Origin: Bacillota bacterium
Lineage (GTDB): Bacteria; Bacillota; UBA5301; JAMCQP01
Length of the DNA: 64,000 nucleotides
Direction of reading: 5' to 3'
Assembly: GCA_023381695.1 (NCBI GenBank)
Contig: JAMCQP010000026.1
Coordinates: 1 to 64,000 of the forward strand
Shown here: piece by piece, positions 1 to 64,000 of the stretch
Position numbering within the stretch: position 1 is the stretch's first letter
Layout of the letters: the number at the start of each line of letters is the position of its first letter
Notes under the pieces: generated by a model
The model's database searches: none
The model's input: only the letters and a program-made list of their open reading frames with translations
Told to the model about the DNA's origin: nothing
Position numbers and translations under genes: made by a program

Positions 1-243
1 ATGCAGGTGGAGCGGGGCCAGGTGCGCTCGTACTTTTGCTTTGCCATGCCTGCTTCCTCCTTTAAAACCAATAACCTCCAGGGCAGTATCTTATTTTTCA
101 CTCTGGAGAGGAAAAACATGCAGAATTGCATGCACGGAGAAATCGCGGCGATTTATTGCCTCGCTGAACAGTAAATAACTATCCGGGGTTGAGCGAAACC
201 CCGGACAATCGTCTGTGCAAAAAATAAGTCAGGAGCGGGTCGG

Positions 244-1185
244 CTAATTCCCTAAACCAACCGTCTGTCTCAGCGACCCGCCGATAAGTGCGGCCATCTG
301 CCGTCCCACGGCCTCCCCCGCCTTGATGCACTCCTCGGCCCGGTGAAACTCATACCATTTCACATCGTAAACCGCCGGCTTCAACAGCCAGTAGTGCCCA
401 GAGGGAGCGGCCGGCACAGAAATTTTGATATTCCGATCATGCAGTTCATGCAGTTCCAGTGAGCGGCCGACGATGTCTACACTTTGGGGCAACACCGGCC
501 TGAGAAGACGCATGAGACTTGCGGCGCCCAACAAATTGTGCGTTTGCCCGGAAGGCACCTTCCGCCACCATCTCCAAGCCTGAAGCAGGATCTCGCTTCG
601 GTCCACCGGCGAAGAGACATCCACCGCCAATACCACCGCCGCCCCCGCCTCCATAACCGCTCCCGCCGGCACCGGCGTGGTCACCGAACCATCCACCAGC
701 AGGTGCCGTTCCGTCTTGACCGGGCAAAAGATGCCTGGCAACGCCGTACTGGCTCGTAGAGCCTGGGCAACCGGCCCGGAGTCAATGCGCACCTCTTCTC
801 CGGTAGCAATGTCGGTGGCCACAACGATCAAAGTCTTTTCCAGTTGATCAAATTCTCTACCCGAGGTCAAAGTATTAAAATACTTTTCCAACCGGTTTCC
901 AGCAATCACGCCCTGGCGAGGTATAGTCGGGTCCGCCAGGCCAAGCAACTGCCGCCACCGGATATGCAAAGCCATCTCTACCAATTCATCAATCTGATAC
1001 CCGGCAGCATAGGCGGCGCCCACTACCGCTCCAATACTGGTCCCAGCGATGACGTCAACGGGGATGCTTGCGTCCCGTAAAGCCTTGAGCACCCCAAGGT
1101 GAGCATAGCCCCTGGCCCCCCCTCCCCCCAGAGCCAGTCCGATTAGGGGCTTTTCTCTAACTGATCGACTGTCTTGTATTTGCAT
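244..1185 (-). CDS. patatin-like phospholipase (RssA-type)
   Basis: GGGGARGYAHLGVLKAL oxyanion region, GTSIGA nucleophile elbow, DGS motif in ORF translation. Confidence 0.88.
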   Translation of the reverse strand: MQIQDSRSVREKPLIGLALGGGGARGYAHLGVLKALRDASIPVDVIAGTSIGAVVGAAYAAGYQIDELVEMALHIRWRQLLGLADPTIPRQGVIAGNRLEKYFNTLTSGREFDQLEKTLIVVATDIATGEEVRIDSGPVAQALRASTALPGIFCPVKTERHLLVDGSVTTPVPAGAVMEAGAAVVLAVDVSSPVDRSEILLQAWRWWRKVPSGQTHNLLGAASLMRLLRPVLPQSVDIVGRSLELHELHDRNIKISVPAAPSGHYWLLKPAVYDVKWYEFHRAEECIKAGEAVGRQMAALIGGSLRQTVGLGN

Positions 1186-1808
1186 GGATCTTTGGTGCCA
1201 GCCTCCATTTCATTCAAAAGTTTCTCCATCTGGTTCATTAATCTCATATTCATCGCGGCCAGGGTTTCCTGCCGCGGATGCTGGATCTTTTCCGGCGTCC
1301 ACGGAGCAGCGACTTGCACATGGATCTTCCGCCGGCGTGGAAAAGCAGCGTGTACCGGCAGCACCGAACCGGTTCCCTTGATGGCTACCGGCAGGATCGT
1401 TGCTCCTGTTTTCAGGGCAAGATACGCCCACCCCGTCTGAAAAATGCACAGCCGGGAATCCGGGCTGACTCGGCCCTCGGGAAAAAGGGCCAGCGTCCCC
1501 CCTCTTTGCAAAACTCGTAAGGCTGTCTTAATTCCCGCCGCTCCATTTCCTTCGCTTTGCACCGGGATGGCGCCGGTCATGCGCAAAAATGTTCCCACCA
1601 CGGGTAATCTGAAAAGATAGGCCGCTGATAGAAAGGTGACCCGCCCAGGCCAAAAGGCCGCCAAAACAAACCCATCCAGCAAACTGGTGTGGTTGGCCAC
1701 CACAATCGCCGGACCTGTGCGGGGAATGTTTTCTTTTCCAATAATCAAGGGGCTCCCCAAAACCTTCAAAAACCACCTGCAAAGCAACCTGCCCAAGGCG
1801 TAAAACAT
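1143..1808 (-). CDS. 1-acyl-sn-glycerol-3-phosphate acyltransferase (PlsC family)
   Basis: NHTSLLDGF (HX4D-type) and FPEGRVSPD motifs. Confidence 0.88.
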   Translation of the reverse strand: MFYALGRLLCRWFLKVLGSPLIIGKENIPRTGPAIVVANHTSLLDGFVLAAFWPGRVTFLSAAYLFRLPVVGTFLRMTGAIPVQSEGNGAAGIKTALRVLQRGGTLALFPEGRVSPDSRLCIFQTGWAYLALKTGATILPVAIKGTGSVLPVHAAFPRRRKIHVQVAAPWTPEKIQHPRQETLAAMNMRLMNQMEKLLNEMEAGTKDPCKYKTVDQLEKSP

Positions 1809-2420
1809 TTAGCTATTTCCCACCTTTGCAACGCCGCAGACCAAAACCGAGTCAAAAAGGTCCAGGATTGCCTCAGGCGAAAATTTCTTGAAGAGGTCAC
1901 GGCCATGATGGCTCAGGTAGAAACCGACACGGAAGAGCAGGTGAGCGGCCAAATCCGTCGGCATGGGCCTGATCTCTCCCCGCTCAATCCCCTCGTTCAG
2001 CACCTTGCCGATGAGGTTCACCGCCTCCTCCTCAATGGCATCGAACTCCGGTATAAACTCGAGTTCTTGAACCTCCTCTCGATGGCTAAGAAACTCACTG
2101 AAGATAGGATCGCTGCTGCAAAAATCCCAATAGATGCCGAGCATCTTTAGCAGTCGCGCCACGGTGCCTTCACCCGGCGTTATCTCGCGGACCATCTTAT
2201 CTTTGAGTTCCATGGCTTTTCGCCAGTAAACTTCGCCCAAAAGCCCTGCTTTGTCGCGAAAGAACAGGTAAATAGTGGCCTTCCCTACCTTTGCCGCCCG
2301 GGCAATCTCCTCCACACTGGTCTTATGAAATCCCTGCCGGGTGAAAAGCCGGGCCGCGACGGCCAAGATATGCCCGCGTTTGTCGGAAGGATCATCTTTA
2401 GAAGAACGGATCCCAACCAT
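1809..2420 (-). CDS. TetR/AcrR family transcriptional regulator
   Basis: N-terminal HTH 'ILAVAARLFTRQGFHKTSVEEIARAAKVGKATIYLFFRDKAGLL'. Confidence 0.9.
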   Translation of the reverse strand: MVGIRSSKDDPSDKRGHILAVAARLFTRQGFHKTSVEEIARAAKVGKATIYLFFRDKAGLLGEVYWRKAMELKDKMVREITPGEGTVARLLKMLGIYWDFCSSDPIFSEFLSHREEVQELEFIPEFDAIEEEAVNLIGKVLNEGIERGEIRPMPTDLAAHLLFRVGFYLSHHGRDLFKKFSPEAILDLFDSVLVCGVAKVGNS

Positions 2421-2548
2421 CTCCCTTCCCCAGAGTTATCGCCTATAAAACCAATTAAACTATTTGGGTTTTATAGTTCCATGGCTTTAAATTTAACACC
2501 ATTCCTGGCTGGTGTCAAGCAGCTTTTTCGTACCGCGCCTTCCCCTAA

Positions 2549-2577
2549 AATAAAAACCCTCTCCAACGAGGGGGTTC
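2549..2577 (-). terminator. intrinsic terminator of the tRNA cluster
   Basis: minus strand CCCCTC-gttgga-GAGGG followed by TTTTTATTTT. Confidence 0.65.
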
Positions 2578-2588
2578 AACATTTCATC

Positions 2589-2664
2589 TGGAGCCCACAC
2601 CCAGGATTGAACTGGGGACCTCATCCTTACCATGGATGCGCTCTACCTGCTGAGCTATGTGGGC
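2589..2664 (-). tRNA. tRNA-Thr (anticodon GGT)
   Basis: cloverleaf with GCCCACA acceptor, loop ATGGTAA, encoded CCA. Confidence 0.95.
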
Positions 2665-2666
2665 AT

Positions 2667-2743
<77 letters not shown>

Positions 2744-2748
2744 TCATC

Positions 2749-2825
2749 TGGAGCGGGAAACGGGATTCGAACCCGCGACATTCAGCTTGGAAGGCTGACG
2801 CTCTAGCCAACTGAGCTATTCCCGC
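2749..2825 (-). tRNA. tRNA-Gly (TCC)
   Basis: GCGGGAATAGCTCAG... anticodon loop CTTCCAA, encoded CCA. Confidence 0.95.
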
Positions 2826-2871
2826 AAAGATAGTGTCACCTTATATCATATGCAGCATCCACCAACTGAAC

Positions 2872-2956
<85 letters not shown>

Positions 2957-3012
2957 ACAAACCTGCTTAACTATTGTAACAGAGCCGGCCCCGTTTGTCA
3001 ACTGCAAATAAA

Positions 3013-3088
3013 TGGAGCCCCCGACCCGATTTGAACGGGTAACCTGGCGATTACAAATCGCCTGCTCCACCAATTGAGCTACGAGGGC
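3013..3088 (-). tRNA. tRNA-Thr (TGT)
   Basis: GCCCTCG/CGGGGGC acceptor, loop TTTGTAA, encoded CCA. Confidence 0.94.
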
Positions 3089-3171
3089 TCGAAACCCCGG
3101 CACCATATATGGTTCACATCATAATATTGATAGCAAATTTTAATTATAGCACATAAACTCCCGCCTGTCAA

Positions 3172-3837
3172 CTACTGCCCGTCCCGCTTTTCAAGATACC
3201 GCTCCAACTTGCGCTTAACCCTCTGCAGCGCGTTGTCAATAGACTTAACGTGGCGCTGGAGATCTTCGGCAATCTCTTGATAAGACTTGCCTTCCAGGTA
3301 GAACATCAAGACCTTCCACTCCAGGTCGCTCAAGAACTCGCCCATCTTATTCTCGATGTCGACGAAGTTCTCCCGGTTGATGATCATCTCCTCCGGGTCG
3401 CTGACCCTCGTCCCGGTAAGCACATCCAGCAAGGTGCGGTCGGATTCTTCGTCATAGATGGGCTTGTTGAGGGAAACGTACGAATTCAGCGGCATATGTT
3501 TCTGCCGCGTGGCGGTCTTGATCGCGGTAATAATCTGCCGGGTAATGCAAAGCTCGGCGAAAGCCCGAAAGGAGGCCAGCTTGTCCGGCCGGAAGTCGCG
3601 GATTGCCTTGTAAAGGCCGATCATCCCTTCCTGGATGATATCTTCCCGGTCGGCGCCGATGAGGAAATACGAACGCGCCTTGGCTCTGACAAAGTTCTTA
3701 TACTTGTTGATTAAGTACTCGAGCGCGATATCATCGCCGTTACGGGCTAGTTCAACCACCTCTTCGTCCACCAGTTCCTCATAGTTGAGATAAACACGTC
3801 GCTGGGCATTACTGGCACCCACTAGCATCGCCTCCAT
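3172..3837 (-). CDS. sigH: RNA polymerase sporulation sigma factor SigH
   Basis: sigma-70 family; 'ALEYLINKYKNFVRAKARSYFLIGADREDIIQEGMIGLYKAIRDF'; ORF extends to 3951 but a promoter at 3880-3909 argues for an internal start. Confidence 0.93.
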   Translation of the reverse strand: MEAMLVGASNAQRRVYLNYEELVDEEVVELARNGDDIALEYLINKYKNFVRAKARSYFLIGADREDIIQEGMIGLYKAIRDFRPDKLASFRAFAELCITRQIITAIKTATRQKHMPLNSYVSLNKPIYDEESDRTLLDVLTGTRVSDPEEMIINRENFVDIENKMGEFLSDLEWKVLMFYLEGKSYQEIAEDLQRHVKSIDNALQRVKRKLERYLEKRDGQ

Positions 3838-3879
3838 CCGTTGCATCTGGAACGGTCGGCCATCACACAATTCATCATC

Positions 3880-3909
3880 ATTATACACTAGACAGCAAAG
3901 ACAAGTCAA
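3880..3909 (-). promoter_or_regulatory. sigma-A type promoter upstream of sigH
   Basis: minus strand TTGACT-18 nt-TATAAT. Confidence 0.6.
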
Positions 3910-3947
3910 GTTGGATATGGGGGTTCGTCCTCGGACAAAAGCGGCCG

Positions 3948-5318
3948 TCATCTGCCTTCTGGCGCCCGTTGGGTTATATTACCTCCGATCCCCACCCGGA
4001 TCACCTCATCCTGGGCGCGATAGTAGTCCCTGGAGAGAAGCTCCCGACCAACCTCCACCCCATCCTTGAAGAAAACCCGGTAGACATTCACCCGGTAACC
4101 CTGTTTGGGATTAGTTTCTATCACCCGCTGGCCCATGGGCAATGCCGGGTCGAACTTGTTCTGGACCCCCGGTTCCACCGCCTCCACCTGCCCCACCACA
4201 ACCTGGGGGAAAGGAAGATCCTCCTTATGCCCCAGGACCCCCACGGTAAGCCTTGACTGCTTGATCTGGGCCGAAAGGACCACCGGGTGGGCACGGGCGT
4301 TGCGCAACTTCAGGTCGATCAACCCATCGTACACCGTGGCGTCCCGCCCGAGCGGGATATAATCCAGAAACTGCGAATGCGCCCGCCGCTCCACCACCTC
4401 CATGCCGGCCAATAAAGCGGCGTTGTAGAGGGTGGACGAGACCTGGCAAACCCCGCCCCCGGTCCCGGTCACCATCCGATCATCGGCGATCTCGGGCGCC
4501 GGCAGGTATCCGCGGGCCGGCGTCTTCGGCCCGGTGGTTGCATTGAACGAAAAGACTTCGCCCGGTCTGATGATTGCCCCATCCAGCGCCCTCACGGCCA
4601 GCATCATGTTCCGGGTGCGATGATCGCTCTCCGGGCCAACCAGGGTGGAATAGGTGGATAGAAGCTCCACCGCGCCTATCTGGTGGAGATTGGCCAGCGT
4701 CGTCCGGGGCAGGACCCGCCGTTCGAGGATCCTCACGATTCCCGGCCTTCGGGCGGCCACCGCCGCCTGAATCCTGGCCGCCGTGCCGTCGATATCAACC
4801 TCAAGGCCGGATCTCTCCGGGTATTGAATCCCCGTCTCCAGATCAATCCTGGCATTGAGCGCGGGGGTATTGCGTTCCCTGGCAATTTGCCCGACCACCT
4901 GGCGCAAGCGACGTTCAGACAGGACAATGGGCTCTCGAAGCGCCATTCCGTGCCTGGACGCCCGCCAGACCTGGATTAAACGCTCCGGAAAACTCCCCCG
5001 GCGCCCCACTTCAAAAGCCGTGGTGATGATCTTTTTGGTGTCAAGCCTGGCGCCAAGTTCGCCAAAAGTAAACTCCCAATTCTTATCGGCGGTTTTCAGG
5101 GTGATCCGCTCTTCCTGGAATTCCTTGCCAAAACGCTCAAGCAACGCGGAAGCCTGCGGGACGCTGAGGCGGCCAAGATCGGTGTCGGCCAGATGCACGC
5201 CCGCCAGAATCCGCCCGTCGCCGGCGCCATAGTAGACCCCCACTCCCAGCGAAGCTCCCACCAGAGCAACCGAAGCGGCGGCCACCAGCAAGATAAACAG
5301 GCTCCAACCCTTACCCAA
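3948..5318 (-). CDS. VanW family protein (peptidoglycan-binding-like N-terminus)
   Basis: 'PGEVFSFNATTGP...GGGVCQVSSTLYNAALLAGMEVVERRAHS' VanW signature. Confidence 0.9.
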   Translation of the reverse strand: MGKGWSLFILLVAAASVALVGASLGVGVYYGAGDGRILAGVHLADTDLGRLSVPQASALLERFGKEFQEERITLKTADKNWEFTFGELGARLDTKKIITTAFEVGRRGSFPERLIQVWRASRHGMALREPIVLSERRLRQVVGQIARERNTPALNARIDLETGIQYPERSGLEVDIDGTAARIQAAVAARRPGIVRILERRVLPRTTLANLHQIGAVELLSTYSTLVGPESDHRTRNMMLAVRALDGAIIRPGEVFSFNATTGPKTPARGYLPAPEIADDRMVTGTGGGVCQVSSTLYNAALLAGMEVVERRAHSQFLDYIPLGRDATVYDGLIDLKLRNARAHPVVLSAQIKQSRLTVGVLGHKEDLPFPQVVVGQVEAVEPGVQNKFDPALPMGQRVIETNPKQGYRVNVYRVFFKDGVEVGRELLSRDYYRAQDEVIRVGIGGNITQRAPEGR

Positions 5319-5343
5319 GTTCTCTCTTCCGCACCCCCGGCTT

Positions 5344-6153
5344 CTAAACTGGAGTCCTCAACCCGCGCTGCCGCACGACCTCGTAGATCATCAGCGCCGC
5401 AGCCACCCCGGCATTGAGCGAAGATACCCGCCCAAACATCGGTATCCGGACCAGGAGATCGCATCTGGATCTGACCAGAGGACCCAGCCCCCGGCCTTCT
5501 CCCCCGATTACCAGGGCCAGCGGGCCGTTCAAATCGGCCTCATAATAAAGCCTCTCCCCGGCGAGGTCCGCGCCGGCAACCCAGATCCCGTTCTTCTTCA
5601 GAAAATCCAGGGTCTGGGTGACATTCGTCACCCTGGCCACCGGAACGTATTCCATCGCGCCGGCGGAAGCCTTTCCCACCGCCGCCGTGAGCCCCACCGA
5701 ACGTCTCCGGGGAATGATCACCCCGTGGACGCCGGCTCCCTCCGCCGTGCGCAGGATCGAACCAAAATTCTGCGGATCCTCCAGCTCGTCAAGGACCAGG
5801 AGAAAAGGCGGTTCCCCTTTGACCCGCGCCCCCGCCAAAAGATCCTCGACCTCCACGTATGATTTGGCGGCGACGAGGGCCAGAACGCCCTGATGGGCCC
5901 GGGAACCCGCCAACTCGTCCAGGCGCTTTCTCTCCACCTCTTGAACGACCAACCGGCGCTCCCTGGCCAGGGCAAGAATCTCCCGGATGGAGCCGTCCTT
6001 GCTTCCCTCGGCCACCAGCAGCTTGTTAATGGGTCTTCCGGCACGGAGCGCCTCCAGAACAGGGTTGCGCCCTTCCAGCCGGTCATCGGCGGAATCGCCC
6101 GCCCTCCCCATCCCTGGTTCCGGCCCCGTCCCGGCACCGGTGCGGCTCTTCAT
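5344..6153 (-). CDS. rlmB: 23S rRNA (guanosine(2251)-2'-O)-methyltransferase RlmB
   Basis: SpoU signatures 'LDELEDPQNFGSILRTAEGAGVHGVI' and 'LVIGGEGRGLG...SLNAGVAAALMIYEV'. Confidence 0.92.
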   Translation of the reverse strand: MKSRTGAGTGPEPGMGRAGDSADDRLEGRNPVLEALRAGRPINKLLVAEGSKDGSIREILALARERRLVVQEVERKRLDELAGSRAHQGVLALVAAKSYVEVEDLLAGARVKGEPPFLLVLDELEDPQNFGSILRTAEGAGVHGVIIPRRRSVGLTAAVGKASAGAMEYVPVARVTNVTQTLDFLKKNGIWVAGADLAGERLYYEADLNGPLALVIGGEGRGLGPLVRSRCDLLVRIPMFGRVSSLNAGVAAALMIYEVVRQRGLRTPV

Positions 6154-6166
6154 AGAACTCCTCCTA

Positions 6167-6820
6167 CTACTTTAAAGTGCCCTTCGGGGGTTCCAGAAAT
6201 TCCTCCAGCCAGGGGAATCTGTTCACCACCAGATCCATCATGGTCTGCACCATCTGGCGAATCTCCCACTGGGCTCCGGGAACCGCCACCCGCTTCTGAT
6301 ACAAATCCAGCAGCGAGCGCAGGTTTACGGTGGTGACAAAATTGGTCTCCGCGCCTCCCGGCAGAACAAACCGCGCATCCTCCTTGGGAATCCCCAGCTC
6401 GCAAAGACGGTCATAGCTATCCTGAATGTTCTGGAGCTGTTTCCGGTACTCGGCCAGCGCTTCGGGATCTTGCCGGATGGAGGAAGGCACCACGGCGTCG
6501 AAGATCGGCTGCCCGTTACGCCCGGAACGCTCCGAAACGTAGCGCTGGGATTGGACCGACAGGCTCACGCCGATCCGGTGGCGTGAATACTGCGCCAGCA
6601 GCGTCCGGGAAACCCCGGACACGGCGAATGTCACGACGCAGTGTTCCACCACGCTCATATGCCGGGAGTGAAAGATATGCCTCGCAATCCTCAGCTTCTC
6701 CTCCTCGGTGGGGTCGCTCCGCCAGAGCTCCTGGGGTGTGAGCGGGCTGTAACAGGTCCTGGCGGCGCACCAGATGGTCTTCAAAAAATCCGGAGTACAG
6801 TTGATAATCTCCACCATCAC
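6167..6820 (-). CDS. thyX: FAD-dependent thymidylate synthase
   Basis: ThyX motif 'RHRIGVSLSVQSQRY'; N-terminal 'CYSPLTPQELW'. Confidence 0.93.
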   Translation of the reverse strand: MMVEIINCTPDFLKTIWCAARTCYSPLTPQELWRSDPTEEEKLRIARHIFHSRHMSVVEHCVVTFAVSGVSRTLLAQYSRHRIGVSLSVQSQRYVSERSGRNGQPIFDAVVPSSIRQDPEALAEYRKQLQNIQDSYDRLCELGIPKEDARFVLPGGAETNFVTTVNLRSLLDLYQKRVAVPGAQWEIRQMVQTMMDLVVNRFPWLEEFLEPPKGTLK

Positions 6821-6836
6821 AATCCTGCACCTCGCT

Positions 6837-7262
6837 TTACGGCCGGGGCCCCGGCGAACCGGAATCCATCATCCCGTCCGTGGAAAGTTCAAGTATCTCG
6901 TTGAGCCTCTCCTTGCGCCCATCAAGGTAGAGGAAACCGATCAGAGCTTCAAATCCGGTGCTGTGCCGGTAATCCCGGACGTCGGCATGCCTCGGCGCAA
7001 CGCCGGACTTGGCGTTGCGCCCTCTCCGGACAATATCCCGTTCCTCGTCAGTCAAAAACGGTTCCAGCCTGCGAAGGATCCCGGCCTGAGCCCTCGCCTG
7101 CACCAGACTGACGGCCAGATCATGCAAGGCATGAACCGGTTCCTTTACGCCGCCGACCAGTTTTTCCCGTACATGCAATTCGAAGACCGCGTCGCCGATG
7201 TAAGCCAGCACCAGCGGAGAAAGCCGGGCCGGATCCTGCCGGTCAAGTTCTCCTCCAACCAA
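6837..7262 (-). CDS. mrnC: Mini-ribonuclease III
   Basis: 'LAYIGDAVFELHVREKLV...GRNAKSGVAPRHADVRDYRHSTGFEALIGFLYL'; TTG start with GGAGG SD, overlapping the cysS stop. Confidence 0.88.
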   Translation of the reverse strand: MVGGELDRQDPARLSPLVLAYIGDAVFELHVREKLVGGVKEPVHALHDLAVSLVQARAQAGILRRLEPFLTDEERDIVRRGRNAKSGVAPRHADVRDYRHSTGFEALIGFLYLDGRKERLNEILELSTDGMMDSGSPGPRP

Positions 7263-7263
7263 G

Positions 7264-8840
7264 TTACGTTCTCCTCCAACGGGCGCCCTGCGGGGTGTCC
7301 TCCACAGCGACGCCCAATTTTTTGAGCGTATCGCGGATCCGGTCCGCGGTTGACCAGTCTTTGGCCTGTTTTGCGGAACGGCGCGCATCCAGGATGAGTT
7401 CCATCAGCCCTTCGACAAGCGCTTCGTCCCGCGATCCCGCCGGCGCTTCCCGCGGCAAGATCCCCAGGATCCCGTCCTTTCCCGCCAGTTCGCCAAAGAG
7501 CCGCAGCACCTTCCGGAGCCGCGTTTGCACCTCCGCCGTCAGGCGGAAAGACGGGGCGTTTATAAAACGGTTGACCTCCCGGGCCAGATCGTGCAGGGAA
7601 GCGATGGCCAGCGCGGTATTGAAATCGTCGTCCATCGCCGCGCGGAACTCATTCTCCGCCTCGGCCAACGCATTGTCCAGATCCGCCGGATTCGCCAGAT
7701 CCGTCAGATCCGCCATTTCCGTCGTCCCCACCGCCCCGGCCGCCGCCACCGCCCCGGCTCCGCCAGTATCGCCAGGCACCCCCTGGTGCGCGGGTTCAAC
7801 CTGGTGCGCGGGTTCAACCTCCTGGCGCGCCGGCTCAACCTGGTGGTCTACCAGGGCCTGCACCGCCTCCACCACGCGCACCAGACGCGCCAGCCCCCGG
7901 CTGGCGTTTTCCAGCTCTGCGACGCTGAAATTGAAGGCGCTGCGGTAATGGTTCGTCAGGAGAAAGAACTTCAGCACCTCCGGCCCCCACTGGCGGATTA
8001 GTTCACGTGCCGCCAGGCTGTTGCCCAGCGACTTGGACATCTTTTCGCCGTCCACCGTGACCAGCCCGGTATGAACCCAGTAGCGGGCGAAAGGCTCGCC
8101 GGTGTACGCCTCGGACTGGGCAATCTCGTTTTCGTGGTGGGGAAAGATGAGATCCAGGCCGCCACCATGCATGTCAAACCGGCTGCCCAGATACTTCAAG
8201 GACATCGCCGAGCACTCGATGTGCCAGCCGGGCCGGCCCTTGCCCCACGGGCTGTCCCAGGCCGGCTCCCCGGGCTTGGCCCCCTTCCAGAGAGCAAAAT
8301 CCAGGGGGTTTCTCTTGAGCGGGCTGACCTCCACCCGCGCCCCCGCCTCCAGCTCCTCCGGCGTCCGCCCGGAAAGCTTGCCATAGCCGGGGAACTTCTC
8401 CACGGCGTAGAAGACGTCGCCGCCCGCCTGGTAAGCGTAACCCTTCCGCACCAGCCCCTCGATCACCCGGATGATCTCCTCCATCTCCTGGGTGACCTTC
8501 ACATAGCGGTCGGCTGGTTCCACCCCCATCATTCCCAGGACCGTCAGGTAATCGGCCACATACCTTTCGGCGATCTCCGAGGCGTTCCTCCCCTCCTGGT
8601 TGGCCCTGGCGATGATCTTGTCGTCCACGTCCGTAAAATTTTGAATAAACCGCACCTCATACCCCCGGTACTTCAGGTATTTCCGGATTGCATCCCAGAA
8701 GACGGCGGGAACCAGGTGCCCGATATGGGTATCGCTGTAGGGGGTGACCCCGCAGACATAGATGCCCACCTTGCCGGGATCACGGTGACCAGATCCTCCT
8801 TTTGCCGGGTCAAGGTATTGTAAACCCGAATTCCCATCAT
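7264..8840 (-). CDS. cysS: cysteinyl-tRNA synthetase (apparent frameshift near 8776)
   Basis: 'THIGHL' and 'KMSKSLGN' signatures; N-terminus '[22 protein letters not shown]' lies in another frame up to 8840. Confidence 0.93.
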
Positions 8841-9532
8841 CCCGCCGCCTCCCGATTGCCGGCCTTCTGCCCGGCTCTGAGCAGCGCCAACTCCTGTTCC
8901 AACCGCTCCGTCTTCTCCTCAAGCTGCTTGATGTTGCGCAGCAGGCACTCAAACATGTTCGCTTCGGGATCAGGCAGGTTGCCGTGGTCCAGATCAATTT
9001 CACCGGCCACTCGCCGGCCGTTCTGCATGACCACCCGGCCCGGAACCCCCACCACCGTGGCGCCAGGCGGCACCGCCCTGAGAACCACGGCCCCGGCCCC
9101 GATCTTTGCGTAGTCGCCCACCGTGAAGGATCCCAGCACCTTGGCGCCCGCGGAGATGACCACGTTATTGCCAATGGTGGGATGGCGTTTGCCCTTCTCT
9201 TTGCCGGTGCCCCCAAGGGTAGCCCCCTGGTAGATCGTCACATTGTCCCCGATCTCCGCCGTTTCGCCGATCACCACCGACATCCCGTGATCGATGAACA
9301 GGCCCTTTCCGATCCTGGCCCCGGGATGGATCTCTATGCCGGTCATCCACCGGGCGAACTGGGAGATCACCCGCGCGACGATAAACCGGCGCCGCAGGTA
9401 AAACCAGTGGGCTACCCGGTGAAATAACAGGGCGTGAAACCCCGGATAGCACAGGATTACCTCCAACACGCTCTTGGCGGCTGGATCCCGCCCCATCACC
9501 GCCCGGATCTCACTTTTGACGCCCTCAAACAT
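8837..9532 (-). CDS. cysE: serine O-acetyltransferase
   Basis: hexapeptide repeat region '[46 protein letters not shown]'; start at [12 protein letters not shown]. Confidence 0.94.
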
Positions 9533-9584
9533 CTTCACCCCTCCTGCCGCCAACAATATCCGATTAAGAACCGCCGCCAGATTA

Positions 9585-9984
9585 AAAACATAACCTCGTC
9601 TCTCCCATTCTTCCATAACAGAGACGAGGTTTAACTCGTGGTTCCACCCTGCTTGGGCGGCCCGGCCGGGGCCCGCCCCTCGCGCACCGGCCAGCGCCGC
9701 GTTGGAAAACTTGCTTCTCCTTTGCGCTTTTGCGCTGCATGACCGTGCCGGCTGATAACGGGCGCCACCGGGTAAGCTTACTTGCCTCCGGCCGGCCCAA
9801 TACCGGCCAGGGATGCGTTGGGCCACCGGCTCAGAGGTGCATTTGGCTGGTCAAACGCCGCCGGGATTGCTTTCAGCCACCGGCAATCCCTCTCTGTGCG
9901 CCCGGTGCGGACGTCTTCGAGCAGCTACTCTCCTCATCATCGCCGTGATCCGTTTCCGTTGCTTTCTTGAATCCGAAAAACCTG
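9585..9984 (-). ncRNA. T-box leader, probable Cys specifier, upstream of cysE-cysS
   Basis: minus strand T-box GCAGGGTGGAACCACGAG (9638-9652), stem I elements 'GAGAG...GGTGGCTGAAAG', candidate specifier TGC at 9839-9841 before 'ACCTCTGAGC', terminator AACCTCGTCTCT...AGAGACGAGGTT-ATGTTTTT (9592-9631). Confidence 0.9.
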
Positions 9985-9991
9985 TGACAAT

Positions 9992-10021
9992 ATTATATGC
10001 TAATTTACCCGGGTAAGTCAA
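9992..10021 (-). promoter_or_regulatory. sigma-A type promoter for the T-box/cysE operon
   Basis: TTGACT-18-TATAAT on minus strand. Confidence 0.7.
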
Positions 10022-10040
10022 GAAACCAAGGAGGAACTGG

Positions 10041-10826
10041 CTAGATGACGCTGAAACCGACGGCCAGTTGTTCGGGGCCGTCCACCAGGGCATGGCCGAA
10101 ATGGCCGAAGATCGCCACCGCCACCCGGCCTTCCCCCCGCACCGCGGCAATCTTGAAACCGCCGCCAAGTCCCGGGTTGATCATCTCCAGTTGCACATAC
10201 GCATCCCGAACCGCATTGGAGACCCCCAGCTTCTCCCGGGCATCCTCCGCGATTACCCCGCGGGCGATGGCGGCGGCAATGGTGCTTTCCCGGAGTTTAA
10301 TGGCGAGTTTCTCTGAACCGGCTCCCACCTGGGTGATCGCCGCCTTGTAACCGTAGCCCTGGATCTTCTCCAGCCAGTAATATTCGTACTCCCGGCTGCG
10401 GGTCATGGAAAGATAGATCGCGGAACTTTCCACGGCCAGCCGGCTCTTGTCCTCATCCCGCAGATAGCCCTTGAGAATATCTCGGGAGGTGAGCATCCCG
10501 ACCAGCTTCTCTTCCCTGGAAAAAACCGGGAGGCCGTCGATCTTGTGATCCAGCAGGCGATGGCCGGCCTCACGCACCGTCTGGTTTTCATATACCTTGA
10601 TCAATTCCTTGCTCATCACATCCCGAACGGGCACATCCGGCCGGTGCCCCCTGAGAAGGTCGCTGTCGGTGACGATTCCCACCACCTTATCTCCCTCGGT
10701 CACCGCCACCCGGCTGTGATTCTGGCTGACCATCAGCCGTTGAACTTCGGCAATCTCGGTTGCGGCATCCACCACCAAAAATGTTGTTTGCATCATCTCT
10801 CTTACCAGCATGTACTTCCCCACCAC
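10041..10826 (-). CDS. CBS-domain protein
   Basis: two CBS motifs 'HSRVAVTEGDKVVGIVTDSDLLRG' and 'IDGLPVFSREEKLVGMLTSRDILKG'. Confidence 0.85.
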   Translation of the reverse strand: MVGKYMLVREMMQTTFLVVDAATEIAEVQRLMVSQNHSRVAVTEGDKVVGIVTDSDLLRGHRPDVPVRDVMSKELIKVYENQTVREAGHRLLDHKIDGLPVFSREEKLVGMLTSRDILKGYLRDEDKSRLAVESSAIYLSMTRSREYEYYWLEKIQGYGYKAAITQVGAGSEKLAIKLRESTIAAAIARGVIAEDAREKLGVSNAVRDAYVQLEMINPGLGGGFKIAAVRGEGRVAVAIFGHFGHALVDGPEQLAVGFSVI

Positions 10827-10832
10827 CCATTA

Positions 10833-11309
10833 TTATTGCTTGAAGATGGTCACCGCGGCATAAGCCGCCATGCCCTGCCCCGTGCCCGTTAAACCCAGAC
10901 CTTCCTCTGTGGTGGCCTTGATATTGACCCGATCAGGTGCAATCTCCAGGCAGCCGCTGATCTTCTCCTGCATCCGAGCCAGGTAAGGGGCCAGCTTCGG
11001 CCGTTGCGCCACCACCACCGAATCCACATTGTTGACCTGATAGCCTGCGCCGGCCAGCCGCCGGTATGCCTCGCCCAGCAAGACCAGGCTGGATATTCCG
11101 GCAAAACGAGGATCCGTATCCGGAAACCACCGCCCGATATCACCCAGGGCCGCAGCCCCCAGCAAGGCATCGGCGATGGCATGCAACAGCACATCCGCAT
11201 CCGAATGACCAAGCAATCCATATTCAAAAGGAATCTCCACCCCGCCCAGAATCAGCTTCCGGCCGGTCACGAGACGGTGGACGTCATAGCCCATCCCAAT
11301 CCGAACCAT
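10833..11309 (-). CDS. ispF: 2-C-methyl-D-erythritol 2,4-cyclodiphosphate synthase
   Basis: '[11 protein letters not shown]...[22 protein letters not shown]', '[21 protein letters not shown]'. Confidence 0.95.
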
Positions 11310-12009
11310 TGCCCGACCACTTCTCCCGTTTCGCCAGGATCGCCTCCGCCTGTGCAAGGTCGCCGGGTGTGGTGATCTTGATGTTCTCGTAGGACCCTGG
11401 AACCACCCGCACCGGCACGCCAAGACGCTCCACCAGCATGCTGTCGTCCGTCGCCCGGAGTCCCGCCGCCACCGCCTCCTGGTAGGCTTTGAACAGCAGG
11501 CGGCATGAAAAGACCTGCGGCGTCTGCATCAGCCACAGGCTATCACGCGGCGGCGTCTCCAGAATCGTCAGATCGGGCCCCACCCGTTTGACCGTGTCCT
11601 TCACCGGCACCGCCGCACCCGCTGCCCCATCAATAAGGGCCGCGTCAACCACCCGCCGGATTAGATCAACCGTCACCAGCGGCCTGGCGCCGTCGTGGAC
11701 CAAAACCAGATCCGCCTTTGGATCCACCGCCTCAAGCCCCTTATAGACCGAATCCTGCCGTTCCAGTCCGCCGGGAACAATCCTGCGAACCTTTTGGAAC
11801 CCGTACTTGTCCACCAGCACGGACCGGTAAGTGTCCACCAGCTCCTCCGGGGCCAGAAGAACCACCTCGTCTATCAACCGCGAAGACTCGAATACCTCCA
11901 GGGTACGGGCCAACACAGGCTTTCCACCCAAAAGCAGAAGCTGCTTGTTGCCAAGGTCGCCCATCCGCCTACCCTGTCCGGCTGCCGCTACTATCGCACT
12001 GACAGACAT
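11284..12009 (-). CDS. ispD: 2-C-methyl-D-erythritol 4-phosphate cytidylyltransferase
   Basis: '[14 protein letters not shown]...[19 protein letters not shown]', '[11 protein letters not shown]'. Confidence 0.95.
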
Positions 12010-12035
12010 TAGTTCCCCCGCCCCCATCGCAAAGC

Positions 12036-12069
12036 CGGTCACCCACCAGGTTAACCTGGCAGGTGACCG
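12036..12069. repeat. near-perfect palindrome between the ispD start and the PIN-TRAM stop
   Basis: CGGTCACC-CA-CCAGGTTAACCTGG-CA-GGTGACCG. Confidence 0.8.
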
Positions 12070-12115
12070 TTCGGGTCTTGTGGCATACCAGGACGATCAC
12101 AGGCGCCAAAAGCCA

Positions 12116-13222
12116 TTATAAAGCCCTTTCCAGCGGCTTTGGCTTGGCGAAGATCATCCTCCCGGCGGCTGTTTGCAGGACGCTGGTCACCAGCACGCCA
12201 ACCGTTTCGCCGATAAAGCGCCGGCCCCCGTCCACAACGATCATGGTGCCGTCGTCAAGGTACGCCACACCCTGCCCGAGCTCCTTGCCGTCCTTGATGA
12301 CCTGCACGACCATCTCTTCGCCGGGAAGTACGATGGGTTTTACGGCATTGGCCAGTTCGTTGATGTTTAAAACCGGCACCCCCTGCAATTCACAAACCTT
12401 GTTGAGGTTGTAGTCGTTGGTGACGACCTTCCCTCCCATGCTCTTGGCGAGCCGGACCAGCTTGCTGTCCACCTCGCTCATGTCATCGTAGTCCTTTTCA
12501 ACGATCTGGATGGTGATGTTGAGTTCCTTCTGCATCTTATTCAAGATGTCCAGGCCCCGGCGCCCCCGGTTGCGTTTCAGCAGATCGGAGGAATCAGCGA
12601 TGTGTTGCAGCTCTTCCAGCACGAAACGCGGTATAATCAGCGCTCCCTCAATAAATCCGCTCTTACAGATGTCAAAGATCCGGCCATCGATGATTACACT
12701 GGTATCCAGCAACTTGACCGGCAAGCGCGCCGAAGCCTTGCTTGCCTTCTCCCGGCTGCTTACCACCTTTTCCACCGATCTGGGGACGAGGCTAAACAGA
12801 TTTAATAATTCCTCTTTTTTCTTGACAGCCACCGTCATCCCGGCATACCCCATAAAAACAGTAAAGATGATTGGCAGGTAGTCGCCGACAAGCGGGATAT
12901 TGCGCGGGAAGGCCAGGGTAAGCAAAATTGCGATGATGAGAGAAACAATCAGACCGACTGCGCCGGCTACGATATCGGAGGTCGGGGTTCTGTGAAGGCT
13001 CGTTACCATCCAGGAAACAGCCTGTCTTGCCGCCCACAGCACAATGGGCGTCAGCATTAAACCCACCAGAGCCCCTACAGCCACCAGCAAAAGATGAAAC
13101 CGACCCGAGTCCAGCCCGGCCGAATTAACATTTAAGCCCAGCTGCAATGCATAAGAGGCGATCTGATAACCCACCGCCGCGCCAAAAATTAAGAAGACCA
13201 ACCGAAAGATCTTTTCCGCCAT
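12116..13222 (-). CDS. PIN/TRAM domain membrane protein (YacL-like)
   Basis: N-terminal TM helices, PIN core '[16 protein letters not shown]', C-terminal TRAM-like segment. Confidence 0.9.
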
Positions 13223-13275
13223 TTGAGTTCACCTCCTTTCGTAGTCTTCACCCAACAGGCGCAATCTTATTAATC

Positions 13276-13782
13276 TTATCCTGTCACGGCTCCTGTCACG
13301 GACGCCTGTTCCAGATACCTGGCGAGCAACTCCTTAACCTGTATTTCATCGGTGTTCTTCGCCAGAGCAATCTCGCTGATCAATATTTGCCGGGAACTCT
13401 CCAGCATCTTCCGTTCGCCGGTGGACAGGCCTTTTTCCTTATCGCGGAGGCTGAGGTTGCGAACCACCTCGGCGACCTCAAAGATATCGCCGCTTTTAAT
13501 CTTTTCCATGTTAGCCCGGTAGCGGCGGTTCCAGTTGGTGGACATCTTGGTTCTGGCGCCCTTCAGCACCTCAAGGACTTTGTCCACCTCTTCATCGTTG
13601 ATTATTTGCCTGAGGCCCACCTCCCGCACGTTGCGCATGGGAATCATTACCTTCATCTCTCCGATGGGGAGTTTCATTATGTAGTACTTCTCACGTTCTC
13701 CCAGTACTTCTTTCTCTTCAATGGCCTCAATCACACCGGCGCCGTGCATCGGGTAAACGACCTTGTCGCCGATATTGAACAT
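13276..13782 (-). CDS. CarD/CdnL family transcriptional regulator
   Basis: 'MFNIGDKVVYPMHGAGVIEAIEEKEVLGEREKYYIM'. Confidence 0.92.
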   Translation of the reverse strand: MFNIGDKVVYPMHGAGVIEAIEEKEVLGEREKYYIMKLPIGEMKVMIPMRNVREVGLRQIINDEEVDKVLEVLKGARTKMSTNWNRRYRANMEKIKSGDIFEVAEVVRNLSLRDKEKGLSTGERKMLESSRQILISEIALAKNTDEIQVKELLARYLEQASVTGAVTG

Positions 13783-13980
13783 GCCGAAAGTCCCCCCATT
13801 TCTTCCCCCGACAGCCACAACTTCCCTCAAACATTCGGAGATATTCTACCATGAATAATGCTTTTTGTCAATCCGAAAGACCCCCAAAATGGAACTGATG
13901 TTCCAGCAGTCTGCGCCGCCTTGACAAAGCTTCCGACGGACACTTATAATATTAGGTAAGTGAGGAAAGGGGAGAGCGTT

Positions 13981-14379
13981 ATGGAAGACCCGAACTATGA
14001 GAAGTTTCAAGCCACCGTGTCCGAATACCTGATCCGCCACCGAAGTATCCTCGATGTGATCTCCAAGTTTCAGGAGTCGGCCGCCCGTGTCAACCGGGCC
14101 ATTGTAAAATCGGTCACCAGTTGCGGGTGCGTGCAGATCGAGGCTTCCCGCCAGACAATTCCCGCCGGCGTCTCTTCCTACGGCGAACTGAAAAACTTCA
14201 TGCATTCCCATCTGGAGGGCCAACTTTGCGATAGTTGCCAGGAATTTGTGGAAACCGAGTTGGGCAGTACCCTTTTTTACGTGGCGGCTATCTGCGACCT
14301 CCTCGGCTTGAAGATGGAGGACATCCTGCAAAAGGAGCACGCCCGGATCTCGGCTTTAGGTGTCTACCACCTTTCCTGA
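13981..14379 (+). CDS. DUF1573-type small conserved protein
   Basis: ORF 'MEDPNYEKFQATVSEYLIRHRSILDVISKFQESAARVNRAIVKSVTSCGCVQIEA' with upstream GGAAAGGGGAG; short on the plus strand. Confidence 0.75.
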   Translation: MEDPNYEKFQATVSEYLIRHRSILDVISKFQESAARVNRAIVKSVTSCGCVQIEASRQTIPAGVSSYGELKNFMHSHLEGQLCDSCQEFVETELGSTLFYVAAICDLLGLKMEDILQKEHARISALGVYHLS

Positions 14380-14431
14380 CCCACTTTGCGGCCGGTGGAA
14401 CAAAGCAGACCGAAGTTTATTGGCGCGTTGC

Positions 14432-15511
14432 CTATAGGTGGCGGTCCAGGAGCGTCTGTTCGCGGAGACGGCGCAATCCTTCTTTGATGGCTCTGGCCCG
14501 AACCTCGCCGATCCCTTCCACCCCGTCCAGTTCATCGATGGAAGCATCGAGGATCTTTGGAAGGTTGCCGAATTTGCCAACCAGGTTCTCAATCACCGGC
14601 ATGGGCAGGCGGGGAATCTTGGCCAAAATCCGATAACCCTTGGGCTTGACGGATAGATCCAGGGTATTCATGCTGCTGCCATGCCCCAGCGCCCGGCTGA
14701 CCATGGTAAGGTCCAGCAGATCTTCGGAAGTCCACGTGGCCAGCTCATCCCACACCTCTTCGGGGTCCTCTTCGCCCCCCGTGCCGAGGTAATCACGGAT
14801 CACCAGCAAGCCTTCGTCCTCAATATCCACCATCAATTCCTCAAGCTGCATGTTCACCAGGCGGCCTTCGACGCCCAGTTCGCAGATGTGCCTCTCGATT
14901 TCCGTGGCAATCCTGGCCACCATCTGGGACCTCTGGATCACGGTCGCCACATCGAAGGCCGTGGCCAGGTCCTCAAATTCCATGGCGGTCAAATTGATCA
15001 GCGCGCGCTCCAGCACGCTCTTGTATTTTTCGAGGGTTTGCAGCGCCTGGTTGGCCTTGGCCAGCACCACGCCGATATCCCGCATGATATATTTGTCTTT
15101 GCCCTTATAAAGCGTAATCACGTTCCGGCGTTGGGAGATGGCGATCACCAGTTCATCGGTCTGAACGGCCACCCGCTCCGCGGTGCGGTGCCGGGTGCCG
15201 GTCTCAAAGGAGGGAATTAGCGGGTCGGGTGTCAGATGCGTATTGGCGTAGAGAATGCGTCTGGCGTCGCTGCTCAGGATGATGGCCCCGTCCATCTTGG
15301 CCAGTTCGTAAAGATTGGATGGGTGCATCTCGCAGTCAATCTTGAAACCCCCGTCGACGATCTTCATCACCGCTTCCGGGTCGCCCACGACGATCAAAGC
15401 GCCCGTTCTGGCCCGCAACACGTTTTCCAGCCCCTCATTAAGCATCGTCCCTGGCGCAAGCATCCGGAGCATCTTGAGAATCCTGTTTTCCCCGATCTTT
15501 TCTTCTTTCAT
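14432..15511 (-). CDS. disA: DNA integrity scanning diadenylate cyclase
   Basis: DAC motifs 'DGAIILS', 'GTRHRTAERVA'; C-terminal HhH. Confidence 0.95.
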   Translation of the reverse strand: MKEEKIGENRILKMLRMLAPGTMLNEGLENVLRARTGALIVVGDPEAVMKIVDGGFKIDCEMHPSNLYELAKMDGAIILSSDARRILYANTHLTPDPLIPSFETGTRHRTAERVAVQTDELVIAISQRRNVITLYKGKDKYIMRDIGVVLAKANQALQTLEKYKSVLERALINLTAMEFEDLATAFDVATVIQRSQMVARIATEIERHICELGVEGRLVNMQLEELMVDIEDEGLLVIRDYLGTGGEEDPEEVWDELATWTSEDLLDLTMVSRALGHGSSMNTLDLSVKPKGYRILAKIPRLPMPVIENLVGKFGNLPKILDASIDELDGVEGIGEVRARAIKEGLRRLREQTLLDRHL

Positions 15512-15523
15512 GGCCAGCCCTCG

Positions 15524-16924
15524 CTATCGTAACAGTGCAACCTCCAGCGCAGCACCAATATTTTCGACACCGATGATCTCCGTACCTGCAGGTTTTCCTA
15601 AACCTTTTAAATTATTTCGCGGAATCAAACATCTTCGAAAGCCCAATTTGGCCGCTTCCTGGAGCCTTGGCTCCACGCGCGCCACTCCCCGCACCTCGCC
15701 CGCCAGCCCAAGCTCCCCGAGTACCACTGTCTGGGGATCGCAGGGGACATTTCTGAAACTGGAAGCCGCCGCTATGGCAATCCCCAGATCGGCCGCCGGT
15801 TCTTCCAGACGCACCCCACCGGCCACGTTCACGTAAACGTCCTGGGCGCCGAGCGCCAACCCCGCCCTCTTTTCGAGGACAGCCAGAATGATCGAAACCC
15901 GGTTGTAATCCACCCCGGTTGCCAGACGGCGCGGGGTCCCCATGAAGTTGGTGGCCCCCACCAGCGCCTGAACCTCCACGAGCAGAGGCCGGCTTCCTTC
16001 CATGCTGGCGACCACCACCGATCCCGCCGCCCCGACCGGCCGTTGCGACAGGAAGAGTTCCGAAGGATTGGCCACTTCCTTCAGGCCCCCGTCGCGCATT
16101 TCAAATACTCCTATTTCATTCGTGGAGCCAAACCGGTTTTTGACCGCCCGGAGGACACGGTAACTGTGGTGCTGCTCACCCTCAAAGTACAGGACCGTAT
16201 CCACCATATGCTCTAAAACCCTGGGTCCAGCCAGGGTTCCTGCTTTGGTGACATGCCCCACCACCACCACCGAGACGCCGGAGGTCTTGGCAAACCTGAT
16301 CAGTTCCGCCGTGGATTCGCGTACCTGCCCGACGCTGCCCGGCGCGGATGGAAACTCCGGATGATACATGGTCTGGATCGAGTCGATGACTACCAGCATC
16401 GGCGCGATGGATCGCAGGTACTCCAACACCACCCCGAGATCCGTCTGGGCAGCGATAAACAAGCGGTCGGAGGCAGCCCCAATCCGGTCGGCTCTTAACT
16501 TGACCTGGTCGACCGACTCCTCGCCGGAGACATACAGGACCCGGCCCCGGCTTGAACTTACCCCCTGGGACGCCTGCAAGAGAAGAGTGGATTTGCCGAT
16601 CCCCGGATCTCCTCCCACCAGGACCACCGAACCCCGAACCATGCCCCCGCCCAGAACCCTGTCCAGCTCGCCGATGGACGTGGAAAATCTTTGCTCCTCC
16701 CGGCTGACCGCCTTGCCGATGGGTATTGGGGGCTCTCCCGCACGAGGCTGGGCTCCGAGATCCGTTCTTGTCGCGGCCAAGGAGCCGAAAGCCCCGCTTT
16801 TTCCGGGACGAACCTCCTCCACCAGGCTGTTCCAGGCCTGGCAGGACGGACACCGCCCCAACCATTTTAGGCTCTCATGGCCGCATTCCTGGCATACAAA
16901 GACCGCCTCCCGCTTTGGCCCCAA
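15524..16924 (-). CDS. radA: DNA repair protein RadA
   Basis: N-terminal CX2C zinc motif, 'GGDPGIGKSTLLLQ' Walker A, KNRFG motif. Confidence 0.95.
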   Translation of the reverse strand: MGPKREAVFVCQECGHESLKWLGRCPSCQAWNSLVEEVRPGKSGAFGSLAATRTDLGAQPRAGEPPIPIGKAVSREEQRFSTSIGELDRVLGGGMVRGSVVLVGGDPGIGKSTLLLQASQGVSSSRGRVLYVSGEESVDQVKLRADRIGAASDRLFIAAQTDLGVVLEYLRSIAPMLVVIDSIQTMYHPEFPSAPGSVGQVRESTAELIRFAKTSGVSVVVVGHVTKAGTLAGPRVLEHMVDTVLYFEGEQHHSYRVLRAVKNRFGSTNEIGVFEMRDGGLKEVANPSELFLSQRPVGAAGSVVVASMEGSRPLLVEVQALVGATNFMGTPRRLATGVDYNRVSIILAVLEKRAGLALGAQDVYVNVAGGVRLEEPAADLGIAIAAASSFRNVPCDPQTVVLGELGLAGEVRGVARVEPRLQEAAKLGFRRCLIPRNNLKGLGKPAGTEIIGVENIGAALEVALLR

Positions 16925-17029
16925 AACGCGTCCTTCTTTCTTGGCGTTATGCGCCGTTGGTCTCTCCCGCGCATTTGCCTAGAGCCATTATAGCATTGTG
17001 GGGGAGGCAATACAAGTCCTGAACGCCTT

Positions 17030-19507
17030 TCATTGTTCCTTGCGGCTGCCGACCAGGCCTCGTTCCGAAAAGGCCAGTTCGTCGTTGTCGCCAACGTCCA
17101 CGTAGACACTGGCGCCGGCTTTAAAGCGCCCTTGCAGCATCTCCTCCGCCAACCGGTCCTCGATCATCCTCTGGATGGCTCTACGCAACGGACGAGCCCC
17201 GTATTCGGGATCGAAGCCCTTCTTGGCCAGCAAATCCTTTGCCGGCGCGGAAACCTCGACCTCCAGCCCGACCTCCTTCATGTGCTTCTTCAGGTCGGCC
17301 AGCATCAGATCCACAATCTGCGCGATCTCCCGATCGGTAAGCGAGTGGAAGACGATGATCTCGTCAATCCGGTTTAGAAACTCCGGCCTGAAGGTGTGCT
17401 TCAGTTCCTCAAGCACATGATCCCTCATCCGTTCATAGGAGGCCTGCTCCTCCGACTCCGCGTTGAAGCCCATCCTCCCCGTGCGCTTGATGTCCTGCGC
17501 CCCCACGTTGGAGGTCATGATCAACACCGTATTCCGGAAGTCCACCGTTCTCCCCTTGGCATCCGTGAGACGACCGTCCTCCAGAACCTGCAAAAGGACG
17601 TTGAATACTTCTGGATGCGCCTTTTCCACCTCATCGAAGAGGACCACCGAATACGGTTTGCGGCGAACCTTCTCGGTGAGTTGCCCGCCTTCCTCGTACC
17701 CGACATACCCCGGAGGCGAACCCACCAGTCTGGAAACCGTATGCCGCTCCATGTATTCGGACATGTCCAGCCGGATCATGGCGTCCTCGTCCCCAAAGAG
17801 CGCTTCGGCGAGGGCTCTGGCCAATTCGGTCTTCCCGACGCCGGTGGGGCCGAGGAAGATAAAGGAACCAACCGGCCGTTTGGGATCCTTCAATCCGGCT
17901 CTGGCCCGGCGCACCGCTCGAGCCACCGCCTTGATCGCCTCTTCCTGGCCGATCACCCGCTGGTGGAGAACCTCTTCCAGTTTGAGCAACCGTTCGGTCT
18001 CACCCTCGGAAAGCTTCGACACCGGGATACCGGTCCAGCTGGAGACGATCTGGGCAATCTCCTCCGCATCCACAATCCCGTGCTCGAGCCCCCTCTTTTG
18101 CTCCCAGTCGCTTTTACGCCCGGCCAGCTCCTCGTGCATCTTCTGCTCCTGATCCCGAAGCTGGGCGGCTTTCTCAAACTCCTCATTCTTAATGGCCGCT
18201 TCTTTCTCCATCCGGACCTCCTCGATCTTCTCCTCGAGGTCCTTAAGCTCCGGCGGGGCCACCATCCCCTTCAGACGTACGCGGGAACCAGCCTCATCGA
18301 TCAGGTCGATGGCCTTGTCGGGCAAAAACCGGTCGCTCACGTAACGATCGGAGAGTTTAACAGCAGCCTCAATCGCCTCATCGGTGATCTTTACCCGGTG
18401 ATGAGCCTCATACCTGTCCCGCAAGCCTTCCAAAATCGCAATGCTCTCCTCCACGGTGGGCTCGCCGACCATGATGGGCTGGAAGCGCCGCTCCAGAGCT
18501 GGATCCTTCTCCACGTGCTTGCGGTATTCGTCGAGCGTCGTGGCGCCGATGCTCTGCAATTCTCCCCGCGCCAGAGCGGGTTTCAGGATGTTCGAGGCGT
18601 CGATGGCGCCTTCGGCGGCGCCAGCGCCAATGATCGTGTGAAGTTCGTCGATGAACAGGATCACGTCGCCGGCCTGCCGGATCTCCTCCATGACCTTCTT
18701 CAGGCGTTCCTCAAATTCTCCGCGGAACTTGGAGCCCGCCACCAGAGCCCCCATATCCAGGGTCACCACCCGCTTGCCGTTGAGCACCTCCGGAATATCC
18801 CCGTTCACAATCTTCTGGGCCAGGCCCTCGGCGATGGCGGTCTTCCCCACGCCCGGCTCCCCGATCAGGACCGGGTTGTTCTTGGTCCGGCGGCTCAAGA
18901 CCTGGATCACCCTCTCGATCTCTTTGGCGCGGCCAATCACCGGATCCAGCTTCCCCTGCCTGGCCAGCTCGGTCAGATCGCGCCCGAACTGATCCAGGGT
19001 CGGGGTGTTGGAGCGCCGGGACTTGCCGGCCGCGGGCTGCCCACTCACCGCTCCGCCCGCCATGCCGCCGCCGAGAAGCTCCGCCACCTGGGCGCGGATC
19101 TTCTGCCAGTCCGCCCCGAGATTCCGGAGCACCTGGGCCGCCACGCCCTCCTCTTCGCGGATCAACCCGAGCAGGATATGTTCCGTTCCAATATAGCTGT
19201 GCCCCAGTTGTCTCGCCTCGTCAAGGGCCAGTTCCATCACGCGCTTGGCTCTCGGCGTGAAACCGATCTTTCCCGTGATCGGCGCGTCACCCTGTCCAAT
19301 CACCTTCTCAACCTCGGCCCGGACATCCTCCAGACGGATATTCAAGCTTTGCAGCGCCTTGGCGGCAATTCCTTCCCCCTCGCGCACCAGACCAAGCAGG
19401 ATATGCTCCGTCCCAACCACGTTATGGCCAAGCCTCCTGGCCTCTTCCTGCGATAAAACGATGACCTTTTCCGCCCGTTCCGTAAATCTTCCAAACATCT
19501 TCTTCAC
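17030..19507 (-). CDS. clpC: ATP-dependent Clp protease ATP-binding subunit ClpC
   Basis: two Clp N repeats, Walker [10 protein letters not shown] and [12 protein letters not shown] motif. Confidence 0.97.
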
Positions 19508-19567
19508 CCTCTCGTGCTTTCTTTTAGAATCCCCATCTTGTTCCGCTCTAATCCTGGAACGCTTCGT

Positions 19568-20637
19568 TTACGCCTTCCGCTGGGCCGACTGGATCTTTTC
19601 CCGGATCAGCGCGGCCCGCTGAATATCCCTCGTTTCGGGGGTCAAACTCCCTCCCACAAGCTTTTGAAGCGCCGCGGGCCGGATTGATACCAGAAGTTCG
19701 TTGAGCAGGTAGACCCCGATCTCCTTGATCAGCCCCAGATCCACGCCCAACCTCACATCGGACAACAGGCGCATGGCCTCTTCGCTGGTGAGATGCCTGG
19801 CGTTGGATAACAGGCCGTAGGCCCGGTAGATCCGGTCTTCCAGCGGAATCCGCGCCTCATTCAGCAAGGCGGACCTGGCATTCCGCTCCTGATCGATGAT
19901 CTGACGGGCGGCGGCCGTCAGGTGCCGGATGATCTCCTCTTCGGAGTGGCCCAGGGTCATCTGGTTGGAGATCTGAAACATGTTCCCTCGGTCCCTTCTC
20001 CGTAAAAACCCCGCACCGCAAGGCCGATCTGGGAGCTGGCCGCAATCACCCGTTTCATCTGATCCGTGATGACCAGGGCGGGCAGATGGAGCATCACCGA
20101 CGCCCGCATTCCGGTGCCCACGTTGGTGGGGCAGGCGGTCAGATACCCCCGCGTTTCGGAGAAGGCGAAGTTAAGTTTCGATTCGAAAAAATCGTCCACC
20201 CTGTCGGCCAGCTCCCAGGCTTTGTCCAGTGCCAGCCCGGGCTGCAGGACCTGAATCCGCAGATGGTCCTCCTCGTTGACCATCACACTGATCAGTTCGT
20301 CGTTGCGCAGGGCCACCGCCTTGTACTCGGGATCTTCCGCATGCTGGGGGCTGATCAGGTGCTTCTCCACCAGCACCGCCCGTTCCAAAGGGGAAATGTT
20401 TTTCAGGCGAATAAACTCCAGGCGGCCCAGCGCATCGCTCCTGGCGGCAACCTTTTCCGCGGCGTCAAGTACTCCCTCAAGCTGCGTGCTATTGGCAAAC
20501 TGCGGGAAAGGGATCTTGGGCAGGTTTCTCGCCAGCCTGATCCTGCTGCTGAGAGCAATGTCGGCCTCGGGTCCGGTCGGTTTCAACCATTCGCTCAATG
20601 TCCGTTTCAGCATATCTCCCAAGGACATACCCCTCAC
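19568..20637 (-). CDS. mcsB: protein arginine kinase McsB, split by an apparent frameshift near 19980-19990
   Basis: ORF 19957-20637 gives the N-terminal guanido kinase part, ending in frame-1 'GFYGEGTEG'; ORF 19568-19981 resumes at 'MFQISNQMTLGHSEEEII'. Confidence 0.88.
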
Positions 20638-21182
20638 TTCTCCTTCCCCTTCTGGTTTTCCACAGCCTTGATCTTATCCCGGAGCTCTGCCGCCCGCTCG
20701 TACTGTTCGCGTTTGATGGCCTCTTGAAGCTCCTGCCGTAAGGCATCAAGCTGTTTTTGAGCTCTAGTGGCCCCTCCGGCCCGCGCGGGCACTTTTCCCC
20801 TGTGCAGGGTACTGCCCTGAATCTTCCTCAAAAGTTCGTCCAGGGACCGGTCAAAGTCCGCGTAACACTCGCTGCACCCGAAGAGCCCGGTCTCCCGGAA
20901 TTGGCCGGGAGTCATGCCGCAGTTGTGACAGTGGGCTTCCTGAGCCGGCTCCGTGGCTTCCCGGGTAAATTCCGGCTCGTAGTCTAACAGCCCCGCCAGG
21001 AAGTTTTGAAAGGTAAATTGAGGCGCCAGCATGAAATGCAGCGGGTTGTTCAGCAGCCCCAACTGGCCCGTCTCCGCAGCGCACTCCTGGCACAGGTGCA
21101 TCTCCGTCTTCTCGCCGTTTACCACTCTGGTAAGGTAAAAGGTGGCGGGGCGTTTCTGGCACCGATCGCATAACATGGTCAT
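20634..21182 (-). CDS. mcsA: McsA, UvrB/UvrC-motif protein
   Basis: 'CDRCQKRPATFYLT...CQEC', C-terminal UVR motif 'LRQELQEAIKREQYERAAELRDKI'. Confidence 0.92.
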   Translation of the reverse strand: MTMLCDRCQKRPATFYLTRVVNGEKTEMHLCQECAAETGQLGLLNNPLHFMLAPQFTFQNFLAGLLDYEPEFTREATEPAQEAHCHNCGMTPGQFRETGLFGCSECYADFDRSLDELLRKIQGSTLHRGKVPARAGGATRAQKQLDALRQELQEAIKREQYERAAELRDKIKAVENQKGKEK

Positions 21183-21649
21183 TACCCCCTACGCTCCAAA
21201 AGTACGGTCAAAATAGCCCGCAAAACCAGGGCCCGAAGTACATCCTGGAAAGGCACGCTGATCTTTTCGACCTCTTGCTCCAGAGCCGCTCTGACCATGG
21301 CGGCCTGCCGGTTATTCAGAAGCTGGGCGTCCACCAACCTGAGGAGCAGGTGCTCAGCCTCCCGCTGGCTCAAACTCTCGCCGATCTCCCGCTGGATAAC
21401 CCCGGCCAGCTCCTCCGCGGGCTGCCAGGACAACTGCATGATCCGGATGTAGCCCCCGCCGCCGCGGCGGGTTTCCACCACATACCCCCGCCGGGTCGTA
21501 AATCTGGTCTCCAGCACATAGTTGATCTGCGACGGAGCGCATTCGAACTGATCGGCGAGTTCACGCCGCTGAATCTCCAGGACGCCGTGTTCCGCCTGCT
21601 CCAAAAGGTTGCGCAGGTGCTTTTCGATGTGATCCGACAAGCTTTCCAT
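21182..21649 (-). CDS. ctsR: transcriptional repressor CtsR
   Basis: 'RRELADQFECAPSQINYVLETRFTTRRGYVVETRRGGGGYIRI'. Confidence 0.95.
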   Translation of the reverse strand: MESLSDHIEKHLRNLLEQAEHGVLEIQRRELADQFECAPSQINYVLETRFTTRRGYVVETRRGGGGYIRIMQLSWQPAEELAGVIQREIGESLSQREAEHLLLRLVDAQLLNNRQAAMVRAALEQEVEKISVPFQDVLRALVLRAILTVLLERRG

Positions 21650-21663
21650 GCACCCGTTCCCCC

Positions 21664-21696
21664 TCTGACCTTCTTTGACCTTTTGACCTTATTATA
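21664..21696 (-). promoter_or_regulatory. CtsR operator overlapping/following the ctsR -10
   Basis: minus strand TATAATAAGGTCAAAAGGTCAAAGAAGGTCAGA: tandem GGTCAAA heptads. Confidence 0.8.
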
Positions 21697-21884
21697 GCAC
21701 AGCCGCTGGTTGCAGCTAAACTCCAATTTCAACCATCTTCGGCAGATTTTTGGCGCCAAAATACAAGAACATCCTCATCTTCCCCGGCACGCTGCATATT
21801 ATAACCCTCCGGCTCTTTGCAGCATAACTTCCGGCCCCGTCCGGCTACAAAAATTTTATTTTTGGTATCGGAAAAAGGAGGATT

Positions 21885-21912
21885 TTGTCGAAGAATGTCG
21901 AATCGGTATTAA
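21885..21912 (+). promoter_or_regulatory. candidate Spo0A-controlled promoter
   Basis: two TGTCGAA boxes (21886-21892, 21896-21902) overlapping TTGTCG-16-TATTAA. Confidence 0.55.
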
Positions 21913-21918
21913 CATAAA

Positions 21919-22056
21919 GTGGGTTATCCCGTGTGCCGAGACCAGACCCCCTCCTTTCCCTGGTCTCACCAGCACGCGGATAACTATAAAACCTACTTCT
22001 TTTCATTCATTCTCCTTTCTAAGAGGGCCTTTTCGAAGGCACCTCTTCTTTTTTTA
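21919..22056 (+). ncRNA. candidate novel small RNA with anti-SD-like loop
   Basis: hairpin 21923-21984 (7 bp + bulge + 6 bp + internal loop + 8 bp) with loop ACCCCCTCCTTTCC; linker with TCTCCTTTCT; terminator 22021-22055; no convincing ORF. Confidence 0.65.
22021..22055 (+). terminator. intrinsic terminator of the candidate sRNA
   Basis: AAGAGG GCCTT TTCG AAGGC A CCTCTT C TTTTTTT; T-run only on the plus strand. Confidence 0.85.
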
Positions 22057-22080
22057 TATATGATTCCATTGCAAAAAGTT

Positions 22081-23031
22081 TCAGGCAGGCCGCCGTTCCC
22101 GCAGGGCTTCCTGTATCTCCGGAATGCAGCTTTCCATGGCCTCGGCGCCCCTGCGGATATTTTCGTCCAGGGAACTGATGTCGAAATAGCCCACATCGTA
22201 GATTCTGGGTTTAACCCGGATTACCGGCCTGGCCCTGGCGTGCTTCAGCAGCTTGAAATAGAGATCCACCTTGCCGCGGCCCATGATATCCATGGATTGA
22301 ATCACCATCTCCAGGATATTATCGATCTCTTCCCTTCTTTCCCCGGCATAGCCCAGATCCACCGCCACCACCAGATCGGCGCCCATCTCAAAGAGCAGAT
22401 CCACCGGTATAAATGAGGTCAGGCCGCCATCCACAAGCACGCGGCCGGCAAGCTTCTTGGGATGAAAGACCCCGGGGATGGCGATACTGGCCCGGATTGC
22501 ATCGGCCAGCCCTATCTCGTCCAGAACTTCATCGTCGGCCATCTCCGGCCGGGCGCGGAGCTTTTCACGCATCACACGGCTTGTGAAGACCACCCGCTGG
22601 CCGCTGTTGATATCGGTCGCCACCACGGCGATGGGGATCCGGCAGGTGTCAAAGCTTTCCGAGGCCAGCCGACGCCGGAAGAGTTCTTCCAGGCGGTCCC
22701 CTTTTATTACCCCCGCCGGCGCCGAATTGAAGGGCCCTGTCTTCCCCCAGGCCAGCTCGGTCACCACCTTGCCCAGCGCCGACATCAACTGGGGCGCGGA
22801 ATCCCAGTCCAGGAAGTTCGTCTTCACCAGGCGCCTGGTAAACTGTTCAATTTCCGCGGGCTTCATCCCCACCCCGTACAGGACAGCCACAATGCTTCCC
22901 GCACTGGTGCCGGACAGAAGATCCGGCACCAGATCGTGCTTTCCCAGCACCTGCAACACGCCGATATGCGCCATCCCTCGCAATCCGCCGCCGCTTAAGG
23001 CCAGCCCGATCTTCGGCCTGGAAGGTTCCAT
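22081..23031 (-). CDS. patatin-like phospholipase (second copy)
   Basis: 'GLALSGGGLRGMAHIGV', 'GTSAGS', 'DGGL'. Confidence 0.88.
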   Translation of the reverse strand: MEPSRPKIGLALSGGGLRGMAHIGVLQVLGKHDLVPDLLSGTSAGSIVAVLYGVGMKPAEIEQFTRRLVKTNFLDWDSAPQLMSALGKVVTELAWGKTGPFNSAPAGVIKGDRLEELFRRRLASESFDTCRIPIAVVATDINSGQRVVFTSRVMREKLRARPEMADDEVLDEIGLADAIRASIAIPGVFHPKKLAGRVLVDGGLTSFIPVDLLFEMGADLVVAVDLGYAGERREEIDNILEMVIQSMDIMGRGKVDLYFKLLKHARARPVIRVKPRIYDVGYFDISSLDENIRRGAEAMESCIPEIQEALRERRPA

Positions 23032-23087
23032 CACGTTTCCCTCCTTGTTGGTTCCCTTGAAAAAGTCCGCCCCGTTGCTCCAAAAGC

Positions 23088-24260
23088 TTAAAAGACCTGC
23101 AGGACCAGGCACTTCAAATAGTAGGTTTCCTTGACACCTAAAAGGATGGGGTGATCCGCCGCCTGGGTCCGCAGGGCCACCCGTCTGAGCTCTTTCTTCG
23201 CATCGCGGGCGGCCATGAGCACCGTGTCCACAAAGAGATCCTCCGTCATATGGTGCGAACAGGAGCAGGTGATGAGAACCCCCCCCGGCGGCAAAAGCTT
23301 CATGGCTCTGAGATTGATCTCCTTGTACCCGCGGACGGCTCCCGCCAGCGCCTGCCGGTTCTTGGCAAAGGCGGGGGGATCCAGGATTACGGTGTCGAAT
23401 GCCACCTTCTCATCCGCATATTTACGCAGGAGGTCAAAGGCGTTCCCCACCTCAAACCGGCACCTTTCGCCGAGGCCGTTGACCGCTGCGTTACGATAAG
23501 CGGTACGAACGGCCGGTTCAGAGATATCGAGGCCCGTCACCTCTTTTGCCCCGTAATGCGCGGCATGAATGCTGAAGGTTCCGGTGTTGCAAAAAGCGTC
23601 CAAAACCCGTGCGCCATCCACAAACGGTGCGATGGCCCGCCGGTTCTCCTTTTGATCCAGGAAATACCCGGTCTTTTGCCCCTCCACCACATCCACATGG
23701 AAAGCCAGGCCGTTTTCCCGGATGAGAAACTCCCCATCGGGCACGCCCAGGAGGGGGCCCTTCTGGACCGGCAGACCTTCAAGCTCCCGGACAGCCACGT
23801 CGTTGCGCTCATAGATCACCCTCGGCTTGAGCAACTCCTGGATGGCGGCCAGAATCCAATCCTTTCGTTGATCCATGCCCAGCGCCAGAGTCTGCAGCAC
23901 CACATGGTCTTCATACTTATCAACGATCAGCGCCGGCAAAAAATCTCCTTCGCCAAAGACCACCCTGAAGGAGGTGGCTTCTGGCATCACCCGCCGCCGG
24001 TAGTCCAGCGCCCGCGCGATCCGCCGGTGAAAGAAACCTTCGTCGATCGCCTCGTCCCGCCACGTCAGGACCCGGATGGCAATCTGCGAGAAAGGGTTTA
24101 TGTACCCTCTGCCGAGAAAAAAACCGGCTGAGTTGACCACATCCACAATATCGCCGGGGTTGAACCCTCCCTCAACCCTCTCGATCTCTCCTGCGTACAC
24201 CCAGGGATGGCCGTCCTTGAGACGGCGGTCCTTCCCGCGCCGCAGAATCGCCCTTGCCAA
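23088..24260 (-). CDS. class I SAM-dependent rRNA methyltransferase (RlmI/YccW-like, PUA N-terminus)
   Basis: 'GRRLKDGHPWVYAGEI', 'VLDAFCNTGTFSIHAA', 'DPPAFAKN'. Confidence 0.9.
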   Translation of the reverse strand: MARAILRRGKDRRLKDGHPWVYAGEIERVEGGFNPGDIVDVVNSAGFFLGRGYINPFSQIAIRVLTWRDEAIDEGFFHRRIARALDYRRRVMPEATSFRVVFGEGDFLPALIVDKYEDHVVLQTLALGMDQRKDWILAAIQELLKPRVIYERNDVAVRELEGLPVQKGPLLGVPDGEFLIRENGLAFHVDVVEGQKTGYFLDQKENRRAIAPFVDGARVLDAFCNTGTFSIHAAHYGAKEVTGLDISEPAVRTAYRNAAVNGLGERCRFEVGNAFDLLRKYADEKVAFDTVILDPPAFAKNRQALAGAVRGYKEINLRAMKLLPPGGVLITCSCSHHMTEDLFVDTVLMAARDAKKELRRVALRTQAADHPILLGVKETYYLKCLVLQVF

Positions 24261-24278
24261 GAAGGTTTCCCTCCCTTT

Positions 24279-25721
24279 TCAGACCTTGAGCAAAAGCCCT
24301 TCACGCCTGAGAATCTCCCGGGCCACCAGGACTCCCGAGGCCGACGCCTGCACCAACCCCCGGGTGACGCCCGCCCCATCCCCGGTGGCAAAAAGATTTT
24401 GTATTCTGGTCTCCAGGGCGTTGTTCAGCTCGAGCCTTGAGGAATAGAACTTGACCTCCACCCCATAAAGAAGCGTATACCGGGAATAGACCCCCGGCGC
24501 AATGGTATCCAGCGCCTGGAGCATCTCCAACAGCCCCACCAGATGCCGGTAGGGAAAGACCAGGCTCAGATCGCCGGGAGTGGCATCCTGCAACGTGGGA
24601 CGCACCAACCCCTTCTTCATCCCCTCCACCGTGGAACGGCGCCCGGAGGTCAGATCCCCCAGCCTTTGCACCAGCACCCCACCTCCCAGAAGGTTGGCCA
24701 GCCCGGCGATGTACCTGCCGTAAGTAATCGGCTCCCTGAAGGGTTTTGTGAAGGTCTTGCTCACCAGCAGCGCAAAGTTGGTGTTTTCGGTCTTCTTCTC
24801 CGAGTGGCTGTGCCCGTTTACCGTGACCAGCCCGTCGTTGTTCTCGGTGACCACCTCCCCGTTGGGGCACATGCAGAAGGTCCGTACCCGGTCGTCAAAG
24901 GTGCGGGAATGAAAGATCAGCTTGGCCTCATAGATCACGTCGGTCAGATGTTGCATCACCACCGCGGGCAGTTCCACCCGGACCCCGATATCCACCGGGT
25001 TGTTGGCCAGCGAAAGCTGCAACTGCTCCGCCTGGCCGCGCAGCCATTCCGACCCCTCCCTTCCCGGCGCCACCACCACGTACCGGCCCCGGATGCGTTC
25101 GCCGCGGGAGGTTTCCACGCCGGTCACCACGCCGTTCTCCACGCCGTTCTCCACCAAGATACGCTCCGCCGCGACCCCCGTCTGGATCTCCACCCGGTCT
25201 TTGAGATCGTCATACATGCCCTGCAGGACCTGCTGGCTCCGTCCCGTCCCCAGATGGCGAATCCGGCTGGGCACCAGGTACAACTCGGCCAGTGTCGCCC
25301 GGCGCTCGATCTCCCGGATCTTCTCCTCATCCGTCCCGTGGATCTCCCGGGGAGCGCCGTAACGCAGGTAGATATCGTCCACATAAGTAATTAGCCGCTC
25401 CAGCTCTTCCCTGCTGATGTAATCGGTCAAATGGCCTCCCACGTCCGCGGAGAGGGTAAGCTTGCCGTCGCTGAACGCCCCGGCCCCTCCCCAGCCGGAG
25501 ACCACCGAACAGGGCTTGCACAGTATGCAACTGGTGTTGGCGGTCTTGGATGGGCAGTTGCGCTTGGTGATATCCTTGCCCTTTTCAAGGACCACCACGC
25601 TCAATTTCTCCTTGCTGGCGAGTTCCAGAGCCGAAAAGATTCCCGCCGGGCCGGCGCCGATGATGATCACATCGTACCCGTCGCGCAACGCCTTGCCTTG
25701 CTTGCTACCATTCATGGCCAT
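24279..25721 (-). CDS. NAD(P)/FAD-dependent oxidoreductase
   Basis: 'YDVIIIGAGPAGIFSALELA', C-terminal 'LFATGDGAG'. Confidence 0.88.
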   Translation of the reverse strand: MAMNGSKQGKALRDGYDVIIIGAGPAGIFSALELASKEKLSVVVLEKGKDITKRNCPSKTANTSCILCKPCSVVSGWGGAGAFSDGKLTLSADVGGHLTDYISREELERLITYVDDIYLRYGAPREIHGTDEEKIREIERRATLAELYLVPSRIRHLGTGRSQQVLQGMYDDLKDRVEIQTGVAAERILVENGVENGVVTGVETSRGERIRGRYVVVAPGREGSEWLRGQAEQLQLSLANNPVDIGVRVELPAVVMQHLTDVIYEAKLIFHSRTFDDRVRTFCMCPNGEVVTENNDGLVTVNGHSHSEKKTENTNFALLVSKTFTKPFREPITYGRYIAGLANLLGGGVLVQRLGDLTSGRRSTVEGMKKGLVRPTLQDATPGDLSLVFPYRHLVGLLEMLQALDTIAPGVYSRYTLLYGVEVKFYSSRLELNNALETRIQNLFATGDGAGVTRGLVQASASGVLVAREILRREGLLLKV

Positions 25722-25885
25722 TTGCTCCCCCGAATGCGCTCTCCGCGCTTAATTTAGCCTGTCCTTTGGGATTTGCGGTTATCCCCCCGCGGGGCTGTTT
25801 CAATATTTCTCTGCTGGCGCCCAACATCCTTTTACAAGAGGAATCGCCCTTCCGGCGCCGAAGATCCTGTAGGGGGAGGCAAAAG

Positions 25886-26491
25886 ATGTCGGAGGACGGC
25901 GCTTACAAAACAATCAAAGGTGAAGCCACATACGAACTCAAGATTGAGCGGTCGGTCTTTATCGCCCACACCCGGGAAGCAAACTCCGAAGAGGAGGCTC
26001 GGGCCTTTGTGGCCGCGGTCCGCGCGGAACATAAACAGGCCGCGCATAACTGTTACGCCTACCGGATCGGAACCGGCGCCAGGGAGGCCACCTATTTCAA
26101 CGATCACGGGGAACCCGGTGGAACGGCCGGCAAGCCCATTCTTGGCGCCATCCTTTCCCGGGAGGTGACCAATCTGTGCGTGGTGGTCACCCGGTACTTC
26201 GGCGGGAAAAAGCTCGGGGTTCGCGGCCTGATCGAGGCTTACGGCACGGCGGCGGGTCGGGCCATCGACGCCGCCGGGGTCGTCACCAGGACCCCCGTCT
26301 CCAGGATGGAGGTGGAATGTGACTACCCCCGCCTCAACCAGGTGCTCTACCTCCTCAACCGGCACGGCGCCAGGGTGCTGCACACCGATTACGGGCAACA
26401 GATCCTGCTCGCCGTCGAAGTAAACAAGGCCGCAGCAAGCGGCCTCGGTGACGATCTCCGGTCTCTGAGACAGGTCCGGGTCAAAAGTTAA
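25886..26491 (+). CDS. YigZ / IMPACT family protein
   Basis: 'KIERSVFIAHTREANSEEEARAFVAAVRAEHKQAAHNCYAYRIG...DHGEPGGTAGKPIL'. Confidence 0.92.
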   Translation: MSEDGAYKTIKGEATYELKIERSVFIAHTREANSEEEARAFVAAVRAEHKQAAHNCYAYRIGTGAREATYFNDHGEPGGTAGKPILGAILSREVTNLCVVVTRYFGGKKLGVRGLIEAYGTAAGRAIDAAGVVTRTPVSRMEVECDYPRLNQVLYLLNRHGARVLHTDYGQQILLAVEVNKAAASGLGDDLRSLRQVRVKS

Positions 26492-26978
26492 GCCGCAACC
26501 CTAACCTCGGACGGCCGGGCTGGTCCTTGCTCAACAACAGCTGGTACTCGGCGAAGAAGACGAAATATCCTACTCCACTCAGAAGATACGGTCTGAAATT
26601 CCCGCTGGACTTTATGTAAGTCATGCCAGCCCCCGCATAAAAATCCACGCCGTAAAAATCCTGCGGAAAGCGGTTCTGTAATCCCACGCCGGTCCACAAG
26701 TCGTTATTGCCCAGGAGATCCGCAAGATCCACATTCAAGGTCACATAGGTATGCGGCTTGTACTGATACTTCAACCCGACTCCGTAAAGCTGCATTGCGC
26801 TCAGGCTTCCGGAGACATCCAGGCTGTACTCCTCATTGCGATTCAAAAAGACCGGGCTCCGCGCGGAAACCACCCCGGACAACCCCACGATCAACCCCAG
26901 CAACACGCCAAACGCCATTACTCGCTTAAGATGCTCCCGCCCTTTAAAACGCTTCAACTCTTTCCCCTCCCCGTTCAT
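26481..26978 (-). CDS. exported beta-barrel-like protein, unknown function
   Basis: signal-peptide-like N-terminus ending VVSA; alternating aromatic/small beta pattern; C-terminal 'LGLRLNF'. Confidence 0.6.
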   Translation of the reverse strand: MNGEGKELKRFKGREHLKRVMAFGVLLGLIVGLSGVVSARSPVFLNRNEEYSLDVSGSLSAMQLYGVGLKYQYKPHTYVTLNVDLADLLGNNDLWTGVGLQNRFPQDFYGVDFYAGAGMTYIKSSGNFRPYLLSGVGYFVFFAEYQLLLSKDQPGRPRLGLRLNF

Positions 26979-28086
26979 TGTTGCGATCTTTCAACGCCCT
27001 GGCGATGGCCTCCGCCACCCTGGGCAAAGGCACCACCATATCCGCGTACCCTCCGTCCACCACCGCCCGCGGCATCCCGTAAACTACGCAGGTGGACTGG
27101 TGTTCCGCAATCACCCGGCCTCCCGCCGCTTTGATGTCCGCCACGCCCTTCGCCCCGTCACTGCCCATCCCGGTCAGAACCACCGCCAGCGTTCCGGCTC
27201 CGTACACTTCCGCCACGGATTTGAACATCACATCCACCGACGGCCTTAACGAAGCCACGGGCGGGTTCTGGTTGAGAACGATCTCGCCGCGCCCGTTGAC
27301 CATCATGTGAAAGTCACCCGGCGCCAGGAATACCTTCCCCGGTCTGATGCGATCTCCGGATCCCGCCTCGCGCACCTCCAGGGCGCTGATCGCATTCAAC
27401 CGCTCCGCCAGCGAATGGGTGAAACCCGGCGGCATATGCTGGACGATGAGCACGCCGGCGGGCAGATCGGCGGGCAACTGGCTCACCACCTCGTGCAGCG
27501 CCCTGGGCCCCCCGGTGGATGTGCCGATGGCCACCACCTGTTGCCCGGCAACCCGTCCCCCGACCGGTGCAGGCGCTTCCGTGCGCCGGTCCGCGGCCGG
27601 GGTTTCGGCGCGTTGCTCCCCGCCGGAAGGCCCGTGGGAAACCCTGTTCCGTTCCCGGCGGCCCAGCGCCATATTTACCTGGCTGGCCACCTTGATCTTG
27701 GTGATCAGCTCTTTACGAACGCTATCCAGGTTATCATGGGGGGCCGGCTTGCAGATGAAATCCACCGCGCCAAGCTCCAGCGCCTTGATGGTGGTCATCG
27801 CTCCTTCGGCGGTCAGATTGCTGAGCATGACCACCGGGGTGGGCGCCTTCGCCATGATCTGTTCCACCGCGGCCAGGCCGTCAAGAACCGGCATCTCCAC
27901 ATCCATGGTCACCACGTCCGGCCGGAGCTGTTCAACCCGTTTTACGGCCTCCTGACCGTTGTGCGCCACGCCGATTACGCTCAATTCCGGGTCTTGGCTC
28001 AGAATATCCGCGATCACCCTTCGCATGAACGCCGAATCATCTACAACCAGAACTTTGATAGGAACTGGCACCGGTGCTACCTCCAT
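26944..28086 (-). CDS. cheB: chemotaxis protein-glutamate methylesterase CheB
   Basis: receiver 'VLVVDDSAFMRR' plus 'AIGTSTGGPRAL' methylesterase. Confidence 0.95.
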   Translation of the reverse strand: MEVAPVPVPIKVLVVDDSAFMRRVIADILSQDPELSVIGVAHNGQEAVKRVEQLRPDVVTMDVEMPVLDGLAAVEQIMAKAPTPVVMLSNLTAEGAMTTIKALELGAVDFICKPAPHDNLDSVRKELITKIKVASQVNMALGRRERNRVSHGPSGGEQRAETPAADRRTEAPAPVGGRVAGQQVVAIGTSTGGPRALHEVVSQLPADLPAGVLIVQHMPPGFTHSLAERLNAISALEVREAGSGDRIRPGKVFLAPGDFHMMVNGRGEIVLNQNPPVASLRPSVDVMFKSVAEVYGAGTLAVVLTGMGSDGAKGVADIKAAGGRVIAEHQSTCVVYGMPRAVVDGGYADMVVPLPRVAEAIARALKDRNNERGGERVEAF

Positions 28087-28108
28087 GATTGTAACATATT
28101 GGCGCTTC

Positions 28109-30217
28109 TTAAACAATCAAATTCAACACATCCAGGATCAACGCCACCTTGCCGTCGCCCAGAATGGTAGCGCCGGCAAATCCTCTGGCCTGGCTGAACA
28201 TGCTGTCCAGGGACTTGATGACCACCTCCTGCTGGCCAATCAAGCGATCCACCACCAGCCCGTACCGCTTGTTGCCCGTCCGCACCACGACCACGTTGAG
28301 GTAGGGTTTGGGCGCTTCAGGCTCCGGCGTCTCAAAGAGCGTTGACATCCGGAAGATCGGGATGACCTGTCCCCGGAAAAGAAGGTGCTCCTGGTGCTGT
28401 ATGGTTTTGATGCTATCCACATGAATATTGACGATCTCCTCGATATTCTCCAGGGGCAGGGCATACACCTCGTCGGCGCCCACACGGACCAAAAGTGCCT
28501 GGATAATGGCCAGAGTGAGCGGCAGCTTGATCGTGAAGACACTGCCCTTTCCCGGTTCATTTTCCACGCTTACCGAACCATTTAAAGCCTGGATCTTGGA
28601 TCTTACCACGTCCAGCCCCACGCCCCGCCCGGAGACCTCGGTAATCTTCTCGGCGGTACTGAATCCGGCGTTGAACAACAGGCCCATCAGCTCTTCCTCG
28701 TCTACCTCATCCGCCTCCTCGGCGCTTAAAAACCCCGTATTTATGGCTTTGGTCCGCACCTTCTCCAGATCGATCCCGTGGCCGTCGTCGGTGAGTTGAA
28801 CCACCACCTGGTTGCCTTCATGCTTGGCGGCCAGTCTCACAAGGCCCGCCGCCGGTTTGTTCAACTTCCTTCGCTCATCCGGGCTTTCGATTCCATGGTC
28901 GACGGCGTTTCGCAGGAGGTGCACAAGGGGATCTCCGATCTCGTCCACCACCGTGCGGTCGAGCTCCGTCTCCCCGCCCTCGATGACCAGTTCGATCTCT
29001 TTGCCGAGTTCGCGAGCCAGGTCTCTTACCATCCGCGGGAACCGGTTGAAGACCTGATCGATGGGCACCATCCGGGCTTTCATCACCACGCCCTGCAACT
29101 CGGTGGTAATACGCGCCAACTCCTCGATTCCCTCATTAAGTACCGCCACCTTCGCGGCCAGGCCGATCTGGGCCAGACGGCTCCTGTTGATTACCAGCTC
29201 GCCCACCAGGTTCATCAAGCTGTCCAGTTTTTCAATATCCACCCGGATGGTCTGCCGGATGGCGTGATTGCCGTTAGAGTGACCGTTATTGGCCTGCTTC
29301 TGACCGTTTTGAGGTATGGCGGCCGCAACCACGGCGGCAACCGAACCCGCCTCCGCGGTTTGCGCCTGAACGCCGGCGGCGCTCATCTCCCCTTGCTGAG
29401 CGTCCTCTTGCGGCGCCCATCCTTCCTCCGCCGGGTCAAAGGAGGTCACCTTGACCTCGGCGACCTCGGCGACGGACATCAGCTCGGTCTGAATCTCCTC
29501 TTCGTTCAAGGCGGTCAAGTACAACGCCGCAAAGGAGAGATCGAATTTTTCGGCCTCAAGCTCCTCCGAGGAGGGAAAGGTTTTGATCACCTCGCCGTTC
29601 TCTTCCATCCTTCGCAGCACCAGATACGACCTGGCCGATTTGAGCGCGCAGTTCTCCTGGAGCTGGACGAAGACATAAAAGGCGCCTTCCCCACGTTGGG
29701 CGCCCTGATTAATAAAATCGCGCTCCGTGTCGGTCAGAACTACTTTTGCCAGACTCTCCGAACCGGTGATCCGCCCGCCGGCGCCTTCGCCCGCCGGGGT
29801 TTGAGCCGATCCATCTTGAGTTGATCCGTCCCGGGCCGATCCGCCCTGCAACTTTTGAAGGCTGGCCACCAGCGGCGTTATGTCCTGGTCGCTGGGCCTG
29901 TCGGCGGCGATGTCTTCCACAAAATCCTCCAGGACATCCAGGCACCGGAACAGGATATCCATGGTCTCCGGCGTCACGGTCAACTTCCCGTGGCGGAGTT
30001 GATCCAGAACGTTTTCGATCGCATGGGTAAACTCCGCTATCTCGGTAAATCCCATCGTGGCCGACATCCCTTTGAGGGTATGAGCCGCTCTGAAGATGTT
30101 CTCCAGAGATTCCTGGTGGGTGGGATCCTTTTCCAGGGAGAGAAGGCCGTCGTTCATCAGTTGCAAATGTTCTTTTGATTCGTCCAGAAAAATTCCCAGA
30201 TATTGAGATGTGTCCAT
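28109..30217 (-). CDS. cheA: chemotaxis histidine kinase CheA
   Basis: Hpt 'AAHTLKGMSATMGF', 'HLLRNAVDHGIE', GRGVGLDVV, CheW-like C-terminus. Confidence 0.95.
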   Translation of the reverse strand: MDTSQYLGIFLDESKEHLQLMNDGLLSLEKDPTHQESLENIFRAAHTLKGMSATMGFTEIAEFTHAIENVLDQLRHGKLTVTPETMDILFRCLDVLEDFVEDIAADRPSDQDITPLVASLQKLQGGSARDGSTQDGSAQTPAGEGAGGRITGSESLAKVVLTDTERDFINQGAQRGEGAFYVFVQLQENCALKSARSYLVLRRMEENGEVIKTFPSSEELEAEKFDLSFAALYLTALNEEEIQTELMSVAEVAEVKVTSFDPAEEGWAPQEDAQQGEMSAAGVQAQTAEAGSVAAVVAAAIPQNGQKQANNGHSNGNHAIRQTIRVDIEKLDSLMNLVGELVINRSRLAQIGLAAKVAVLNEGIEELARITTELQGVVMKARMVPIDQVFNRFPRMVRDLARELGKEIELVIEGGETELDRTVVDEIGDPLVHLLRNAVDHGIESPDERRKLNKPAAGLVRLAAKHEGNQVVVQLTDDGHGIDLEKVRTKAINTGFLSAEEADEVDEEELMGLLFNAGFSTAEKITEVSGRGVGLDVVRSKIQALNGSVSVENEPGKGSVFTIKLPLTLAIIQALLVRVGADEVYALPLENIEEIVNIHVDSIKTIQHQEHLLFRGQVIPIFRMSTLFETPEPEAPKPYLNVVVVRTGNKRYGLVVDRLIGQQEVVIKSLDSMFSQARGFAGATILGDGKVALILDVLNLIV

Positions 30218-30222
30218 GATCT

Positions 30223-30678
30223 CTACCCCCTAATCTCACCCTCCGCAATGATTTGGTCAAGTGCCAGAAGGATCAACAGCCGTTCGCCGATCTTGGCGAT
30301 CCCCTGGATAAATTGCTGGGCAATGCCGGCCACCGCCATATTCGGGGAATCCACTTCGCTAGCGTTAACCCTGGTGGTTTCAGTCACGGAATCAACCAGA
30401 AGCCCTGCCACATGCTGCCCGACCTCCACCACGATAATCCGGGAGTCGTCGCGAACCTCCGAATCACCCAGGGACAGCCTTTTTTTGAGATCCACCACCG
30501 GAATAATCTTGCCCCGCAGGTTAAAGACCCCTCGGATATAAAATGGCGCCCGCGGCACACGGGTGATCTCCGTTACATTCTTGATCTCATTCACATGGTC
30601 AATGGTTACCGCATACTCTTCATCTTTAAGTTTGAACGCCACCATCTGCAACTCTTGCTGCGTACGTTCCTCGGCCAT
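30223..30678 (-). CDS. cheW: chemotaxis adaptor CheW
   Basis: 'FKLKDEEYAVTIDHVNEIKNVTEITRVPRAPFYIRGVFNLRGKIIPVVDL'. Confidence 0.94.
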   Translation of the reverse strand: MAEERTQQELQMVAFKLKDEEYAVTIDHVNEIKNVTEITRVPRAPFYIRGVFNLRGKIIPVVDLKKRLSLGDSEVRDDSRIIVVEVGQHVAGLLVDSVTETTRVNASEVDSPNMAVAGIAQQFIQGIAKIGERLLILLALDQIIAEGEIRG

Positions 30679-30773
30679 CTGGACATACCTCCTCAGGTAA
30701 CCTTGCCAAACAGTCCAACTAAAAAGATATTCGGCAGAACCGGCATCCTAACTTAGGGGATCTTTTGCTCCCA

Positions 30774-30804
30774 TAAAAAAACCCCGGTATATTTACCGGG
30801 ATCA
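30774..30804 (-). terminator. intrinsic terminator downstream of the CsoR-family gene
   Basis: CCCGGTAAATATACCGGGG followed by TTTTTTT on minus strand. Confidence 0.85.
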
Positions 30805-30839
30805 GGATTCGGATTTATTTTGTTCTCTCTGAAACGAGC

Positions 30840-31148
30840 TTATCGCATGAAGTCCAGTACCGCCTTTACCACCTGCACCGTCAATTCACGGGGATCTTTG
30901 CCGGAAGACAGCCCTTCTTCCAGACAACCCTGGGCATGTTCCTCCATCAAAGTGTGGGCCGCCTTTTCAATGGAAGCCCGGACCGCAATCATCTGGGTGA
31001 GGATATCGACGCAAGGCTTGCCTTCCTGGATCATCTTTTCAATGCCGAGGATATGCCCGCGAATGTTGCGGAGCCGGAGCAACAACACCTCCTGCGCTTC
31101 CTGGTTGGCGAACTTCACCTCTGTCCCATCCAAATCCATCCACCCCAA
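30840..31148 (-). CDS. metal-sensing transcriptional repressor, CsoR/DUF156 family
   Basis: 'LLRLRNIRGHILGIEKMIQEGKPCVDILTQMIAVRASIEKAAHTLMEEHAQGC' (C...HxxxC ligands). Confidence 0.88.
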   Translation of the reverse strand: MGWMDLDGTEVKFANQEAQEVLLLRLRNIRGHILGIEKMIQEGKPCVDILTQMIAVRASIEKAAHTLMEEHAQGCLEEGLSSGKDPRELTVQVVKAVLDFMR

Positions 31149-31158
31149 TCAAAGTTAG

Positions 31159-31941
31159 TTAATTTGAAACCGGATTGAAATAAAGAACCGTGCTCGAGAT
31201 GATATTCAGGCAGGCGTGGGCGACAATACAGGCCACCAGCGACCCACGCCGCTCGTAGAGATGCGCCAGGAAAAGTCCCACCAAAAACACTGGCAAGAAC
31301 ATGGCGATGTACCCATGCGCGCCGCCGAAGAGCAATGCCGTGCCCAGTTTTGCCATGCGGCCGCCCCAGTGATCCTTGAAGACCTCGTAAGTAAACCCCC
31401 TGAAGAAGATCTCTTCGGCAACCGGCGCCACCAGGTTCACCAGCACCAGGATCCCCACCAACTGCCACCCCGGTTGCCCCGGCGAAAGCAGGCCCTGCAA
31501 GATCCCTTCTTCCCGGGCCACCAGCCGGCCGGCCGTCTCCTGGCTGGTAAAGAGCCCCAGGAGAAGGACGCTCAGATAACCAGCAACCATGTTCACCAGG
31601 ACCAGGGAGGCGCCGGAGAAGAGCCCCACGCCGGCCTCCTTCCACCACCGGCGCGGCAGGATCCCGATAGCCGACACCGGCCTCCCATAGCCGTAAGCCA
31701 CCGAGGCAACCGTCAACCCGGCGAAGCCAAAACTCCGGGCGTAAAGCCCGATCAGGAGTTCAGCCCGGCGAACCCCGGCCAGGATCCGCGACCCCGGAAC
31801 CGCTTGCTCAACCACAAAACCCGTCAGCCAGGTGGTCAGACCCGGCAGGATAAACATCGCCATCAGAAAGATCGCCAGAACGTCCAGGATCCGCCCATCC
31901 GGCAACCCCGGCCCGCCGGCGTTGGTTTCCCCGTCAGACAT
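31159..31941 (-). CDS. CPBP family intramembrane metalloprotease
   Basis: 'VAPVAEEIFFRGFTYEVF', 'ALLFGGAHGYIAMFLPVFLVGLFLAHLYER'. Confidence 0.88.
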   Translation of the reverse strand: MSDGETNAGGPGLPDGRILDVLAIFLMAMFILPGLTTWLTGFVVEQAVPGSRILAGVRRAELLIGLYARSFGFAGLTVASVAYGYGRPVSAIGILPRRWWKEAGVGLFSGASLVLVNMVAGYLSVLLLGLFTSQETAGRLVAREEGILQGLLSPGQPGWQLVGILVLVNLVAPVAEEIFFRGFTYEVFKDHWGGRMAKLGTALLFGGAHGYIAMFLPVFLVGLFLAHLYERRGSLVACIVAHACLNIISSTVLYFNPVSN

Positions 31942-32021
31942 CGCGCCGCCTCCCGCCGCAAGCTAACCCGTTTCCTGCTTTCCAGCAGGTACTGGCTATA
32001 CTTATTCGCGTCAGGCCGTAA

Positions 32022-33554
<1,533 letters not shown>

Positions 33555-34550
33555 TCAAAGTCCTGGCGGGCGCCGCGCGCCCAGGAATTTTTCGGCGAAA
33601 TAAGGCTCGCCCAGGCGGCTGATGACCACCCCGGATCTGGTTGATTTGGCATTGATGAAAAACCCGTCTCCCAGGTAGATCCCCACGTGGGTCGGACCCG
33701 GCCCGTAGGTGGAAAAGAAGACCAGGTCGCCGGGGCGCATCTCCTCCCGCTTAACCGGAACGGCTGCCTTAAACTGCGGCGCCGCGTCCCGGGGAAGGAT
33801 GACCCCGTTCAACCAGAACGCGGTGTAGGTGAAACCAGAACAGTCAAACCCCCGCGGGCTCATGCCACCCCAGACGTAGTCGGCGCCCAGCCACAGCCTC
33901 GCGGTGGCGATCACCCGATCCACCAGGGATGAGCCAGGTTTTCCGAACTGCAAATGCTTACCCTGATCCGTGAAGGATACCTCCGAAGGCACAAGTTGCG
34001 CCGCGGATCCGGCCACCCATCCTATTCTGCCGTCTGGCAAGGAAACATTGTACCAGGCGGCGTTACCCTCTCCACTATTTTGCCTGTTTCCGTCTCCGCC
34101 TTCTCCCATGAGCCCCACGCGGCTTCCAATAGGCAAACTCTCCACCACCGCGCCGTCTCCAGCGGGCCTGGCGCGCACCGGGGTGAAACTGTCGGTCACC
34201 ACTGCCACCTTCTGAAATGCCCGCCAGTACTTTGCCACATCCGGCACCGGCACCACGTCCGTCTTTTTGATCCAGCCCGGGTAATCCCCTTGCGCCGGGA
34301 TCTTGACCCGCCACCAATCTCCCTCTTCGCCCTCAATCTCCACCGGGGTGCCCATGATCGCCTGGGTGACCCGTTCGGACTGCACAGCGGCCTGTGTCCG
34401 CGCATCCGCCACCGGGGTGGAAATCAGCCCATAAGCTGGCCTGGCAGGTCTCTCGGCTCCCGTCGCCGGGGCAATGATCAGGCCCATTCCGGCCAATGCC
34501 AGGAGCAATGCCGCCAGATATATCCTCAAGAAAGCTTCCCGTTTCGTCAC
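33555..34550 (-). CDS. C40 family (NlpC/P60) peptidase with SH3-like domains
   Basis: 'GMSPRGFDCSGFTYTAF...MRPGDLVFFSTYGPGPTHVGIYLGDGFFINA'. Confidence 0.9.
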   Translation of the reverse strand: MTKREAFLRIYLAALLLALAGMGLIIAPATGAERPARPAYGLISTPVADARTQAAVQSERVTQAIMGTPVEIEGEEGDWWRVKIPAQGDYPGWIKKTDVVPVPDVAKYWRAFQKVAVVTDSFTPVRARPAGDGAVVESLPIGSRVGLMGEGGDGNRQNSGEGNAAWYNVSLPDGRIGWVAGSAAQLVPSEVSFTDQGKHLQFGKPGSSLVDRVIATARLWLGADYVWGGMSPRGFDCSGFTYTAFWLNGVILPRDAAPQFKAAVPVKREEMRPGDLVFFSTYGPGPTHVGIYLGDGFFINAKSTRSGVVISRLGEPYFAEKFLGARRPPGL

Positions 34551-34697
34551 CGCTCTACCACCTTCCGCCGCGGCGGCCTGTTTGAATGTTAATTAGCCAC
34601 GACCCGGCATGATTCCTTCCCGAGATCACTGGCAATATGCAACGCCCCTGGCAGAAGGTTGGCATCCCGGCCCCTCCCCGCGGATGGGCAAAAAAAG

Positions 34698-34718
34698 AAG
34701 GGCAAATGCCCTTCTTGA
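34698..34718. terminator. hairpin at the left edge of the low-GC island
   Basis: AAGAAGGGCAAATGCCCTTCTT with A-run on the plus side. Confidence 0.65.
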
Positions 34719-34792
34719 ATTTCATGAATGTATTGTTTGGTTAATTTAGATGCAGGCTGTTATGCAATTAAAATTATCTGATTTTGTGGCTG

Positions 34793-35082
34793 TTACAGTA
34801 TATTTTCATATTTCTGTGTGCCATAGAGCAGGCGCATAATAACAACCTGTTTTTCTACCTCGTCAATCAGATGAAAAACAATATAGTTTTTAACAATCAG
34901 CTTGCGGTAGTCACGTCTTCTAAGAATATCATCCTTAACAGGGCTGCCCGAATAAGGACATTTCTTGAGTCGCATGTGGATGTTTCAATATCATCCATCA
35001 GATCATCGGCAGCTTTTGGAGTAACCAGGTGTTCTGAAATATACATGTACATCCCATCTAAATCATCCTCGGCGATTGGTTA
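34793..35082 (-). pseudogene. ParE/RelE-family toxin remnant
   Basis: 'GSPVKDDILRRRDYRKLIVKNYIVFHLIDEVEKQVVIMRLLYGTQKYENIL'; upstream part 'AEDDLDGMYMYISEHLVTPKAADDLMDDIETS' is in another frame and preceded by an in-frame stop. Confidence 0.75.
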
Positions 35083-35100
35083 AATGCTGTTTCCAATTTT

Positions 35101-35526
35101 TTATTCATTCAATCTCTTAACAATTGGATGATCATTATTAAGTTCAAGTAAATCCCAAAGGTTACCATATAAATCTTTGAATACAGCTACCATTCCATAT
35201 GATTCCTTCTTTGGCTCTCTAACAAACTCAATTCCTTTAGAAATCATATTGTTATAATCTCTCCAGAAGTCGTCTGAGTTAAGAAATAGAAATACCCTTC
35301 CTCCCGTTTGGGAACCTATATACATTTCTTGTTCGGGTTTAGAAGCTCTTGCAAGGAGAAGTGTAGTTTCTGTTGAGCCTGGAGGAGCAACAACTACCCA
35401 ACGCTTATCTTGTTCTGGTTGATATGTATCTTCTATCAATATAAAATTGAGTTTGTTTGTATAAAAATCTATAGCTTCATCATAATCCCGTACGACTAAA
35501 GCGATATGAACTATTGACTGCTTCAT
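35101..35526 (-). CDS. VOC (glyoxalase/bleomycin resistance) family protein
   Basis: 'IVHIALVVRDYDEAIDFYTNKLNF...FKDLYGNLWDLLE'. Confidence 0.9.
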   Translation of the reverse strand: MKQSIVHIALVVRDYDEAIDFYTNKLNFILIEDTYQPEQDKRWVVVAPPGSTETTLLLARASKPEQEMYIGSQTGGRVFLFLNSDDFWRDYNNMISKGIEFVREPKKESYGMVAVFKDLYGNLWDLLELNNDHPIVKRLNE

Positions 35527-35564
35527 TTTAGTAATATCCCCCCCATTTTTGAAAATCATGACAT

Positions 35565-37355
35565 TTGGAACCAAATTGTACTGAAAAGGCGGATGTGCTC
35601 TATTCGTTCTGGGTAAAAGTATTGCCCTGCCCAGAATGTGGCACCAAAGTTGACCTTTTTACTTCAAGAATTTTTTCAAAAGCAGTTTACACCGACCGCG
35701 ATCCTCTTGGCCATGCCACTTGCCACAATGTGGAGCTATTAGCATACTACCGGATGTTCGGAAAGAGGCGGCTACCTGTTCTGCTTGTGGCCATTCCTAT
35801 AACCCTCACAAAGGATCTGCGACGGCAAGTTCATTCACTTGCCCCACTTGTGGAAGCACCCATCGAATTGTAGAAGTGGTTCGCCAAATTGGCCACGTCC
35901 CTGAACATCGTCTTTACGCTCTTGACTACAAATGCGCTCGGCATGGACGTCACTACAAAACCCAGACACAGGAAGACCTTGATCTTTTTACCAAAGCTAA
36001 GCAACAATTGCAGACCGAAGATAATCTTATTCCGAAGGCGGAAATTCCAGATGGTTATAACACACGTCAAATACTGAATTTTAACTACCGTTATTGGAGC
36101 GATTGTTTCAATGAGCGACAGCTTTACGCTTTATCAACGCTCATTAAAGGAATACTTGGGCTCCCCCCAGAAGTATCTGACAAAAATACCAAAGAATTTC
36201 TGATTTTGCTCTTGTCGTCTTGTTTGGAGTTTAATAATATGTTTTGTTCTTTTAAAGGTCGGGGGACAGGGGCTGTCCGTCACATGTTCAGTCATCATGT
36301 GCTGTCCCCGGAAAAAGTACCCCTTGAAAACAACCTTTGGGGGACCCCGGAAAGTAGTGGTTCTTTCAGCACACTTTATTATTCAAAGTTGCGAAAAGCA
36401 AAAGAGTGGTGTTTACGTCCGGTTGAGCGAATAATTAACGGTGGTAAAGAAAAGGAATTGATAGCTCCACCCTTAGATAAACCCATAGAAGCGCGGTTTG
36501 CCCACTCCTGGGTTGAACTGGTTAATACCGATGCTAATGCCATTGTCCGTTGCGCAAGTTCAACTAGTTTGGTTTACATACCCGATCAACAAGTTGACGC
36601 CGTGATCACCGACCCACCTTATTTTGATAATGTTAACTATAGCGAGTTGGCCGATTTCTTTTATGCATGGCTCGGCCTTGTTTTGAAAGACTATCCGGAG
36701 TTTCAAGGGGAAAATACCAGGCACGAGGAAGAGGCTATCGTTAACCTTACACAGGGAAAAACGCCCGACTTTTACCAAGACATGCTTTTTAGAGTGTTTC
36801 GGGAAGCCCATAGGGTACTAAAAGATGAGGGCGCCTTAGTCTTTACTTTTCACCATGCGACTGACGATGCCTGGATCAGGGTCTTTAAAGCTATACAGGA
36901 TGCTGGTTTTTACTGTGCAGCAGCGTGGCCAATACAGGGCGAAATGTCCGTTGGGGTGCCGTTGCTCGGCAAAAAGAACGCCATCGAGCATGATATGATA
37001 CTGGTTTGCCGGAAATGGCCGCCTCCCAATCTTAGCTTTTCAAGGTGGGACCAAGTATTTACGAGGATTTTAGTAGAGACCGATTCATTGTCTCAACGGA
37101 CTTTATAACGCGGATACGAATATCTCCCCAAATAACCGGTTGGTTATTGCCGCAGGAACATGGTTAAAATATTTCAGCCAGTACCATCAGAAATTCTGGG
37201 AAGACGAACCCCTTAAAAGTGCCGAAGAAACACTTTCTCTTGTGAGTCTTGTCGCGTTGAAAACATTGGCTCCCACAAAAGACCATAGGGTTTCAATTCC
37301 TGACGAGGCCAATGCATTTGTCATGTATGGCCAGGGGTCCCTATTTCCATCTTAA
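35565..37355 (+). pseudogene. decayed DUF1156-type DNA methylase (N-terminally truncated, frameshifted)
   Basis: Zn-ribbon 'CPECGTKVDLF', then frame change at about 35717 to 'CPQCGAIS...'; 'DAVITDPPYFDNVNYSELADFFYAWL'; C-terminal piece 'LYNADTNISPNNRLVIAAGTWLKYF' in a third ORF. Confidence 0.75.
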
Positions 37356-37364
37356 AGCGTTTGC

Positions 37365-38149
37365 CTAACGTACCCTTATTGTAATCCTAAACTTTCCGCG
37401 GGGTTGAGTGGTTCTAACTCTCTGTTTGGGTTTTGGAAAAGGATCAACTATGTCCGCTATCTTCCATCCAGAAGGAATGTCTTTGGCCTTTCTATATGCC
37501 AAGAAGTTTCTTCGCTCCCCGTTAGTGGTGGTGCGGCTAATACGGTACACTAACTTAACTCTTGCTTCCGCGTTTGATAAATCAACACCACTTATTAACG
37601 TGCAAGAGTGATCCAGTATTACCGCACCCAAAGGTCAAAATCATCATTTAAGATATTACCATCGCACAAAGTCAAAGAGCTTATAATAAATTCCTCTTTT
37701 TCGGTTTGTTCTTGGCAAACAAAAAGATAAAAACCCCTAACATTAATAGGCCGGTCTTCTAAATCGTATATACGAACAGTACCGCAGGGTGGAGTAGTGT
37801 TGTAATCCATGCCCGTAGGTCTTGCTATTCGGCCATTCGAACGTTCTAATTTTTTTACCTCCACAGCTACCATTTTGGAAAGATCCCCACTTAATGAATT
37901 ACGTGGAACATCTTCGCATTCGTTCCGGCGGTAAATTACAAAATCAGGGCTTGTCAGCGGGCCGGAAGATTTCTGGCACTCAGCATCGTTGAGCCTGGCT
38001 TTTAGGACTTCCGTAATATACACATCCAGTGGGTCGTCTTGTGTATTTCCTTTTTTCCGGAGCGTAAATGGCTTGGGCGAACCATCATTATTGAAGAATG
38101 CATCCCTCAAAGCCAGGAAGGTTTCAACAGTTAGATCTGGCAAAGGCAT
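37365..38149 (-). pseudogene. type II restriction-type PD-(D/E)xK nuclease, split into two ORFs
   Basis: ORF 37619-38149 has 'SPDFVIYRR...KMVAVEVKKLERSNGRIARPTGMDYNTTPPCGTVRIYD' and stops after 'DDFDLWVR'; ORF 37365-37631 continues 'LDHSCTLISGVDL...DPFPKPKQRVRTTQPRGKFR' in another frame. Confidence 0.65.
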
Positions 38150-38192
38150 ATAAACATCTCCTCAGGTATTTTGTTTATGTACTGATTCGTGT

Positions 38193-38226
38193 AAAAAACA
38201 AACCCACTACTTAATGGTGGGTTTGT
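38193..38226 (-). terminator. intrinsic terminator after tRNA-Arg
   Basis: ACAAACCCACCA-ttaag-TAGTGGGTTTGT then TTTTTT on minus strand. Confidence 0.85.
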
Positions 38227-38272
38227 CAAACAATATGGCTTGAGGGCTCTCAGCCCTCCCTCTACTCAAAAA

Positions 38273-38348
38273 TGGTGCGCCTAGAGGGACTCGAACCCCC
38301 GCTCCCGGCTCCGGAGGCCGGTGCTCTAATCCACTGAGCTATAGGCGC
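38273..38348 (-). tRNA. tRNA-Arg (CCG)
   Basis: GCGCCTATAGCTCAG... loop CTCCGGA, encoded CCA. Confidence 0.95.
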
Positions 38349-38434
38349 AAATCGTATTTTTTATTATACTACAAGTATAGCCTTTCCGCAAGTGGAAAGA
38401 TCTGCGTACCGCGTGTACGAGCACATATCAGTCG

Positions 38435-39247
38435 TCAGAATGCGGGGACCACGGCGCCTTTGTACTTCTCTTCGAGGAACTTCTTGACCTCGGGGCCGTT
38501 CAGAGCCTTGGCCAGGGCTTTCAAGGCCGGTTTATCCTTGTCGGCCACCCGGACCGCCAGGACGTTGGCGTACGGCGACTCGCCGGCTTCCATCACCAGC
38601 GCGTCCCTGGCCGGCACCAGCCTGGCTTCCAGGGCATAGTTGGTGTTGATCACCGCCAGATCCACATCCGCCAGCGCGCGCGGGAGCTGAGCCGCTTCCA
38701 ATTCCTTGAATTGCAGATTTTTAGGGTTCCGGGCGATATCGAAGACCGTGGCCGCCAGCCCGGCGCCCTTCTTGAGCTCGATCAGCCTGGCCTTTTGCAG
38801 GAGCAGAAGCGCCCGCCCGCCATTGGTCGGGTCGTTGGGGATGGCCACGATCGCCTTATTCTTTAGTTCATTCAGCTTCGTGATCTTCTGGGAGTAGACC
38901 CCCATCGGTTCCACATGTACTTTGGCGATGTAGGTCAACTGCAGCTTGTGATCCTTGGAGAACGCCTCCAGGTAAGGTACGTGCTGGAAGAAGTTGGCGT
39001 CCAGATCGCCGCTGGCCAGAGCCAGGTTGGGCTGAACATAGTCAGTGAATTCCACGACCTCAAGCTTGATCCCCTGTTTGGCCAGGAGAGGCTTGACCAC
39101 CTCCAGAATCTCCGCGTGGGGAACCGGGGTGGCGCCCACCTTGAGCACCGTCTCCGCGGCGCCGGCGGCCCCCGTAAACCCCGCAACCGCTGCCACTACC
39201 AGGGCAAGGACCAGTAACCTGGCCGTCAAACCTTGAAACTTTTTCAT
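38435..39247 (-). CDS. metQ: methionine ABC transporter substrate-binding protein (NlpA/MetQ family)
   Basis: 'LKVGATPVPHAEILEVVKPLLAKQGIKLEVVEFTDYVQPNLALASGDLDANFFQH'. Confidence 0.92.
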   Translation of the reverse strand: MKKFQGLTARLLVLALVVAAVAGFTGAAGAAETVLKVGATPVPHAEILEVVKPLLAKQGIKLEVVEFTDYVQPNLALASGDLDANFFQHVPYLEAFSKDHKLQLTYIAKVHVEPMGVYSQKITKLNELKNKAIVAIPNDPTNGGRALLLLQKARLIELKKGAGLAATVFDIARNPKNLQFKELEAAQLPRALADVDLAVINTNYALEARLVPARDALVMEAGESPYANVLAVRVADKDKPALKALAKALNGPEVKKFLEEKYKGAVVPAF

Positions 39248-39328
39248 GACCTTTCCTCCTCGACTGCTCGTTTTGTCTTCTTGCACCTTATTTTCCGTAT
39301 TCCACCGCTCCTCAGCTTCTACTACTTC

Positions 39329-39985
39329 CTACCGCTTATCCAGACGCCTGGCCGCCCGGTCGCCGAAGCTCTGGATCACCTGCACCACTGCGATCAGGAT
39401 CACCACCGTGGCCACCATGATGTCCCCGCGGAAACGCTGGTACCCGTACCGAACCGCCAGATCGCCCAGACCACCTCCTCCCACCGCGCCGGCCATGGCG
39501 GAATATCCAATAAGGCTTACGGTGGTAATGGTGACCCCCAGCACCAGGCCGGGCATCGCCTCCGGGAGCAACACCTTCCGGATGATCTGCCACGGCGTGG
39601 CTCCCATGGCCTGGGCGGCTTCGATCACCCCGCGGTCAACCTCCTGGAGAGCGCTCTCCACCAGGCGTGCCACAAAAGGGATGGCCGCCACCGTGAGAGG
39701 AACCATGGCGGCGGTGGTCCCGATGGAGGTGCCCACCACCAGGCGGGTGAAGGGAATGATGGCCACCATCAGGATGATGAAAGGCACCGAACGTCCCACG
39801 TTGACCACCCAACCCAAAACCTTGTTCAAAAGCGGCCGCTCCAGAATATGCCGCGGCCCCGTCACCACCAGCAGCACTCCCAGCGGGATTCCGAAGAGCA
39901 CCGAGAGCGCCACCGACACCCCCACCATATAGATCGTCTCCAGGAGGGCTTCAGCCAGTATACTCAAGGTAAGCTGGCTCCACAT
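39329..39985 (-). CDS. metI: methionine ABC transporter permease
   Basis: '[25 protein letters not shown]...[27 protein letters not shown]'. Confidence 0.92.
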
Positions 39986-41012
39986 GCCTGAGCACCTCGC
40001 ATTCCAGACCGAGTTCCTTCAAATGTTCAATCCCCTTTTTTACCGTGCCGTTCTTCCCCGTCAACTCCACCACCAGCATCCCGAAGGGTATCTCCTTGAA
40101 ATGGTCGATCTTCCCGTAAAGGATGTTGGCGTCCAGGTCAAATTCCCGGACCAACGATGAGATAATGGGTTTACCGGCGGCCTCTCCCACAAACGAGATC
40201 CGGACAATCTCCCCCTCAAACCCCCGGTTGGCCAGCACCAGCCGGTGGGTGCGCACCTCCTCGGGAATCTCGCTCTGCATGACGCCCTTGATGAATTCCC
40301 GGGCCGTCCTGGTTCTGGTGTTGGTGAAGACCTCCCGGACCGGCCCCTGTTCGATGATCACCCCATCTTCAATGACGGCCACCGTGTCGCAGATCTCCTT
40401 GATCACGTTCATCTCGTGGGTGATGAGCATGATGGTGAGCCCGAGCTGTTTGTTGATCTCCCGCAAAAGTTCCAGGATGGAAGCGGTGGTCTGCGGATCC
40501 AGCGCCGAGGTGGCCTCATCGGAGAGCAACACCTTCGGCCGGTTGGCCAGGGCCCTGGCGATCCCCACCCTCTGCTTCTGGCCGCCGGAAAGCTGCGCCG
40601 GAAAGGCGCCGGCTTTTTCAGCCAATCCCACCATCTCCAGAAGTTCCATCACCCGCCGGCGAATCTCCGGGCGGGGAACGCCGGCGATCTCCAGCGGGAA
40701 CGCCACATTGCCAAAGACCGTCCGGGAGGAGAGCAGGTTGAAATGCTGAAAGATCATGCCGATCTCCCGGCGCGCCGCGCGCAGATCCTTTTCGCCCAGC
40801 CTGGTGACATCCTGATCCCCGATATAGACCGAACCGCTCTGGGGCCGTTCCAGCATGTTGATGCAACGGATCAGGGTGCTCTTTCCGGCCCCGCTTAAAC
40901 CGATGATCCCGAAGATCTCGCCTTCGGCGACCTCCAGGCTGACGCCCTTCAAGGCTTCCACCCTGGCGCCTCCGTTGTCGAAGACCTTGGTTACATTTAC
41001 AATCCTGATCAT
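39951..41012 (-). CDS. metN: methionine ABC transporter ATP-binding protein
   Basis: Walker A '[15 protein letters not shown]', '[15 protein letters not shown]', C-terminal NIL domain. Confidence 0.94.
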
Positions 41013-41066
41013 AAATCAAAAGCCCCTCCTTATCCACGATAAGAAGAGGCAATACGGCACTTCCTC

Positions 41067-41178
41067 CTCTTATCTTCCAGAACCAAAAGGTCCTGCAGGA
41101 ATTGGCACCTTTCCAGTATGCCATACTGGCCGTTGCCGGGCTTCATCGGGCCTGTCCCTCTGCCTCTCTGGATAAGAG
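41067..41178 (-). ncRNA. SAM-I (S-box) riboswitch upstream of metN
   Basis: CTCTTATCCAGAGAGGCAGAGGGACAGGCCCGATGAAGCCCGGCAACGG...AAAGGTGCCAATTCCTGCAG...GATAAGAG. Confidence 0.95.
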
Positions 41179-41240
41179 CACCGCCTGGCGGTGTAATATT
41201 GGTATGTTGAATGTTATTTTAACACAGGGCCTCAACCCTG

Positions 41241-43604
41241 TCAAGCCTTGAGCAATTTTTCCACCTTGGACTTGAAACTTCCCTGATCCTCCTCCGACCA
41301 GTACAACTGGATCTGGGCGCCCTCCGCCAACGGCGTGTTGTAACCGGCGGACTTGCCGTTTATCTGGATCACCAGAGTCTTGTCCGGGAACTCATGCGGG
41401 TCGAAGGGCACGTACTTGAAGACCTCCGAGAGGGCCACCGACTGGCTTTCCACCCCGGCGATCTTGATGCGCGCATTGGGCGGCACCGGGTCATACAGGG
41501 TGGCTGCCTTCCCGTTGACGGTGATCCTGGCGACCGGCCCGCGGATGACCACGGGTGTATTATTGACCGTGATGTGCAGGTCGGGGGCGGTCCTGAAGTC
41601 CTTGTCCGTCAAAACCTCCGCCACCCGGGGAGCCTCCTTTTCGGTGGAAACCAGTTCCACCGCCTGGCCGTTCTGCAATTCCCCCTCGGGATCCGCCGGT
41701 TGGCCGTCAACCCGCAGCCGGGTGGCCTGCCGGACCACGCCGCGCTTCTGTTCATTGACGAAGAAGATGTAGGGCACCGGCCGCAAGGCCGCCAGATCTA
41801 CCCCGGCGAGCTTGAGAAGATCGATCAGCCGGCTGTTGGGCATCACGTAGATGTCCGCCCCGTCCACCACCGGCGCGTGAAAGTCCACCATCCTCCCGTT
41901 CATCATCAACAGGGGCCGCAGGACAAAAGGAGCGCCGTTAAAGAAGACCTGCCGGACGGGCAGTTCGGGGACCAGATCGGATACTCTGGCCACGGCGTCC
42001 TGGCCGTCCTCGGCCAGGGTCACCGTGACCCGCGCACTATTTGGGACCGCCGTGTTCAATTCCGCCTGCTGCCCATTGATCTCGATCCGGCCCGGCTTGC
42101 CCATCGTCCCTCTCACAATCCGCAAAACGCCGTTCACCTTGACGGTCATGGAGAGTCCCAGCCGCCCCCGCAACCGTTTTATGTCAATGCCGGCCGCCAG
42201 CAGCAGATCGGCCGCCGTGGCCTGGGACAACGTGAAGGTCCGCACCGCCTTTCCATTGACCGCGGCGTCGGTGACCCGAAAGGTCAGCCTCTCGTGCATC
42301 CGGGCGGTCATGGCAATCCCAATGGGTGTTATGGCGCCAGGGCCGGTAAGCTTCTTGGGCAGGCCATCCACCTCGGCCAGCGCCTCCCGGGTCTTGATCA
42401 CCACCCGGTCCGGGGGAATGTTCAGCTTCTCCGCCAGCCTGGCGGGAAGGCCCGGCGTCTGGCTGCCCCCTCCCACCAAAATTACCGCTCCCGGCGCTTT
42501 TTCGTTGAGTTCCCTGATCTGATCCGCAATCTTCTCCGCCAGGGTTTCCACCACCAGGGCCATCTCGCCTATTACCGCTTCGGAGGCCACCATATGTTTT
42601 TCGCCGAGAATATCCTGATAGGTGACCTGTTTGGATCCGCTTACGGAACGCTTGATCTTCTCGGCCGTGTTAAAGTCCACCAGGTACCGCTCACAAAGTT
42701 TCTCGGTCACCTCGTCCCCGGCGAAGGGAACCATGGCGTACGCCACCACGGAGCCTCCGGCCGTCAAGGCGATATCCGAGGTCCCGGCCCCGATATCCAC
42801 CAGGGCCAGATTCAAGTGGCGCAACGTGTCGGGAATCACCACATGGCTGGCGGCAATGGGCTCAAGGGTCATGCTCTGGATTTCAAGCCCCACCCGGCGC
42901 AGCACGGTGTAGAGTGAATCCACCACCACCTCCGGCAAAAAGGTCGTCAGGACCTCCACCGCCATCTCTTTGCCGCGGTGGCCCACCAGGCTGCCAATCC
43001 GGCTGCCGTCCAGTTCGTGGCAAACGACGCTGAACCCGACACAATGATAGGGAAAGGTATCCGGTTCCTGCTGCTGGGCCGCTTTTACCCGGGCCGCCGC
43101 CTTCGCCACCGCCAGCCGCAGGGGATGAACCTCTTCCTGTTTTGCCCCGGCCGCCCCCCGGCCCGCTCCGGATCTGTGAGAGGCCAACTCCACAACCTTG
43201 TCTTTCCCACCTTGAGGATTCATTACCTCTTTGAGCTGCAGCTGAGCCAGTTGCACGGCCTCAAGCTCCATGGCCTTTACGTCTTCTTCGGCAATCTCCC
43301 CGTCTCCGGAGACCGGCCGGGTCACCTTGATCCGCTTGGTCAGCAGAGAACGGCCGGCCGCCGCCACCGCCGCCTTTTCAAGCTTCGTCCCCAGCTGCTC
43401 CTCCAGGCTCTCCTTGACCTTCCCCACGACCTCCGCCACCGCTTCGATATCGTGGATCTGCCCGTCGATCATCGAGCGGGTCTCATGTTCCAGCGTCTCG
43501 GCAGCCAGGATCCGGCAACCCTTCCCGGTAAGCTGCACCACCAGCCCCGTAACCTTACGGGTCCCTATGTCCAGCGCAAAGACCGGTGGTTGTGAATCTG
43601 GCAT
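41241..43604 (-). CDS. FtsA/PilM-like actin-fold protein with long repetitive C-terminal extension
   Basis: 'VFALDIGTRKVTGLVV', 'NLALVDIGAGTSDIALT', 'VILVGGGSQTPGL'; C-terminal repeats. Confidence 0.85.
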   Translation of the reverse strand: MPDSQPPVFALDIGTRKVTGLVVQLTGKGCRILAAETLEHETRSMIDGQIHDIEAVAEVVGKVKESLEEQLGTKLEKAAVAAAGRSLLTKRIKVTRPVSGDGEIAEEDVKAMELEAVQLAQLQLKEVMNPQGGKDKVVELASHRSGAGRGAAGAKQEEVHPLRLAVAKAAARVKAAQQQEPDTFPYHCVGFSVVCHELDGSRIGSLVGHRGKEMAVEVLTTFLPEVVVDSLYTVLRRVGLEIQSMTLEPIAASHVVIPDTLRHLNLALVDIGAGTSDIALTAGGSVVAYAMVPFAGDEVTEKLCERYLVDFNTAEKIKRSVSGSKQVTYQDILGEKHMVASEAVIGEMALVVETLAEKIADQIRELNEKAPGAVILVGGGSQTPGLPARLAEKLNIPPDRVVIKTREALAEVDGLPKKLTGPGAITPIGIAMTARMHERLTFRVTDAAVNGKAVRTFTLSQATAADLLLAAGIDIKRLRGRLGLSMTVKVNGVLRIVRGTMGKPGRIEINGQQAELNTAVPNSARVTVTLAEDGQDAVARVSDLVPELPVRQVFFNGAPFVLRPLLMMNGRMVDFHAPVVDGADIYVMPNSRLIDLLKLAGVDLAALRPVPYIFFVNEQKRGVVRQATRLRVDGQPADPEGELQNGQAVELVSTEKEAPRVAEVLTDKDFRTAPDLHITVNNTPVVIRGPVARITVNGKAATLYDPVPPNARIKIAGVESQSVALSEVFKYVPFDPHEFPDKTLVIQINGKSAGYNTPLAEGAQIQLYWSEEDQGSFKSKVEKLLKA

Positions 43605-43610
43605 GGTTTG

Positions 43611-45686
43611 TCAGCCTCCCGTCTTTGAGACCTCACAAAGGCAATCATAAAAGGCCGCCTGAAGCCCCATATCCGAAACGTGGTCCGCCGTGAGTTGGTT
43701 GACGCCCCCGCCGTACTTCAGCCAGTACCCCTCGTAGATCAGGGCCACATCCTCCCTCACCGAGCTGTCCACGCGCACTCTGGCCTTCAAACTCCCACGG
43801 ACGGAGATCACCTCCGCCCAATCGCCTTCCTCAAGGTTTCTTCCCCGGGCCGCCTTTGGGTGCAGGTGGACCCATGGCGTTTTGGTCTCTTCCATTTCCC
43901 GCCGGGACGCCAGATTGGCGAACTGGGAATGCGTCTGCACCTGCATATGCGGCGTCAGGAGGTGCAACCTGTATTTGGAAAATTGCACCGAACCGCCGAC
44001 CTGGCCCGCATCGCCAACCACCGGCGCATCACCGGCGGCTTCCTCGGGCCGGCGATAGCGGGGCAGAGAATCCACCCCATCAGCCCGCGCTTTTTCGGAA
44101 AACAGCTCGTATTTTCCGGACGGGGTCAGAAACCCCTGGTCAGACCAGGCCACCCGCGGCGCGCCGGGAAAACGCATCGGCCCTTGCTTGAGCCTCTCCA
44201 GGGTTACCCCATGGCGGTTCAAGGGCGCCAACAGATATTCCATCCATTCAGTTATCGACCTGTTAAAATAACTACCTAAGCCCATTCTTTGGGCCAGTTC
44301 GGTAAAGATCACCACATCCGACTTGCACTCCCCGCGCGGTTCGACGACCCTGGGGCCGTAAGCCAGCCAGTTGTGCCAGGAGTTGGCGTAGATCTCCTCC
44401 TCCTCCAGAAATGTGGTGCAGGGGAGCACGACGTCCGCCATCTCGGCCGTATCCGTCATAAACTGATCGACTACCACCACGAAGGGTATCCGCCGGAAAG
44501 CCTCGATAACTTTCGGGGTGGCGGGAGACTGCGCAACCGGGTTGGACCGGGTGATCACCGCCACCTGCACCGGCGGATCCTTCGCTTCCAGGAGTTCCTG
44601 GCCCAGCCTTGCCCGGACGATCCCCCGGCGCTGCCCGGCATACTCCCTCCCCTTGATCTCGCCGAATCCCGTCAGGTTGCCGTGGGCGTAATTGGCCCCT
44701 CCACCCGGAATCCCGATGTTCCCCGTGATCGCGGCCAGGGCGTCAATGGCGCGGACCATCTGCCCCCCGTTGGTGTGCCGTTGCAATCCCATCCCGATCA
44801 ACAAGGTGGCGGGTTTTACTCTCCCGTAAAGCCCGGCCAACTCCCGGACGGCGGCGGCGGGCACCCCGGCGATCCCTTCCGCCCGTTCCGGCGAAAATTC
44901 GGCGGCCAGCTTCCGGAACTCCTCAAACCCATGCACATGCTCGCGGATATAGTTCAGATCCGCCATCCCGCCCTCGATGATCACCTTGGCCACCGCCAGG
45001 GCCAGCGCCCCGTCGGTACCTGGCCTGGGCTGAACCACCAGGTCCGCGAAGAAGGCGGTTTTGGTCCGGATGGGATCCACCAGGGCCACTCTTGCTCCCC
45101 GCCGCCTGGCCTCCTGGATAATTGGAATCAGGTGGATGTTGGTGTAGGCGGGATTCCGGCCCCAGATCACGATGGCCCTGGAATTAAGATGATCGAGAGG
45201 ATCGTGGGCGGCGTATGCGCCGAAATCGTACTCCTGCGCGGCCAGCCCCGCGCTCCAGCACAGGCTGCCCACCGTGGTGGTCACCCCGCCCAGAGCGTTG
45301 AAGAACCTCTGATCCAGCGCCCGGAGCAGCCCCTGGGAACCGTAATCGTAGTTATGGAAGATCGACAGCGAACCATGCCTCTCCCTGGCCCCGGCAAGTT
45401 TTGCCCCGACAAGGTCGTAAGCCCGATCCCAGCTTATCCGCTTCCATTCACCGCCGTCCTTTTGCATGGGATGGAGCAAGCGAGCGGGGGCGTAGGTCCT
45501 TTCGACAAAATCCCGCCCTTTCCGGCAAATAAAGCCCCGCGTGATCTCATGATCCGGATCGCCTTCCAGGCGGGCCACCCGCCCGTCTCTGACATAGGCC
45601 AACATCCCGCAGGTATCGTAGCAGTTGAGCGGACATGCCGTCCGTACTCCGCCATTTTCGGATATTTTTGGAGTTTGCTTTAACAT
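43611..45686 (-). CDS. molybdopterin-dependent oxidoreductase (DMSO reductase/formate dehydrogenase superfamily)
   Basis: 'ACPLNCYDTCGMLAYV...GFICRKG' [4Fe-4S] motif, 'IWGRNPAYTNIH'; no Tat signal. Confidence 0.9.
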   Translation of the reverse strand: MLKQTPKISENGGVRTACPLNCYDTCGMLAYVRDGRVARLEGDPDHEITRGFICRKGRDFVERTYAPARLLHPMQKDGGEWKRISWDRAYDLVGAKLAGARERHGSLSIFHNYDYGSQGLLRALDQRFFNALGGVTTTVGSLCWSAGLAAQEYDFGAYAAHDPLDHLNSRAIVIWGRNPAYTNIHLIPIIQEARRRGARVALVDPIRTKTAFFADLVVQPRPGTDGALALAVAKVIIEGGMADLNYIREHVHGFEEFRKLAAEFSPERAEGIAGVPAAAVRELAGLYGRVKPATLLIGMGLQRHTNGGQMVRAIDALAAITGNIGIPGGGANYAHGNLTGFGEIKGREYAGQRRGIVRARLGQELLEAKDPPVQVAVITRSNPVAQSPATPKVIEAFRRIPFVVVVDQFMTDTAEMADVVLPCTTFLEEEEIYANSWHNWLAYGPRVVEPRGECKSDVVIFTELAQRMGLGSYFNRSITEWMEYLLAPLNRHGVTLERLKQGPMRFPGAPRVAWSDQGFLTPSGKYELFSEKARADGVDSLPRYRRPEEAAGDAPVVGDAGQVGGSVQFSKYRLHLLTPHMQVQTHSQFANLASRREMEETKTPWVHLHPKAARGRNLEEGDWAEVISVRGSLKARVRVDSSVREDVALIYEGYWLKYGGGVNQLTADHVSDMGLQAAFYDCLCEVSKTGG

Positions 45687-45760
45687 CTGACTTCTCCGGC
45701 ATCAACCATAAATATAGCACTATATATAGAAATATGATGCCTGAAGCCATATTCCTCCTT

Positions 45761-47461
45761 CTAGTACTTGAACCTGCTGATCGCCTTGTTCAAATCTTCC
45801 GCCAGACGGGAGAGCGCCTCCGCCGATGAGGCCATCTGGGCGACCACGGAGTTTTGCTGTTGGGTGACGGCCGCCGCCTCCTGGGTGCTGGAAGCCGTAC
45901 CCTCCACCACCCGGGAGACCTCCTCCACCAATCCCACCGCCACGTTTCCCATGGAATCCATCTGGTACGTTGCGCTGGAGATCTCCGCAATCTGATGCAC
46001 TATGCCCGCCACCGCCTCGCTGATGGCATCAAAGGCTTCCGCCGCCCGCTGAACCGCCCCGGCGCCAATCGCCACCTCTCTGCCCTCCACATCCACCGAG
46101 GCCACCACCCGCGCCGTTTCAGCCCGGATCAACCCCACCAACCCGGCAATCTGGCCGGCGGCTTCCCGGGACTGCTCCGCCAGTTTGCGGACTTCGTCGG
46201 CCACCACCGCGAACCCCCGCCCCTGTTCACCCGCCCTGGCCGCCTCAATGGCCGCATTGAGGGCCAGCAGGTTTGTCTGATCCGCGATACTGGTAATGGC
46301 GTCCACGATCTGCCCGATCTGCTGGGATTTGACGCCCAGGCCCTTGACGATTTCGGCGGTCTGCCCGGCGGAGTTCTTGATGGAATCCATCTGCCGGCGG
46401 GTCTGCTCCACGGTAATCTTCCCCTCATCGGCAATCACCGCCGATCTGGTGGAAAATTCCTCGACGGAAACCGCATTCTGGGAGACCTGCTTGACGGATT
46501 CGGCCATCTCGTGGATTTTCGCGGATACTTTCCCCATCCCTTCGGCCTGGGCCTCGGCGCCTTTCGCCAGATCCCCCACGGTCCTTGATACCTGCTCGGT
46601 GGCCTGTCCGGTCTGGTTCATTGCCGTCGAAAGTTCCTGGCTGGCCGCTGCAACCTGCAAGGCTTTTTCCGCGATGTTTTTCACCATCTCCCGCATCCCG
46701 GCCGCCATGCTGTTGAACGCCGCGCCCAGCATCCCGATCTCGTCCCGGTTGGTCAAGGTCACACTCTGGGTGAGATCCCCTCCCGCAATGATCCTGGCTT
46801 GCTTGAGCAGTTCCCGGATGGGCCGTACGATCACCCTGGTGATCAGCATGGCAAAAATAAACACCCCGATCAGCGCCGCAACCGTAATCTCCACCACGAG
46901 CCGGCCGCCGGCCCGTACCGTCCCGCGCGCCCGCGCCTCCGCCGCCTTAATGTCGGCCGTATGCTGCTTTACAATGTTTTCGACCTGTTCCTTGGCGCTG
47001 GCCAGAAAAACATCGCCCTGCCCGACCCGGGCCCTGGCCACCTCCAGATCTCCTTCGCTGGCCTGGGAAAAGAGTTGCTCCACCAGGAAGTGAAAGACCT
47101 CCAGGTCCTTCTTCGCCTGTTCCAGCCAGCCTTTCTCGGCCTCTGTCTCAGCAGATGCGGCAAGCGCTTCCAGCGACTTTTCTCCAAGTTCCCGCCCCTG
47201 GTTGTACAGATCGATATACGACGCATTTCCCGTGGCCAGAAGCCCGCGCAACCCCGACTCCTGTTGGAGGATCGCCTTCTCGAGATTCTGGGCGGTCTGA
47301 AGCGCCGGCAGCCGTTCATTTACCACCTGGCTGGCGGCCTGGCTGGCCCTCTGGGCGGCGCCATATCCGAAAAAGCCCACCGCCCCCATGGCCACCAGCA
47401 AGAGCAGGTAGCCCAGGATGATCTTCCGCCCGATGCTGTTCTTTCCCGCTGATTTGGCCAT
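45761..47461 (-). CDS. methyl-accepting chemotaxis protein
   Basis: HAMP plus signalling hairpin '[43 protein letters not shown]'. Confidence 0.95.
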
Positions 47462-47584
47462 CCCTCTTCCCACCTCCTTCCTGCAATTTACCTTCCCGGA
47501 TCGCCGGCAAGGCCACAACAACATTATCTATCGTAATCTTCGGACACCGAGCATTGATCCTTTAGCTTTTAAAGCAGAAAAAAG

Positions 47585-47622
47585 CCCTCTGCGCCAGGAA
47601 CCTGACACAGAGGGCCTCGGGA
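47585..47622 (-). terminator. intrinsic terminator downstream of hppA
   Basis: GGCCCTCTG...CAGAGGGC followed by TTTTTT on minus strand. Confidence 0.85.
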
Positions 47623-47640
47623 TAGCTCAACTCTCTTGTT

Positions 47641-49707
47641 TTAGATGAACAACGCCGCCAAAACCAGGGTGATCGTGCTCAACAGCTTTACCAGGACGTG
47701 AAGCGACGGGCCGGCGGTATCCTTGAAGGGATCGCCGACGGTATCCCCCACTACTCCAGCCTTGTGGGCATCCGAGCCCTTTCCGCCATACTCGCCGGTT
47801 TCAATAAACTTCTTGGCGTTGTCCCAGGCTCCACCGCCGTTGTTCAGGAAGAGCCCCATCAACACGCCGCCGATGGTGCCCACCATCAGAAAGGCCGCCG
47901 TGGCTTCGGCCCGGAGGACCAACCCGACCAGCACCGGCGTGGCCACCACCAGGATCCCGGGCAGGACCATCTCCTTGAGAGCGCCCTTGGTGACGATGTC
48001 CACGCACATCGCATAATCCGGCTTGGCCGTGCCTTCCATAATCCCCGGAATCTCCTTGAATTGCCGGCGAACCTCCTGGATCACCACCTGGGCCGCTTTC
48101 CCCACCGCACGGATGGCCGTGGAGCTGAAAAGATAGACCAGCATCGCGCCGATAAAGGCTCCAATAAAGACGGTCGGCTTGCCGATATCCACCGGGTAGG
48201 GGATTGCCATGGACGCCATCCGGCCGGTGGATACCATGGTATCCTTTACCTTGTCGATATAGGCCGAGAAGAGCAGGAACGCCGCCAGAGCCGCGCTTCC
48301 CACCGCATACCCCTTGGTGAGCGCCTTGGTGGTATTCCCGCAGGCATCCAGCCGGTCGGTGCGTTTCCGGACATCTTCCGGCGCACCGGACATCTCGATG
48401 ATTCCACCCGCATTGTCCGTGATGGGGCCGAAGGTGTCCATGGCCAGGATGTAGGCCGTGGTGGCCAGCATCCCCATGGTCGCCACCGCCGTCCCGTAGA
48501 GGCCGCCGCCGGTCAGGCCGCTCTGGCTTCCCAGCCAGTTGGCGCCAAAAATGGCTGCGGAGATGGTGATTACCGGCAGCGCCGTGCTCTCAAAACCCAC
48601 CGCCACCCCGGAGATAATATTGGTGGCCGATCCGGTGAGCGACGCTCTGGCAATCTCCTTCACGGGGCGATAGCTATAAGAAGTGTAATATTGAGTGATA
48701 AACACAAAGATGATGCTCATGACCACGCCAATCAGCCCGGCCCCGTAGAAGTACCGGAAATCGACGCCCGGGCCGCCAAGCATATATTTGCTGAGCGGCC
48801 AGAGCGCAATCGCCACCAGGAGGCTGGTCACAAAATACCCCCGGTTCAAGGCATGCATCGGGTCTGCATCTTCCCTGGTCTTGACAAAGAAGATCCCCAC
48901 AATCGAGGAGATAATACCCGCCGCCCGGGCCACCAGCGGAAAGAGGATCCCGGCAACCCCAAAGGCCGGGTACAGTGCAATTCCCAGGATCATCGCCCCG
49001 ATATTCTCGGCGGCGGTAGACTCGAACAGGTCAGCGCCACGGCCAGCACAGTCGCCCACGTTGTCGCCCACCAGGTCGGCGATCACCGCCGGATTGCGGG
49101 GATCGTCCTCGGGGATCCCGGCTTCCACCTTTCCCACCAGGTCGGCGCCCACATCGGCGGCCTTGGTGTAGATCCCGCCGCCCAACTGGGCAAAGAGCGC
49201 TACAAAGCTGGCCCCGAACCCGAAACCGACGATCCTCAACGGAGCCGCCGTTGGATCCGTCAGCCCCCCATAGGTATAGAACAATGCGGCGACTCCCAGG
49301 AGGCTCAACGTGGTCACGGCCAGCCCGGTAACCGCTCCGCCCCTGAATGAGATGCGCAAGGCCTTGTTCAGGCTCTCCCTGGCGCCGGCCGCCGCCCGGA
49401 GGTTGGAATTAACGGCCACATACATGCCGATATATCCGGAAAGCGCCGAACATAGGGCCCCGATCGCAAAAGCAATTGCGGTATTCATCCCGATACCAAT
49501 CCCCAGAATTACCACCAAAACCAGCGCCAAAAGCGCAATCGTCCGGTACTGGCGGTTCAAGAAAGCCATGGCCCCTTCGCGAATGGCCCTGGCGATCTCC
49601 TGCATCTTGGGTGTCCCCAGATCCTTCGAAAAGACGTCATAGACCAGATAGATGGCCATCAGTAACGCCAGCACACCCGCAACAGGAATCAGAAAAGCCA
49701 AACTCAT
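47641..49707 (-). CDS. hppA: membrane-bound proton-translocating pyrophosphatase
   Basis: 'GGGIYTKAADVGADLVGKVEAGIPEDDPRNPAVIADLVGDNVGD'; ORF extends in frame to an ATG at 49827. Confidence 0.95.
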   Translation of the reverse strand: MSLAFLIPVAGVLALLMAIYLVYDVFSKDLGTPKMQEIARAIREGAMAFLNRQYRTIALLALVLVVILGIGIGMNTAIAFAIGALCSALSGYIGMYVAVNSNLRAAAGARESLNKALRISFRGGAVTGLAVTTLSLLGVAALFYTYGGLTDPTAAPLRIVGFGFGASFVALFAQLGGGIYTKAADVGADLVGKVEAGIPEDDPRNPAVIADLVGDNVGDCAGRGADLFESTAAENIGAMILGIALYPAFGVAGILFPLVARAAGIISSIVGIFFVKTREDADPMHALNRGYFVTSLLVAIALWPLSKYMLGGPGVDFRYFYGAGLIGVVMSIIFVFITQYYTSYSYRPVKEIARASLTGSATNIISGVAVGFESTALPVITISAAIFGANWLGSQSGLTGGGLYGTAVATMGMLATTAYILAMDTFGPITDNAGGIIEMSGAPEDVRKRTDRLDACGNTTKALTKGYAVGSAALAAFLLFSAYIDKVKDTMVSTGRMASMAIPYPVDIGKPTVFIGAFIGAMLVYLFSSTAIRAVGKAAQVVIQEVRRQFKEIPGIMEGTAKPDYAMCVDIVTKGALKEMVLPGILVVATPVLVGLVLRAEATAAFLMVGTIGGVLMGLFLNNGGGAWDNAKKFIETGEYGGKGSDAHKAGVVGDTVGDPFKDTAGPSLHVLVKLLSTITLVLAALFI

Positions 49708-49950
49708 CTTGATTAACTCCCCTTCTTCCATTTTCTCTCGGCATCTGCTTTTGTGTGAGCCCCTGCTTGTGAAAAAACGTGCACAGATCGGGATAGTTTC
49801 TCCGCCCCCCGACAGAAATCCATCCACCCTCCTTTCTGATTTAACTGAATTCAGATCACAAATACATACAGTGCATTCGACAAAAAAAGGCGGATTCCTA
49901 CCGTCTGGTGAAAATTATTGTAACAGAATTGCCATTTGTTCATGGTGAGG

Positions 49951-50484
49951 TTACAATTGGGGGTTGGTGGCGCACTCTCCGGCGTCACCTCTGAGGATGT
50001 CCATCCCGTGGGGAAGGGCCGGCAAGATCACTTCGAGATTTTCCCGGACTCCCCTGGGGCTGCCGGGGAGGTTGACAATCAGGGTTTTGCCGCGGATGCC
50101 GGCCACCGCCCTGGACAACATGGCATGCGGCGTTTTTTTCAGGCTTTCGGCCCGCATGGCCTCCGGGATGCCTGGCACCTGCCGGTGAATCACCGCCAGG
50201 GTGGCTTCCGGGGTCACATCACGAGGGCTGAAGCCCGTGCCGCCGGTGGTTACCACCAGATCACAGCGGAATTCCTCGCCAAAAGCGATCAGCCGCCCCT
50301 TGATGATCTCCAACTCATCGGGAACAATCTCGTAGGCCACCACTTCGGCGCCGATCCGGCCAAGCAGTTCCCGGATCACCTTCCCGCTCTCGTCCTCGCG
50401 TTCGCCGCGGGAGCCCTTGTCGCTGGCCGTCAAAATCCCGGCCCGGACCGCGGCCGGCCGGGGCGATCTCTTCTCCTCACCCAA
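49951..50484 (-). CDS. MogA/MoaB family molybdenum cofactor biosynthesis protein
   Basis: 'GILTASDKGSRGEREDESG', 'VTTGGTGFSPRDVTPEAT', 'NLPGSPRGVRENL'. Confidence 0.92.
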   Translation of the reverse strand: MGEEKRSPRPAAVRAGILTASDKGSRGEREDESGKVIRELLGRIGAEVVAYEIVPDELEIIKGRLIAFGEEFRCDLVVTTGGTGFSPRDVTPEATLAVIHRQVPGIPEAMRAESLKKTPHAMLSRAVAGIRGKTLIVNLPGSPRGVRENLEVILPALPHGMDILRGDAGECATNPQL

Positions 50485-50998
50485 CCGCCGCCACCCCTTT
50501 CGCCAACACCTTCACGGGGTCGCCGACAACCAGCCGGCCTCCCTCCAGCACCCGGGCAAAGATTCCTTCGCGGGGCATCACGCAATCGCCGGCCTGATCG
50601 TAGATGGCACAACGGCTGTGGCAGACCTTGCCGATCTGGGTGACCTCCAGAAGCACAGCCTGGCCGATCATCAGGCGCGTGCCGATGGGAAGGACGACCA
50701 GATCGATGCCTTCCGTGGTGATATTCTCGGCGAAATCCCCGGGGCCCACGGAAAGCCCCTTTTCCTGCATCCGGCGGATGCTTTCCATCGCCAGAAGGCT
50801 CACCTGCCGGTGCCAATCCCCCGCGTGGGCGTCGCCTTCCAACCCGTGCTCTTTACGCAATATCGCTTCGGGAACATTGGCCTTGCGCGTCCCCTTGTCC
50901 TTGCTGGTGCTGATCGCCACCACCCTGGGCTGCGCATCCGCCAACCGGCCTTCTCCAGCCGCCCGGTTTTCCCCGGCGCTCTCGGTCATTTCAGTCAC
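50477..50998 (-). CDS. MOSC domain protein
   Basis: '[23 protein letters not shown]', '[14 protein letters not shown]'. Confidence 0.9.
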
Positions 50999-51521
50999 TC
51001 CCTGTCAATCCAGCCTTGCGAACATATTCCCCGCTCTTGCCGCCGCTCTTGCGGAGCAGGTAGATCTCCCCGATCACCATCTCCTTGTCCACGGCCTTGC
51101 ACATATCGTAGACGGTCAGAGCCGCCACGGAAACCGCGGTTAGTGCTTCCATCTCCACCCCGGTCTGCGCGGTGGTCTTCACCGTCGCCCGGATCTCCAC
51201 CAGATTCCTCTCCTCATCCAGATCGAAGGCCAGGTCGATGCCGGTCAGCGGAAGCGGATGGCACATGGGAATCAGGGAAAACGTCTGCTTTGCCGCCATC
51301 ACGCCAGCCACCTGCGCCACCGCCAGGACATCGCCCTTGGCAATCCTCCCCTGCTTGATCAAGGCCAGGGTGTCGGGAGCGACCCGCACCGTTCCGTGGG
51401 CCACCGCCTCCCGCCTGGTCGCCGGCTTTTCGCTCACATCCACCATTTTGGCCCGCCCGGCCCGGTTAAAATGCGTTAACCCCTTGCCGGAAACTTCTTG
51501 CGGCGCTTCTCCCCCGCCCAT
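50991..51521 (-). CDS. moaC: cyclic pyranopterin monophosphate synthase
   Basis: '[20 protein letters not shown]', '[15 protein letters not shown]', '[26 protein letters not shown]'. Confidence 0.95.
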
Positions 51522-51602
51522 TGCCTTTTACCTCACATCACCCAAAAGTAACTGTCCCGGAATCCGTATATCCACCAACCTGCCATTGGCCAGGCCGCTA
51601 TG

Positions 51603-52616
51603 TCAACCGCCGATCTGGGACATGAAACGGGCCGACGGATTCTCCCGCAACCAATCCTCCAGAGCGGCGCCGGTTCCCTGCTTGGCCGGCTTTTCCGCGA
51701 TCGCCCGCGCCAAAAAAGCCTCCAATTCCGCATCGGTCATTCCACGCCGGAGGGGGCCGAGGAGGTCGGACTCCCCGTTGCTCAACAGGCAGGAGCGCAA
51801 CTTCCCGCCGGGCGTCAACCGGAGGCGGTTGCAGGAGTGGCAGAAATGATCGCTCACTGCGCTGATAAACCCGATGGTCCCTTGAGCACCAGCAAAACGA
51901 TAATAACGCGCCGGGCCATCGCCGTCCTGGCCTGGCACGGCCTCAAGCGGCCTCCCGGCCAATCCGCCCTCGGGCGCATCTTCCAGGCGCATCTTCAACT
52001 CGCTGCTTGGCACGTGCCTCAGGCCGTGCCAGGACTCCCTGCCCAGGGACATCAATTCTATAAACCGGATGTGCAGATCTTGAGAAATGGTCAGGCCGGC
52101 AAACTCCGCCATCTCGTCGTCGTTTACCCCGCGCATGATCACCACATTCAGCTTGATGGGCGTAAGCCCCTCCCGCCGGGCGGCTTCGATCCCGCGCCAC
52201 ACCTGCCCCAGATCCCCGCCTCTGGTGATCTCCTTGAATCTTTCGGGTTTGAGCGAATCCAGGCTGATATTCACCCGGCGCAACCCGGCGGCTTTCAGGC
52301 CGGAAGCCATCTCCGCCAGCTTCGTCCCGTTAGTGGTCAGGGCCAGATCATCAATGCCCGGGATCCCGGCGATAATCCGCACCAGATCCACGATGCCTCT
52401 GCGCACCAGGGGCTCGCCCCCGGTAAGCCGCACCTTGTCGATCCCCAGCCGGGTGGCCACCCGGACCACCCGCTCGATCTCCTCAAAACGGAGGATCTCG
52501 CCGTGGCTCCTGGGAGGGACTCCCTCCGGGGGCATGCAATAGACACACCGCAGGTTGCAAAAATCGGTGACCCCAACCCGCAAATACGAGATCTTCCGCC
52601 CGTAAGAATCCAGCAA
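51603..52616 (-). CDS. moaA: GTP 3',8-cyclase
   Basis: 'GVTDFCNLRCVYCMPPEG', 'RLTGGEPLVRRGI', C-terminal FeS 'CHSCNRLRLTPGGKLRSCL'. Confidence 0.95.
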   Translation of the reverse strand: MLDSYGRKISYLRVGVTDFCNLRCVYCMPPEGVPPRSHGEILRFEEIERVVRVATRLGIDKVRLTGGEPLVRRGIVDLVRIIAGIPGIDDLALTTNGTKLAEMASGLKAAGLRRVNISLDSLKPERFKEITRGGDLGQVWRGIEAARREGLTPIKLNVVIMRGVNDDEMAEFAGLTISQDLHIRFIELMSLGRESWHGLRHVPSSELKMRLEDAPEGGLAGRPLEAVPGQDGDGPARYYRFAGAQGTIGFISAVSDHFCHSCNRLRLTPGGKLRSCLLSNGESDLLGPLRRGMTDAELEAFLARAIAEKPAKQGTGAALEDWLRENPSARFMSQIGG

Positions 52617-52620
52617 GGGC

Positions 52621-53364
52621 TCACCCCCCGACCGCGGCTTTCCGCTTCTTGCGCCAGACCAACCGCGCGATCAAGATGCTGATTTCAAATAGGACGATCA
52701 TCGGCAACGCCATCATGGTCTGGGTAAAAATATCCGGTGTGGGCGTCAAAACAGCCGCCAGCACAAATATTCCCAGGATGGCATACCGCCGCTTTTTTGC
52801 CAAAGCCTCGGGCCGGATGATCCCCAGCCACGCCAGAAAAAGCACCAGAACCGGCAGTTCAAAAACCAGTCCAAATGGCAGCGCAAGGCCCAGTACAAAG
52901 GAGATATAGTTGTTAACGGTAATCATGGCCTCGAGGTTGTCGCCGGCGAAGGTGAGGAAGAAGCGCATCGCCGCCGGGATGATTAAGAAATAGGCAAAAG
53001 TTACGCCGCCGACAAACAGCAAAAAAGAGATTGGCACCAACAGAAAGCCGAGCCTCCTCTGCCGCCGGTTCAAGGAGGGGGAGATGAACCGCCAGAGGTG
53101 CCACAACGCCATTGGCAGCGTGATGATCGCGCCAACCGCGACGGCGATCTTGATTTGAGCAAAGAACGCTTCGGAAGGGCTCAAAAAGACCATCTGTTTC
53201 AAGGTGGATCCCGCCATCTGCAAGAGAAGGCGCGGGGCGTAGAAGTACGCCGCCACCGTGGACGCCGCCAAAAAGACGGCGATCCAGATCAACCGCCGCC
53301 GCAGTTCATCAAGGTGTCCGAGCAAAGAAGAGAATTCCACCTGTGGCAACCCGAATTCAGCCAT
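52621..53364 (-). CDS. tatC: twin-arginine translocase TatC (copy 1)
   Basis: 'LLGHLDELRRRLIW', 'FGLVFELPVLV', 'TPTPDIFTQTMMALPMIVLFEI'. Confidence 0.92.
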   Translation of the reverse strand: MAEFGLPQVEFSSLLGHLDELRRRLIWIAVFLAASTVAAYFYAPRLLLQMAGSTLKQMVFLSPSEAFFAQIKIAVAVGAIITLPMALWHLWRFISPSLNRRQRRLGFLLVPISFLLFVGGVTFAYFLIIPAAMRFFLTFAGDNLEAMITVNNYISFVLGLALPFGLVFELPVLVLFLAWLGIIRPEALAKKRRYAILGIFVLAAVLTPTPDIFTQTMMALPMIVLFEISILIARLVWRKKRKAAVGG

Positions 53365-54139
53365 TTGGCATCCCCTTCCTGGTGAATCTAGCAACTAAAA
53401 CCCCGATCTCGAAGAGAGCGATCATCGGCGCCGCCATCAACACCTGCGAAACCACGTCGGGCGGCGTCAGGACGGCTCCCAGCACAAAGGCCCAGAAATA
53501 AGCATGCTTTCGGTGCCTGAGCAAAAAGTTCAGATCAATAATCCCCAGCTTGATGAGGATCACCACCACCACCGGAAGCTCAAACATCAGGCCGAATGGG
53601 ATGAGCAGGGAAAGAACAAATCCCACCAGCCTGCCCACCGCCATCACGGGCTTAAGCCGCATGGTGCCGAAACCCAAAAAGAAGCTGAGGGCGATCGGGT
53701 AGATTACCAGATACGCAAAGACCACCCCCAACAAAAAGAGGAGGATGATCAACGGCACGTACCGCCGTAGATACCTCTCCTCCCGCCTGGTCAGTCCCGG
53801 CAGGACAAACCGCCAGATCTCGCTGAGCACCACCGGAGAAGCAAAGACCAAACCGATCATCAGGGCGATCTTCAGGTAGGTGAAGAACCCCTCGGCGGGG
53901 GCCACGAAGATCAGCCGGCCAACCGACCTCCCGAGGATGCGCACCACGCGAGGCGCCAGGAGGTATCCGCCCACCGAACCAACCGCCGTGGCAGCCGAAG
54001 AGACAATGATCCTTCGCCGCAACTCGCCAAGATGCTCAACGATGGTCATTGTCCCATCCGGTCTTTCCGCGATCAACCCGCCTTCCGGCCCCTCGGCAAG
54101 GCTCTGGTCACTTGTCGGCCTTGCTGTTCTTTGCGTCAT
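53357..54139 (-). CDS. tatC: twin-arginine translocase TatC (copy 2)
   Basis: '[15 protein letters not shown]', '[11 protein letters not shown]', '[22 protein letters not shown]'. Confidence 0.92.
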
Positions 54140-54299
54140 TGCCCTCTTCCTTGTCATTATTGACGGCACGCTTAAATTCGGTTATGCTGCGACCGATCGC
54201 CTTGCCCACCTCAGGAAGTTTCGCCGGCCCAAAGATGATTAGAGCAACCACCAGGATCAGGATCAGTTCCGGGACGCCGATTCCAAACACCTTGCTCAC
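54108..54299 (-). CDS. tatA: TatA/TatE family translocase subunit
   Basis: '[42 protein letters not shown]'. Confidence 0.93.
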
Positions 54300-54397
54300 C
54301 TCGCTAGTAAAGTAATTTGCGACAGGCGAACCCCAATCCGCCTTAAAGGCTCCCTAATAAATTCGCCGGAACTTACCGCAAATCCTTCTTATCCCGC

Positions 54398-54589
54398 TTA
54401 TCTTTTCTCCCGGCCGATCTCGTTGATAAGCTCACCAAGCTCCGTAGCACGGGTATCCACCGTCACACTGTTTCCCACCAGGTTATTTCCGGCTGCCCCC
54501 ATGGTTCCCATGAGGGCGCCCGCCGTCCTGGCCCCCAACGCCGGGTTTTTGGCAAGGCGCGCCCGCCGGAAGCCTTTTCGTCTGCTCAT
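54398..54589 (-). CDS. small basic protein of unknown function
   Basis: MSRRKGFRRARLAKNPALGARTAGALMGTMG...; SD GGAGGT before ATG. Confidence 0.5.
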   Translation of the reverse strand: MSRRKGFRRARLAKNPALGARTAGALMGTMGAAGNNLVGNSVTVDTRATELGELINEIGREKR

Positions 54590-54710
54590 ACACACACCTC
54601 CTGCACTCGGAACGCCTCCTTTTCGAAGCCATTTAGAGGCCATCCCCTGGGGCTAGTATGGCACAGACGGTCAAAGCCCATTCTACATGAGCCCAGGGAT
54701 GGGCGAGGTG

Positions 54711-54740
54711 GCGCACCGGCCATGGATGGCCATGGTGCGC
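54711..54740. repeat. intergenic hairpin without a U-tract
   Basis: GCGCACC...CCATGGATGGCCATGGTGCGC. Confidence 0.7.
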
Positions 54741-55435
54741 TAGTTGTAGGCGAATATCAGAACCTGGGGTTTTGCGGGCTGCGTCATGTTCTGGGGAACC
54801 TCCACCTGGTGCTCCCGCTTCCCAAGCCAGACGACATCCGGCCAGCCGGCGACAAAGGGCTGGAGATCCGCAATGGGCCAGTCGGCGTTCACTTCGGTTT
54901 TATAATGCATCGGAATCACTACGGCGGGGTTGAGGCGCGCCACCACGTCCCAGGCCGTCCGGGCGTCAATGGTGAAAAAGCCGCCCACGGGGATCAGCAA
55001 GATATCCAGCCGGCCAAGCGCCGCCACCTGCCCGGGGGTTAACGCATGGCCGAGATCGCCCAGGTGAGCAACCCGCAAATTGCCCGATTCAAAGACAAAG
55101 GCTGCGTTCTTGCCTCTTTTTTGCCCCCCGTCGGCGTCATGGTAGGTGGGAACCGTGTAGATTCCGAGCCCCTGCACCGTCTCCCGCACCGTGGCCCATT
55201 CCTTTCCGCCGGAAGTAAGCCCGTGCAAGTCCTCTGGATGCCCATTCACCCTGTTTACCGCGTTGTGATCGTGATGTTCATGGCTGCAGGTCACAATCTC
55301 CGCCGGTTTATCAGGCGGCGGATAACCTACCGAAGCATCAAAAGGATCGGTCATCACCGCCGGCCCGGCCGGCCATTTCAAAAGAAAACAGGAATGCCCG
55401 AAATAGGTAATCTCCAACCCGGTATCCACCGCCAT
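54740..55435 (-). CDS. metal-dependent hydrolase, MBL fold (UPF0173-like)
   Basis: 'EITYFGHSCFLL', 'VTCSHEHHDHNAV', 'LRVAHLGDLGHAL'. Confidence 0.9.
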   Translation of the reverse strand: MAVDTGLEITYFGHSCFLLKWPAGPAVMTDPFDASVGYPPPDKPAEIVTCSHEHHDHNAVNRVNGHPEDLHGLTSGGKEWATVRETVQGLGIYTVPTYHDADGGQKRGKNAAFVFESGNLRVAHLGDLGHALTPGQVAALGRLDILLIPVGGFFTIDARTAWDVVARLNPAVVIPMHYKTEVNADWPIADLQPFVAGWPDVVWLGKREHQVEVPQNMTQPAKPQVLIFAYN

Positions 55436-55455
55436 CGCCGCCCCCTCCTTCCAGG

Positions 55456-55830
55456 CTACTTCGCCTGCTCGATCTTTATCGCGGCCCCGTCGCGCACTGC
55501 CGCCAAGACTTTTGGATCGCCGGCGATCTTGCCGAAGACATTCACCGGGCTGGCCGCCCTGGGTTCGTCGCCCACGCTGGCGGGCGTGGGGCCGAAAAAG
55601 ATGCAGAAAGCGCTGCCGGGAGGCCAGTAGCCCAGATCCCCCTCCTCAACCACCGCGCGCCCGTCCTCCGAGCCAAGTTTAACCGCGATCCCGAAATAGA
55701 TCTCGTCCCCCCACCGATTGCCGCGCCCGGTAATCGGCAAAGCCTGCCAGATCGCATCCGCCGTCTTGCTGCCGTTTAAAACCGCCGCGACCTCCACTCC
55801 CGCCGCCGAAATCTTGATCTTTCGCTCCAT
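55456..55830 (-). CDS. cyclophilin-like fold protein
   Basis: 'RGNRWGDEIYFGIAVKLGSEDGRAVVEEGDLGYWPPGSAFCIFFGPTPAS'. Confidence 0.75.
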   Translation of the reverse strand: MERKIKISAAGVEVAAVLNGSKTADAIWQALPITGRGNRWGDEIYFGIAVKLGSEDGRAVVEEGDLGYWPPGSAFCIFFGPTPASVGDEPRAASPVNVFGKIAGDPKVLAAVRDGAAIKIEQAK

Positions 55831-55849
55831 CCTCTCGCCCCCTCGACCT

Positions 55850-56791
55850 TCAGTTTGTCTGGGTTTGCCGGTCCGTCCCGGTTTTAATCCCCCATTGCAA
55901 TAATAAAACCCCGCCCACAATAAAACTTCCCCCGGCCAGCTGGTAGGACGTGAGCCGCTCGCCCAGCAGCGTGACCGCCAGAAGAACGGTTACCACGGGT
56001 TCAAAGGTACTTACAATCGACGCCCACGCCGGTCCGAGCTTCTGAAGGCCGGCCGCGAAGGCCGCTATCGCCACGACCGTCGAAAAGACGGCGATCACCC
56101 CGATGGCCAGCCACGACGGCAGCGGCAGATCAAACTTGAGCTGGCCGGCAAAGGCCCCGTACCCCACAAAAAGTATCGCCGCGGCGGTGATCACGTAAAC
56201 CGACATGATCCTCGGGGAGACCATCGACACCGCCCTGGTCACGGCGAGAATATAGAGCGAGTATAAAAATGCCCCCGCCAGGGCCAGAGTGATCCCCGTA
56301 ACATTCAGCCCCAAACCGGGCGCCCAGAGCATCAGCAAGGTCCCCGACGCCGACAGGAGCAATGCCATAATCTTGCGCCGCTCCAGCCTTTCCCTGAAGA
56401 ACAGGTAAGCCAGCACGGTGACAAAGGCCGGGTAGACATAAAAGAACATGGCCACCGCGGATGATGGAAGATAGCGCAGCGATTCAAAATATAGCGTGGA
56501 GACGGCGCCGTACCCCAACGAGCCCATCCCGAACAGAAATGCCGATCTTTTCAGGCCAACCGCCACCCTGACCTTTTCCTTACCGAGTCCCAGGAGCGCC
56601 CACAAAAGAAGCGCCCCCGCCGTGAAGCGCAAGGCCAGGACCGTCACCACATTGGCCCCGCCCGCGTAGGCCACCTTGGCCAAAACGGCCATGCTCCCAA
56701 AGCCCGCCGCGGAGACCATGATCAATAATACGCCTTTCCCACGCTCACCCAAGTCGTTACCCCACCCCTGGGATTCAAATCCCGGTTCCAT
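55850..56791 (-). CDS. EamA/DMT family transporter
   Basis: ten hydrophobic segments; 'AMFFYVYPAFVTVLAYLFFRERL' and 'STFEPVVTVLLAVTLLGERLT' EamA repeats. Confidence 0.9.
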   Translation of the reverse strand: MEPGFESQGWGNDLGERGKGVLLIMVSAAGFGSMAVLAKVAYAGGANVVTVLALRFTAGALLLWALLGLGKEKVRVAVGLKRSAFLFGMGSLGYGAVSTLYFESLRYLPSSAVAMFFYVYPAFVTVLAYLFFRERLERRKIMALLLSASGTLLMLWAPGLGLNVTGITLALAGAFLYSLYILAVTRAVSMVSPRIMSVYVITAAAILFVGYGAFAGQLKFDLPLPSWLAIGVIAVFSTVVAIAAFAAGLQKLGPAWASIVSTFEPVVTVLLAVTLLGERLTSYQLAGGSFIVGGVLLLQWGIKTGTDRQTQTN

Positions 56792-56824
56792 GGCAATATC
56801 ATACCGCACAAAGATGTGTAATGC

Positions 56825-56869
56825 AAGCCGCCTTATCCTGGCCCGCAAGGGCAAGGATAAGGCGGCTAC
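56825..56869. terminator. long intergenic hairpin between EamA gene and upstream ORF
   Basis: AGCCGCCTTATCCT...AGGATAAGGCGGCT perfect 14-bp stem. Confidence 0.6.
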
Positions 56870-56909
56870 TTCTCGGCCAACAGCTCTTTTGGTCTTTGAA
56901 TCGGCGGAC

Positions 56910-57572
56910 TCAGGCCACCGTACCGCCGGCTTCCTTTCCGGCTTCGGCCTTGCCGGGGCTCTTTTCCGCCAGAAGTTTTTCGGCCCGGACCGGGTTGAAG
57001 ATGCCGCAGGGGCAGAATTTGGCCAGCTTGACCGCCGCCTGCCCGGGCGTCATCCGGCCCTGGCGGACCGCGTCGGCCATCTTCCGCACAAAATCCGGCG
57101 ATATCATGTGATGGCCGCACATGGTAGTGATGGCCATCACGTCGTCTCCCGGCAAGAGTTCCTTCTTCCCCCACACTCCCAGCGAGAAGTTGATGGTGTG
57201 AGGCTCCACGCCGGCCTCCCGGCAAGCGGGAAGCACCTCGTCAAGAAGGCCGCTGATGATCATGGATAACCCCGTATCTTTCTCTTTCACGCCCCGGAGG
57301 AACTTGACCACCTGCCGCCGGGAAGTGAAGACTCCCCGCACCCGGGACTCCTTGCGCAGTATCTTCTTTAGCTCCTCCGGCGGAACCGCCACCACGGAGC
57401 CCACCTTCACGTCTCCCCAGTTCTCCGAGTCGCAGGCTTCCGCCACGGCGATGATCTCCCGGGCCTTCTCCGGGATGTTGGAATCATTGATTCCCCTGGT
57501 CTGATACATCATCCAGACATAATCCCCGCGCAAGGACTCGATGGAACCGGAACGGTGCAAACTGTGCGTCAC
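56910..57572 (-). CDS. conserved protein of unknown function with Cys/His motifs
   Basis: ORF with 'TTMCGHHMISPDF' and 'KFCPCGIFNP'. Confidence 0.7.
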   Translation of the reverse strand: MTHSLHRSGSIESLRGDYVWMMYQTRGINDSNIPEKAREIIAVAEACDSENWGDVKVGSVVAVPPEELKKILRKESRVRGVFTSRRQVVKFLRGVKEKDTGLSMIISGLLDEVLPACREAGVEPHTINFSLGVWGKKELLPGDDVMAITTMCGHHMISPDFVRKMADAVRQGRMTPGQAAVKLAKFCPCGIFNPVRAEKLLAEKSPGKAEAGKEAGGTVA

Positions 57573-57587
57573 GACGTTTCCTCCTTT

Positions 57588-58317
57588 TTACCCGGCCAGG
57601 GGCCGGCCAAGCCCTACATTGACCTTTCCCCGGATCGGGCGCGGAAGCCCCAACTCCTCCAGGATCTCCAGAACCGGTGTGTGGCCGTTGGCATCGGTCC
57701 TGGCCACCAGGCCCAGGGAAAAGACGGTGTCAATCTGTTTTTCTACTTCCCGCAGGGCCTCCAGCACCTTCGGCAGGCCCGAAACCGGGCACTTCCCCTC
57801 CACAATCATGGACAACAGGTACTGATCCAGCACCTCTTCCTGGAGCCGGCCAGTAGCCCGATCCTTGAGCACAAGCCCAATCGGCGAGTTCTCCGGCCCC
57901 TCGATCTCCAGCCCCGCAGCCGTCACCGCCATGGCCACCTTCTCCACGTCCCGCATCGATGTCCCGACCCCGGGGCGGCCCAGGTCGATGCAGACCCCAA
58001 CCTCGCCCGGCCTGAACCTCCCGGTGACGTCGTTGGTCTTGGCCTCCTCGGTTCCCCGCCCGGGAACGCCGGTCTCCTTGAGCGTCTCCGTGGGATCGCT
58101 CAGGGTATGTTTGAAGATCTCGCCAAAACCGACAAGCGGCTGGGCTTCAATGGCTCCCACCGGGCAGACCTTCTCCCGCATGCAGACATAGCATTCGGTG
58201 CAACACCCGGGATCGATCCGCGCCATCTTGTCTTCCACCCGGATGGCCCGTACCGTGCAATACGGCACGCAATTGCCGCATCCGGTGCACTTCTCCACAT
58301 TCACGACCGCCAATTTC
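57588..58317 (-). CDS. 4Fe-4S ferredoxin-type protein with C-terminal extension
   Basis: 'CTGCGNCVPYCTVRAIRVEDKMARIDPGCCTECYVCMREKVCPVGAI'. Confidence 0.85.
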
Positions 58318-58349
58318 AACCCTCCCAAATCCCGTGGACATACTCCTGC

Positions 58350-58587
58350 AGGGTAGTTCCAGCTTCCGCAATGCTTCACGGAGAGGGCTGCGGCTGATTC
58401 CCATCTTTCCAGCGATCTCGGTTTCGATAATCCTTTCTCCTTCCCGGAGTTGCCCGGACAAGATCGCCTCCCGCAGCTGCCGGAAGACCTGTTCATGCAG
58501 GGTCTCCTGGCGCAACGAGATCTGATCCAGAAAATCACTCAAACCCATCCCGCGGTATGCAGTCACCTTTCGACGAAGAACCTCCAA
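58350..58587 (-). pseudogene. truncated GntR/FadR-type regulator (HTH only)
   Basis: 'LHEQVFRQLREAILSGQLREGERIIETEIAGKMGISRSPLREALRKLEL', then no effector domain. Confidence 0.65.
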
Positions 58588-58699
58588 AATCCTCCGTCAT
58601 AACCCCGCCGTAAAAACCATGCCGTTTCATTCTCCATTTTCCGGGACTAATAGCGTCCAGATATCAGGGGAATAATCTGATCGTGGCATCTTTCATGAA

Positions 58700-59557
58700 A
58701 TGCTTCAGGTGGAGGTGGCCTCGCTGAACTTCTTTGACGTCTTCTGGCTTGTCCTTTTTATCTTTACCCTCATGCCCATGTTTAAACTCCGGCGGCTGGC
58801 GCGCCTTCGCCTGCGCGCCTTTGAGGCGTTGCAGGAGCGCCGGCGCGCCCGGCTGATCACCCTCATTCACCGGCAGGAGTCCCTGAGTTTTCTGGGCATC
58901 CCCTTCCGGCGTTACATCGACATCGAGGACTCCGAACAGGTCTTGCGAGCCATTCGCCTCACACCGGACGAGATGCCCATCGACATTCTCCTGCATACCC
59001 CGGGTGGCCTGGTGCTGGCCACGGAACAGATCGCCATGGGCCTGCGCAAGCACAAGGGCAAGGTGACGGTATTGGTGCCTCATTACGCCATGTCTGGCGG
59101 GACAATGCTCGCTCTGGCCGCAGACGAGATTATCATGGACGAAAACGCCGTGCTTGGCCCGGTGGATCCCCAACTGGGGAATTTCCCCGCCGCGTCGATC
59201 CTGAAAGCGGTGGAACAAAAGGACAAGAACGAGGTGGACGACGAAACCCTCATCCTGGCGGACGTGGCCAAGAAAGCCATGGCCCAGGTTGAATCCTTTC
59301 TGGTCAAACTGCTTGAAGACCGGATGGACGAAGAAAAGGCCCGGCAGATCGCCCGGACCTTCAGCGAGGGACGCTGGACCCATGACTACCCGATTACCTG
59401 TGAAGCACTGGCCGAAATGGGGCTGCCAGTAAAGACCGGCCTGCCCAAGGAAGTCTACGAACTCATGGAACTATACCCCCAACCGCCGCAACAGCGGCCG
59501 TCGGTGCAATATATCCCCATTCCCAGGCCGGAAAAAGAGTTCACCAAAGAAAAGTGA
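58700..59557 (+). CDS. SDH/Clp-fold serine protease-like membrane protein
   Basis: N-terminal TM, 'IDILLHTPGGLVLATEQIAMGL', 'VLVPHYAMSGGTMLALAADEIIMDENAVLGPVDPQLG'. Confidence 0.9.
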   Translation: MLQVEVASLNFFDVFWLVLFIFTLMPMFKLRRLARLRLRAFEALQERRRARLITLIHRQESLSFLGIPFRRYIDIEDSEQVLRAIRLTPDEMPIDILLHTPGGLVLATEQIAMGLRKHKGKVTVLVPHYAMSGGTMLALAADEIIMDENAVLGPVDPQLGNFPAASILKAVEQKDKNEVDDETLILADVAKKAMAQVESFLVKLLEDRMDEEKARQIARTFSEGRWTHDYPITCEALAEMGLPVKTGLPKEVYELMELYPQPPQQRPSVQYIPIPRPEKEFTKEK

Positions 59558-59564
59558 ACCCGTG

Positions 59565-59599
59565 AATAGGAGCGGCTCCTGTTTGAAGCCGCTCCTATT
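59565..59599. terminator. convergent hairpin between two genes
   Basis: AATAGGAGCGGCT-cctgtttga-AGCCGCTCCTATT. Confidence 0.65.
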
Positions 59600-60614
59600 C
59601 CTCGTAGATCAGGTACTTCTCCCGCACCTGCATGAAACTTCTCCGGGACGGCGCCCAGCTCTCCACGATTCGTGAGACGTCTTCCCCCGCCTCAAGGCGA
59701 TGGCGCACATCATCAGCGCCCATCAAAAGGTCGAAATTGGAAAAGGCCGGCATGAAAACAACAGGGCGGAAGCACGCCCCCGGCAGGTTCTTGGCGTTAA
59801 GATGGCGGGCAAGGTCGAAAGCGGAGACCCAGGGGGATCCAAAGATCTCGAAAGGCCGCGTCGTCCCGCGCCCCTCGGACAGATTGGCCCCCTCCAGAAG
59901 GCAGGTCCCGGGATAAACAAGAACGGTGTCCAGCGTCGGCATGTTGGGTGAGGGTTGCACCCAGGGGAGGCCGGTCTGCAAGTACGGCAAGGAACGTTGC
60001 CAGTTCTCCACCGGGATAACCTCCAGTTCTGCTCCCAGCCCCTCTTCCCCATTGGCCATCATGGCTATCTCACCGGCGGTCATCCCGTGCCGGATGGCCA
60101 GAGGCAGTGCGCCAACAAAGGATTCAAAACCGGGAGCGACCACATTTCCCTCCACCTCCTGCCCTCCTAGCGGGTTGGGGCGATCCAAAACCATGAACCC
60201 CACTCCTTGCCTGGCTGCCGCGCGAAGCGCGTAGACCATGGTATAGATGTAGGTATAATAACGAACCCCGATGTCCTGGATGTCGTAGATGATCAGGTCG
60301 ATCCCGTCCAGCATCTCCGAGGTGGGCGCCAGGTGATCGTCGAAAAGGCTGTAAACCGGGACTCCGGTGCGGGAATCCACCGAGGAAACCACCGGCTGTG
60401 CATCCTGCGCCGCGCCCTGAATCCCGTGCTCCGGTCCGAAGAGTGCCCGGAGCCTCACATCCGGCAAACCCACCAGAGCATCCACCGTCGATGCCAGATC
60501 CCTGGTTACGCCCGTGGCGTTGGTTAAAATGGCGATTGATCGCCCCTTTATGGCCTTTCCGCCCGCCCGCAGCAGGAGATCCACCCCGCTGGCGCACGCG
60601 TGTTTTCGTTTCAT
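59595..60614 (-). CDS. DUF1343 / exo-beta-N-acetylmuramidase NamZ-like protein
   Basis: 'FGPEHGIQGAAQ', 'YDIQDIGVRYYTYIYTM', 'LDRPNPLGG', 'SEGRGTTRPFEIFGSPW'. Confidence 0.88.
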   Translation of the reverse strand: MKRKHACASGVDLLLRAGGKAIKGRSIAILTNATGVTRDLASTVDALVGLPDVRLRALFGPEHGIQGAAQDAQPVVSSVDSRTGVPVYSLFDDHLAPTSEMLDGIDLIIYDIQDIGVRYYTYIYTMVYALRAAARQGVGFMVLDRPNPLGGQEVEGNVVAPGFESFVGALPLAIRHGMTAGEIAMMANGEEGLGAELEVIPVENWQRSLPYLQTGLPWVQPSPNMPTLDTVLVYPGTCLLEGANLSEGRGTTRPFEIFGSPWVSAFDLARHLNAKNLPGACFRPVVFMPAFSNFDLLMGADDVRHRLEAGEDVSRIVESWAPSRRSFMQVREKYLIYEE

Positions 60615-60670
60615 CTTTCTCTCCCCTGTGCTTCAAGATCCCTTTTTCGCCTGGCCTGCGAAAATCCCTT

Positions 60671-60910
60671 TTAAAACTTGAAGGCGCTGAACGTTCTCTG
60701 CAAGGTTTGCGCCATTTCCGACAGCGTTTCAGCCGATGCGGTGATCTTCCGGATAATAGCATCATATTCCTCGCGAGAAATTTTTTGCCCACCGGCGGCG
60801 GTGCCGGTTCCGGTCGCCAGGAGGCTTGCCAATGTCGGTTTGATCCGGCCGCTCTCAACCAATTCTTCCCGTATCTCTTCGAAATCGGCCCGCCGGCAAA
60901 CTACTTTCAA
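60671..60910 (-). CDS. small hypothetical protein
   Basis: 79-aa ORF MKVVCRRADFEEIREELVESGRIKP...; helical C-terminus. Confidence 0.45.
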   Translation of the reverse strand: MKVVCRRADFEEIREELVESGRIKPTLASLLATGTGTAAGGQKISREEYDAIIRKITASAETLSEMAQTLQRTFSAFKF

Positions 60911-60961
60911 GTCAATGTCCGCACCCCTGCCCTCTAGCCCAATGCCCGGGCCTCCTGCTTA

Positions 60962-60996
60962 CAGGGCCAACCGTGCCATCCATGGCACTGGCCCTG
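60962..60996. repeat. intergenic hairpin downstream of the rRNA operon
   Basis: CAGGGCCA-acc-GTGCCATCCATGGCAC-TGGCCCTG. Confidence 0.75.
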
Positions 60997-61039
60997 CACT
61001 AGGACCTCCTGTCCGTCGCCGCAGGGTCCCGGCCCGGCT

Positions 61040-61074
61040 GCAAATAAGAAGGCCCCCTACTTCTGTAGTGAGCC
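61040..61074 (-). terminator. probable rRNA operon terminator
   Basis: AAGGCTCACTACAGAAGTAGGGGGCCTTCTTATTT on minus strand. Confidence 0.65.
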
Positions 61075-61083
61075 TTAAACAAA

Positions 61084-61203
61084 TTCCTGGCAACGACCTA
61101 CTCTCCCGGGACCCTGCGGTCCAAGTACCATCGGCGCTGGAGGGCTTAACTGCCGTGTTCGGAATGGGAACGGGTGTGACTCCTCCGCCATGGTCACCAG
61201 GAA
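61084..61203 (-). rRNA. 5S rRNA
   Basis: TTCCTGGTGACCATGGCGGAGGAGTCACACCCGTTCCCATTCCGAACACGGCAGTTAAG... Confidence 0.97.
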
Positions 61204-61332
61204 ACTGAAAACGTATCAAGTTGTCGGATACCGGCCGCTGGCCTTGCCGCCTCGCCTTGCGGCCAGGCGCCCGGGCAAGCCGCCCCTGTACCCTGAAAGT
61301 TGCACAGTGTATTTCCGAGAACCAATGCGCAG

Positions 61333-64000
<2,668 letters not shown>

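Follow-up and report, generated by a model that had tools for sequence, protein, structure and literature searches.

A probable SigH-dependent small RNA gene next to ctsR, with a conserved loop suited to cover ribosome-binding sites

The window analysed here, a 64,000-nt stretch that comprises most of contig C97 in a draft genome of a spore-former-type Bacillota bacterium (G000; 3.76 Mb in 122 contigs), contains a compact unit on the plus strand between two minus-strand genes, those for the heat-shock regulator CtsR and for a patatin. Read 5' to 3', this unit begins with what looks like a promoter, continues with a long hairpin and a linker rich in C and U, and ends in an intrinsic terminator. 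Such a plus-strand unit flanked by minus-strand genes had been described in a first-pass annotation of the sequence, which placed the individual features correctly, including the hairpin arms GTTATCC/GGATAAC, GTGTGC/GCACGC and GAGACCAG/CTGGTCTC, all of which fall within the main hairpin. The relevant features are as follows (G003 denotes a second genome of the same class that carries a homologue).

3172-3951, minus strand: sigH (TIGR02859, E 1.5e-113), whose product is the sigma factor that presumably recognises the promoter at 21879-21903
21182-21649, minus strand: ctsR (Pfam CtsR match)
21879-21903, plus strand: SigH-type promoter AGGATTT-N14-GAAT (that is, AGGA, 17-nt spacer, GAAT), assigned from spacing enrichment, the G003 homologue and published SigH promoters
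21886-21892 and 21896-21902, plus strand: two TGTCGAA boxes, the first within the promoter spacer and not conserved, the second overlapping the -10 element
21910-22056, plus strand: predicted small RNA of about 147 nt (5' end placed at 21909-21912 from promoter geometry)
21923-21984, plus strand: main hairpin, present in the fold of this RNA and in that of the G003 homologue
21938-21945 paired with 21960-21967, plus strand: apical 8-bp stem, with three double-compensatory changes in G003
21946-21959, plus strand: putative anti-Shine-Dalgarno loop ACCCCCUCCUUUCC, 14 nt, unpaired, identical in G003
21968-21972, plus strand: ACCAG, adjoining the apical stem on its 3' side, conserved in G003
21997-22020, plus strand: unpaired CU-rich linker with a second Shine-Dalgarno-complementary word, CUCCUUU; missing in G003
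22021-22056, plus strand: intrinsic terminator (terminator scan and fold), stem 22021-22047 followed by a T-run
22081-23112, minus strand: patatin gene (Pfam match)

The patatin gene next to the unit is one of two genes for patatin-like phospholipases identified by Pfam in the window, the other being located at 244-1185, also on the minus strand.

The plus strand of 21919-22060 is predicted to fold with an energy of -46.6 kcal/mol, compared to -25.2 +/- 3.1 kcal/mol for shuffled sequences (z = -6.8; none of the 200 shuffles was as good). The terminator is the sole terminator-like site between 20500 and 23500, and its T-run is present on the plus strand only, as the first-pass annotation had it. 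None of the open reading frames overlapping the RNA has a Pfam match.

The -35 element of the promoter, AGGATTT at 21879-21885, which had been overlooked previously, is separated by 14 nt from GAAT at 21900-21903, and TGTCGAAT at 21896 includes the -10 element. The 17-nt distance from AGGA to GAAT falls within the arrangement of the mapped SigH promoters of Sporomusa sphaeroides (AGGA, 17-18-nt spacer, GAAT; PMC12456013). By eye, AGGA-17-GAA can also be read in the spo0A leaders of genomes G002, G003 and G005, in agreement with the SigH-dependent start site of spo0A in Clostridioides difficile (PMC10267692). Across the genome, AGGATTT-N8/20-GAAT yields 44 matches, among which 20 have the N14 spacing and 7 the N15 spacing, with 17 distributed over the other eleven spacings together; thus, 20 exact N14 sites compare with about 1.5 per off-spacing, the off-spacings being used as the control because the reversed pattern contains stop-like words. 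Thirteen of the 20 exact sites are located shortly upstream of an open reading frame, and one precedes the second SigH-type gene. Within the window, AGGANNTT-N8/14-TCGAAT occurs once, versus 0.08 expected. Among the matches listed, TGTC immediately precedes GAAT at 5 of 100 sites, versus 0.4 expected under equal base frequencies; because of this excess at other SigH-type sites, TGTCGAAT looks like a favoured form of the -10 element. A sigma-70-like promoter scan called nothing at the locus, so that TTGTCG-16-TATTAA, the promoter suggested earlier, was not recovered. Reading the site as a SigH promoter instead of as Spo0A boxes also gives a simple rule, open to testing, by which further SigH promoters may be found in this genome, namely AGGATTT-N14/15-GAAT.

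The genome encodes two SigH-type proteins, one in the window (3172-3951) and one on contig C110, the latter behind a SigH-type promoter of its own. Elsewhere in the window, two tandem tatC genes (52621-54169, minus strand; both Pfam TatC) overlap by a few codons, and an AGGATTT-N15-GAAT SigH-type site is located upstream of the pair (54386-54361, minus strand).

A DNA search of the seven available genomes of the class and of 54 genomes from elsewhere in the phylum yielded a single match, in G003 (E = 8.2e-5), which belongs to a different family; the CtsR proteins of the two are 57% identical. The G003 copy is syntenic, that is, divergent to ctsR, and its promoter reads AGGA-17-GAAG, with a spacing identical to that in the window. 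The RNA itself (z = -6.1) folds into a single long hairpin with a T-run behind it; a terminator is present in both species. A 20-nt block, CAGACCCCCTCCTTTCCCTG, is identical in the two species, and the remaining intergenic spacer has drifted, save for part of the ctsR promoter region. In that region (21664-21700, minus strand), and in G003 too, tandem GGTCAAA-like repeats were read by eye; these look like CtsR operators and might reflect autoregulation.

The apical stem, GAGACCAG/CTGGTCTC in the window, reads CAGGTCAG/CTGACCTG in G003: three pairs are altered on both sides, five are the same and none is broken, whereas the 14-nt loop and the 3' ACCAG are kept fixed. When the partner arm is slid by 1-3 columns, only 12-35% of the cells are paired, and by direct count the chance that three random changes per arm match is about 7e-4; a shuffle test (73/500) has no power because there are only two sequences. 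Compensatory substitutions, which the first-pass annotation had put forward as a check on its proposal, are thus present in this pair of sequences, and together with synteny they strengthen its claim that the plus strand encodes a small RNA. With a promoter of its own, a structure under apparent selection, its own terminator and both neighbouring genes on the opposite strand, the unit resembles, as far as can be judged from sequence, a trans-acting sRNA gene.

The RNA is present in two of the seven class genomes (G000 and G003); no copy was detected in the other five, near ctsR or elsewhere, nor in the phylum sample, of which 392 more genomes were searched with a covariance model under strict filters that can lose weak copies. 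This model was built from the two hand-trimmed sequences and accordingly matches G000 and G003 by construction. Four more weak matches in the 399 phylum genomes (E 0.001-0.007) all lie within long open frames, and two weak matches in the class at E <= 1 lie within coding sequence; all were rejected. The loop pattern with up to two mismatches matches 29 of the 399 genomes, but the same hairpin with such a promoter recurs only in G003. When named genomes were scanned for CtsR, the only hits were in Paenibacillus, which lacks the loop motif, and searches of plasmid and viral collections returned nothing. The first-pass annotation did not recognise the RNA as 6S, SRP, tmRNA or RNase P, and in Rfam it stays below the gathering score of every family; lax thresholds gave chance matches only, and the G003 RNA has no Rfam match at E <= 1. 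The window does contain a SAM riboswitch (RF00162, 90 bits) at 41067-41178 on the minus strand, directly upstream of the open reading frame for an ABC-transporter ATPase (39951-41012).

Given this narrow distribution, the RNA very probably represents a previously undescribed family, of a functional kind that is already known, and it is added to a bacterial class represented here by fragmented draft genomes. It also offers a concrete candidate for a SigH-promoted anti-Shine-Dalgarno small RNA; to our knowledge, post-transcriptional control of entry into sporulation has been little explored outside Bacillus and C. difficile.

Each position of the loop ACCCCCUCCUUUCC is unpaired with a probability of at least 0.99 in both RNAs, and the loop is complementary to Shine-Dalgarno sequences. 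Part of it, CCUCCUUUC, corresponds to the anti-Shine-Dalgarno sequence with which 16S rRNA ends in Firmicutes; since none of the seven class genomes, all draft assemblies, shows the 16S tail pattern, the likeness to the host's own anti-Shine-Dalgarno is presumed from Firmicutes in general. Unpaired C-rich motifs that cover the Shine-Dalgarno sequence are described as characteristic of sRNAs in low-GC bacteria (PMC4132741), and rhizobial RNAs with CCUCCUCCC loops likewise keep the loop fixed while the stem varies (PMC3927594); given these precedents, we take repression by Shine-Dalgarno masking under SigH control as the most likely function, and the conserved, unpaired, complementary motif is a feature that the RNA has in common with the sRNAs with UCCC or C-rich loops.

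The locus beside ctsR thus very probably harbours an undescribed small RNA gene that is switched on by SigH and whose loop is fit for covering mRNA ribosome-binding sites. Promoter class, covarying structure, loop conservation and synteny are established computationally, and from these we infer that the RNA is expressed, where it starts and ends, that it pairs with mRNAs in the cell and represses them, and which mRNAs are hit. Under the best explanation, to which we give reasonable though far from full confidence, SigH activity arising at entry to stationary phase or sporulation would cause SigH-RNA polymerase to transcribe a stand-alone, trans-acting sRNA gene (21910-22056, plus strand) from 21879-21903 up to its own terminator; the long hairpin would present the 14-nt pyrimidine loop as an open anti-Shine-Dalgarno seed, and the RNA, by pairing with a group of mRNAs at their G-rich Shine-Dalgarno regions, would block ribosome binding and hence initiation of translation. 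Against this model are the absence of the CU-rich linker from G003 and the number of homologues, only two, both from drafts. The SigH regulon can extend well past sporulation, with 322 start sites in Sporomusa (PMC12456013), which leaves as much room for a metabolic role as for a developmental one.

Candidate targets were sought as complements of the loop core GGAAAGGAGGGG with at most one mismatch, which gave 56 sites in G000 and 58 in G003; 20 of the 54 loci read in G000 and 24 of the 57 in G003 lie at Shine-Dalgarno distance from a possible start. No target orthologue shared by these 20 and 24 candidates was recognised. Because Shine-Dalgarno sequences are generic, such complementarity counts for little. 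The Shine-Dalgarno sequence of spo0A in G003, GAAAGGAGGGG, is complementary to the loop over 11 contiguous bases; the spo0A leader in G000 has only a shorter complementary G-run. In G000, spoIIR (TIGR02837) is among the candidates, although one sporulation gene among some twenty is unsurprising. As putative targets that are not common to both species, spo0A (G003) and spoIIR (G000) are leads only. It is conceivable, although distinctly unlikely, that the RNA is a lineage-specific, SigH-dependent sRNA whose loop, resembling the 3' tail of 16S rRNA, exerts feedback on entry into sporulation, masking the sites at which ribosomes bind these early sporulation mRNAs.

Several other readings of the locus have to be weighed. 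The first-pass annotation proposed activation by Spo0A, with the two TGTCGAA boxes as its binding sites; the two copies are indeed 10 bp apart, and G000 has two Spo0A-type genes over the family cut-off (contigs C110 and C86). However, the window has 10 copies of TGTCGAA where 6.5 are expected, which is no significant enrichment, so the pair alone is weak evidence, and the second box belongs to a -10 form that recurs at other SigH-type sites. Moreover, in G003 other bases stand in place of the first box and the second is ATCGAAG, while the SigH spacing is exactly kept. With both boxes broken in the sole homologue, direct control by Spo0A is unsupported, and we consider it very improbable; any link to Spo0A would at most be indirect, via SigH physiology. 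A SigH-driven structured RNA that acts by another route, with the C/U-rich loop binding a protein or another regulatory RNA instead of mRNA, is unlikely but less so: loop and promoter are conserved, yet no target orthologue was recognised as common to the two species, and this has to be set against the presence in the loop of CCUCCUU, an anti-Shine-Dalgarno word of the kind by which Firmicute sRNAs most often find their targets (PMC4132741).

The element might instead belong to the minus strand, as a hairpin in a patatin-ctsR read-through transcript or as a 53-aa open reading frame (21845-22006). The hairpin does fold on that strand, if less strongly (z = -4.9 in the window and -4.5 in G003), and the frame has a good Shine-Dalgarno sequence, AGAAAGGAG, a few bases before its ATG; but the T-run is absent from the minus strand in both species, the hairpin persists in G003 although the patatin gene is not beside the RNA there, the 53-aa frame lacks a Pfam match and no frame of at least 60 aa lies opposite the G003 RNA, which makes this reading extremely unlikely. 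Just as improbable is a cis-acting leader or small-peptide gene in which the upstream AAGGAGG would be the Shine-Dalgarno sequence of a short frame and could pair with CCUCCUU in the loop. Although AAGGAGGATTTT, 5' of the hairpin, is conserved in both species and complementary to the loop, no plus-strand gene intervenes before the terminator, the possible short frames differ between the species, and AAGGAGG would lie outside the transcript because AGGATTT-N14-GAAT is a genome-wide promoter spacing.

The trans-acting, SigH-dependent sRNA favoured here has its closest counterparts in LhrC of Listeria monocytogenes and the other UCCC-motif sRNAs, RsaE, FsrA, SprD and RNAIII (PMC4132741), which similarly have a C/U-rich unpaired loop and linker able to cover the Shine-Dalgarno sequence and two stem-loops, the last being the terminator. 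No sequence match to these families was found in Rfam, the loop here is CCCCCUCCUUUCC, and the LhrC family, compared via Rfam only, is not among the Rfam matches at E <= 10; furthermore, LhrC is controlled by the LisRK two-component system and exists in five copies, in contrast to one copy behind a SigH-type promoter in our case. The rhizobial SmelA075 and SmelA099 (PMC3927594) resemble the RNA in that the anti-Shine-Dalgarno loop is fixed and the stem sequence changes, but have three or four such hairpins instead of one and are unrelated in phylum and sequence. SpoX and SpoY of C. difficile are sRNAs acting at sporulation initiation, and SpoY blocks the ribosome-binding region of spo0A (PMC10267692); the 11-nt spo0A complementarity in G003, of a strength not found in G000, would parallel this at the level of function. 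The best explanation appears to be that the RNA acts in the manner of LhrC and of the rhizobial RNAs with CCUCCUCCC loops, as an analogue with no homology to them implied.
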